Origin: a virus | Virus record (IMG/VR): IMGVR_UViG_3300044939_000117 | Coordinates: 1 to 35,812 of that record | Strand: one strand, 5' to 3' | DNA length: 35,812 bases | Shown: piece after piece, positions 1-35,812 of the stretch | Layout: each line of letters begins with the position of its first letter | Numbering within the stretch: the stretch's first letter is position 1 | Translations under genes and position numbers: made by a program | The notes under the pieces: generated by a model | What the model was told of the DNA's origin: nothing | Database searches by the model: none | What the model saw: only the letters and a program-made list of their open reading frames with translations

Positions 1-127
1 GGGGGGGGATGCAGCTAGCTGCTGACAGCTATTGGTCGTTCAATGCCCTGAGCATTGCTCGTCATCGCTTGCCTGATGTTGTGATCGAGTTTTAAGCAAC
101 ACTTCCGTTTCAGTTGCAACGATCTCC
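1..127. repeat. Terminal direct repeat (left copy), circle overlap
   Basis: Bases 1-127 are identical to 35686-35812, starting in a G run and ending at GATCTCC. The overlap joins coding sequence cleanly: the 76-aa gene ends at 40 and its terminator lies at 35644-35674. The length of exactly 127 bases is a common assembler k-mer size, so I read this as the overlap of a circular contig and not as a biological terminal repeat. It also contains the palindrome GCAGCTAGCTGC at 11-22. Confidence 0.9.
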
Positions 128-270
128 GGCACAAGCTCGGCAGTAATCGGTTGACAAACTCCAAGCTCAACTAACAGACGAGCGATTACATCATCTGCCT
201 CGATGATGTCACCAGCCTGATACTCACACCCGGCATGAGTGTAAGTGACCGTGAGCCTAAGTTTATGCAT
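40..270 (-). CDS. Small phage protein of unknown function, 76 aa
   Basis: An ATG at 270 is preceded by AAGGTGAG, a good ribosome site, and the gene lies 11 bases after the 206-aa gene, so the two are probably co-translated. The N-terminal half has the pattern CEYQAGDII followed by a short helix with LLVELG and then P. A similar pattern (YYEAGQI then LLVRMG and P) is found in the 70-aa protein just after the capsid gene at 27819-28031, so the two may share a small SH3-like phage fold. That is a visual resemblance only. The C-terminal third is polar and probably disordered. It is the last gene before the terminator across the circle junction. Function unknown. Confidence 0.65.
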   Translation of the reverse strand: MHKLRLTVTYTHAGCEYQAGDIIEADDVIARLLVELGVCQPITAELVPEIVATETEVLLKTRSQHQASDDEQCSGH

Positions 271-281
271 AGCTCACCTTA

Positions 282-902
282 TCACTCCCACTGCGTGACA
301 GCAAACTTGCCGAACACACCGCGGAAAGTTCCAAGGCCGATAGCGAGGCCTCCCTCTTCAAACAGATTCCGAATCTCTTGTTCTTTGATTTCTTTGTTCG
401 GGAAGATCGTCAATTCGAATTGCAGCTCCCAGGGACATGGAAGTACTGGCCGCTCTTTCGGATTCGGAACCCCCTTCTCAAGACGAGCGACTGAGCGATG
501 CAAGTAGATGCCGGACAGTTCGTCTTTATCTTCGCTGAACTGTCCGACGCGGATGCGCTCTCCGTTCCGCATAAACGGAATGTACGCGCCTCCTGCGCAG
601 TCTTGAGGGCCGCTAATCTCAACGAAGGACAAGCACGCGTTACAAATGTCTTTGTAAGCGCGCTTGTCACGAAGACGCTTCGGCGCTGAGTTCGTATTAT
701 GGGCCGACAAGAACGAACTGATGTTGATCACTGGCAAAGCAAGAACGTTTGTGCCCGGCACGAGATAGATTCTTTGATGCCACAGCAGTTGTGTTTTGTT
801 GTCGCCCGCGTAGCGGTCGAACATGATGTCTCGCAAGCCCGTCAAAGTAACCTTGCGAGTTACGGTTTCCAGCCTGGTATCTGACTTTTTTGCGGTTGTC
901 AT
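282..902 (-). CDS. Uncharacterised phage protein with RAMP-like C-terminal motif, 206 aa
   Basis: The start ATG at 902 follows TAAGGAG with 8 bases spacing. The protein opens with a strand-like stretch (KVTLTGL), then a middle block NISSFLSA...APKRLRDKRAYK, and ends with a glycine-rich run GLAIGLGTFRGVFGKF close to the C terminus. I recall a family of uncharacterised phage and mobile-element proteins with the same plan, ending in a G-I-G-D-x-R-P-x-F-G-x-F-like motif. The strand-first, glycine-loop-last arrangement is reminiscent of RAMP/Cas7-type ferredoxin folds. The resemblance is an inference; no nuclease motif is evident and no cas genes are nearby. It could equally be a phage nucleic-acid-binding or anti-defence protein. 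It lies between the repeat array and the 76-aa gene. Confidence 0.75.
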   Translation of the reverse strand: MTTAKKSDTRLETVTRKVTLTGLRDIMFDRYAGDNKTQLLWHQRIYLVPGTNVLALPVINISSFLSAHNTNSAPKRLRDKRAYKDICNACLSFVEISGPQDCAGGAYIPFMRNGERIRVGQFSEDKDELSGIYLHRSVARLEKGVPNPKERPVLPCPWELQFELTIFPNKEIKEQEIRNLFEEGGLAIGLGTFRGVFGKFAVTQWE

Positions 903-1512
903 TCATGTGACTCCTTAGCCGTGCGTGACTGCACATTCACCATGCCTGGCCAAGCTAAGCTTGGTAAGCTTGGCTGGCTCCTACTTTCGCATCGAAAGCG
1001 CGCTGACTTTAATATAACTGCGCTGCGAAGTAAACCTTGCCTAGCCTCGTTTTGCCTTGCCCGGCCGAGCCCGGCAGCGCCCTGCCCCGTCACGCCTTAC
1101 TGCGCCGCGCCCAGCCACAACGATGCATTCGCATCGTCAGTCACGCTGACTTCAGTGCAACTGACGATGCGAAGAAAACCTTGCCTTGTCTCGCCTTGCC
1201 TTGCCCCGCCCAGCCGGGCCACGCCCTGCCCCGCCAGGCCGCGGCGATGCTTTCGCATCGTCAGTCACGCTGGGCTCAACGCAATTGACGATGCGAAAAA
1301 ACCTAGCCTTGCCTTGCCCAGCCTTGCCGGGCCGCGCCGCGCCTTGCCTTGCCGGGCCCGGCCGCGCCCTGCCACGACGATGCTTTCGCATCGTCAAGTG
1401 CTCTGCTTTCAGAGCACTTGAAGATGCGAAGAAAACCTCGCCTTGTCTTGCCTTGTCTCGCCTTGCCTGGCCGCGCCGAGCCACGCCCTGCCCCGCCTTG
1501 CCGCGCCCGGCT
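903..1512. repeat. Array of four hairpin units separated by C-N-N-N-G pentamer tracts
   Basis: This 610-base stretch holds no credible gene. It alternates hairpins with tracts phased every five bases (CCTTG, CCGCG, CCCTG, CCACG and so on; on the minus strand GGCAA-like). Strong hairpins are 1128-1141/1160-1173 (14 bp), 1251-1263/1286-1298 (13 bp, extendable) and 1385-1405/1410-1430 (20 of 21 paired). A degenerate copy is at about 985-1030. The outer stem TTCGCATCGTCA is conserved while inner stems differ in sequence but still pair in part. Each strong unit also begins with CGATGC-4 nt-GCATCG (1121, 1245, 1378), a small hairpin that competes with the large one. The pentamer phasing keeps several reading frames open, giving long Pro/Ala/Arg shadow ORFs. 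Confidence 0.85.
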
Positions 1513-1713
1513 CTATTTGGGATCGGCCTCTTCCGCCAAAGCGGACCGATCGCCGTGCTCAATCGGAAACTTCAACTCAAGCACGCGCGCCCACCCTTCT
1601 GGTACGCGCTTGCGCGCGATCCAATTCGATACCCGTGGCTGAGAGACGCCTAACAAGCGCGCTAGAGCGGTAACGCCGCCCGCTTTTTCAATTGCGTGCA
1701 TTAAAAGATCCAT
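1513..1713 (-). CDS. YdaS/Cro-like DNA-binding regulator
   Basis: The 66-aa product is almost entirely one helix-turn-helix: AIEKAGGVTALARLLGVSQPRVSNWIARKRVPEG is the classic YdaS/Cro arrangement, with helix 2 TALARLLG and recognition helix QPRVSNWI (I write the halves separately where long). YdaS-like proteins act as small Cro-type repressors in lambdoid switch regions. Starts GTG 1716, ATG 1713 and ATG 1701 are possible; none but 1701 has even a weak ribosome site. A TTGACG / 17 / TAGTCA promoter ends about 6 bases before 1713, so the mRNA may be leaderless, as is lambda cI from PRM. It is divergent from the gene at 1910 and likely binds the TCAC/GTGA operators. Confidence 0.8.
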   Translation of the reverse strand: MDLLMHAIEKAGGVTALARLLGVSQPRVSNWIARKRVPEGWARVLELKFPIEHGDRSALAEEADPK

Positions 1714-1719
1714 CACATT

Positions 1720-1748
1720 TGACTATCACATTAGTGAAGTCTCGTCAA
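1720..1748 (-). promoter_or_regulatory. Leftward promoter with operator O1 in its spacer
   Basis: On the minus strand TTGACG (1748-1743), a 17-base spacer and TAGTCA (1725-1720) precede the regulator start by about 6 bases. The spacer contains TCACATTAGTGA (1726-1737), arms TCAC and GTGA around four bases. The -10 is weak (three of six consensus), so strength is uncertain; the 17-base spacing and operator position support it. Confidence 0.5.
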
Positions 1749-1758
1749 CTTTTACCTT

Positions 1759-1839
1759 CTAGTATCGTTAAGTTATTGATTTTCAAGGGATTGTAGCCAT
1801 TTCCACTAGCATCGCTAAGTTATTGATTTTTCAAGGATT
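1759..1839 (+). repeat. Direct repeat pair with core TAAGTTATTGATTT
   Basis: CTAGTATCGTTAAGTTATTG... at 1759-1790 and CTAGCATCGCTAAGTTATTG... at 1806-1837 differ at few positions over about 32 bases, with a period of 47. A third copy of the core (TAAGTTATTGATTTCTAAGG) is at 9254-9273, upstream of the ATPase operon. The repeats occupy the gap between the leftward promoter and the rightward promoter. They could be activator or host-factor sites; function unknown. Confidence 0.75.
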
Positions 1840-1847
1840 TTTACCCC

Positions 1848-1876
1848 TTGACACGAGACATCACATATGTGATACT
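1848..1876 (+). promoter_or_regulatory. Strong rightward promoter with palindromic operator O2
   Basis: TTGACA (1848-1853), exactly 17 bases, then GATACT (1871-1876). The perfect palindrome ATCACATATGTGAT (1860-1873) covers the spacer and the first half of the -10, the expected place for a repressor site. It shares the TCAC/GTGA arms with O1 (1726-1737) and with the site at 4714-4725. Confidence 0.75.
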
Positions 1877-1909
1877 ACAATCACAAAGAAAGCAAACAGG
1901 AGCACAGCT

Positions 1910-2302
1910 ATGACTACTGAAAATAAATTCACCATTCACGGGATAAAAGGTGTAATGATGGAAGCATTCCTCAAGGACGGGACATTTGTCCAAAAATGGA
2001 GCGCTCAGCGAATTATCAAGGAAGGAAACAAGAGATTTAAGGCAACAATATCTCTTTCCCTAGAGAACAAAACATTAAGCATTTTTACTTTCTTGTTCGT
2101 ATACAAGAGATCATGGGATTTGATAAAAGCAGGCTTCGCTTGCGAAGAAGTCATGAAATTTTTCCCAGAACTCGCTCATCTTGCAAAATGGCAGCGTAAT
2201 TTAGATTACAAAGGAGACCCCATCCCAATTACCGATATCAGGATGCGCAAAGAGTTAGAGCGAGCAGGGTTCCTATGGGACACGCCAGCTCCCGCCAACT
2301 AA
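1910..2302 (+). CDS. Orphan phage protein, paralogue of the gene at 4744
   Basis: The ATG at 1910 follows AGGAG with 7 bases spacing and lies about 30 bases after the promoter at 1848-1876; the open frame continues upstream to 1823 but that part precedes the promoter. The 130-aa product and the 123-aa product of 4744-5115 align along their whole length (IHGxKG near the N terminus, LKDG, AQRI, KRFKA.IS, then an identical LFVYKRSW and GFACEE.MKFFPEL, and a C-terminal R.ELERAGF). No domain is recognised. The early promoter, operator and position next to the Cro-like gene suggest an immediate-early role such as host takeover or regulation; this is inference. Its G+C content is visibly lower than that of the late genes. 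Confidence 0.85.
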   Translation: MTTENKFTIHGIKGVMMEAFLKDGTFVQKWSAQRIIKEGNKRFKATISLSLENKTLSIFTFLFVYKRSWDLIKAGFACEEVMKFFPELAHLAKWQRNLDYKGDPIPITDIRMRKELERAGFLWDTPAPAN

Positions 2303-2313
2303 CCAAACAAGCG

Positions 2314-2343
2314 GACACCTTAGGCGGGAATGCCTAAGGTGTC
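2314..2343. terminator. Perfect 12-bp hairpin, possible attenuator
   Basis: GACACCTTAGGC (2314-2325), loop GGGAAT, GCCTAAGGTGTC (2332-2343). It starts 11 bases after the stop of the 1910 gene. There is no T tract on either strand, so it is not a standard intrinsic terminator; it may stabilise the 3' end of the first message or attenuate the next gene. Confidence 0.5.
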
Positions 2344-2363
2344 ACAAAACGAACAGCAGACGA

Positions 2364-2597
2364 ATGAAAATGATCGTAGAAAAAAAGCAACAACGAGTTG
2401 CGCCATTCGGATTTTTAGATTTGAAGAACAGCGAGCATTTAGCTCGCTGGAGATGGCGATGGCACTTGCAATGCGGCGGCCGCTACTGGCGCGCACGCGA
2501 CCTACAAGACTTGCGATCTGAATCGCAGCGTACTGCGTACGCTGCGATATTACTGCGCCTACGCTCGGCAAAGCGATGGCTTGCCGCTCATCACTAA
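2364..2597 (+). CDS. Small basic protein of unknown function, 77 aa
   Basis: An ATG at 2364 (or 2370) follows only a weak purine-rich site. The product is basic and rich in Trp and Arg, with RWRWHLQCGGRYWRARDLQ in the middle and a likely C-terminal helix. It follows the 1910 gene after the perfect hairpin and ends just before the second hairpin at 2605-2641. I recognise no family. The size, spacing and lack of a better gene in either direction make it a plausible early phage gene, but the weak start leaves doubt. Confidence 0.5.
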   Translation: MKMIVEKKQQRVAPFGFLDLKNSEHLARWRWRWHLQCGGRYWRARDLQDLRSESQRTAYAAILLRLRSAKRWLAAHH

Positions 2598-2604
2598 GAA
2601 ATAG

Positions 2605-2641
2605 CGTGCTCGATCGCTACGCAATGTAGCGCTCGAGCACG
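2605..2641. terminator. 16-bp hairpin between convergent genes
   Basis: CGTGCTCGATCGCTAC (2605-2620), loop GCAAT, GTAGCGCTCGAGCACG (2626-2641), one mismatch in 16. It sits between a plus gene ending at 2597 and a minus gene ending at 2646. On the minus strand the stem is followed by CTATTTCTT, a weak T tract, so termination of the minus operon is the likelier role. Confidence 0.6.
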
Positions 2642-2645
2642 AGCG

Positions 2646-3005
2646 TTAACGTACCGTGATCGTCACAGCCTGCGGTGCAGGATACGGAAAGCTCTTGCAC
2701 GCTTCGTTTGAGCGTGCAGATTCCACGCCGTTAGCTACCGCCGTCACTTCCCAGCACGTCTCACCCGGCGGCAGCCCAGTGTTAACCGTGACGGACGTCG
2801 TATTGATTTCCGCAACAAGCGCTTTCTGCTCACTACGCTTGCCTTGATAGAGCCGATAAGTGATCGCTGTCTGCGAATTAATCGGCGTGCCGTCCACGTA
2901 TCGTGTAGGGCGCGTAAACGTAATGATCGCTTCGCGCGCATCGTCCGCATGCGTTTGCGCGATCAACAATAAGCTAAGCGCTTGTGCTGCAAGTAATCGT
3001 CGCAT
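2646..3005 (-). CDS. Secreted fibronectin type III-like protein
   Basis: The 119-aa product begins with a clear signal peptide: MRR, then LLAAQALSLLLIAQ, then a likely cleavage after THA (residues 18-20). The rest reads as one Ig-like/FN3 domain: strands around AITYRLYQG, TTSVTVNTGLPPG, CWEVTAVANGVES and the final SNEACKSF, with two cysteines (in ETCWE and EACKS) suited to a disulphide bridge. Small exported FN3 proteins occur in phages of beta- and gamma-proteobacteria, but I know of no established role; surface modification or superinfection exclusion would be guesses. It is the last gene of the minus operon, 3 bases after the RusA gene. Confidence 0.75.
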   Translation of the reverse strand: MRRLLAAQALSLLLIAQTHADDAREAIITFTRPTRYVDGTPINSQTAITYRLYQGKRSEQKALVAEINTTSVTVNTGLPPGETCWEVTAVANGVESARSNEACKSFPYPAPQAVTITVR

Positions 3006-3008
3006 TGC

Positions 3009-3428
3009 TCACTCCAACACTTGTAGAATTTCGATCAGTGCTCCAGGGATCGCAAGAGCGTCCGGATCTTCTGCCGGATAAACTTTCGCTACACGAACAT
3101 ATTCGACGATACGTGCGTCGTCCGCAATGACGCCAGCGTCGACGAGCGCATCTTCTGTACTGCGCACGAGCTTCGAGAGGTCCGGGCGTTTGTGCGGATA
3201 GCGAGCTTTCGAAGCTTTCGGTTTCGGCAGCGTAAATACCATCTTGACGCGCAATGGGCCATCCAGTGGAGCGCCCTCATACGCGCTTAATGCCGCTGCT
3301 TTAACGTCTTGCCGCCACGGCATCACATGACGAGACGACTCGATCATGATTCCGCGGCCGCGCTTGACCCCGACAAAGCGCTTACTGCCTTGTGGCGCTG
3401 GGTGTCCATACACAGTAATTCTCAGCAT
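3009..3428 (-). CDS. rusA: RusA-family Holliday junction resolvase
   Basis: The 139-aa product matches RusA: an N-terminal strand MLRITVYGHPAPQGSKR, a central VVFTLPKPK-like block (here MVFTLPKPKAS), then the acidic catalytic region HKRPDLSKLVRSTEDALVDAG followed by IADDARIVE, where the aspartates of RPD, EDAL and ADD correspond to the metal-binding residues of the family. RusA dimers cut four-way junctions, here for resolving recombination and replication intermediates before packaging. The start at 3428 is chosen because GGAG lies 5 bases upstream; the longer frame to 3455 adds nine residues without a ribosome site. Confidence 0.9.
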   Translation of the reverse strand: MLRITVYGHPAPQGSKRFVGVKRGRGIMIESSRHVMPWRQDVKAAALSAYEGAPLDGPLRVKMVFTLPKPKASKARYPHKRPDLSKLVRSTEDALVDAGVIADDARIVEYVRVAKVYPAEDPDALAIPGALIEILQVLE

Positions 3429-3479
3429 GCTGTCTCCAAGCACTGCTACCAACAAGGCGGCAACTTTTCCTGTCTGCTT

Positions 3480-3920
3480 TTAGTTTTGGGGCTCATCGAA
3501 CAAGCTTTGTTGGCCTTGCATTTTGTTAGGCAAGCGTAGCCAATGCGGCAAAGGATACGGCAATCGGTCCACAGGTTCGTCGGTATTTGGCAAAGATTGA
3601 TCGCCAAGAGCCTCACGTAGTGCGGCCCAACAAGCATTTAACTTGACTGCAAGTAAAGCCGCCGCTGCACGAGCCTGCTCATCTGCCACTGAGGCGGGGA
3701 GCCGAATCTCGCGTTCCAAAATTTGACGGATCTCTTGGTAATGTTCAGAAAGGTTTTCCGTCCATAAGTACCGTAAAATGGCTGGCTTGTGCTTACGAAT
3801 TATAGGAACCCACTGATTCAGCGCTTTATGTTTTCCGGTTGCTCTAATGGAATCGCCGGATAAAAGCTCTAAGTGCACACCGTCGGCTCGTGCCCTACTG
3901 ACAATTTCTGCTGATGTCAT
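3480..3920 (-). CDS. TubC N-terminal docking-domain-like protein, copy 2
   Basis: The 146-aa product starts with IVSRARADGVHLEL..., a predicted helix-strand-helix ending in WVPIIRKHKPAILRYL, which resembles the TubC_N-type docking domain often annotated in phage proteins. The middle (AIL/EEQA.A.ALLA) is helical, and the C terminus carries LREALGDQSLPNTDEPVDRLP, almost identical to the neighbouring copy. It clearly duplicates the 3978-4412 gene. The function of these phage TubC-like proteins is unknown; the fold suggests protein-protein docking. Confidence 0.8.
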   Translation of the reverse strand: MTSAEIVSRARADGVHLELLSGDSIRATGKHKALNQWVPIIRKHKPAILRYLWTENLSEHYQEIRQILEREIRLPASVADEQARAAAALLAVKLNACWAALREALGDQSLPNTDEPVDRLPYPLPHWLRLPNKMQGQQSLFDEPQN

Positions 3921-3977
3921 AAATCTACCTTTGGGCTCAATTTGAGCGCTGACAACAGCGCGGCAGCTTTCGTCGTT

Positions 3978-4412
3978 TTAGGTGCTATCAAACAGACCCT
4001 GCCGAATCGGTTTCCCGTTTGGCAGCACGCACCATGTCGGTAACGAATACGGCAGACAGTCTACAGGCTCGTTGGTATCGGGTAGAGATTGATCGCCTAG
4101 CGCATCGCGTAGTGCACACCACGGCGCGCCACGATTGCGAGCTAACAACGCCGTAGCTCGCCGGGCTTGCTCCTCCGCTTCGGCTCGTGACAGACCGGCG
4201 CTGAACTCCAGAATAGCGGCTCGCTCGTTGAAATATTCGAGCAAGTCTTCAGTCCACAAGTGCTTCACAATGGCAGCTTTGTGCTTGCGGAACTTTGGCA
4301 TCCAGCGACGCAACGCTTCGGCGTTGCCGGTCGCCTGGATAGTTTCGCCAGACGAAAATTCCAAGCGTACGCCGTCGGCGTACGCTTGCTCGAGAAGCGC
4401 GGCAATTGCCAT
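3978..4412 (-). CDS. TubC N-terminal docking-domain-like protein, copy 1
   Basis: The 144-aa product is the paralogue of 3480-3920: both share GV.LE..SG..I.ATG, then RKHK.AI...LWTE.L, a helical middle, ALGDQSLP.T.EPVD.LPY.LP and a C terminus ending near LFD. It starts 3 bases after the stop of the AlpA-like gene, so the two are co-translated. The two copies are separated by 57 bases. A tandem duplication with good conservation of both copies suggests that they act as a heteromeric pair or have diverged partners; this is inference. Confidence 0.8.
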   Translation of the reverse strand: MAIAALLEQAYADGVRLEFSSGETIQATGNAEALRRWMPKFRKHKAAIVKHLWTEDLLEYFNERAAILEFSAGLSRAEAEEQARRATALLARNRGAPWCALRDALGDQSLPDTNEPVDCLPYSLPTWCVLPNGKPIRQGLFDST

Positions 4413-4415
4413 AAG

Positions 4416-4652
4416 TTACGGCGTCACAACTTCGTTCGCCTTGTTTTGCAAGGATTCTTGCTTTTGGAGCTGCTCTTGCTCCCAAGCCTCCAGAACGTCA
4501 ACAGGCCAGCACTTAATGCCTGCAATGTTGACCGGAGGCGGGAATTTCCCCTCGCGAATCTTTCGCAAGAGAGTTGCTGCGCAGAATGGATATCGGCCGC
4601 GACGGGTACGCGTAGAAACGAGATCGGATTTCTTCAGGAATCGTGGCTGCAT
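4416..4652 (-). CDS. AlpA/excisionase-type HTH regulator
   Basis: The 78-aa product has the AlpA/MerR-like winged-helix pattern: RFLKKSDLVSTR at the start, C.ATLLRKIREGKFPPPV as recognition helix and wing, then W.VDVLEAWEQ. Proteins of this type act as small activators or excisionases. The ATG at 4652 follows AAGGAG with 7 bases spacing. It leads the minus-strand operon with TubC-like, RusA and FN3 genes, and is divergent from the gene at 4744. With no integrase in the window, a regulatory role is more likely than excision. Confidence 0.75.
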   Translation of the reverse strand: MQPRFLKKSDLVSTRTRRGRYPFCAATLLRKIREGKFPPPVNIAGIKCWPVDVLEAWEQEQLQKQESLQNKANEVVTP

Positions 4653-4713
4653 ATTTCACTCCTTAACGGCATTTAGTGCTGCTCTGAAACAATTATCCTA
4701 CAATTGGGTAGAA

Positions 4714-4728
4714 ATCACTAGTGATAAT
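4714..4728 (+). promoter_or_regulatory. Operator O3 overlapping a -10 box
   Basis: The palindrome ATCACTAGTGAT (4714-4725) shares the ATCAC/GTGAT arms of O2 with two fewer central bases. It overlaps GATAAT (4723-4728), a good -10 box, 15 bases before the ATG at 4744. No good -35 is found at 17 bases. The site lies in the divergent gap with the AlpA-like operon and could control both. Confidence 0.55.
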
Positions 4729-4743
4729 AAGTGGAGCATAAAG

Positions 4744-5115
4744 ATGACTGTTGAAAAGAAACTCTATATTCACGGGGTTAAAGGTAAAATGTCAGAAACG
4801 ATGTTAAAAGATGGTTCAATTTTCCAGCAATGGAATGCTCAGCGAATTGTTAAGGACGGAAGTAAAAGATTTAAAGCCAAAATATCCCTAACTTTGGACA
4901 AAAAAGTATTTAAAATTTTTACTCTCTTGTTCGTATACAAGAGATCGTGGAATTTAATAAACTCAGGCTTCGCTTGTGAAGAAGCGATGAAATTTTTTCC
5001 AGAATTAATTCATCTCACAAAATATAACCGTACATTATTAGATACCGATCCGAAAATGCGCGAAGATTTAGAGAGCGCAGGTTTCTTATGTGACCTGCCA
5101 GTTACCAACAACTAA
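4744..5115 (+). CDS. Orphan phage protein, paralogue of the gene at 1910
   Basis: A purine-rich GTGGAG lies ahead of the ATG at 4744; the longer open frame back to 4135 overlaps minus-strand genes and is not real. The 123-aa product is full-length homologous to the 1910 product, with the same conserved core LFVYKRSW, FACEE and MKFFPEL. The DNA is A+T-rich compared with the late genes. Both paralogues sit directly behind a TCAC/GTGA operator, so regulation of both by the same repressor is likely. Function unknown. Confidence 0.85.
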   Translation: MTVEKKLYIHGVKGKMSETMLKDGSIFQQWNAQRIVKDGSKRFKAKISLTLDKKVFKIFTLLFVYKRSWNLINSGFACEEAMKFFPELIHLTKYNRTLLDTDPKMREDLESAGFLCDLPVTNN

Positions 5116-5184
5116 CCCAACAATCCGCATTTACCACTCTATATTAGGCGCACCACTAGAAACATCGCCTCGCCCTTTAACGGC

Positions 5185-5299
5185 AGGCCGCCAGAGCCCT
5201 TCTGACGCTTTCTGAGACGCGATCGACTTCTAGGCGCATGGTGACCATGGGTCGCCATCGATCTCGTCTCCTACGGCTTCCTAGTGGCTCTGGCGTTAA
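5185..5299. repeat. Structured element, copy 1
   Basis: A nested stem is formed by CGCCAGAGCC (5189-5198) with GGCTCTGGCG (5286-5295), GAGACGCGATCGA (5214-5226) with TCGATCTCGTCTC (5258-5270; 12 of 13), and an apical GGCG/CGCC plus CATGG/CCATG. Its last 40 bases before the outer arm (5252-5291) are exactly repeated in copy 2. No gene is present in 5116-5473. It lies between a plus gene ending at 5115 and a minus gene ending at 5474. Confidence 0.8.
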
Positions 5300-5344
5300 C
5301 CAGAGACATTAACCAGAGACATCGATGATTCGTCCTTCAACAAT

Positions 5345-5467
5345 AGGCCGCTAAGTCGTCAGAGCCCCTCTCGCGCGTTCTGAGGCGAGATCTACTGTCG
5401 GGGGCATGAGGACTACCGCTCGCCATCGATCTCGTCTCCTACGGCTTCCTAGTGGCTCTAGCGCTAA
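5345..5467. repeat. Structured element, copy 2
   Basis: It repeats copy 1 with AGGCCGC at its start and the exact 40-base block at 5420-5459. The left arm of the inner stem has changed (GAGGCGAGATC, 5382-5392) but still pairs with GATCTCGTCTC (5428-5438), now with one G-T wobble. The outer AGAGCC/GGCTCT pair remains. Conserved pairing with changed sequence suggests a structure under selection. It ends 6 bases from the 3' end of the 5474-5941 gene, so a terminator or 3'-end role is possible. Confidence 0.8.
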
Positions 5468-5473
5468 TCCGCG

Positions 5474-5941
5474 TCAGAAGAAGTCGACCGCCACTAGCAT
5501 GTCTTCGAGCATGACGCGGTAGCCTGGTGCCCCAACGGTCGTGTCAGCAGGGACGACGACGCCGACGATTTCGTTGCCGCGGCCGATGAATTGCCACGTC
5601 ATGCAGATCTGGGCTGGCGTAAGAGGCTTGCTCGCTAACACGTACTCGATGAGACGTTCAGCGTTATGCAGAGACGCGCTCGCTTGTGCTTTCTTGTCTT
5701 CGTCGACGATGCGCTGAACGATCGATTCGAACTGCGGGTAGCGCGGCGGGAAGCGTTGATGCTCAGTGCGTACTGCTGCAAGCACGCGATCGAGTACTTC
5801 GCGATCGCGAATCGATGAATCGATCAACTCGCACCAGTCGGCGGGTGGCGTTTGTCCAAAGTTCTTGCTGACTGTTTCTGCGCCGTACCACTCGATGAAC
5901 TTTCTCCAGACGTAGCTCGCTTTTGCGCTTACATTCTTCAT
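5474..5941 (-). CDS. Putative replication partner protein (possible lambda-P-like helicase loader)
   Basis: The ATG at 5941 overlaps the initiator stop as ATGA with GAGG upstream; a TTG at 5947 would add two residues. The 155-aa product has an N-terminal helix YVWRKFIEWYG, then PPADWCELIDSS, and FPPRYPQFESIVQRI, similar in spirit to the aromatic-Pro-x-x-F segment of phage replication P-type proteins. No Walker motif is present. Position directly after an O-like initiator in the same operon is the main argument for a helicase-loading role. Confidence in the function is low, in the gene high. Confidence 0.8.
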   Translation of the reverse strand: MKNVSAKASYVWRKFIEWYGAETVSKNFGQTPPADWCELIDSSIRDREVLDRVLAAVRTEHQRFPPRYPQFESIVQRIVDEDKKAQASASLHNAERLIEYVLASKPLTPAQICMTWQFIGRGNEIVGVVVPADTTVGAPGYRVMLEDMLVAVDFF

Positions 5942-7038
5942 TTCCAATCCTCATCGCTGTTGCCAACTGCGGCATCAAGCGCCGCCATCATCGCGGCAAA
6001 GCTTGTGCTGTCGTTTTGCTTTTGCTTCTGCGGAACATCCCACGGCTGACGCCACGGCATATCTCGCGCAGAGAAGAATCTGCCCGGGGTCATCACGTAC
6101 TGCGTGCCCTCGCGTTCTGTCGCGCGAATGTAACGTGCATAACGCTGTGCTGCTTCGAGCAGCGTATCCCAGCTCTCGCCGTTGTCGACGAGCGCGCGGC
6201 AGTAAGCCTCGGCATTGATCCAGTCTTGTCGCCCGGCGAATTTGGGGTAAGCAGCACGAATCCGCTCGAATGCTTCACGTGAAACCTTCGCTTCACGCCT
6301 AACCGCTTCCAGCGACAGAGGCTTGTTAGCAGAGTGTGACTCTGACACACACACGCTCTCACGCGCGCGCGTGCGCGCGCGCGTAGTAGATATATCTATA
6401 TCTTGTATATCTATATCTTGTATATCTTGTGTATATATATTTATATCTTGTGTATTTATATTTATATCTTGTGTATTTATATTATATATATCTATATCTC
6501 TACTAGATATAGACGGCCGATTATGTAAAAAAACCCCTGAATATTGTTCAGGGGTTCTTGCCGACCCCTGAATATTATTCAGGGGTGTACCCCCTGACCC
6601 CTGAATATTATTCAGGGGTGTACCCCCTGACCCCTGAATATTATTCAGGGGTACCCCTGAATATTGTTCAGGGGTGAACGTCGTGCAGGGGTGAATATTA
6701 TTCAGGGGTGAATATTGTTCAGGGGTCGGATTCAGGCTTTGCTCCTTCCCACAATTTGCCGTCTCATCCCCTAAATCCACACGCCAGCTTTCATGCAGCA
6801 GCACGTAATTGCTGCGACGACCAGCACGCTGATCTCGCCGGATGTATCCCTCAGACTCAAGCTTGGCTATACACGCAAGTACTGCCCTATCGGTCAAACA
6901 GCACATGCGAGCGATCGTCGCTACAGACGACGAGCAAATGCCGTCCTCGTTAGCCGCATAGCACAAGGCGATCAACACGAATTTGCGCGTCGCTGACAGC
7001 GGCATGCACCAAGCTTTCTGCATCAGCTCGGCATTCAT
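5938..7038 (-). CDS. Replication initiator, lambda-O-like, containing the origin
   Basis: The 366-aa product begins with a winged helix-turn-helix (about residues 15-75: MPLSATRKFVLIALCYAAN, then SSSVATIARMCCLTDRAVLACIAKLE and GYIRRDQRAGRRSNYVL), the usual DNA-binding part of O-like initiators. A low-complexity middle (TPLNNIQGS/TPEQYS repeats, then DIDI/NINTQD repeats) is simply the translation of the origin iterons and AT-rich tract. The C terminus (about 240-366) is a helical domain with FERIRAAYPKFAGRQDWINAEAYC-like segments, likely for helicase contacts. The start at 7038 has GAAGGAG upstream and overlaps the stop of the HTH gene as ATGA; the frame back to 7158 is spurious. Confidence 0.85.
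   Translation of the reverse strand: MNAELMQKAWCMPLSATRKFVLIALCYAANEDGICSSSVATIARMCCLTDRAVLACIAKLESEGYIRRDQRAGRRSNYVLLHESWRVDLGDETANCGKEQSLNPTPEQYSPLNNIHPCTTFTPEQYSGVPLNNIQGSGGTPLNNIQGSGGTPLNNIQGSARTPEQYSGVFLHNRPSISSRDIDIYNINTQDININTQDINIYTQDIQDIDIQDIDISTTRARTRARESVCVSESHSANKPLSLEAVRREAKVSREAFERIRAAYPKFAGRQDWINAEAYCRALVDNGESWDTLLEAAQRYARYIRATEREGTQYVMTPGRFFSARDMPWRQPWDVPQKQKQNDSTSFAAMMAALDAAVGNSDEDWK
6361..6385. repeat. Alternating purine-pyrimidine (CG)n tract
   Basis: Twenty-five consecutive bases alternate purine and pyrimidine, almost all CG, followed directly by the AT-rich tract. Such sequence is prone to Z-DNA under negative supercoiling. It encodes the RARTRAR segment of the initiator. 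Confidence 0.8.
6386..6511. other. AT-rich tract, probable DNA unwinding element
   Basis: About 125 bases are almost pure A+T apart from a recurring TATATCTTGT motif (five or so copies). It lies between the (CG)n tract and the iterons inside the initiator gene, the layout known from lambda ori, where an AT-rich region next to the iterons melts first. Confidence 0.75.
6534..6725. repeat. Origin iterons: palindromic 21-mers
   Basis: Five complete 21-base units (6534-6554, 6565-6585, 6598-6618, 6631-6651, 6654-6674) have arms CCCCTGAATA and TATTCAGGGG about a central T; in units 1 and 5 one base of the right arm is G. Two partial units with only the right part are at 6692-6708 and 6709-6725. 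Two spacers share TGTACCCCCTGA. Each iteron is itself a palindrome, unlike many non-palindromic iterons, fitting a dimeric winged-helix initiator. This is the likely replication origin. Confidence 0.85.
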
Positions 7039-7259
7039 GCCCGCTCCTTCTGGCGGACTTTCGCGCGCTTCGGTGCAGATTGCTGCATCGCAAAATATTT
7101 CATCAGCGGCTCGACAGTCGACAAACGCGGATTGCGCACGCCGTTGCCGCGTGTCCACTTCTGCAGCGTGTGATACGAAACCCCGGACTCCATCGCGATG
7201 ACATGAAGCGGCTTCCCGCTGCTTCGAATTCGCTTCAGCAACTCATCGAACAAGCTCAT
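7035..7259 (-). CDS. Small Cro/CI-like HTH regulator, 74 aa
   Basis: The product contains one helix-turn-helix: KPLHVIAMESGVSYHTLQKW as helices 2 and 3, followed by a short helical tail and basic C terminus (PKRAKVRQKER). A ribosome site GAGGAGGAG lies upstream of the ATG at 7259. It is the first gene of the replication operon and overlaps the initiator start as ATGA. The gap to the divergent recombination operon holds a palindrome (7290-7306) that is the natural target of this protein, making it a candidate autorepressor of replication and recombination genes. Confidence 0.8.
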   Translation of the reverse strand: MSLFDELLKRIRSSGKPLHVIAMESGVSYHTLQKWTRGNGVRNPRLSTVEPLMKYFAMQQSAPKRAKVRQKERA

Positions 7260-7276
7260 CTTGGCTCCTCCTCTGC

Positions 7277-7306
7277 TTGACTGGCTAGTCCAGATATGCT
7301 ATCTGG
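7277..7306 (+). promoter_or_regulatory. Rightward promoter with palindromic operator
   Basis: TTGACT (7277-7282), 17 bases, TATCTG (7300-7305). The palindrome CCAGATATGCTATCTGG (7290-7306; seven-base arms) covers the -10. On the other strand TTGCAA lies about 16 bases from an ATATCT within the same palindrome, so the operator could control both divergent operons. Confidence 0.65.
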
Positions 7307-7337
7307 ATCTGCTTGCAATAAGCAAGCAGGAGGTTCA

Positions 7338-7541
7338 ATGGATCACGCGTACTTACGCGATGAAATGATCTGCTGCGATTGCGGCATTTCATTCGTGCGA
7401 TCAGAAGCGGACCGTCGCTCGTATACGCTACGCAGCGAATTCTGGGGCGCGGTTTCGGTTACCGAACATTACTATCTTGCGTGTCCGGCTTGTGGGTCAG
7501 ATCAAATCGAAGAAGCTTATGCAATCGAACGACTGCACTGA
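7338..7541 (+). CDS. Small zinc-ribbon protein, 67 aa
   Basis: The ATG at 7338 follows AGGAGG. Two CxxC pairs (CCDC near residues 12-15 and CPAC near 52-55) are spaced as in a zinc ribbon, with a strand-rich middle. It is the first gene of the recombination operon and overlaps the ERF gene by 23 bases. Function unknown; nucleic-acid or protein contact is the usual role of such ribbons in phage early operons. Confidence 0.75.
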   Translation: MDHAYLRDEMICCDCGISFVRSEADRRSYTLRSEFWGAVSVTEHYYLACPACGSDQIEEAYAIERLH

Positions 7542-8241
7542 TCCGCTAATTCCGATGTCGCTATTGCGACAAGCAATCGACCGCGGCGCAGCGGCGGATC
7601 AATTGGCGACATTGATTGAATTTCATCGGGAGTGGGAGCGCAACGAAGCGCGCAAAGCGTTTATTCGAGCGATCACACGCTTCAAAGCGAACCCGCCAGT
7701 CGTCCTGAAATCGAAGCAAGTCAATATCCCAGGTGGCGTCAAATACTCGCATGCGACGCTCGCTGAGGTTGTCGATGCCGTTTGCGCCACATTGAGTCAG
7801 TACGGACTGTCGCATCGATGGACTATCGATCAAAGCAATAACAACATCGTTGTCACATGCGTGCTGACGCACGAAGATGGGCACAGCGAACAAGCGACGA
7901 TGATCGCCGCACCAGATGATTCTGGACGGAAAAATAACATTCAACAAATTGCCTCTGCCGTTACGTACCTTGAGCGCTACACGTTGCTTGCGGTAACCGG
8001 GCTTGCTGCGAAAGACATCGACGACGACGGACTGATGAGCTCAGTTCAAGTAGAGAAAATCACTCCGCAGCAAGCGGCCGATTTGCAAGCGCTTGCGGAA
8101 GAAGTCGGCGCGAATTTATCGCGCTTCTGCGCGTACATGCAGATTGAATCGCTCGAAGATCTGCCTGCGCACGAGTTCAGTCGCGCTGTTAGAGAGCTCG
8201 AAAAGAAGCGCAAGAAACCGTCCGATACCGATTCGGCATGA
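7519..8241 (+). CDS. erf: ERF-family single-strand annealing protein
   Basis: The 240-aa product has the ERF core: a helical N terminus, FKANPPVVLKSKQVNIPGG, then YSHATLAEVVDAVCATLSQYGLS, a strand pair around HRWTIDQSNNNIVVTCVLTHEDGH, and the hallmark AVTYLERYTLLAVTGLA (compare SaxTYxxRYxLxxxxGIA). ERF proteins anneal complementary single strands and pair with an exonuclease for recombination. The ATG at 7519 lies inside the upstream gene with an AGAAG-like site; a later ATG at 7555 has none. The stop overlaps the exonuclease start as ATGA. Confidence 0.9.
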   Translation: MQSNDCTDPLIPMSLLRQAIDRGAAADQLATLIEFHREWERNEARKAFIRAITRFKANPPVVLKSKQVNIPGGVKYSHATLAEVVDAVCATLSQYGLSHRWTIDQSNNNIVVTCVLTHEDGHSEQATMIAAPDDSGRKNNIQQIASAVTYLERYTLLAVTGLAAKDIDDDGLMSSVQVEKITPQQAADLQALAEEVGANLSRFCAYMQIESLEDLPAHEFSRAVRELEKKRKKPSDTDSA

Positions 8242-8855
8242 GACAACGAACGGACGAATGGATTCGCGCGCGACTCGGGAAAGTGACCTCGTCACGCATT
8301 GCTGACGTTGTCGCTCGCACGAAGTCTGGGTATTCGGCATCGCGCGCGAACTACGCGGCCGAGCTTATCGCAGAACGACTAACAGGAACGCCGGCGTCGT
8401 CAGGATATATAAACCCTAGCATGCAATGGGGGATCGACAACGAAGCGAAAGCGCGCATTGCATACGAGTGGCGTTACGACGCAACTGTTGTCGAAGTCGG
8501 GCTTATCGATCATCCGCGATTATCGATGTGCGCTGCGTCGCCCGACGGGCTCGTCGGCGACGATGGATTAATTGAGATCAAATGCCCGAATACATCAACG
8601 CACATCGATACGCTGCTCACGTCGACAATCGAGCATCGATATGTACTGCAAATGCAATGGCAACTAGCTTGCACAGAGAGGCGTTGGTGCGACTTCGTTA
8701 GCTTCGATCCTCGGCTCCCAGAGCCGATGCAATTGTTCGTTCAACGTGTCGCACGAGACGATGAGTTGATCGCAACGCTTGAGCAGGAAGCCTCAATTTT
8801 TTTGAGAGAAATCGACGAAACAATAGCTAAATTGCAACGCAAGTACGGAGCTTAA
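8238..8855 (+). CDS. YqaJ/lambda-exonuclease-family recombinase
   Basis: The 205-aa product carries the PD-(D/E)XK core of phage-type exonucleases: E69 in MQWGIDNEA, D103 in ASPDGLVG, and E113-x-K115 in LIEIKCP, followed by the helix around LQMQWQLACTERRW that is typical for the family. It would resect double-strand ends 5'-3' and hand single strands to the ERF protein encoded directly upstream with an ATGA overlap. Length is about that of lambda exonuclease (226 aa). Confidence 0.93.
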   Translation: MRQRTDEWIRARLGKVTSSRIADVVARTKSGYSASRANYAAELIAERLTGTPASSGYINPSMQWGIDNEAKARIAYEWRYDATVVEVGLIDHPRLSMCAASPDGLVGDDGLIEIKCPNTSTHIDTLLTSTIEHRYVLQMQWQLACTERRWCDFVSFDPRLPEPMQLFVQRVARDDELIATLEQEASIFLREIDETIAKLQRKYGA

Positions 8856-8856
8856 A

Positions 8857-9111
8857 ATGTCTGACAAGTACGAGAGACGAGACAATAGCGGTTCACTGTT
8901 TGTGAACGACGAAAAACATAAAGATACGTCGCCAGATTATTCAGGATCGTGCGTCATCGATGGACGCGAATATTGGATTAACGCTTGGAAGTCGAAGTCA
9001 CGGAAAGGCACAACATATCTGCGCATGTCTTTTCGCGCGAAGAGCGAAATAAAAAGTAACAGTGCGACCGCTAGCGGCACTGTCGACTTTGACGATGAAA
9101 TTCCGTTTTAG
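8857..9111 (+). CDS. Small OB-like protein with SSB-type C-terminal tip
   Basis: The 84-aa product starts one base after the exonuclease stop. It has a short strand-rich body (SGSLFVN, then DYSGSCVIDGREYWINAWKS and TTYLRMSFRAK), resembling DUF736-like OB folds, and ends in DFDDEIPF. This acidic tail with terminal IPF is the signature by which bacterial SSB recruits repair proteins. It probably acts with ERF and exonuclease as a single-strand-binding or partner-recruiting protein. It is much shorter than normal SSB (about 170 aa). The family assignment is by eye. Confidence 0.75.
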   Translation: MSDKYERRDNSGSLFVNDEKHKDTSPDYSGSCVIDGREYWINAWKSKSRKGTTYLRMSFRAKSEIKSNSATASGTVDFDDEIPF

Positions 9112-9386
9112 ACAACTGGGTGCATCCTGCCATGCTAAACACTGCGTTAAGCATGGGCACATTGAGAATGCACGCGTGCCTTTTCAGTGCATTTTGCGTG
9201 ACATTTCACATGTTTCACGCGTCCTGCCATGTCCAATATTGACCCCCTCACCATAAGTTATTGATTTCTAAGGAATATTAGGCGCAGATAGACAGACTGG
9301 AAAATATCTTGAAATAGCCGCAAAAATGATATAAATCTATATCAGCCGAAGGCGGCATTAAGCCGCTCTGCCACTGAGGAGGGCTC
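9112..9386. other. 275-base intergenic region with hairpins and a possible promoter
   Basis: No gene is credible here. TGCCATGCT (9128-9136) pairs with AGCATGGGCA (9150-9159, one bulge). AATGCAC (9167-9173) pairs with GTGCATT (9187-9193) followed by a short T run, a possible terminator of the recombination operon. A third copy of TAAGTTATTGATTT is at 9254-9267. TTGAAA (9309-9314) and TATAAA (9330-9335), only 15 bases apart, are a weak promoter candidate for the ATPase operon. Near 9341-9386 a fragment resembles a tRNA D-arm on the minus strand but is not a tRNA. Confidence 0.6.
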
Positions 9387-10214
9387 ATGATCTATCACCC
9401 ACACCCAAGCGCATCCCAGGCTATTCGCGCGCTGCTATCACAGCGCGGAAGCGGAGCGCGGGCTTTGCTCGTGACTGGCGCACCCGGCACTGGCAAAACG
9501 GCGCTCGCGGAGCACATCGCGCGTGAGCATGGAGCGCCGTTCTTCTATGCCCTGCTCCACTCGTGGAGCGGATCTGATGACCTCTTTGCAGGGGTCAACG
9601 TTCCAGCGGCCGTGGTCGGTGATGCCGAGCGTGTCCACCAGCCCGGCGTGCTGGCGCTGGTTGCCGAAGCTAGCCACAAGCACTCGCTCGTCGTGCTGTG
9701 TTTGGACGAGCTAGACAAAGCACCAGACAGCGTTGAAGCACTGCTGCTCGATTGGCTCCAGTCGGGGCGCGTACCAGTACGCCCTGGTGAGCACCAGACC
9801 ACCAGGCTGGACCGTGTGTTGGTGGTAATCACCAGCAACGGAGCTCGCCCGCACACTGACGCCCTCCTGCGCCGTTGCCGACGGCTGCGCATGCCGCCGA
9901 TGGCAGAGGACCTCCGCGTGCGTCTTGCACATGAGCGTAGCGGCGCACCAGCCGGTGTGGTGCGGCTGCTCGATCGCGCATGCCAGCTCGTCGCTCGAGC
10001 GGAAGGCAACGATGCCCTCTCGCTCCAGGAAATCGCCCATGCTTGCCGCGAGGCATGGGAAGTGGCCGCCTCGGCCGAGGAAGTGGCCGAAGTGCTGCGC
10101 GCTTGGGCCGCGCGGACAGACGAAGGGGCGGCCTCTGTCTCAACCCCAGAAGTTCGCCGTCTGGTGGTGGCAATCTGGGGCGAGATCATGGCCGCGCGTC
10201 GGAGGGCGGCATGA
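9387..10214 (+). CDS. MoxR-type AAA+ ATPase
   Basis: The 275-aa product has Walker A GAPGTGKT (31-38), Walker B VVLCLDELDKA (D107, E108), sensor 1 ITSN (N151) and arginines LLRRCRRL (162-166) as likely arginine finger. The order and the helical lid fit the MoxR/CobS group, which remodel protein complexes together with a VWA partner, usually encoded next door, as here. The start has GAGGAGG 5 bases upstream. Its base composition is visibly more G+C-rich than the recombination genes before it, hinting at separate acquisition. Which client it acts on cannot be told from sequence. Confidence 0.9.
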   Translation: MIYHPHPSASQAIRALLSQRGSGARALLVTGAPGTGKTALAEHIAREHGAPFFYALLHSWSGSDDLFAGVNVPAAVVGDAERVHQPGVLALVAEASHKHSLVVLCLDELDKAPDSVEALLLDWLQSGRVPVRPGEHQTTRLDRVLVVITSNGARPHTDALLRRCRRLRMPPMAEDLRVRLAHERSGAPAGVVRLLDRACQLVARAEGNDALSLQEIAHACREAWEVAASAEEVAEVLRAWAARTDEGAASVSTPEVRRLVVAIWGEIMAARRRAA

Positions 10215-11662
10215 CGTCCGTCACTATGCCTATCACTTTACGCGACGTGCGCAGAGCGTGCGTGTGCACCAGCGCGCGCTCTGCTGCTGTTCTCGCTGCC
10301 ACTGCGGATAGCTTGCGCGCACTAGGCGCGCATGATGCAGCCGGCATTGACCAGCTCATCAACCGCCTTGGAGCCGGTTACATCGTCATCAACCGCCCTG
10401 TCGCAAGCCGACAGGATCACGTCATCAACGACGATATGGTCGTAAGCGCGCCCGTAGGCGTCGAAAACGCCGACGCCCACGGCGGCGACGGCAACAGCGG
10501 CGAGATGGATCACCGCGCCGATACCTCTGCGACAGAAAAAAGGGATGACTGCGATAGCGCCGCGTGCGACGCTATCGCAGACACGCCCGACGGCACGCCC
10601 GAAGAAGGCGCTGCAACTGACTGCAATAATGCAGGCAGCCAGGCCGATACTGACGGCGCTTCTACCCGCGAGGGAGGAGAGATGCCCACTTGCCAGGGCA
10701 CATGTGGAGGCGACGAGCCGACCAGGGAGATGGGCTCCCAACTGCCTACAACACAGACCGACGTCGACAAAGGGACTGCTGGCGACAGGCTCTCGGCTTC
10801 GGATAACGGCACTGATTGTAGGCAGCTCACGAGCGACGCCACAGCCCAAGCACATGGCGAATCGCAGTCCTTCGGCTTGGCCGAAGTGGGCGCTGCGAGC
10901 GGTTCCGAATTTTCGGAGTCTGTAGCCAACGTGGACGCCGAGTCACACGGTGCTGTTCTTAATGACGGCGGACAATATCTGTCCGCCCCAATCATTTTGC
11001 GCGCTCGCGAACAGCGAGCTATGCGTGAAACGGCATACTTATTACGCCGTCTCATTGAAAATGAGATCGGCTCGCAAGGCCGAGAAACGCCCCGTGTTAA
11101 TGGGCGTACCTTGATGCGCGAGATTGTTTCGCGTCGCTGCGCAATTGCGCGCGCACGACGGCGCGAAGCTGACATGCGCGAGCTGATCATTGCTGTCGAC
11201 GATTCAGGGTCGTGCGCAGCAGTCGTAAATACTTTATATTCTGTAGCACTTGCCATCGCTCATTCGCTGCCGAGCGGTAAGGCAAGCGTGCTACTGCATA
11301 GCAACGGCTATTGCGTACAAATAGCTGACAACGCGCCATGTTCACCATGGTTGAAAAAAGAAATCGAGGGAAGATCTCGACTGCTCGCTCGCCATTACTA
11401 CGCTGTAAGCCAGCAAGAGGCCAGTGCAGAAATTTGGCGCGCTATCGCTAAGCGACGCCCTGGACTTGTCCTTGCAATGGGCGATCACGACGCCGACTGG
11501 GCGCTCGAAATCTTACGCGATGCCGGAAACAGCCCTATCGCAATACACCATCACGCTGTCAGCCCGAACTATGGCGGCGTGCGCAGGATCGGCCCAGTGC
11601 GCGATGCGATGAGCGCTGCGCAGGCGCTTAGTGCATTTGTTAGGAGGAACAAAAGGAGCTAA
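10211..11662 (+). CDS. VWA-domain partner protein with long acidic linker (CobT-like)
   Basis: The 483-aa product overlaps the ATPase stop as ATGA, with GGAGG upstream. Residues 1-75 are a small folded N-terminal region; about 85-260 are low-complexity, rich in Asp, Glu, Gly, Ser and Thr with scattered Cys; about 260-320 are basic and helical; and a VWA domain runs from about 322 to the end, with MIDAS D330-x-S332-x-S334 in AVDDSGSC and a later GDHDADW acidic site. N-domain, acidic linker and C-terminal VWA is the plan of CobT and BchD-like partners of AAA+ chelatase and MoxR machines. No cobalamin genes are present, so metal insertion is not supported; a remodelling or host-interaction role is open. 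Confidence 0.85.
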   Translation: MTSVTMPITLRDVRRACVCTSARSAAVLAATADSLRALGAHDAAGIDQLINRLGAGYIVINRPVASRQDHVINDDMVVSAPVGVENADAHGGDGNSGEMDHRADTSATEKRDDCDSAACDAIADTPDGTPEEGAATDCNNAGSQADTDGASTREGGEMPTCQGTCGGDEPTREMGSQLPTTQTDVDKGTAGDRLSASDNGTDCRQLTSDATAQAHGESQSFGLAEVGAASGSEFSESVANVDAESHGAVLNDGGQYLSAPIILRAREQRAMRETAYLLRRLIENEIGSQGRETPRVNGRTLMREIVSRRCAIARARRREADMRELIIAVDDSGSCAAVVNTLYSVALAIAHSLPSGKASVLLHSNGYCVQIADNAPCSPWLKKEIEGRSRLLARHYYAVSQQEASAEIWRAIAKRRPGLVLAMGDHDADWALEILRDAGNSPIAIHHHAVSPNYGGVRRIGPVRDAMSAAQALSAFVRRNKRS

Positions 11663-11665
11663 GCC

Positions 11666-11833
11666 ATGCTATACGAAAATCAGACAGAAGCTCCATCTCA
11701 AGAGCCTTGCGCTTACTGCATGGCGCGTCCGACATGGGCTGTTACTTGGACAGCCGATGGACAACAAAATACGCTGTTTCTATGCATATCGTGCGATGAG
11801 CGCGAAATTAAAGAAATCGAAAATGACGAATGA
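11666..11833 (+). CDS. Small double-CxxC zinc-finger protein, 55 aa
   Basis: The ATG at 11666 follows AAAGGAG, overlapping the end of the VWA gene by spacing of 3 bases from its stop. The product has CAYC (15-18) and CISC (42-45), well spaced for one zinc ribbon, with WAVTWTADGQQNTLFL strands between and an acidic tail (REIKEIENDE). It is too short for common ORF cut-offs. Its tight coupling to the MoxR-VWA pair suggests it is a third component of that system. Confidence 0.75.
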   Translation: MLYENQTEAPSQEPCAYCMARPTWAVTWTADGQQNTLFLCISCDEREIKEIENDE

Positions 11834-11955
11834 AACAGCACGATCCTACGCTTATCTATCAGATCCGCCGTTGCAGAACTCTCTGGGCGCTAAGGCGCCC
11901 AGATTACATGGCGCTAATTAAAGCGCGACTTCGCGCGAGCGATTGCAGCATCTAG
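11830..11955 (+). CDS. Possible 41-aa basic peptide (uncertain)
   Basis: An ATG at 11830 overlaps the previous stop as ATGA and reads through to a TAG at 11953, running 42 bases into the convergent gene at 11914. The peptide is basic (TLIYQIRRCRTLWALRRP, then YMALIKARLRAS). The ATGA coupling favours it. The terminator-like hairpin inside it (11882-11903) and the overlap with a convergent gene argue against it. Confidence 0.3.
   Translation: MKQHDPTLIYQIRRCRTLWALRRPDYMALIKARLRASDCSI
11882..11903. terminator. 9-bp hairpin between convergent operons
   Basis: TCTGGGCGC (11882-11890), loop TAAG, GCGCCCAGA (11895-11903), perfectly paired. It lies between the end of the rightward ATPase operon (11833) and the end of the leftward late operon (11914). 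There is no clear T tract, so it may work both ways with limited efficiency. Confidence 0.55.
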
Positions 11956-12120
11956 CATCGCGAGCGCTTCATCATTCGCCGCTATCGCGGCGGCGACATT
12001 TTCCTCAGTGACTTCTGTCGCTCCCCTCGCTAGCGCATCGCGCAACACAGCGGCTAGCGAAGTTGTAAGTTGCGCAATCTGCAAAATGCTGATGACTTTG
12101 CGATCATTGACTTGACTCAC
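11914..12120 (-). CDS. Small helical protein at the end of the late operon, 68 aa
   Basis: A GTG at 12120 follows GAGAGAGG and overlaps the lipoprotein gene by 17 bases. The product is helical (ILQIAQLTTSLAAVLRDALARG, then EENVAAAIAANDEALAMLDAAIARAKSR) with no signal or membrane segment. Amphipathic helices suggest an oligomeric or chaperone-like protein. It is the last gene of the lysis end of the late operon. Function unknown. Confidence 0.7.
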   Translation of the reverse strand: MSQVNDRKVISILQIAQLTTSLAAVLRDALARGATEVTEENVAAAIAANDEALAMLDAAIARAKSRFN

Positions 12121-12463
12121 GTCGACGCCCTCTCTCGATTACATACCGTTGTAAATCGCTAAGCATCCGCTCTGCCATCCGCAGCTTATCTTCTGCATCT
12201 TTGGCATTGACGGCATGTGCATATCGCGCAGCATCAAGTAGCGTCCGCGCATCTTTCGCAATTTTGCGATACGCGATCGCGTCATCAGCCGAGATAAGAC
12301 CAGAATCTACAGCCTCTGCCACGGATCGCGTAATCGCAGTGTGCACGTCGTACGCAGCGGCAATCCGCGCGTTGAAATTTGCGCATCCGCTAACAATGAG
12401 AATGGCGCATGCCAGTACAAATGATGTAACGCCAAGCGGCAGGCGCTGTCTATTGCGCATCAT
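12104..12463 (-). CDS. Lipoprotein of the lysis cassette, possible spanin component
   Basis: The 119-aa product starts at an ATG overlapping the upstream holin-like stop as ATGA, with GAGGAAAG as ribosome site. Residues 8-30 form a lipoprotein signal, RLPLGVTSFVLACAILIVSGC, with lipobox VSGC. The mature part is helical (AYDVHTAITRSVAEAVDS, then DAEDKLRMAERMLSDLQRYV). A lipoprotein directly after a holin-like gene suggests an outer-membrane spanin, but no embedded or adjacent i-spanin partner is seen here, so a superinfection-exclusion lipoprotein is also possible. The longer frame to 12571 is rejected. Confidence 0.75.
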   Translation of the reverse strand: MMRNRQRLPLGVTSFVLACAILIVSGCANFNARIAAAYDVHTAITRSVAEAVDSGLISADDAIAYRKIAKDARTLLDAARYAHAVNAKDAEDKLRMAERMLSDLQRYVIERGRRRESSQ

Positions 12464-12636
12464 GATGCTTTCCTCATATCGAAGAAGAACCCAACAATCG
12501 CAGAAATCACGGCGCCTACTGCCGCTTGCACTTCGCTGGGCATGACGACGCCGTAGTATCCAGTAATCCACGCGATAATGGTCGCAAGCGGAACACCGAT
12601 TCCGACGCTCGCGAGGGTATTGTTTGATGGCCGCAT
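12460..12636 (-). CDS. Small two-helix membrane protein, holin candidate
   Basis: The ATG at 12636 opens a 58-aa frame with two hydrophobic segments: residues about 10-30 (VGIGVPLATIIAWITGYYGV) and about 35-54 (EVQAAVGAVISAIVGFFFD), joined by VMPSEV, and a charged C-terminal DMRKAS. This is the shape of a small class II holin. It is immediately followed, with ATGA overlap, by the lipoprotein gene. A good ribosome site is not obvious. Below the usual ORF length limit, so it is easily missed. Confidence 0.75.
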   Translation of the reverse strand: MRPSNNTLASVGIGVPLATIIAWITGYYGVVMPSEVQAAVGAVISAIVGFFFDMRKAS

Positions 12637-12643
12637 TCGATGA

Positions 12644-13282
12644 TCACTCTATAAGATAAATTGCAGGGCAAGGGCCCGTGTCATTTGTCAACTCTGTCGG
12701 AGCAGTGATAGGCAGCGTTGACCCGGACCCTGATGCATATAGATGGCTGATAACTGTCGTCGCACCTAACGTACGGCCTAACGCCGTTTGCACAGCCTCA
12801 ATAGGCAACGCACGTATAGTTGCGGCTGCCGAGCATATCAATGATGCCCAGTAGAGCACGCCAGGTTGAAGGGTTAATGACAAGTATCCGGTCTTATCGC
12901 CGGTCGTTCCTGTGTCTCTCACATTGTGGATCTGAGCAACTCGAGTCCCCGGGGTATCATTACCGTTAACTTGCGTGTTGTTGTAAATGCCGAAATTAGC
13001 CGCTCCCGCGGTAGCTGTTGTCACACTAATACGCAAAGCAGAAAGCACAGTCTGTCGCGGTACGGCGAGCGGCACGAAATATTGCCGCGACGGCGTTAAC
13101 GCCAGTGTCGTAAGTGGTGCGCCTGCCATATCCCCAACGATCTTAGGTGTAGCTAATCGTTTTGGATATGCCATCCCTAAATAATTCGGCGGCGAACCAC
13201 CGCCACTACCGGGTAGCGTGTCGGTAGGACGCAGTTCCTCGATGCGCCCGTGATAAATGCAGAGCGGCCGTTTTTCTGCCAT
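12644..13282 (-). CDS. Fibre-like protein, tandem copy 2
   Basis: The 212-aa product and that of 13286-13915 are paralogues over their entire length, sharing MAEKRPLC at the start, LP.LTASRQYFVPL-like and LRALPIEAVQTALGR-like blocks, and a C terminus S.G.TLP......CPAIYL.E. The content (Gly, Thr, Ser, beta-rich, no helices) suits a trimeric fibre or receptor-binding head. It is preceded by its copy with 3 bases between. No enzymatic motif is evident. Likely role: host recognition at the virion surface, by position between tail tip and lysis genes. Confidence 0.75.
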   Translation of the reverse strand: MAEKRPLCIYHGRIEELRPTDTLPGSGGGSPPNYLGMAYPKRLATPKIVGDMAGAPLTTLALTPSRQYFVPLAVPRQTVLSALRISVTTATAGAANFGIYNNTQVNGNDTPGTRVAQIHNVRDTGTTGDKTGYLSLTLQPGVLYWASLICSAAATIRALPIEAVQTALGRTLGATTVISHLYASGSGSTLPITAPTELTNDTGPCPAIYLIE

Positions 13283-13285
13283 GGC

Positions 13286-13915
13286 CTACTCAAGCAGATA
13301 AATCGCAGGGCAAGAGTTCGTGCCGCCCGATATCGATATCGGAGCTGGATTCGGCAGTGTCGATCCGGATCCGTTTGCATACAGATAGCTAATGACGGCA
13401 GTGGTGTTCGCCGCACGGCCTAACGCCGTCTGCACCGACTCAACAGGCAGCGCACGTACAGTTGCGGCCGCCGAGCATATCAGCGAGATCCAGTAGAGCG
13501 TTGCGGGTTGGAGGGTAAATGACAACGACCCAGTTTTATCTCCTGTCGTTCCAGTATCCAGCTTCGCGCTAATCTGGATGAGTAGACTTCCCGGCGCATC
13601 ATCATTGTAGCTTATCGTGTTGCCATAAATGCCGAGATTAGCCTGCCCAGAGGAAGCTGTTGTTACACTCAAGCCCAGCCCAGAGAGTACAACTTGCCGC
13701 GGGACAACAAGCGGCACGAAATATTGCCGCGACGCCGTCAGTGCAACAGTCGTAAGCGCTGACCCTGACGTATCGCCTACGATTTTCGGCGATGACAATC
13801 GTTTTGGATACGGCAACCCTAAATTCGGCAGAGACCCACCGCCAGGCAGTGTGTCCTCTGCGCGCAATTCCTCTGCGCGCCCGTTATATAGGCACAATGG
13901 ACGCTTTTCGGCCAT
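13286..13915 (-). CDS. Fibre-like protein, tandem copy 1
   Basis: The 209-aa product is the paralogue of 12644-13282. Divergence is clustered in loops such as YNNTQVNGNDTP versus YGNTISYNDDAP and near SGSTLPNPAP, while the strands around SRQYFVPL, ALPVESVQTALGR and the last ten residues are kept. This pattern fits divergence of surface loops for different receptors; it is a judgement by eye. Nine bases separate it from the preceding gene. Confidence 0.75.
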   Translation of the reverse strand: MAEKRPLCLYNGRAEELRAEDTLPGGGSLPNLGLPYPKRLSSPKIVGDTSGSALTTVALTASRQYFVPLVVPRQVVLSGLGLSVTTASSGQANLGIYGNTISYNDDAPGSLLIQISAKLDTGTTGDKTGSLSFTLQPATLYWISLICSAAATVRALPVESVQTALGRAANTTAVISYLYANGSGSTLPNPAPISISGGTNSCPAIYLLE

Positions 13916-13926
13916 GGCTTTACTGA

Positions 13927-14439
13927 CTACGCCAGAATGATGGCGTCTTCAATTTCTGTGCTGATGCTCGTCGCCGATACTGCAACCCCAAGGAATTGCA
14001 CGACGTTTCCGCTCGCAGATGGCGGCGTTTCAGTCGCAGCACCCGGAGTCGTCGCCGACAAATACTGTCGCGCACCCGGCGTACGGCCAGTTACTTGTGT
14101 GTTTTGTCCTTCGAAATAGACCGTCGCATTGTTGCCGCTCGCAACAGCCGCAAGTACGAACCCATGCGCTTCTTTACCCGCCGTCGATGCATCCGCTTTG
14201 CGGACGCGTGGGCTGCCAGACACGTTGTGAATATTGACAAAGTCGCCAGCCGCTAACGCCTCGCTCGCTTGGATGGTCGCAGTATCCGCGCCGATGCCGA
14301 CCGGCATCACAGAAGAACTAAGGCGCCCGGTCGAATCAAGCGCCACAATCTTCCCATTATCCGATGCACCTGCGCTGTTAACGGTTGCTTCGCGCTCTTG
14401 CTGGCGCCCGTTAACGAGTGCGATGTATTTATCGGCCAT
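13927..14439 (-). CDS. Fibre or virion surface protein, 170 aa
   Basis: The ATG at 14439 follows GGAGACTG. An N-terminal stretch MADKYIALVNGRQQER is like that of the paralogous fibre proteins downstream (MAEKRPLC.YNGR.EEL), so the three may share an attachment tag to the virion. The rest is a beta-rich domain (SEALAAGDFVNIHN, then GFVLAAVASGNNATVYFEG and VVQFLGVAVSATSIS), close in style to capsid-decoration or fibre-tip domains. Exact role unknown. Confidence 0.7.
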   Translation of the reverse strand: MADKYIALVNGRQQEREATVNSAGASDNGKIVALDSTGRLSSSVMPVGIGADTATIQASEALAAGDFVNIHNVSGSPRVRKADASTAGKEAHGFVLAAVASGNNATVYFEGQNTQVTGRTPGARQYLSATTPGAATETPPSASGNVVQFLGVAVSATSISTEIEDAIILA

Positions 14440-14471
14440 GTCAGTCTCCTTGTTTGCCTGCGATTAGATGC

Positions 14472-14924
14472 TTAATTTGGCGGCAGGATAGATTGCCGCG
14501 GTGAAATAATGATCTTGTTGGGCGCAATGGCAGTGGCAATGATCTGCACCCACCCGCTAGTTGGCGGCGTCTGAGTAAGCATCCCGTTATCGCCCACCCA
14601 TATCGGACCTGCGGCCCAATTCCACGACGACTCGGTCATCTCTCCGCTTGCTTGGACAACAACCGGCTGTCCTGCAACGGCCGCGTTAAGCGTAATGCCA
14701 ATTACGGCGTCAGCATCGCCATTGTCAAGACGGACCGGATAACGTGCCGCACCATTATTTGCCACAACCACACGATGCCCGCTTAATGTCTCGGCAGCCA
14801 CCAGCTCAATGGTTTGAGCACCTGCGCTCCCTGGAGGCCCAGGAGGCCCTGGAGGCCCTTGCACTGCCGCTGTCGTAACGACGACAGAGGATTGCGGAGT
14901 CACAACGACGGTGTACTCGCTCAT
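14472..14924 (-). CDS. Fibre protein with collagen-like linker, 150 aa
   Basis: After a short N terminus (VVVTPQSSVVVTTAAVQ) comes a Gly-Pro-Pro run GPPGPPGPPGSAGA (about residues 23-36), a collagen-like triple helix seed that trimerises phage fibres. The C-terminal domain is beta-rich with VAAETLSGHRVVVANNG and GPIWVGDNGMLTQTPPTSGW followed by VQIIATAI, a pattern common in tail-fibre tips. Its start overlaps the preceding stop as ATGA. The collagen run also coincides with repeated GGAGGCCC in the DNA. Confidence 0.8.
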   Translation of the reverse strand: MSEYTVVVTPQSSVVVTTAAVQGPPGPPGPPGSAGAQTIELVAAETLSGHRVVVANNGAARYPVRLDNGDADAVIGITLNAAVAGQPVVVQASGEMTESSWNWAAGPIWVGDNGMLTQTPPTSGWVQIIATAIAPNKIIISPRQSILPPN

Positions 14925-15277
14925 TTAGTCGCCTCCGCTCGAACGATAACGTACCCCCAAAGCGGACTATCGACTCGCCCTGTCGGCCAGACAATCTCCA
15001 TATCCCAGAAATAAGTCGTCACTGGACCTATTACAGGAATAGCAGCTGTCTGGGCGGCATCTAACTCTAAGCGAATCTGCGGCGATGCAACAGTACACGC
15101 GAAAATTGCAGCCGGCGCATCATCTGTTATTGCTTTTCTAATCTGCGCGCGAGCGATCGCGCCCGTGAGATCGACGGGAGAACCGTCGGGGTTCGCAAGT
15201 GTGATGTCCATTGAGAAAGACGCGCCCTGCTTAACGCGAAGATCGAGCTTCGCTCCATGCGAACCAATAATGCTCAT
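14921..15277 (-). CDS. Baseplate/fibre-associated protein, 118 aa
   Basis: The ATG at 15277 overlaps the preceding stop as ATGA and has AGGAG 8 bases upstream; the frame open to 15385 is discarded. The product has a beta-sandwich look: DLRVKQGASFSMDITLANPDGSP, then VDLTGAIARAQIRK, and YFWDMEIVWPTGRVDSPLWG. The phrase of Gly-Asp/Thr-Phe followed by P-x-D-L-T-G is common to phage BppU-like N-terminal domains and other virion Ig-like domains. Likely structural. Confidence 0.65.
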   Translation of the reverse strand: MSIIGSHGAKLDLRVKQGASFSMDITLANPDGSPVDLTGAIARAQIRKAITDDAPAAIFACTVASPQIRLELDAAQTAAIPVIGPVTTYFWDMEIVWPTGRVDSPLWGYVIVRAEATK

Positions 15278-15747
15278 GGCATGAGCTCCTTCGTCCCTGC
15301 AATCGGACGAATCATGAGCGAGTGTTTGTCGCGCCCAAGCACTGATCGAAGCTTGTTCATTGCCACTCGGCTGTCGACGAGACACTGCGCCTTTTCATCA
15401 CGGCGCATCCCAACCGCAATGCACCCGATGACGTCGGATACAAAATTACCAGCATGAATCAAGATGGCAGACCGCCCCCACCGCTGCCCTTGCGGAATTT
15501 CAAACGGCTGGTAGTAAACACCGAGCGTACGATTGATCAGCGCGTACGTATCCGGGAACGTCTGCGAGCTATGAGGAATGAGATCGTATTTGCCATCCGG
15601 CACGCACGACTCGCGCCGTACACCACCAGGCCCTGCCGGATTTTCTATCCACGGACGCTCGAGCGTTTCTAGCACTAAATCGCCGACGCGCAGCACGCCG
15701 AACGTACACGTCCGCAAATAGGCAACTCGTACGATCTCAATATCCAT
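15274..15747 (-). CDS. DUF5675-like protein, possible cell-wall enzyme
   Basis: The 157-aa product fits the DUF5675 pattern: TLERPWIENP, SCVPDGKYDL, then ILIHAGNFVSDVIGCIAVG. The I-H-x-G-N and G-C-I elements recall the His and Cys motifs of YkuD L,D-transpeptidases, although I cannot show homology. It lies directly after two small putative lysis genes. No lysozyme, amidase or transglycosylase is recognisable elsewhere (the NlpC domain at 21596-22303 is a tail protein), so this is the best endolysin-like candidate. That is inference. Confidence 0.7.
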   Translation of the reverse strand: MDIEIVRVAYLRTCTFGVLRVGDLVLETLERPWIENPAGPGGVRRESCVPDGKYDLIPHSSQTFPDTYALINRTLGVYYQPFEIPQGQRWGRSAILIHAGNFVSDVIGCIAVGMRRDEKAQCLVDSRVAMNKLRSVLGRDKHSLMIRPIAGTKELMP

Positions 15748-15760
15748 GTGAGATGCTCGA

Positions 15761-16081
15761 CTAAATTAACCCTGTCTTGGCGGCCACAAATGCGATAGCG
15801 GCAATAGCTGCCGCAGTCAACGCATTGATCACCCAATCTGAAGTGCGCAACTTGATAGGCTCTAGCGCTTCAATCTTTCGCAGCCGACAGTCAAGCTTCT
15901 CGATCATATCTGTGAGCTTCGTTAACGTCGCCGCAGTCGTCACTTGCCGCTCCTCAATGAGCGAAATACGGATCACCGCCGACGTGAGATCGCGAATGCT
16001 CACTTTGATTTCGTCGACGTCTTGCTTAACAGCCGATATCTGCTCGGCAATCAATTCGAGTCGTTCTTCTGCCACTGACAT
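15761..16081 (-). CDS. Coiled-coil protein with C-terminal membrane anchor (XhlA-like)
   Basis: The 106-aa product is a long coiled coil (ELIAEQISAVKQDVDEIKVS, RQVTTAATLTKLTDMIEKLD) and then a single C-terminal hydrophobic helix (WVINALTAAAIAAIAFVAA, about 83-101). This is the layout of XhlA/BhlA-type proteins that act with holins. It overlaps the 94-aa gene by 31 bases. It is the most likely second lysis membrane protein; an inner-membrane spanin with inverted topology is less likely. Confidence 0.75.
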   Translation of the reverse strand: MSVAEERLELIAEQISAVKQDVDEIKVSIRDLTSAVIRISLIEERQVTTAATLTKLTDMIEKLDCRLRKIEALEPIKLRTSDWVINALTAAAIAAIAFVAAKTGLI

Positions 16082-16335
16082 GCTCGCTCGTATTCCTTCG
16101 GTAATTGTGCCCCGCGAAGTTCAGCTTCAAAACTTAAACGGCAATGTTCCCGCTGTAATGGCCGGAACAATAGATCGATGATCGGCCGTAAAATGCGGCC
16201 AGAAATTCGGCCTTTCTGTTCGAGCCTATACACTCCGGCACTGATAGTTTCGTCAGGGAACCCCTTACCAAGGGTCAAACAGACCCAAAGCAATTGATCT
16301 AGCGCTGTCAAAATATTAAGCAATCGAGTCTTCAC
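16051..16335 (-). CDS. Conserved phage protein of unknown function, 94 aa
   Basis: The ATG at 16335 overlaps the preceding stop as ATGA. The product has an N-terminal hydrophobic helix (LLNILTALDQLLWVCLTLG), then GFPDETISAGVYRLEQKGRI, and RPIIDLLFRPLQREHCRLSFEAE. I recall many prophage homologues with this pattern, without known function and sometimes wrongly called helicase. The single hydrophobic segment and the position in the lysis cluster suggest a membrane role. Confidence 0.7.
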   Translation of the reverse strand: MKTRLLNILTALDQLLWVCLTLGKGFPDETISAGVYRLEQKGRISGRILRPIIDLLFRPLQREHCRLSFEAELRGAQLPKEYERACQWQKNDSN

Positions 16336-16790
16336 AGCGAGTCAAATTGTGAAACAGCAGAATCGCGTACTGAACGCGCCTCTCCAATATTGCCAGCCGC
16401 ATCGATCGCTAGCTTTGATCCGATACGGATCGCCTCGACGGCAGCCGCGACAGCAGCCCACTGGTCCCTCGTGGCTCGAATAAGATTCGCCATAGCAGAT
16501 ACCGTAATGCCACGCGCCTGCGCTTCCGCAGTAAGAATCGGATAGCCGGAAGTATCTGCTGGATAACCGGCAGCGACGTAAGCATCGGCTTCCGCCGCTT
16601 TCATCATGTATGTTGCCTCTTGTCCGGGCCCAACGCTGATATAACGGGAACGCGCCCGCCCTGCAGCTTGATCAACTTCAAGCTTCATCAATTGTTTGAA
16701 ATCATCAAGCGCGATCGGGTGAATATCCGCCGGATCAACCGGTCTGCTTTCCGTATTGCCCGTCTCAAGATCAATGACTAAGTCCATCAC
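16332..16790 (-). CDS. Tail-fibre-associated protein (assembly-type), 152 aa
   Basis: The product starts with a short beta part (MMDLVIDLETGNTESRPV) and continues as a long helical region: AAGRARSRYISVGPGQEATY followed by MMKAAEADAYVAAGY, and later RATRDQWAAVAAAVEAIRIGS. A segment of R.RYI..GPGQE.TY..KA.EA is common in phage genes placed after fibre genes and resembles DUF4376-like proteins. It overlaps the fibre stop at 16787 as ATGA. Likely fibre assembly or a fibre-bound subunit. Confidence 0.7.
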   Translation of the reverse strand: MMDLVIDLETGNTESRPVDPADIHPIALDDFKQLMKLEVDQAAGRARSRYISVGPGQEATYMMKAAEADAYVAAGYPADTSGYPILTAEAQARGITVSAMANLIRATRDQWAAVAAAVEAIRIGSKLAIDAAGNIGEARSVRDSAVSQFDSL

Positions 16791-17824
16791 CCAAGCCCTC
16801 TTACAATCGCGAAATTGCCGGTAAATGTGTCAGTGCCATTTTGTGCGCCAAATCTCATGCGATCAGCATTGACGCACTGAACGCGACAACTGCCAAAAAA
16901 TGCCACTTGGCCGTTTGAATTGGCACCTACGAGCGAGATGCTCCACCAGTTGTCATAGTTCCTTTGTAAACGCGCTGTTAGTGAAAACAACATGTTACTC
17001 CAGCCGCTCGGAATGAGCGCGCCAGCACTATTCGACAGCGTGATGATGTCGAATCCAGAAGCTGCCGATGACGCACCAAAATATCCGGATGTCACAAAGC
17101 CCGACGAATTGCCAATTTGAATTATTGGATATCCGGAATTGCCGCTTGACCCCTGGAACGATGCGGAGAACTCAATCCAATTGACATTGGAAAGCCCAGT
17201 AAGCGTGAGAAATGTCGTTGCAGTCGGCACTTGATTAACAAAGTGCCCAATATTCGGCACGCCCAACGTTGCACGTGCCGTCGCCGCGTCTGGGTCATCA
17301 AGCAACGTGCGCATGTATGCCGACAACGGCGTCGTGCTCGCTGTCGAAGCTCCTGTGAAATAGGCAAAACTATCGGTCGCCGGCGACACGCTTCCGAGTG
17401 CATTAAGTGCTGCCGTCGCAGTCGCGGCATTCAACGTCGCACGGGCAGTAGTTGCATTCGGATCGTCAAGTAGCGTGCGCATAAAACCGGACAAAGGGGT
17501 CATTTGAATTTGCGTCGACCCGTCGATGTACAACATCTGATCCGGTATCGGGATCACACCAGCAAGTTGCGTCAAAAACGCATTTGCTGGCTGGAACCCG
17601 AGATTCGGCTGGTTAAGCCACCCAGCATCGAACCATGCGCTGTTTGCGCCATTGCGTATCTTGAGCTTGCCCGTCCATGTGTCTGCCCAAAGCTGGTAGG
17701 GATAAGACGGCGAAGGGGCAGACGTCCCAGCGTTAAGCGTCGCAATTGCCTCCAATGCAGCGTTCAAGTCTGCCAGAAACGACGCGCCAGGTTGATCTGC
17801 AATGTTATAGTCGTGCTGCGACAT
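16787..17824 (-). CDS. Tail fibre protein, 345 aa
   Basis: The first 60 residues contain an attachment-type region with PSYPYQLWADTWTGKLKIRN, common at the start of fibres. Two copies of a 35-residue repeat follow, each with PLS.FMRTLLDDP (or YMRTLLDDP) and .A.TARATL, near residues 108-140 and 165-195, as seen in many lambdoid side-tail fibres. The C-terminal half (about 205-345) is beta-rich and ends in GNFAIVRGLG. It follows gpJ by 11 bases. Likely receptor contact. Confidence 0.85.
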   Translation of the reverse strand: MSQHDYNIADQPGASFLADLNAALEAIATLNAGTSAPSPSYPYQLWADTWTGKLKIRNGANSAWFDAGWLNQPNLGFQPANAFLTQLAGVIPIPDQMLYIDGSTQIQMTPLSGFMRTLLDDPNATTARATLNAATATAALNALGSVSPATDSFAYFTGASTASTTPLSAYMRTLLDDPDAATARATLGVPNIGHFVNQVPTATTFLTLTGLSNVNWIEFSASFQGSSGNSGYPIIQIGNSSGFVTSGYFGASSAASGFDIITLSNSAGALIPSGWSNMLFSLTARLQRNYDNWWSISLVGANSNGQVAFFGSCRVQCVNADRMRFGAQNGTDTFTGNFAIVRGLG

Positions 17825-17835
17825 GACGTTTACCC

Positions 17836-20800
17836 TTAATAACCTTTCGCAATGTAATCAAACGTGCGAGATACAGGAAGTCCTGCAGCGTTGCGAAACA
17901 CAACATCAAAACCGCTTACGCTTCGGTTCGAGATCTCGTAATAATCGCCAGTCTGCATATTGGACGCAGTGATTGCAATTGCGTTCAATGACTTAAACGG
18001 CCGACTGAATGTCACCGTATACACGCCTGCGCCAGATACAATCCCGCCAGCTTGTTCGGTCCGGTCTGGCATATCGACAGAGACCGACAGTTCGCGAACC
18101 ACGATATTATGAGTTTGCGATTCCGATTCGAGCACAAGGCGGAATTGAAACGCACGAGCCGTCCAGTCAGCGACAGAAAAACGACGCCACGGGCTCCATG
18201 TCGGCGACCCAGCAGGATTGTCATTCGTTGTGCGCACATACAGCGTTGCCGTCACGTCATCTACTTTCTGTCCAGAAATCGCTGGCCACAGAGAAACGTT
18301 ATCTAGCCGCTCGCTGATCAAATCAGCCTCATCGATCGCGTCGACGAGCAAACGCGCCGTAAGCCGTGACGTATACACCGCGCCAAGATCTACAGTCGTC
18401 GCCGAAATATATTCGCCATAAGAACGCACGCCACCAATCAACGAAATGCGCGGCCACTGACTAACGTTATCTTCGCGAGATCCAATGTTGTAGTTTGCAT
18501 CGAGCTTAATCCCGCCCCAGCTGGTGCCGTATGCAACACCGTTCTTTACTCCAGACCAAGATGGATGCTCCAACACCGTCTCTACGACGTTTAACGCGAT
18601 GACTGACGGCGCATTCGTCGAGACATACGTTGCATCCACGCTTTCGTTGCCACTCGAATCGACCCACTTCGCGAAATACGTACCGGACAGTAACGGCAGC
18701 ACCGCATTTGTTGCAGACCCAGGAATTGCCACACTGATGTCAACTGCATTCTCCCAAGTCGCACCATCGATTAACGGGGAATGACGCACACGCAATCGTC
18801 CGCCAACGAGTACGTCTAAATCAGGCGACGCATCGAATGTTAGATGCGCTTGACCGCCAATAGCGGCCAGATGTAATCCTGACACGCTCGCTGGCGGCAG
18901 TGTCTTGCCGTAGACCGCAACAAGCGTTTGCGCTTCTGAAGATCGCCGCCCGATTGCGTTAACGGCAACGATTACAATCGAATAAGTGCCAGGCTCAATC
19001 GGCGCAATGTCGTAAGACGGCGCTTCCACATTGGCCGTCTGCCAGTTACCGCCGTCGACATTTCGCCACGACACCTCATATCTGACCGCACCGTTAGATG
19101 CGACCCAAGATACGGATAGCTTTGCACCAACAAGACCAGGCCCGATCAGATATAACGCCTCGGACGTTTGAATGTTGATCGGCGGCGAGGGAGGCGCGGC
19201 AGAAATTGAAGAAACCGGCAGTGGCTGCAATTTAAGGTTTTGTTCTACTGCAGCGTATTTATCCGGACGGTGAGCAAGTGCAGTCACCTCGATGATGTTC
19301 CCAGGTTCTACCTCGCACACCCTAACTACGCGCCAGGTAGTCGGCACGAGATTGGACGCAGCGAGCACCCAAACTGCTTGCGCTTGCGGGGCGGCGGAAA
19401 ATGCCGGCGACACAGCAAGTGTCGTTTGAGATCCTGCCACAGTCGTTACCGTGCGCGTTTCGACCGCGCCGTTCGGCAGTTGTACAGAAAGCTGGTAGTT
19501 CTTGCCGACTTCTATAACTATTGGCGCATCCAGCGTAACGCTGCTTGCTGTTGCAGATACCACGCGGCCGCCGAAACGTTTTCCAGATCGGAACGGATCC
19601 TGTACTTGGATCACTGCGCCAGGATAGAGATAGACACCTTCTAGCCCACAGCGGAATGTGACCGTCTCGGTCTCCATCCGCTCGGTGTAGAGTAGCCACT
19701 TACCGACACGGTGCGCTTGTCCGCGCGATGTGCAACCAACGGCTACAATTTCCGTTTCTTGTACGCCATAGCGAGCGATCCCTTCCTCATCTTCGACGTA
19801 TTCGATCTTCTGGCGATACATGTCCGCCGGGTCGTTCCATGCGACAAGTGCGACAGTATGCCGACTTTTGGCGCTTGATCCCGAATAAACGAACTCGCCG
19901 TTAATCACATTAGACGCCGTAAATAGCGCCACAGGATCAGATGGCATGTCTGCGACGGCAGTCAGCGCGCCCTGACTCCACCACACCATGCCACGAAAAA
20001 TCGACGCTAACTGCCCGATAACAGCAAACGCTTCCTGCCTATTTTGTAGGTACAGATTGCACGTAAAGCGCGGCTCTAGACCGCTGAATCCATCAGGCAC
20101 CAACTCGTCGCAATATCGCGCTATCTCATAGAGCATCCATTTGTCGACTTGCGACTCGTCAATGTGACCGCCCAATCCGTATCGTTTATTGGTGATCAGA
20201 TCATAGAAGCACCACGCGGGATTATCCGTCCATGCAGTCTTAAACGTGCCGTTCCATATGCCGCTGTAGCTGCGCGTTATAGGGTCGTAGTTCACTGGCA
20301 CGCGCACGCGCAGTCCCTTAATGTCGTATCCGCGGCTGGGAATACGATTGAATTGCTCGGCGTCTATTTGTAGAGCGACAAGCGCAGTGTTCGGGTAGGC
20401 AAGCTTTGCGTCGATAATTTCCGTATAACTGTCCCAGAACGTCTTGTTCTGTAGATTCTCTGTACTGCTATCGTCAGTTACGCGAACAACGCGGATATTC
20501 CACGGCCCCGGCGGCGGAAGATCGATACGATAGCTACGTTGGTAGCGATTGCTCGTTTTGCCGTTAATGACAACCGGCACATAAGTAAGCCATCCGCTGC
20601 CGTTGTTATCGACGTCTATCGTTAATGCGACGCTCGTGCCTTTGATGTCCCCGCTTTTCAAGCTTTGATACGCAAGCCTGGGGACGGAGATTGTCACGCG
20701 TACAGCGTTGACGTTTTGATTGGTGATTGATCGTACAACGGGGTTGTTTTTCTTGACTTCGACAGCTACCGGCACCTCTGACTCAACAGAAGCGAACCCC

Positions 20801-21015
20801 GGGATGTAGCCTTGTGACTGCGTGCCGTTACGAGTGATAACCTGTACGTTTTGGAATAAAACGCTGCCATCATTCCCAATGATGGGCGTCTCATCGAGAT
20901 ATACTGAACGAAGCCCGTCAACGAGCCCCTCGATTTCCCCTTCTGAAATCGCATCGACGATGCGCGCGTAAGCACGCGAACGAAGCGTGTCCGGGCTGAT
21001 GTCCGGGCCGCTCAT
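17836..21015 (-). CDS. J: Tail tip attachment/host specificity protein (gpJ)
   Basis: The start at 21015 overlaps the gpI stop as ATGA with AGAGGAG upstream; the frame to 21084 is rejected. The 1059-aa product has the conserved gpJ N terminus (SAYARIVDAISEGEIEGLVDGL-like, split here as ARIVDAISEGEIEG and LVDGLRSVYLDETPI), the middle GLGGHIDESQVDKW and AVIGQLASIFRGMVWW, FN3 domains around 610-760, and a C-terminal domain YTVTFSRPFKSLNAIAITAS, similar to an H-type-lectin-like ending of many host-specificity proteins. gpJ forms the tip and binds the outer-membrane receptor. It is close in length to lambda gpJ (1132 aa). Confidence 0.95.
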   Translation of the reverse strand: MSGPDISPDTLRSRAYARIVDAISEGEIEGLVDGLRSVYLDETPIIGNDGSVLFQNVQVITRNGTQSQGYIPGFASVESEVPVAVEVKKNNPVVRSITNQNVNAVRVTISVPRLAYQSLKSGDIKGTSVALTIDVDNNGSGWLTYVPVVINGKTSNRYQRSYRIDLPPPGPWNIRVVRVTDDSSTENLQNKTFWDSYTEIIDAKLAYPNTALVALQIDAEQFNRIPSRGYDIKGLRVRVPVNYDPITRSYSGIWNGTFKTAWTDNPAWCFYDLITNKRYGLGGHIDESQVDKWMLYEIARYCDELVPDGFSGLEPRFTCNLYLQNRQEAFAVIGQLASIFRGMVWWSQGALTAVADMPSDPVALFTASNVINGEFVYSGSSAKSRHTVALVAWNDPADMYRQKIEYVEDEEGIARYGVQETEIVAVGCTSRGQAHRVGKWLLYTERMETETVTFRCGLEGVYLYPGAVIQVQDPFRSGKRFGGRVVSATASSVTLDAPIVIEVGKNYQLSVQLPNGAVETRTVTTVAGSQTTLAVSPAFSAAPQAQAVWVLAASNLVPTTWRVVRVCEVEPGNIIEVTALAHRPDKYAAVEQNLKLQPLPVSSISAAPPSPPINIQTSEALYLIGPGLVGAKLSVSWVASNGAVRYEVSWRNVDGGNWQTANVEAPSYDIAPIEPGTYSIVIVAVNAIGRRSSEAQTLVAVYGKTLPPASVSGLHLAAIGGQAHLTFDASPDLDVLVGGRLRVRHSPLIDGATWENAVDISVAIPGSATNAVLPLLSGTYFAKWVDSSGNESVDATYVSTNAPSVIALNVVETVLEHPSWSGVKNGVAYGTSWGGIKLDANYNIGSREDNVSQWPRISLIGGVRSYGEYISATTVDLGAVYTSRLTARLLVDAIDEADLISERLDNVSLWPAISGQKVDDVTATLYVRTTNDNPAGSPTWSPWRRFSVADWTARAFQFRLVLESESQTHNIVVRELSVSVDMPDRTEQAGGIVSGAGVYTVTFSRPFKSLNAIAITASNMQTGDYYEISNRSVSGFDVVFRNAAGLPVSRTFDYIAKGY

Positions 21016-21599
21016 GGCGCGTACTCCTCTGCAAACATTCCCGCAGATATGACGTGCGAGCCGACGATAAGCCGCCCGTAACAAACAGGAACAGGATTCC
21101 CCTGCGCTGTCGTATTCACTGGGCCATCGAAGACATAACTCGGCTTATTCTCCACTGGATCTTGAGCCTTCGGCTGCGGAGCGAGCATCTGCACCACACC
21201 GCCGATTGTGAGCGCCATTCCGACAGTCGTTGACAAGTATCCGGCAAATGTGACACCGCCAGCAGCCCATGCCGACGAAAACGTAAGTCCCGCACCACCA
21301 GTCAGAATGCCAACACCAATGAGCGCAGCACCCAAAATAACGCTCTTAACTCCTCCAGCTCCTGCCGTTACCGGCACGATCTTAATGGCCGCGTCTGCTG
21401 GGTACGCGATCGTCTCAAGCGTGCGCGGCGTATTGCCGACTAACACGCGATAGCCTGGGCTCGAGTGCTCAATGAGATAGGCGCGGAAGCCTTCCAACGT
21501 TACCGATAGCGCACGAACAGCTTCCGCTGGGCTGCGCACATCGTACTCATGCCGGTGCCCGAAACGTTTCCCCAAGTGGCCGTACAACAACACGATCAT
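21012..21599 (-). CDS. I: Tail assembly protein gpI
   Basis: The 195-aa product begins with a ubiquitin-like part (VLLYGHLGKRFGHRHEYDVR, SPAEAVRALSVTLEGFRAYL) and has a Gly/Ala-rich hydrophobic centre (about 85-150: SVILGAALIGVGILTGGAGL and onwards), exactly the lambda gpI layout. gpI takes part in tail tip initiation and does not remain a major virion part. Starts and stops overlap neighbours as ATGA on both sides. Confidence 0.9.
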   Translation of the reverse strand: MIVLLYGHLGKRFGHRHEYDVRSPAEAVRALSVTLEGFRAYLIEHSSPGYRVLVGNTPRTLETIAYPADAAIKIVPVTAGAGGVKSVILGAALIGVGILTGGAGLTFSSAWAAGGVTFAGYLSTTVGMALTIGGVVQMLAPQPKAQDPVENKPSYVFDGPVNTTAQGNPVPVCYGRLIVGSHVISAGMFAEEYAP

Positions 21600-22303
21600 G
21601 CGAGGCTCCTGTGCCTAAACGCGTGCGTCGTGACTTTGCGCCACATGCCACTGTAGACATCGCGACTCGAAAGCCGATTGTGACAGTGATGGAGCAAATA
21701 TCCGTCAGCATCGATCACGCCTAGATGATTCGGCACCGGCGATGCAATCTGCATTAACAGCACGTCATGTGCGCGCAGCGCCTCAATGGGCACTGCGAGA
21801 AATCCAGCATCGTCGAAGTGTTCTAGGCAAAGATTCTGCCCTTTAAGCCACCAATTCTCCTCTCGTTGATAGTCCGGCAAACTGATGCCGAGCATGGCGT
21901 AGTAGTCGTGCACGAGCGCGTAGCAGTCGAGCACGCCATGCACGAATGGACGGCCCACAAGCGGTGGCACGTAGTTATCAGGCTCTACGATTCGATACGC
22001 CCCGGTTGGCCACGAGACAATAAGCCATAACACGCCCGTTTTGCCGCACATCACACGGTCGGTATCAGAAGGATCTGGCGAAAGGTTCGGGTGACTGTGA
22101 CAGATAGCTACCACGTCGCCAGCATCTTCTGCGGCAATCTGATCTTCAGGATGAATGGCAAATTCCCCATCATCCGCGATATTGCGGCATGGCCAATAGA
22201 TGAGCCGCCCTTTCACCACTACAGCCAGACCGCAGCATTCGCGCGGAGCTTCCTTAGTAGCGTGCTCCATGACATCGGGAACGATCGATTCGATCGGAAT
22301 CAT
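21596..22303 (-). CDS. K: Tail tip protein gpK, JAMM plus NlpC/P60 peptidase
   Basis: The 235-aa product joins two domains. N-terminal Mov34/JAMM: E22 region (RECCGL), H69-S-H71-P and S79-x-x-D82 in CHSHPNLSPDPSDTD, the full zinc motif. C-terminal NlpC/P60: C127 in HGVLDCYALV and the His in PNHLGV (about 193). Such gpK proteins act in tail tip assembly and may cut peptidoglycan during DNA entry. All catalytic residues visible in the motifs are present. Confidence 0.93.
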   Translation of the reverse strand: MIPIESIVPDVMEHATKEAPRECCGLAVVVKGRLIYWPCRNIADDGEFAIHPEDQIAAEDAGDVVAICHSHPNLSPDPSDTDRVMCGKTGVLWLIVSWPTGAYRIVEPDNYVPPLVGRPFVHGVLDCYALVHDYYAMLGISLPDYQREENWWLKGQNLCLEHFDDAGFLAVPIEALRAHDVLLMQIASPVPNHLGVIDADGYLLHHCHNRLSSRDVYSGMWRKVTTHAFRHRSLA

Positions 22304-22998
22304 CGCGTCAACCCAGCGCCAGGAAACCCGCCGAATGGCAGCACGGCATATTCACCAAAACGCAGCTTGCACGATGCCAGCCGCTTGCCGCATTGATCTC
22401 GTGCCGGATCATTTGTCGGGTGATCGTTGATATCCGCGACCGGGCCGCCGGTATAGCCGCACTCTGTCGAGCGATAACGCCAAGTGCAAACGTTCTGCAC
22501 GATCTGACGACGCGGCAACATGACACCGGCTACATCGAATGCGGCGGACAGCTCCCACTCGATGAATACGGCGTTTTCGTTCGCTTTGCGATCAACAAAC
22601 CAAATCTCGCGATCGAGATACTGGTTAGGGTCTGCCTGCGGGTTCCCTCCGGCAAAATTGACCGCATCGAGATACTTGACGAATGTGCGCGTGCGCGTGA
22701 GCTTTGCGCCAACGAGATCGTTAAGCGCAATCGCCATTACTCCCAAGACACCTGAGACGTTCGCCGCGCGAATAATTGGGCGCGGCAACCTCCCTTGTCC
22801 GGAACGTTCGAAGCCGGATGCTTCGATCGGATAGCGCACATATGCATTGCCCGCCCAAACGATGTCATTTCCTAACTCGTTAGGTCCATGTGGCGTAAAG
22901 CGCAGCACATCCACGCCACCGATGAGTGTCGTGTCTAATTCGTAGAGTTCAACGATGGCGCCCGGCTCAAGGCGTTGAGTGTCTGCACGCGCGGTCAT
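22300..22998 (-). CDS. L: Tail tip protein gpL with iron-sulphur cysteines
   Basis: The 232-aa product matches gpL: an N-terminal YELD domain, IRAANVSG, and a C-terminal part with four cysteines at 171, 180, 203 and 210 (VCTWRYRSTECG, DQCGKRLASC). Lambda gpL binds a 4Fe-4S cluster with four similarly spaced cysteines, so the cluster is very likely kept here. Overlaps both neighbours as ATGA. Confidence 0.92.
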   Translation of the reverse strand: MTARADTQRLEPGAIVELYELDTTLIGGVDVLRFTPHGPNELGNDIVWAGNAYVRYPIEASGFERSGQGRLPRPIIRAANVSGVLGVMAIALNDLVGAKLTRTRTFVKYLDAVNFAGGNPQADPNQYLDREIWFVDRKANENAVFIEWELSAAFDVAGVMLPRRQIVQNVCTWRYRSTECGYTGGPVADINDHPTNDPARDQCGKRLASCKLRFGEYAVLPFGGFPGAGLTR

Positions 22999-23324
22999 GT
23001 CCAGACTTCATCGAATACGGCGTCTAAATCTGCGCCAGACCCCGACCCATACCGCACCGACCACTTGCGGCAAACGAACTTTCCGGGCTGATGATCGAGC
23101 GGCGTCCAGTCGAACGATTCAACGCCTGCGCGTGCACGAAGGAATTCCTCCGCCGCTTTCACGGTGTCGATGTTGGCAGATAGACGCACAGCAAACGATC
23201 GCACCACCGAGCGAAGGCCGGCAGCTGCACGCTGCTCGTAACCATCGCCAAAGCGCGCAACACGCACCTGAGGCGTTACTTCTAACGCGCTATCGACCGC
23301 AACTGGCCACGTCCACGTCGCCAT
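22995..23324 (-). CDS. M: Minor tail protein gpM
   Basis: The 109-aa product has the family pattern VRVARFGDGYEQR, then FLRARAGVESFDWTPLD and KFVCRKW near the C terminus. gpM caps the tail tip ring above gpL and the tape measure. It starts 1 base after the tape-measure stop and overlaps gpL as ATGA. Length equals lambda gpM (109 aa). Confidence 0.92.
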   Translation of the reverse strand: MATWTWPVAVDSALEVTPQVRVARFGDGYEQRAAAGLRSVVRSFAVRLSANIDTVKAAEEFLRARAGVESFDWTPLDHQPGKFVCRKWSVRYGSGSGADLDAVFDEVWT

Positions 23325-23325
23325 T

Positions 23326-25833
23326 TCACACCACAGACAACAGCCCGCCTGGGCGCTTTTCTGAGATCAGCACGCCACGAACAGCCGCCTCAATGCGGCG
23401 GCCAAGATCGGCAGCCGCCTGCGTATCGCCCTGCACGCTCCCGCCTTCAGCATTGACTATGACGCTGACGTTGTTCACCACACCGCCAACCTGCGGGACA
23501 AGTCCGCCAGAGGCAAATGCGAGACGACCACGAGCGATTCCTGGCGGCAGCCGCAGTCCATTGATCGCATCCAGTAGCCCAATGCCAAACCGCCTCACAG
23601 CCTCACGGCGAATGACGTATTCACCTGGCGTGAGCATCGCTGGCACCGTGTCACTTGTGCCACTGCCGGGCACCGAGCCGCCAGATGCGAACTTAAGGAT
23701 TTTCGAGAAAAATTTACCGATTCCGCCGCCGCTGCCGCTGCCGCCGCCGCCAATAAAGCCAAAGAGCTGTTCTGCGAAGCGTTGTGCGAGGATGCGCTGT
23801 ATTGCGCTCAAGACCGACCGTGCGAAGTCGGCGAAGGCTTCCTTAGCAGACTTCGCTCCGGTGCTGATGCTCTCGAACATAGACACGAATGCGTCCTTCG
23901 CAGCCGTATCGATGCTAGCTGCAATCGGATCGACGACGTCTTTCACGCTTGCAAGTTCGTTCTTCCATGCTTGCACGCGCGTCACTGCCTCCGGCCCAAT
24001 TGCCTGGGCGGCGGCCTCCATCTTCGGTAGCAGCTCATCAAGCGCTGCGGCGGCTTCATTATGAGCAGCGGCGATTTTTTCCTGAGCCTCAGACGTCGTG
24101 ATTAGACCCTGGGCTTGCTGGATATTCACCGACTGCTCGATGTTGCGCATGTTCTCCAGCGCACGCTGCCATTGATCCTCCAGCGCTTGCAGATTGCGCT
24201 GCGCGGCTTCCACATTAATCAGCTTGTCGATGATCGCGACGCCTGCCGCATCGCCTTGCGCTTCAAGCCTCGCCCGCAGATCACGGTAGCTGCGCTCAAC
24301 AGCAGTGCGGCGGTCTGCATCGGTTGCCGAGCCTGTTATTTCAGCAAGTTTTAAGCGTGCGTCTTCGAGCGCGTCCGCAAGCTCGCGCTCAGCTTTCGCT
24401 GCGGCGCGTGCATTTGCTTGCTCAACGGCAGCACGCCGATTGTTAAGCACAATCAGCTCGGCTTCCAGTCTGGCAACCTCGCCTTTTGCGCGGAGGCGTT
24501 CCGCATCATCAGCGCTTTGTGCTGCAAGGCGGCGTTGCTCAGACAACAACGCCTGTGCGCGCGCAATTTCAGCGTCAATTTCGCGCTGCTCGATGTCCGT
24601 TTTCCTGGCGTAGTATTCGCGGATCGAGATAAGCCTATCCTCTAGCGCAGCATCGAGTTCCGCTTTCTGCCGCTGCAGGCCGTCCTTGATAATCGAAAGC
24701 TCGGCGCTTACTCGCTGCTTCTCGAAAGCCAGCGTCTTTGACGCCTTCTCATTGTTAAGACGGCTAAGCAATTCGTCATCTACTTGAACAGCCGGCTGCT
24801 TACCTTTGGCAGGTTTTGGATTGAATATGCTGTCGTAAAATTCGGAGATCTCTTTTACCTGTCTTTTGATATTAGCTCTCAGCTCGGCGAATATCGCTTT
24901 AACACCTTCAAAATTAAGCTTGAGCGCTTGCGTCCTCGCAGCAAAAAGAGCGCCGATAGTTTCGCTGAATACAGCAAATGCTTTTGTGGCAGCGAACGCG
25001 ACAAGCGCTACAGACTTTAGCGCGGCAGCGACCCCGTTGATAACGAAACGAATCCCGTCAAGAACAGAACGCAAAACACCGCCTTGCTTGGCAGAATCGA
25101 CAATGCGCTGCGCAAGCTGACTCAATAATGGCAAGAAAGCCTCGGCTATTTGATTACCGACGCTCTTAACAATGAGCTTGATTTTATGGAGTGCGTCGTT
25201 GAACTCTTCGGCATGCGCCGAAGTATCGGTACCAATCTGCACGCCAAGCGCTTGCAGTTCTTCTGTAAGCGCGGCAATACCATCACGGCCCTGATTGAGA
25301 AATGGAATGATATCTGTGCCAGCTCGACCAAATATTTGCAGTGCCAATGCCGACTTTTGCGCGCCATCCGGCATCGCCTTAAATCGTTCGGCAAGATCAA
25401 TCAATACCTGATCTGTAGCCCGCAGCGTGCCGTCCTGATTTTTAACTTCTACGCCAAGAGCTCTGAACAACTGTCGCGCATCTTTCGCGCCAGTCGCTGC
25501 AGAAAACATCGCATCCGAAAGCCTACGCAGGCTTATCTCTAACGATCCGCTAGAAATGCCTGATTGTTCCGCAATCGGAATTAATAACGACAGCTTTTCA
25601 ACGCTTACGCCGACGCGCTGTGACATTTTGTACAGCGCATCGGCTGCATCGATACTCGACTTGACAAATTTCGAAATCGATGCTGCAGCAACAGCAACGC
25701 CTATGCCGGCAATCGCGCTATTGACACGACTGGCAACCTCAGCAAGGCCGCTTAGCCTACGCTTGACAGAGTCAATCGCAGTTCTAGTCTGGTCGACGGC
25801 CGTGATGAGTAGTTTGACGTTGTTCTCAGTCAC
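23326..25833 (-). CDS. H: Tail length tape-measure protein (gpH)
   Basis: The GTG at 25833 follows AAAGGG. The 835-aa product starts with the tape-measure head MTENNVKLLITAVDQTRTAI, has a hydrophobic SAIAGIGVAVAAASI (about 38-55) and another at 267-300, a long coiled coil from about 350 to 600 (KTDIEQREIDAEIARAQALL and onwards), a glycine-rich hinge IGGGGSGSGGGIG (about 703) and a C-terminal SGGSVPGSGTSDTVPAMLTPGEYVIR motif (shown here in part: TPGEYVI) typical of tape measures. At about 1.5 angstrom per residue it implies a tail near lambda length (inference). Confidence 0.95.
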   Translation of the reverse strand: MTENNVKLLITAVDQTRTAIDSVKRRLSGLAEVASRVNSAIAGIGVAVAAASISKFVKSSIDAADALYKMSQRVGVSVEKLSLLIPIAEQSGISSGSLEISLRRLSDAMFSAATGAKDARQLFRALGVEVKNQDGTLRATDQVLIDLAERFKAMPDGAQKSALALQIFGRAGTDIIPFLNQGRDGIAALTEELQALGVQIGTDTSAHAEEFNDALHKIKLIVKSVGNQIAEAFLPLLSQLAQRIVDSAKQGGVLRSVLDGIRFVINGVAAALKSVALVAFAATKAFAVFSETIGALFAARTQALKLNFEGVKAIFAELRANIKRQVKEISEFYDSIFNPKPAKGKQPAVQVDDELLSRLNNEKASKTLAFEKQRVSAELSIIKDGLQRQKAELDAALEDRLISIREYYARKTDIEQREIDAEIARAQALLSEQRRLAAQSADDAERLRAKGEVARLEAELIVLNNRRAAVEQANARAAAKAERELADALEDARLKLAEITGSATDADRRTAVERSYRDLRARLEAQGDAAGVAIIDKLINVEAAQRNLQALEDQWQRALENMRNIEQSVNIQQAQGLITTSEAQEKIAAAHNEAAAALDELLPKMEAAAQAIGPEAVTRVQAWKNELASVKDVVDPIAASIDTAAKDAFVSMFESISTGAKSAKEAFADFARSVLSAIQRILAQRFAEQLFGFIGGGGSGSGGGIGKFFSKILKFASGGSVPGSGTSDTVPAMLTPGEYVIRREAVRRFGIGLLDAINGLRLPPGIARGRLAFASGGLVPQVGGVVNNVSVIVNAEGGSVQGDTQAAADLGRRIEAAVRGVLISEKRPGGLLSVV

Positions 25834-25842
25834 ACGCGCCCT

Positions 25843-26109
25843 TTACGCATCAAACGTCTTTAACCAAGCCGCCCACGACTTGTCATCAGACTGCGCTGCA
25901 CGATAGGCAATCGATGCGTGCAGCAAACGCTCACGCTCTAGACGCGCCGCAACGGTCAAGAAATCGCGCGCCAACGTCCACGGCATCGCCATTACAGCGT
26001 TGAAATCAAACCCGGCCGCGATTAGCCTGACGACCCACTCGTGCCACCAGAGGTGATTTCCCCGATCCTTTCCGCTGCCTCTGTGAGCTTCGGCAGCACC
26101 AGACGGACG
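25843..26109 (-). CDS. T: T-like frameshift extension of gpG (gpGT)
   Basis: In the -1 frame of the gpG gene an open frame runs from inside gpG to a TAA at 25845-25843, 10 bases before the tape measure. It encodes 88 residues after the shift, with WVVRLIAAGFDFNAVMAMPW then LARDFLTVAARLERERLLHA, the aromatic/Pro then helix pattern of tail assembly T domains. The fusion would be 170 aa. The gene has no convincing start of its own; the slippery site at 26109-26115 explains its expression. Tail chaperone made in minor amounts, as in lambda. Confidence 0.8.
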   Translation of the reverse strand, partial: RPSGAAEAHRGSGKDRGNHLWWHEWVVRLIAAGFDFNAVMAMPWTLARDFLTVAARLERERLLHASIAYRAAQSDDKSWAAWLKTFDA

Positions 26110-26354
26110 AAAAAATCCGTATTTACCTCGAGCACGCGCAGCGCAAGATCAACGAGCACGTCGGCGTTTTGTTCTTCTAGCCATTTGCGATCTACGCCTG
26201 CGCCGATCGCAGTAGCAGTAATCACTGCGCTTGCGTTGCGCGCAAGCGCTGCGAGAATGTCGCCATTCGCCAGATCACGAGCGATCGGTTCTACAGCAGC
26301 AAGGAATGCCGGCAGATCACGAACCTTTACCGGCGTGATGCTCGACGGAATCAT
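26022..26354 (-). CDS. G: Tail assembly chaperone gpG
   Basis: The 110-aa product starts MIPSSITPVKVRDLPAFLAA and is mostly helical (DILAALARNASAVITATAI, VLVDLALRVLEVNTDFFVR), ending in a disordered SGGTSGSSG. Small chaperones of this type sit between tube and tape-measure genes and coat the tape measure before tube polymerisation. The frame contains the slippery heptamer at codons 80-82. It starts 6 bases after the tail tube gene. Confidence 0.88.
   Translation of the reverse strand: MIPSSITPVKVRDLPAFLAAVEPIARDLANGDILAALARNASAVITATAIGAGVDRKWLEEQNADVLVDLALRVLEVNTDFFVRLVLPKLTEAAERIGEITSGGTSGSSG
26109..26115 (-). other. Slippery heptamer T TTT TTC for -1 frameshift
   Basis: On the minus strand the gpG frame reads GAT TTT TTC at residues 80-82, giving the canonical X XXY YYZ heptamer T TTT TTC (26115 to 26109). 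Both tRNA-Phe can re-pair after a -1 slip. The -1 frame is open from here to 25843. Confidence 0.75.
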
Positions 26355-26360
26355 GGCCTA

Positions 26361-27116
26361 TTAGCCTTGAACGATCAGTCGTCCAAACTGCCCAAGCGCG
26401 CCAGTCTCTGGCTTCGTCAGATCGGCAAGCACACGGCCAGATAGCTCGAACTTTTGCAGATCCTCGCTGATCAGCGACAAGTCCTTTGTCGGCTGAATTG
26501 CTACACGATACAGATCGATAATTACGGGGCTGTTCGCGTCAGCAGTGTTGATGCCATCAAAGCGCAACCACACCTCAGGCTGCGCACTCTTAAACATAGC
26601 TGTGCGTTTAGCTGCACCGTAGGCATAGTCCACCTTGAACGGTTGAATGTACGGCCCGCCAGTAGTGATGTCGTTGAACCTGATAGCGCCCTGGTTAGCA
26701 AACACCGTGTACTGACTGGCAGGAAGCGTCTTCGGCGTTGCCGAAGAATCCCTGATAACCACGCTGGAAACGAACTGATTAGCCAGGATCCGAATGTCGC
26801 CTGCGGTTACCCCAGTAGCGAGCTGCTCGTTAGTTACGTTGCCAGAAGTCGTCGTGCTAGTGACACCATAGAGCGAAAGCTCCAAGTTCTCAGCCGAGAA
26901 CTCCTCCAGCGTGCAGGAAAATTCGCCGTCCTTGCTTTTGATGAGCTGAAGATCAGTCAGCCGTTGGCCGCTGTACGATTCCTTGTGCTCGATCGTTTCC
27001 GTGTTCAACGTAATTTTGAGATCGGGTACGTTACCAACCCAGCGCAGCGACAAAGGATTGCCATTCGTGTCACGTTGCGCGAGATAGACGCGCCCTTGTC
27101 CGGAAAAGTAAGCCAT
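26361..27116 (-). CDS. V: Major tail tube protein
   Basis: The 251-aa product is beta-rich: MAYFSGQGRVYLAQRDTNG at the start, NVPDLKITLNTETIEHKESYS and KDGEFSCTLEEFSAENLELS in the first third, and VDYAYGAAKRTAMF and KDLSLISEDLQKFELSGRVLAD in the rest. This is the conserved order of siphophage tube proteins. Length equals the range of lambda gpV (246 aa). Position between terminator and chaperone confirms it. It makes the hexameric ring stack of the tail. Confidence 0.9.
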   Translation of the reverse strand: MAYFSGQGRVYLAQRDTNGNPLSLRWVGNVPDLKITLNTETIEHKESYSGQRLTDLQLIKSKDGEFSCTLEEFSAENLELSLYGVTSTTTSGNVTNEQLATGVTAGDIRILANQFVSSVVIRDSSATPKTLPASQYTVFANQGAIRFNDITTGGPYIQPFKVDYAYGAAKRTAMFKSAQPEVWLRFDGINTADANSPVIIDLYRVAIQPTKDLSLISEDLQKFELSGRVLADLTKPETGALGQFGRLIVQG

Positions 27117-27125
27117 AACTGTCTC

Positions 27126-27551
27126 CTATCCTTGCATTGTGAGATCTGAAATCACGGTCCGATACGTTATCTCGTACCGCGCTGGGATAGATGCTAAGAA
27201 CGTTTCCAAATAGTCACTCTGATAATCGACCGTCTTTTCCTCAATCTTCAGCGTCAGAGACGACAAGACAGCCGACGTCATCACTGCATTGTGCAGCTTA
27301 ACGATTCGATCATCAGCGACAGCGAACGGATCCGTAGACGCAGCCGATAGCGATTCGACACGAATCGTCAGCATACGCTCGGACCGGTCATTGGCACGCC
27401 GAATAACGCCATCTGATTCGACAGAGACAATGACAACTTCGCGCACATCAGTGAGCGCATAAGCAGGCTGCCGAACGACAGGAACCGGCGATACGGCACC
27501 TTTCACGGCATCGATGAATCCGCGCACGATCTGCTCGCGCACCGAATACAT
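27126..27551 (-). CDS. U: Tail terminator protein (gpU-like)
   Basis: The 141-aa product has VREQIVRGFIDAVKG, a strand-rich middle (VREVVIVSVESDG, RMLTIRVESLS) and DRIVKLHNAVMTSAVLSSLT, then IPARYEITYRTV: the alpha/beta plan of terminator proteins, which cap the completed tube and join it to the head. It sits between the head-tail joining gene and the tube gene, as in lambda. Length close to gpU (131 aa). Confidence 0.82.
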   Translation of the reverse strand: MYSVREQIVRGFIDAVKGAVSPVPVVRQPAYALTDVREVVIVSVESDGVIRRANDRSERMLTIRVESLSAASTDPFAVADDRIVKLHNAVMTSAVLSSLTLKIEEKTVDYQSDYLETFLASIPARYEITYRTVISDLTMQG

Positions 27552-27552
27552 C

Positions 27553-27822
27553 CTAAGCCTCCCTAAGCACCGCGACCGTCACAAGCGGATCGCTGCGGTC
27601 AACCTCGGCGATAACAAAAGAAATGCCGCCGACAGTGACGTAATCACCGACGGCGGCAAAGGGCACAGCTGAGGAAGGGAACAAAAGTGCCGGGCGGCCG
27701 CCACCCATGCCAAGTACGGATTCGTACTTCTCATCGTAGATTGCGGCCGTCTCGACGCCAGCAATTGTAACCGGCTGCGAGAAGTCCGCAAAGAACGGAG
27801 CGGCGATTTCCTGGAACATCAC
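27553..27822 (-). CDS. Head-tail joining protein (gpFII-like)
   Basis: The 89-aa product is a small beta barrel: FADFSQPVTIAGVETAAIYD, VGDYVTVGGISFVIAEVDRS and DPLVTVAVLREA. The last part is the usual pattern of phage attachment/stopper proteins of the gpFII type. It overlaps the 70-aa gene by 4 bases and ends one base before the terminator gene. Confidence 0.82.
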   Translation of the reverse strand: MMFQEIAAPFFADFSQPVTIAGVETAAIYDEKYESVLGMGGGRPALLFPSSAVPFAAVGDYVTVGGISFVIAEVDRSDPLVTVAVLREA

Positions 27823-28031
27823 TTAGCATCACTATGCGTGCGCTTGCGTACGCCTTGATCTTCCTGATTGTTCAAGCGATTTTCAGCTTTTGTCGGTTCT
27901 GCTCTGCCCATTCGCACCAGCAGATCGGCATCAAGCAACGAAATATCGCCAGGAATCAAAGCAATCTGCCCAGCCTCGTAATATTTACCCGAGGCTAGGC
28001 AGCTGCTCAGGATGCGAATCGCTTCCATCAT
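27819..28031 (-). CDS. Small protein after the capsid gene, 70 aa
   Basis: The start shares bases with the capsid stop (TAATG). The N-terminal half has YYEAGQIALIPGDISLLDAD then LLVRMGRAEP, similar to many unnamed proteins placed after phage capsid genes and by eye similar to the 76-aa protein at 40-270. The C-terminal third is charged and likely disordered. It could be a gpFI-type packaging accessory by position. Unproven. Confidence 0.7.
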   Translation of the reverse strand: MMEAIRILSSCLASGKYYEAGQIALIPGDISLLDADLLVRMGRAEPTKAENRLNNQEDQGVRKRTHSDAK

Positions 28032-29332
28032 TAGACCGTGACCGCATCAACCATTGCCGAGAACGACTCAGGATGACGCACGGCAATGTCTACATCCTGC
28101 AAAGCAACAACACGCACGGTGCCAGAAGTAGAGCCCGTGTACGGATCGACCATCAAATCGAGCGTGCCCCACTGACCGATGATCAGATCGTTCCAATTGC
28201 CAAAGATGATCGCCGACAAGTTCGAACCGGTGCCTTTCGTCAGGTTTGACGGCACTTGATTCGAGACTACCGCTCGATAGCCGTTAACCATGCCCTCGCC
28301 GTTGGCCATCGTCTCCCAAATAAAGTCGTTCCCGTACGTGGGAACCTTCTGGACAGTCTTCAGCTTGCCGCGCACCTTGGCATTAGTGAGATAGGCTAAG
28401 TTACCGATAGCTGCATTCGCGATGGCAACCTGAGTCTCCAGATCGATCATGTTTGACCAAGTCGGCACGGCACCGTTGGCACCACCAGCAACCACACCAA
28501 TGCCGGTCGTGTTAAGAATGCCTCTCGGCTGATTGCTCGCACCGGTACCAGCGATCGCCGCACGGTCAATTTCAAGAGCCAATACAAGCGCCAGATCACG
28601 GCGAACAAACGCCTCAACATCGATCGAAGACTGAATCAACAGCTTACGGCTAATATCCGTAAACGCACCGACAGTCTTCGGCGACATCGTTACTTGATCA
28701 AACGCCTGCTGGCTTTCTGTCGGCGACCCAGATTCCGCCACCCAGTAGGCAGTTGCAGCTCCAGTCTGACGCGGAATCGCAATGTTTCCATTCAATCCGG
28801 TCAAGTACTGCACGCCAAGATTGGTCAATGCCAGGCTGTTACGCAGCAAATCGATAAAACTCTGCGCCAAAAGCAGCGTATCAACCGTATGCCCGCCTGC
28901 CGTCGCGGGGCTAACAGTCAAGTCTCGCTTCTGCACTTCCAGCGGAACATAAATACCGCGTGCAGACTTTCCGACGCGCTGCGCAACTGCTTCAGAACAC
29001 TCACGCTCGAATGCCGCAGCTTCCTGCGCTTTGCGATCTTGAGGGTTGGCCAGCGCGTTAATGGCGCGAAGGAAACTAAATTGCCGCGCTTCCTTATCCG
29101 TCATGCCAATTTCGGCAGTCGGTTGCGGAGCGCTCGCCACTTTTTCGAGGATCATCTGCTTAAACTCCTCAACGGTTTTACCAGCGCGCAGCGCATCCGC
29201 AGCTAACTTTTCACCGCCAAATTTGGCGAACATCTCACCAATCTTGATGATTTCCGCAGCGCGCTTGGCAAAGTCATGCGCTGCCGCTTCGGCGGCCTCA
29301 CGCTTGATGACCTCGACGTTGACATCAGACAT
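28031..29332 (-). CDS. Capsid precursor from an internal start (delta domain plus capsid)
   Basis: Met181 of the fusion is preceded by a perfect AAGGAG (29344-29339) with 6 bases spacing, the strongest ribosome site in the gene; the annotated start at 29872 has none of comparable strength. Initiation here gives a 433-aa protein starting MSDVNVEVIKREAAEAAAHD, i.e. scaffold-like helix plus capsid without protease. This would supply many capsid subunits per protease, as needed. Prediction only. Confidence 0.65.
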   Translation of the reverse strand: MSDVNVEVIKREAAEAAAHDFAKRAAEIIKIGEMFAKFGGEKLAADALRAGKTVEEFKQMILEKVASAPQPTAEIGMTDKEARQFSFLRAINALANPQDRKAQEAAAFERECSEAVAQRVGKSARGIYVPLEVQKRDLTVSPATAGGHTVDTLLLAQSFIDLLRNSLALTNLGVQYLTGLNGNIAIPRQTGAATAYWVAESGSPTESQQAFDQVTMSPKTVGAFTDISRKLLIQSSIDVEAFVRRDLALVLALEIDRAAIAGTGASNQPRGILNTTGIGVVAGGANGAVPTWSNMIDLETQVAIANAAIGNLAYLTNAKVRGKLKTVQKVPTYGNDFIWETMANGEGMVNGYRAVVSNQVPSNLTKGTGSNLSAIIFGNWNDLIIGQWGTLDLMVDPYTGSTSGTVRVVALQDVDIAVRHPESFSAMVDAVTV

Positions 29333-29872
29333 TTCTTTCTCCTTCACAATCTCAACAATCGGCGAATCCTCATTAGCTGATCGCCCAACCCCAATAGTTG
29401 TGTCAGCCGGTACTGCAACGAGCGAAATCTCCAGCGGCTCCCAGTCCGTGACGCGGTATGTCTCACGATCACCAACGACCGTTTCCAAGACGGCCTTGTG
29501 GATCTGATAGCCAACGCTGACATTGCGCACGATCCCATCCTGCACCTTCTGGAAGATCTTCTCCGACTCGTCGTCTCTCCCAAAACGCACTACGGCCCGA
29601 CCTACCCGGTCGGCGCCGATTTCGACGGACTCGATAACCCCAACTTGGGAACGAATGGAATTTTCGTGATCAATCAGAAGCGGGGCGCCAGATCGCAAAC
29701 GATTGAGACGTACGCTGCCTGGGCTATGGTCGAGAATTTCGACGCCCCACCAGCGCTCGTATGGTTGCTCACTGGAAAACGCGAGTTTGACTGTGCGCTG
29801 CTCGATATCGACAGCGCGATCAAGAGTTATCGCGCGCGTAACGCGCGTGCCTGACTTGATAGTCTTTTCCAT
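28031..29872 (-). CDS. Prohead protease fused to HK97-fold major capsid protein
   Basis: The 613-aa product begins with a U35/S78 prohead protease: H69 in LLIDHENS and S119 in NVSVGY, with E149 in EPLEISLV and the closing AVPADTTIGV. A charged helical linker with Ala/Glu/Lys (about 181-255) acts like the HK97 delta (scaffold) region. The capsid fold follows from about 320: PRQTGAATAYWVAES, then SPKTVGAFTDISRKLL and a C terminus DVDIAVRHPESFSAMVDAVTV. Protease and capsid are separate genes in HK97 but fused in some phages. An internal start at 29332 could make the capsid part alone. Confidence 0.93.
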   Translation of the reverse strand: MEKTIKSGTRVTRAITLDRAVDIEQRTVKLAFSSEQPYERWWGVEILDHSPGSVRLNRLRSGAPLLIDHENSIRSQVGVIESVEIGADRVGRAVVRFGRDDESEKIFQKVQDGIVRNVSVGYQIHKAVLETVVGDRETYRVTDWEPLEISLVAVPADTTIGVGRSANEDSPIVEIVKEKEMSDVNVEVIKREAAEAAAHDFAKRAAEIIKIGEMFAKFGGEKLAADALRAGKTVEEFKQMILEKVASAPQPTAEIGMTDKEARQFSFLRAINALANPQDRKAQEAAAFERECSEAVAQRVGKSARGIYVPLEVQKRDLTVSPATAGGHTVDTLLLAQSFIDLLRNSLALTNLGVQYLTGLNGNIAIPRQTGAATAYWVAESGSPTESQQAFDQVTMSPKTVGAFTDISRKLLIQSSIDVEAFVRRDLALVLALEIDRAAIAGTGASNQPRGILNTTGIGVVAGGANGAVPTWSNMIDLETQVAIANAAIGNLAYLTNAKVRGKLKTVQKVPTYGNDFIWETMANGEGMVNGYRAVVSNQVPSNLTKGTGSNLSAIIFGNWNDLIIGQWGTLDLMVDPYTGSTSGTVRVVALQDVDIAVRHPESFSAMVDAVTV

Positions 29873-29925
29873 GGCGGAAAGTAGACACCGCCATTTTGTC
29901 TCGTCTCAAGGAGAACACGAGACTA

Positions 29926-31395
29926 TCAAGTAGCCGGCTTGTTTTCGGTTGATGTCTGGCTTGGGGTCTTTTTAATTGGCGATGAATACGTAGGCAGACC
30001 AGCAGCTTCTGCCATCGCGTTTGCGGCAGCGATGGCGTTAATCACATCTTCTAAGTCTAGGCCCTGTTCTGCCGCTACTTGCTGCGGGCTCATCAAGCCC
30101 TTTTCGATAGCCAAAACTGCCGCTTCCTGATCTTTTAGCGGATCAACCCAAGCCCAGCGCCTACCCTGCCATTCGTGGACCTGGAATTTCTCAGCTTTGG
30201 ACACTGGCAGCGACTCACCATTCGGCAAAACAACGACCCCCGCCGTCAGTGCCCGCGGGAACCACTCCGCAAATACAGGCTCAAGAAACGCTTCAGTGAA
30301 CCAGTTCTGAAGCGTCATCCACTGATCGCGCTCCTCCAGCACGCCAGCCCGAATGCTGGAATAGCTCACACTTTCTAGATCATTAGCTAACGAGTTGTAC
30401 GCGACGTCAAAGCCACTGGAGATACGACGCAAAATAGACCTAACAAACGGATCGAATACTTCATTTGGATAGCTGTAATCCGGAGTTTTGATGTCGTAAC
30501 CTTCCGGCAGCACGTCATACGTACCGGGCGCGCTTATCTTTAGAGGCTCTGGCTCTACCTGATCGGCAAATCCAGCGCCAGTCCCGTCTGGCGATACGAT
30601 GAAGCCGAGCGTTTCTGCGCCTTTACGGGCCGCGAGCAACGCAGCCCGATTAAATTCACCAAGATCATGCAACGCAATCATCGCCGCATGCATCCACGGG
30701 ATGCCGCGCACTTGCTCCGCGTGTTCCGGCAAAAACACATGCAGGATATCGGCAGCATCGACACGCTGACTTTGCGTCCCGTTGACTTTGTCTTTGATCC
30801 AATACGCAACTGGGCGGCCATAGCTGCTAATCTCAACGCCCATCACAACTGCATTGTTGCCGCCCTTTGCCTCGCGGTTCATCTGCGTGTCGAGGCGCGC
30901 CGTATCGAGGATCTGAAGTGCAAAACCTTCCGGATTGCCAGCATCGCGCCCACGAACAAATCGCACCAGAGCTTCACCGTCTCGCGCAACAGTCATCGCT
31001 ACCACGCGCTGTACATCCTCAAAACTCATACGGCCCGTGATCTCTGCGCTGCCCCGCCGCGACCACCGATAAAACGCGGCCTCCATCGCGTTATTTGCAA
31101 GACGGTCTGGGCGGCCCGGCGCATCCTCAATGCGCGCCTGATAGATAAACCCCTGCGGACCGACAATATTCCGCGCAACCATACGCAGGAATTTCCGCGC
31201 GTATTCGTTGTTCTTTGCCAGATCACGCGCTCGCAAGCGCAGACGATCAAGATCGCCGCGCAGCTCGTCATTGATCGCTTGTTGTGTCGTAACCCAGCTG
31301 GCCGTCAGTCTGTCAACGGAAGCCGCGATGAATGGTCCACGATTGTGGCGCTTCGGCACTGGGCGCGAGCGCTTGAAGAAATCCCAAAATGCCAT
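29926..31395 (-). CDS. B: Portal protein, lambda family
   Basis: The 489-aa product has the family features: TQQAINDELRGDLDRLRLRA, AKNNEYARKFLRMVARNIVG, the TMP/wing-like RFVRGRDAGNPEGFALQILD, then VEPLKIS-like EPEPLKISAPGTYDVLPEGYD and PNEVFDPFVRSILRRISSGF. The portal forms the dodecameric DNA gate at one vertex. The start overlaps the connector stop as TGATG. Length near lambda gpB (533 aa). Confidence 0.94.
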   Translation of the reverse strand: MAFWDFFKRSRPVPKRHNRGPFIAASVDRLTASWVTTQQAINDELRGDLDRLRLRARDLAKNNEYARKFLRMVARNIVGPQGFIYQARIEDAPGRPDRLANNAMEAAFYRWSRRGSAEITGRMSFEDVQRVVAMTVARDGEALVRFVRGRDAGNPEGFALQILDTARLDTQMNREAKGGNNAVVMGVEISSYGRPVAYWIKDKVNGTQSQRVDAADILHVFLPEHAEQVRGIPWMHAAMIALHDLGEFNRAALLAARKGAETLGFIVSPDGTGAGFADQVEPEPLKISAPGTYDVLPEGYDIKTPDYSYPNEVFDPFVRSILRRISSGFDVAYNSLANDLESVSYSSIRAGVLEERDQWMTLQNWFTEAFLEPVFAEWFPRALTAGVVVLPNGESLPVSKAEKFQVHEWQGRRWAWVDPLKDQEAAVLAIEKGLMSPQQVAAEQGLDLEDVINAIAAANAMAEAAGLPTYSSPIKKTPSQTSTENKPAT

Positions 31396-31955
31396 CAGAA
31401 CCTCACAAGCACACGACGGAGCGGATCAAGTCCTTTAGCCAGCCGCTCCGCGATTGCCTCGCGGGCTACTTCGCGTTCCGCAAGCTGAATGCGTGCCTTA
31501 ATTTCATCAGCGGACGCAAAGCTCATTGTGCGACCCGCAATTGTGTATTCACGGACTGTCCCACTCGTCGACAACCAATTTGCCAGCGCAGCCCGAAGAT
31601 CGTCGAGTGCCCGCTGCGCCTGACTGCGCGCATCGTAGCCAAACGGCATCGCGGCCAAATTCTGCCGGATCGTCAAATGCCCAGCGTCAACGGTGTACCG
31701 CTCGGCGCCCTTCGTGACATACGCCTGCCATACGTAATCGCCAGGTTGATAAGTCGCAGATGTAGAAGCAGGAATGACAACCAAATGATCGTCACCGTCT
31801 GCCGATGCAGTCACATCAATATAAGCAGACGCGTTAATGAAACGATAGGAAAGCTGCCATCCATCGCTTGCTGGATATTTCGGCAGCGTGCGCTTCCAAC
31901 TAATGGTATCGCCGGCTTGAATAATGGCAGGTTCGCGCAACAGAATGTCAGCCAT
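31395..31955 (-). CDS. Two-domain head-tail connector-type protein (gpW-like C terminus)
   Basis: The first 90 residues are beta-rich (IIQAGDTISWKRTLPKYP, WQLSYRFINASAYID, YVWQAYVTKGAERYTVDAG), like a virion Ig-type domain. The last 90 are helical with REYTIAGRTMSFASADEIKA, which follows the Y-x-I-x-G-R-x-x-x-y pattern of gpW-type joining proteins. Position directly before the portal fits gpW of lambda (between terminase and portal). The N-terminal extension is unusual. Confidence 0.75.
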   Translation of the reverse strand: MADILLREPAIIQAGDTISWKRTLPKYPASDGWQLSYRFINASAYIDVTASADGDDHLVVIPASTSATYQPGDYVWQAYVTKGAERYTVDAGHLTIRQNLAAMPFGYDARSQAQRALDDLRAALANWLSTSGTVREYTIAGRTMSFASADEIKARIQLAEREVAREAIAERLAKGLDPLRRVLVRF

Positions 31956-32030
31956 ATATCGATTCTATTCACAAAGCAGAAGCGATCGATGCGGAACTCA
32001 CGCGCAAAGTGCCAAATCTAAAGTCTCGCC

Positions 32031-32312
32031 TCAAGTACAACCCGAGAACCTCTTAAGCACGGCGTACACGCGCTTTACACTAATGCCGTATTTCCGCGCT
32101 AACAACGGCGCGCGCTCTCCAGCCTGCCAATCGCGATAAATCTGCATATTGCGTCGAAAGAAAACATTCCTTGCGGGCTCGGTACCATAGCGGTAAATGT
32201 ACAAATCCTGCCCTGCCCAAGCCTGCCGCGCATCAGCGATGACCGCGCGCACCTTTGAGTGATCTAAGCCCGCCTTTAACAAGCGCTCCTCAACGTCAGC
32301 CAATATGTCCAT
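32031..32312 (-). CDS. Mor/C-family transcription activator-like protein
   Basis: The 93-aa product has the Mor plan: an N-terminal helical dimerisation part (LADVEERLLKAGLDHSKVRA), a strand region RNVFFRRNMQIYRDWQAG, and a C-terminal helix-turn-helix LARKYGISVKRVYAVLKRF. Mor and C proteins of Mu activate middle and late genes. It is embedded between terminase and connector genes, starting 3 bases after the terminase stop. A gap of 75 bases to the next gene may hold a target; I found no clear promoter. Confidence 0.78.
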   Translation of the reverse strand: MDILADVEERLLKAGLDHSKVRAVIADARQAWAGQDLYIYRYGTEPARNVFFRRNMQIYRDWQAGERAPLLARKYGISVKRVYAVLKRFSGCT

Positions 32313-32315
32313 TAT

Positions 32316-34157
32316 TTACCTCGCGATGTAATACCGCGATCTGCGTCCGGCGACTTTCGTTACCGGCACTAATTGTTTCGTCTCCATTTGCGCAGCGCGT
32401 CTCGACATGAACGCTTTCGGATCGACTTTCGACAGACGAAGTGCAGCCAATGCATACTTCCAACAGTCAAATGCTTCGTTCCTGACGCGGGTCTGCACCC
32501 ACTCGCGCACTAGCCGACCCTTGACAGCTTTTTCGACTAATTTGTTGCTCGTAAGCTGAGCGAAAAACTCCTCATCGAACGCCGGCTCTCCTGCAGGAAA
32601 ATGGATATAGCCCGGACCAGGAACAGAGAGCTTGAGGCGCTGAGTGAGGATTGATTTTGCTGCGTAATCGGATACAAGGAACGGCGAAAACGACTTTTTC
32701 CTCTTCTTGCGTAAACGCCGCTTGCGCGCTTCGTCGTCTTCAACAAATGGCATACCGCGGCCTTCAATGCCTTTGCAGACGAACAACCACGGACGACGTT
32801 GTGCAAAGTTATAGACTTGGTCTGCGTTATATCCAGAGTCGATCGCGCCGTAGTTCGGCGCGATAGATTCAAGTTCTAACGCCAATTCGGACCATGGATC
32901 CGGTCCGGCAGTGTCGCCGCTGATGATCAAATGATCGATTGCCCAGCACTCCTCGCCGCCACCCCAGTCATAGACGCTCACCTCTAAGCGATCCTTCTGC
33001 ACGTCAATCCCGACAGTGCGCACGCGCCGCGGCATTTCTTCCGGGTATTCTTCCGCGCGCGACAGAATCGAAAACGGCTCAATTTCATCGCCACGCTCTG
33101 TCCACGGCTCGCCAAGCTGCGTGTTGATGAATGCACGCAGCGTCGCCGTACTCTCCTGAGCTGCAACCCATCCTGAGACAAGATCACGCCAGCTTGGCCC
33201 CAAGCCAATCGGCGCATAGAGCGCAGATATGTGATAACTACGCATCAAGCGATGCTTATGTTCTGGGCGCCACTCGCCAGCCATAAACATCTGCGGCTTG
33301 TAATGCTCGTGAATTTTGCCGTTACAAGCGCGGCAGACGTACCACACATCACCTACGATTGGCACTTTGTCATCGTCATAGACCAAATGCCATTTGATCC
33401 CGTGCTCTACATCCGGACCTCCCCATTCAAGCGGCTGCATCTCGCCGCAATGCGGGCACGGCACGTAATAACGACGCTTGTCGCCCTTCTCATAGAGCCG
33501 ATGAATCAGCGCACCATTAACCGTCGGCGTGCTGATATAGCAGCGAATCGAACGCGGGAAAGCCTTCGTGCGGCCTTCGGCGAGCGTGATAATGTCGCCT
33601 TCATCACCAACTTCTTCCGGAAAACGATCAAGATCATCAAGGATGATGCGCGCAACGGACTTCTGTGCGTAGCTATTTACTGAATTACCGCCCGCCAGAA
33701 ACAAAACGCCGCCGGGGAAATCGATCAAATCTTGCCTATTGGCGGCATCGCGGCTACGCAAGCCGCCAAGGATGTCGCGAATCACCGGCGTTTCTTGCAG
33801 CAGCGGATTGAGCTTCTGCGCTTTCCATGTGTCCCGTGACTCGATCGTCGGCATCATCACCATGATGGGCACTGGCGCATGATGAATCGTGTAACCGATG
33901 ACGTTCACCATCGCTTCCGTTATCCCAACCTGGGAAGATTTCATAATCGCCACGTCGCGCACATAAGAGCCGACGGAGAAACAATCCATGATCTCGCGCA
34001 GTATCGGGTTGCGATCAGTACGCCACCGACCGCGTTCAGACGATTGTTTTGCAGAAAGTACGCGGTGTTCGTCGGCCCATTCGGAAACAGAGAGCGCGCG
34101 TCGCGGCAAAATCCCCCGACGAAGAACAGCGAAGCAATGCGCAACATGTTTACTCAT
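32316..34157 (-). CDS. A: Terminase large subunit, GpA family
   Basis: The 613-aa product has the GpA features: ATPase with MKSSQVGITEAMVN as Walker A variant (about 87-100), VMMPTIESRDTW, Walker B ARIILDDLDRFPEE (about 168-181), a zinc-binding loop CPHCGEMQPLEWGG and CRACNGK, and a C-terminal nuclease starting TVGIDVQKDRLEVSVYDWG. It cuts and pumps DNA into the prohead. Length near lambda gpA (641 aa). The family is associated with cos packaging in lambda. Confidence 0.95.
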   Translation of the reverse strand: MSKHVAHCFAVLRRGILPRRALSVSEWADEHRVLSAKQSSERGRWRTDRNPILREIMDCFSVGSYVRDVAIMKSSQVGITEAMVNVIGYTIHHAPVPIMVMMPTIESRDTWKAQKLNPLLQETPVIRDILGGLRSRDAANRQDLIDFPGGVLFLAGGNSVNSYAQKSVARIILDDLDRFPEEVGDEGDIITLAEGRTKAFPRSIRCYISTPTVNGALIHRLYEKGDKRRYYVPCPHCGEMQPLEWGGPDVEHGIKWHLVYDDDKVPIVGDVWYVCRACNGKIHEHYKPQMFMAGEWRPEHKHRLMRSYHISALYAPIGLGPSWRDLVSGWVAAQESTATLRAFINTQLGEPWTERGDEIEPFSILSRAEEYPEEMPRRVRTVGIDVQKDRLEVSVYDWGGGEECWAIDHLIISGDTAGPDPWSELALELESIAPNYGAIDSGYNADQVYNFAQRRPWLFVCKGIEGRGMPFVEDDEARKRRLRKKRKKSFSPFLVSDYAAKSILTQRLKLSVPGPGYIHFPAGEPAFDEEFFAQLTSNKLVEKAVKGRLVREWVQTRVRNEAFDCWKYALAALRLSKVDPKAFMSRRAAQMETKQLVPVTKVAGRRSRYYIAR

Positions 34158-34206
34158 CTAACGGGAACTGATCGTCCGCCAATTCGATACATTGCGATAT
34201 TCAACT

Positions 34207-34779
34207 TTAAGCGCTTTTATATAACTCGCTGCTTGTTCGTCGCGTTTCTTCTGCGACGTCTTCCAGAAACTTGCGGATCGCATTAGTAAGAACCGCATGT
34301 GCATGACCGATATCGGTTATCGGCACGACCACTGGCGCAAGTTGATCCGGAAGAGCTTCCGCTTTTACCCTAACAGTCGTTGCAAATGCGTTAAGCGCAT
34401 AGTCCACGTCTTCTTGTAAGAGAAGCTTCCCTAACTTCTGCTCATAATCGAGCTTCGCTTGAAGCGCCAAGTACTTCTCTTTGACCGCCCTAGCTGTCTG
34501 ATAGCTATTCCCGATGTTGTCGGCTTCAGCATTACGCCCTGAATTACCTTCATCCGCGCTTGATACCGATATCATCACTGGCCGTCCTCTCAATTTTGCA
34601 AAGCGCTCCGCTACATCCGGCCTTGCTCCGCCAGTGTCGTGGATACGCTGCATGCTTTGTTCAACATCTACGAGCCCGTCTTCCGTGAGCACTAGCCGAC
34701 CTTCGGTCTTTAGCCTGTGCACGTAGGATTTCCGAATCCCTAGACGCCGCGCGAATGCGGCCATCGTCTCAACGGTCAT
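34207..34779 (-). CDS. Terminase small subunit (Nu1-like)
   Basis: The 190-aa product starts with a winged helix MAAFARRLGIRKSYVHRLKT followed by EGRLVLTEDGLVDVEQSMQR, i.e. the DNA-binding domain of Nu1-type subunits, then a long helical assembly region (ARAVKEKYLALQAKLDYEQK) and a C-terminal tail for the large subunit. Its start overlaps the stop of the gpZ-like gene as ATGA. Length near gpNu1 (181 aa). Confidence 0.9.
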   Translation of the reverse strand: MTVETMAAFARRLGIRKSYVHRLKTEGRLVLTEDGLVDVEQSMQRIHDTGGARPDVAERFAKLRGRPVMISVSSADEGNSGRNAEADNIGNSYQTARAVKEKYLALQAKLDYEQKLGKLLLQEDVDYALNAFATTVRVKAEALPDQLAPVVVPITDIGHAHAVLTNAIRKFLEDVAEETRRTSSELYKSA

Positions 34780-35384
34780 GCGGCGAATCGTTTAATTGCA
34801 CGACTGACTTCTACCGGCATTTCTTCGCGAATTCGCGCTAATACGCGATTCAGAATCTTTCGACTTGAGAACATTTGCGAAAAACCGATCACTTGTAGCG
34901 GCTTGATCGGCAGTCGCGCTCGTCCTTCGCGTATAAACACAGTCCGTCCCTTGTTACCGACAAACGCCCCGGGGATCGTCTTAATGCCGCCAGCACGACG
35001 GATCAGAAATCCCAATTGTTTACTCACTTGTGCGATATCAGCCTTCGTAACCTTCTTTCCTTTCACGCGGACAGCCTTCCCCGCTTGCTGGGCTACAGCC
35101 AAAAAGTGAATCAAATTCATCGATCGCCCGCGCTTTGATGGCGACCCAAAAACGGTAATAACCGCCTCCATTCGGCCGCTGCTGGCGCCATAAATGGATA
35201 CGCTATTGCGTACTTCGGACGCTTTAACCGCGTACTCTCCGACAATTGCGCGCGTTGCTTCAGATTTCGCTTTGTCTGCGACTTTATTCAACGCGGGAGG
35301 GATTACGCGCGACTCTAATGCTTGCGAGATCGCCGAAAGCTGCCGTCGTACATCATCAAGACCGATTACCTCGACGCGAATCAC
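34776..35384 (-). CDS. Z: Minor tail protein Z-like
   Basis: The 202-aa product matches gpZ: MIRVEVIGLDDVRRQLSAIS at the start, RVIPPALNKVADKAKSEATR, then TVFIREGRARLPIKPLQVIG and a helical C terminus. I chose the GTG at 35384, which gives the usual family N terminus; the frame continues to a TTG at 35420 and neither has a strong ribosome site. gpZ helps tail-head joining. In lambda Z lies after FII; here it is first in the late operon and coupled to the small terminase gene. Confidence 0.85.
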   Translation of the reverse strand: MIRVEVIGLDDVRRQLSAISQALESRVIPPALNKVADKAKSEATRAIVGEYAVKASEVRNSVSIYGASSGRMEAVITVFGSPSKRGRSMNLIHFLAVAQQAGKAVRVKGKKVTKADIAQVSKQLGFLIRRAGGIKTIPGAFVGNKGRTVFIREGRARLPIKPLQVIGFSQMFSSRKILNRVLARIREEMPVEVSRAIKRFAA

Positions 35385-35420
35385 GCTTAAACGTATACCC
35401 CGAGCTAGGAATATGTGCAA

Positions 35421-35643
35421 TTAGTATGCCAACATTGGGCTATTGCGCGATATGTCGTGGCGAGTATACGGCACCCATCAAACGTGATATGTTCACAAAA
35501 TTTGAAGCCTACGCGCTAAGCGTAGCCCGCGCCGCTTCGACCCCGCAAGAATCGTGCCAACTAGGACCCGCAAAAATCGTGCCAACGACGAGCGCGGAAC
35601 ATTGATGTCTGGCAGCTACGCTGCCGATGGAGGCGTGATCGAA
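35421..35643. other. Leader region of the late operon, candidate packaging site
   Basis: About 220 bases without a convincing gene. It contains GTGAACATATCAC (palindromic arms GTGA/TCAC, minus strand near 35482-35494), the two 20-base repeats at 35542 and 35567, and a GGCAG/CTGCC hairpin at 35611-35625. No clean -35/-10 pair is seen for the late operon. Being just ahead of the terminase genes, it is where a cos or pac site would be expected. Confidence 0.5.
35542..35586. repeat. Two 20-bp direct repeats, 25-bp period
   Basis: CCCGCAAGAATCGTGCCAAC (35542-35561) and the same with A for G at one position (35567-35586). One mismatch in 20. Position upstream of the terminase genes suggests small-terminase binding sites like the R sites of lambda cosB; an end of a lost IS element is an alternative. 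Confidence 0.8.
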
Positions 35644-35674
35644 TAAAAAAATCGCCGCATTCCTTTGCGGCGAT
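35644..35674 (-). terminator. Intrinsic terminator of the regulator/206-aa/76-aa operon
   Basis: ATCGCCGCA (35651-35659), loop TTCCTT, TGCGGCGAT (35666-35674), perfectly paired; read on the minus strand the stem is followed by seven T (35650-35644). It lies about 50 bases beyond the end of the 76-aa gene once the circle is closed, and before the late operon leader. Confidence 0.88.
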
Positions 35675-35685
35675 GCTGGGGGAAG

Positions 35686-35812
35686 GGGGGGGGATGCAGC
35701 TAGCTGCTGACAGCTATTGGTCGTTCAATGCCCTGAGCATTGCTCGTCATCGCTTGCCTGATGTTGTGATCGAGTTTTAAGCAACACTTCCGTTTCAGTT
35801 GCAACGATCTCC
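35686..35812. repeat. Terminal direct repeat (right copy), circle overlap
   Basis: Identical to 1-127. It is preceded by a G-rich run (GGGGGAAGGGGGGGGG ending at 35693). The partial gene seen here is the end of the 76-aa gene at 40-270. Confidence 0.9.

Follow-up and report, generated by a model that had tools for sequence, protein, structure and literature searches.

Three adjacent genes of a virus, encoding a MoxR-type ATPase, a VWA protein and a small zinc protein, are a well-delimited new variant of the MoxR-VWA systems, accessory and mobile. The reading that we prefer, with a probability of roughly one half, is that the trio encodes an accessory machine for protein remodelling, of the NorQ/NorD and CbbQ/CbbO kind and passed on horizontally, the client of which would most likely be a protein of the host or of a competing element. 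The trio is found in a 35.8-kb IMG/VR virus record of a siphovirus-like phage, and the whole stretch of 35,812 nucleotides is here called the window. Among its genes are those for a lambda GpA-type terminase, an HK97-like major head/protease protein, an O-like replication initiator, RusA, Erf, a RecE/YqaJ-type exonuclease and SSB. The O-like initiator gene (5941-7038, minus strand) has tandem repeats (TPEQYS and PLNNIQGSGG units), which may be origin iterons.

The trio is located on the plus strand, 3' of the Erf, exonuclease and SSB genes and after a 275-bp gap, and the late genes converge on it from the opposite strand (Table 1). No sigma-70-like promoter for the trio was found in a simple scan. 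The coupling of the three genes noticed in the sequence-only reading is exact: the MoxR stop and the VWA start overlap in ATGA (10211-10214), and the ATG of the zinc gene comes 3 bases after the VWA stop. The same reading had the trio richer in G+C than its neighbours, which is true of MoxR and the first half of the VWA gene (0.63-0.65) and not of the zinc gene.

Table 1. Features of the MoxR-VWA-zinc trio, with positions in the window.
Feature	Position	Strand	Basis
Gene 1: MoxR-type AAA+ ATPase, 275 aa	9387..10214	+	Pfam AAA_5, AlphaFold, PDB matches
Walker A GAPGTGKT, aa 31-38	9477..9500	+	G-P-G-GKT invariant in 13 relatives
Walker B CLDELDK, aa 105-111	9699..9719	+	LDE-DK invariant in 13 relatives
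Gene 2: putative VWA adaptor protein, 483 aa	10211..11662	+	VWA_CoxE matches in relatives
N-terminal helical domain of VWA protein, aa 8-60	10232..10390	+	three predicted helices, ITLRDVRR-type motif
Acidic disordered linker, aa 62-262	10394..10996	+	pLDDT <50; silent-site identity raised in 4/6 pairwise comparisons
Linker motif HGGDGNSGE, aa 90-98	10478..10504	+	exact in 9/14 aligned VWA proteins; also exact in MAG contig L142
Hairpin-forming stretch in linker-coding DNA	10542..10588	+	MFE z -4.3 vs synonymous recoding; covarying pairs
VWA-like domain, aa 325-482; DDSGS aa 330-334, GD 424-425	11183..11656	+	strand-helix order, invariant residues
Gene 3: CxxC...CxxC zinc protein, 55 aa	11666..11833	+	conserved in 6 other contigs

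The MoxR protein matched Pfam AAA_5 with 53.8 bits (cut-off 22), and the model was also hit in all 13 relatives. Walker A, Walker B and the sensor-1 Asn vary little or not at all among 13 family members, in line with the intact Walker motifs read from the sequence, and the adjoining VWA partner is a further feature expected of a MoxR AAA+ protein. The gene is under purifying selection; its dN/dS of 0.07-0.11, together with homologous pairs in at least 14 contigs or records, excludes a chance origin. The AlphaFold model has high confidence (pLDDT 87.7), and Foldseek matched it best in the PDB to NorQ hexamers, NorQD complexes and CbbQ2 (E 1.5e-12 to NorQ 9qh4; AfCbbQ2 6l1q also among the best). 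By analogy with these, the protein would form a hexamer driven by ATP. Among the best 25 of 49 NCBIfam matches the first was MadB (34.9 bits, far under its cut-off), and bpMoxR scored 19.8 bits against a cut-off of 27. Two MoxR copies both end near residue 142-150, ahead of sensor 1 (L005:8001-8423 and L109:357-779), and no convincing remainder or VWA gene was found there.

Since annotations of AAA-VWA pairs as cobST-like are widespread among tailed viruses (PMC8651126), the trio might be taken for a viral CobS/CobT cobalt chelatase which boosts cobalamin synthesis of the host. We regard this as very improbable, however: CobS is not in the best 25 of the 49 NCBIfam matches of MoxR, the VWA protein has no NCBIfam match, the nearest folds are NorQ and CbbQ, and neither the ORF list nor the window proteins that were scanned showed CobN or another cobalamin gene. 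The doubt already voiced about a chelatase is thus borne out, as no CobS/CobT-specific match was returned among the matches listed, and the label "CobT-like" given earlier to the VWA protein is backed by no family model.

Peptide patterns, together with the linker motif described below, were used to gather close relatives of MoxR from viral contigs. Their MoxR proteins are 76-89% (L002, L003, L004, L093, L094, L119), 41-44% (L097, L107, L108, L115) or 33-35% identical to that of the window, the last group consisting of L098, L099 and the plasmids pGMOR1 of Gloeobacter morelensis (L100) and pTHEAM01 of Thermovibrio ammonificans (L101). Wherever the sequence extends far enough, MoxR is followed by a VWA gene, and most of these pairs have the 4-nt overlap of the window pair. 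The pair is also present in a metagenome-assembled contig of Pseudomonadota (L142), which was the only match at E <= 1e-18 in 398 Pseudomonadota genomes; 301 cyanobacterial genomes gave one weak, generic MoxR match only, and tblastn of the VWA proteins found nothing in 50,697 phage records. A scan of genome contigs with the first MoxR alignment was discarded, the matches being mostly FtsH-like ATPases. As far as sampled, the family is rare and mainly carried by mobile elements.

The VWA_CoxE score of the VWA protein (16.7 bits) is below the Pfam cut-off of 26.4, and the model was matched in 8 of 12 relatives (best E 1.5e-4). Residues D330, S332, S334, C335, W409, G424 and D425 of the VWA domain are invariant in the 12 relatives. 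The MIDAS motif had been described as intact, and DxSxS and the late Asp are indeed invariant, but the stretch ahead of the invariant Trp has no conserved Thr, and the complete DxSxS-T-D motif is therefore lacking. The predicted model is weak (mean pLDDT 50.7), and a Foldseek search with this poor model gave no significant match. The order of alternating strands and helices in the VWA domain fits a VWA fold, and a predicted hairpin at aa 383-395 could be a short finger. The N-terminal helices have pLDDT values mostly of 63-80, and their ITLRDVRR-type motif recurs in most relatives. The long linker proved to be as acidic as first described (20% D+E, 5% K+R), and aa 62-262 are predicted to be disordered.

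Within the linker, HGGDGNSGE is altered in pGMOR1 (HGGNSSSGE) and pTHEAM01 (HGGESQANE) and missing in L097, L099 and L108 among the aligned VWA proteins, and it is kept in L098, L107 and L115 despite MoxR proteins only 33-44% identical to that of the window. A pattern scan of the viral contigs returned nine contigs, eight of which belong to the MoxR-VWA family; the ninth match (L116) lies out of frame inside a portal-like gene and is due to chance. The motif is nearly diagnostic of the family. Its codons differ at silent sites, so the protein motif itself is selected, and it is a candidate site for binding of the client or of MoxR.

Except for the trio, the phages carrying it have little or nothing in common. 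According to tblastn with all window ORFs, G001, G006 and G007 have nothing but the trio in common with the window, and G002 and G016 additionally some tail, fibre or exonuclease genes. In all-against-all clustering, MoxR and VWA were the only clusters present in all or nearly all records, the others occurring in four at most. The trio being all that the window and the first three contigs share, and MoxR and VWA the only common clusters, no constant phage-encoded client is seen among the clusters common to the contigs. The G+C content is in keeping with lateral arrival: the window phage has 54% G+C with a G+C-rich MoxR gene and linker, and L002, L003, L094 and L119 are in DNA of 63-65% G+C. 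In L098 the pair is inserted like a moron, in opposite orientation, between lambda gpI-like and gpJ-like tail genes. DNA methyltransferase-like genes adjoin the pair or its remnant in several contigs (L109:947-1588, L100:6655-7326, L126:12182-12718).

Because the trio follows the Erf, exonuclease and SSB genes in the window, a client in DNA metabolism is possible, and the trio could remodel the complex with which the phage itself recombines or replicates its DNA (Erf, RecE/YqaJ-like exonuclease, SSB) and thereby aid early DNA metabolism. A related exonuclease cluster does occur in four trio-bearing contigs, and in G002 it is closely 3' of the trio. Nevertheless, we consider this role unlikely, as MoxR and VWA are the sole clusters common to the contigs, the divergent members are without that exonuclease in the DNA fetched, the L098 pair is among tail genes and the pair is also found on plasmids.

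A close relative of the window phage, G005, has lost most of the system. Its terminase is 73% identical to that of the window, many tail genes 58-87% and the head proteins about 30%, while MoxR is gone, the VWA gene is cut to a 66-aa remnant and the zinc gene is intact; an ISL3-like transposase gene is about 1 kb upstream of the remnant and the zinc gene. Loss of MoxR and most of VWA in this relative, and the little that trio-bearing phages otherwise share, make the cassette accessory. It has been described or proposed for other MoxR-VWA pairs, in jumbo phages and in Acidianus two-tailed virus, that they are chaperones of virion assembly or maturation (PMC7824862), and virion maturation was among the roles suggested from the window sequence. 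For the present pair such a role is disfavoured and in our opinion highly improbable: G005 keeps the homologous terminase and most tail genes without MoxR and most of VWA, the trio is outside the structural operon, and plasmids also carry the pair. The evidence fits an accessory cassette gained laterally and speaks against virion assembly.

Another contig, L146, has about 29 codons of the MoxR start followed by an intact zinc gene, from which it follows that the pair was deleted. The deletions in L146:1983-2290 and L126:12705-13126 are distinct, and both have spared the zinc gene, which could protect against the pair or outlive it. Two further regions of the window were noted in passing. Positions 921-1653 are of low complexity and rich in repeats, with long ORFs overlapping on both strands, and a similar ORF segment is present in G005 (L126:6690-6905). 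At 12644-13915 there are adjacent fibre-like paralogues (212 and 209 aa), both of which match a single G005 site.

The 55-aa zinc gene is real, as had been supposed from the sequence, and is conserved in 7 contigs. It is directly 3' of the VWA gene in the window, L002, L003, L093, L094 and L119 and follows the VWA remnant in G005, that is, in 7/7 window-clade contigs with enough sequence, and the pattern EPCAYC(G/M)ARPTW...LC..CD is kept at this place in the six other contigs. A scan of all viral contigs with a degenerate PCAYCGARPTWP pattern matched no contig beyond the six already known, and a relaxed search added one, L146. Among 2.9 million viral contigs, the gene was seen only beside the MoxR-VWA pair or its remnants. 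Since the three genes are also contiguous in all related contigs in which this region is covered, they can be regarded as one system, as proposed earlier. Longer versions of the protein have a second CxxC...CxxC unit and resemble a double zinc ribbon, under the Pfam cut-off. In L098, L099 and pGMOR1, a different conserved gene is in the third place of the neighbourhood, which makes the third gene clade-specific and the MoxR-VWA pair the core. This 126-150 aa family follows the pair in the Gloeobacter-like clade and is without Pfam match (L098:10972-11379, L099:5058-5435, L100:10390-10839).

With NorQ as the closest fold and a CxxC...CxxC partner constant in one clade, the trio might build the metal centre of a specific host or phage metalloenzyme in the NorQD manner, the zinc protein being the metal carrier. 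We find this rather improbable, given that no metalloenzyme gene is common to the contigs and that the divergent clades lack the zinc protein, which also persists where the pair has been lost.

In our preferred reading of the trio as a remodelling machine, a NorQD-like way of working is the most likely one, because NorQ and CbbQ are the nearest solved structures. In NorQD, a VWA finger enters the pore, contact with the ring is made by the C-terminus, and the linker joining the N-terminal domain to VWA is twisted and essential for remodelling (PMC13036017). We infer that this layout holds for the window pair. MoxR would be an ATP-driven hexamer and the VWA protein its adaptor, with the VWA domain gripping the MoxR ring, the client being held through the N-terminal helical domain and the HGGDGNSGE motif of the linker. 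Using ATP, the adaptor would twist the client open, and the zinc protein may be a dedicated helper or regulator in the window clade. The cassette would act in host takeover or superinfection exclusion, by way of a client of the host or of a competing element. A takeover or defence role, also raised in the sequence-only reading, is possible. NorD needs its MIDAS residues (PMC9976466), and as the MIDAS Thr is missing in the window protein, client binding may differ from that of NorD. This missing Thr, the low-confidence VWA model without structural match, the position of the trio behind the Erf, exonuclease and SSB genes and the lack of a PADLOC match count against our explanation; in PADLOC, the trio had no specific component match and only weak P-loop matches to IetA and others.

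An unexpected finding, on moderate evidence, concerns the linker-coding region. At fourfold-degenerate sites the linker was more identical than the VWA domain in 4/6 pairwise comparisons (e.g., 52/73 vs 23/81, Fisher p 1.6e-7, and 43/66 vs 26/95, p 2.3e-6), and 2/6 showed no difference. The consensus fold of the linkers of the window, L002 and L003, a structure derived from the same alignment on which it is scored and from few sequences, has 24 doubly changed pairs vs 9.0 (sd 2.7) in column shuffles, and three control regions of equal length reached z 0.3-0.7; in the second clade the linker gave z 2.0 and the controls negative values. A hairpin just after HGGDGNSGE has 87.7% of cells paired, with covarying pairs, in 6 sequences. 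It beats synonymous recoding in the window, L093, L094, L119, L142 and pTHEAM01. In L002 it does so weakly, and L003, L098, L100, L107 and L115 show no clear difference. For the VWA gene the hairpin is not unusually stable (rank 61 of 736 windows), and the stability of the linker RNA as a whole is ordinary (z -3.4, compared with -3.6 in the C-terminal region), which leaves covariation and silent-site conservation as the only evidence of structure. Either could be mimicked by template switching at quasi-palindromes or by recent recombination of the linker. We therefore suggest only tentatively, as a somewhat doubtful possibility, that the linker DNA or mRNA carries conserved secondary structure, including this hairpin, selected independently of the protein. 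It might, for example, cause a translation pause that sets the MoxR:VWA ratio, or be a regulatory or recombination element that assists movement of the cassette. If true, the linker, supposedly a mere spacer, would bear a second layer of information. A programmed frameshift was rejected, A AAA AAG before the window hairpin being out of phase and missing in L003, and so was an overlapping gene, no alternative frame being stop-free in all members; an Rfam search of the linker gave no match. In pTHEAM01 the linker-coding DNA has a 22-bp hairpin some 50 nt past the degenerate motif, a location similar to that of the window hairpin (L101:8828-10450).

The usual labels for phage MoxR-VWA pairs are cobalt chelatase and virion chaperone, neither of which suits the window family. 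This family is a mobile accessory block, carried by phages and plasmids whose hosts are very different and findable by a short linker motif, and it offers a compact system for studying how phages use AAA+/VWA remodellers, with the linker motif and the N-terminal domain as direct handles for finding the client. Among the known systems, it shares with NorQ/NorD the MoxR fold, the operon pair and the order of N-terminal domain, disordered linker and VWA domain, but identity is about 17%, the MIDAS Thr is lost, the N-terminal domain is much smaller, and there is an extra zinc gene and a linker motif; nitric oxide reductase genes were not seen among window ORFs or common clusters. With the Rubisco activase CbbQ/CbbO it has the fold (6l1q) and the MoxR-VWA pairing in common, whereas there are no Rubisco genes and sequence identity is low. 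Pairs annotated as CobS/CobT in tailed viruses of archaea and bacteria likewise have an AAA+ gene adjoining a VWA gene, and differ in that the window proteins have no CobS/CobT-specific match among those listed and the VWA protein none by tblastn in the 50,697 phage records. The ternary conflict systems also combine MoxR and vWA with a third component, and there is weak bpMoxR similarity, but this is under the cut-off and the third gene of the window encodes a small zinc protein instead of VMAP, iSTAND, FtsH or a beta-propeller. Finally, the MoxR-vWA-peptidase systems of jumbo-phage group 2.2 and p618/p892 of ATV are virus-encoded MoxR-vWA couples too; in the window system no peptidase domain was found, and its type of pair is dispensable in a relative which keeps related packaging and tail genes.
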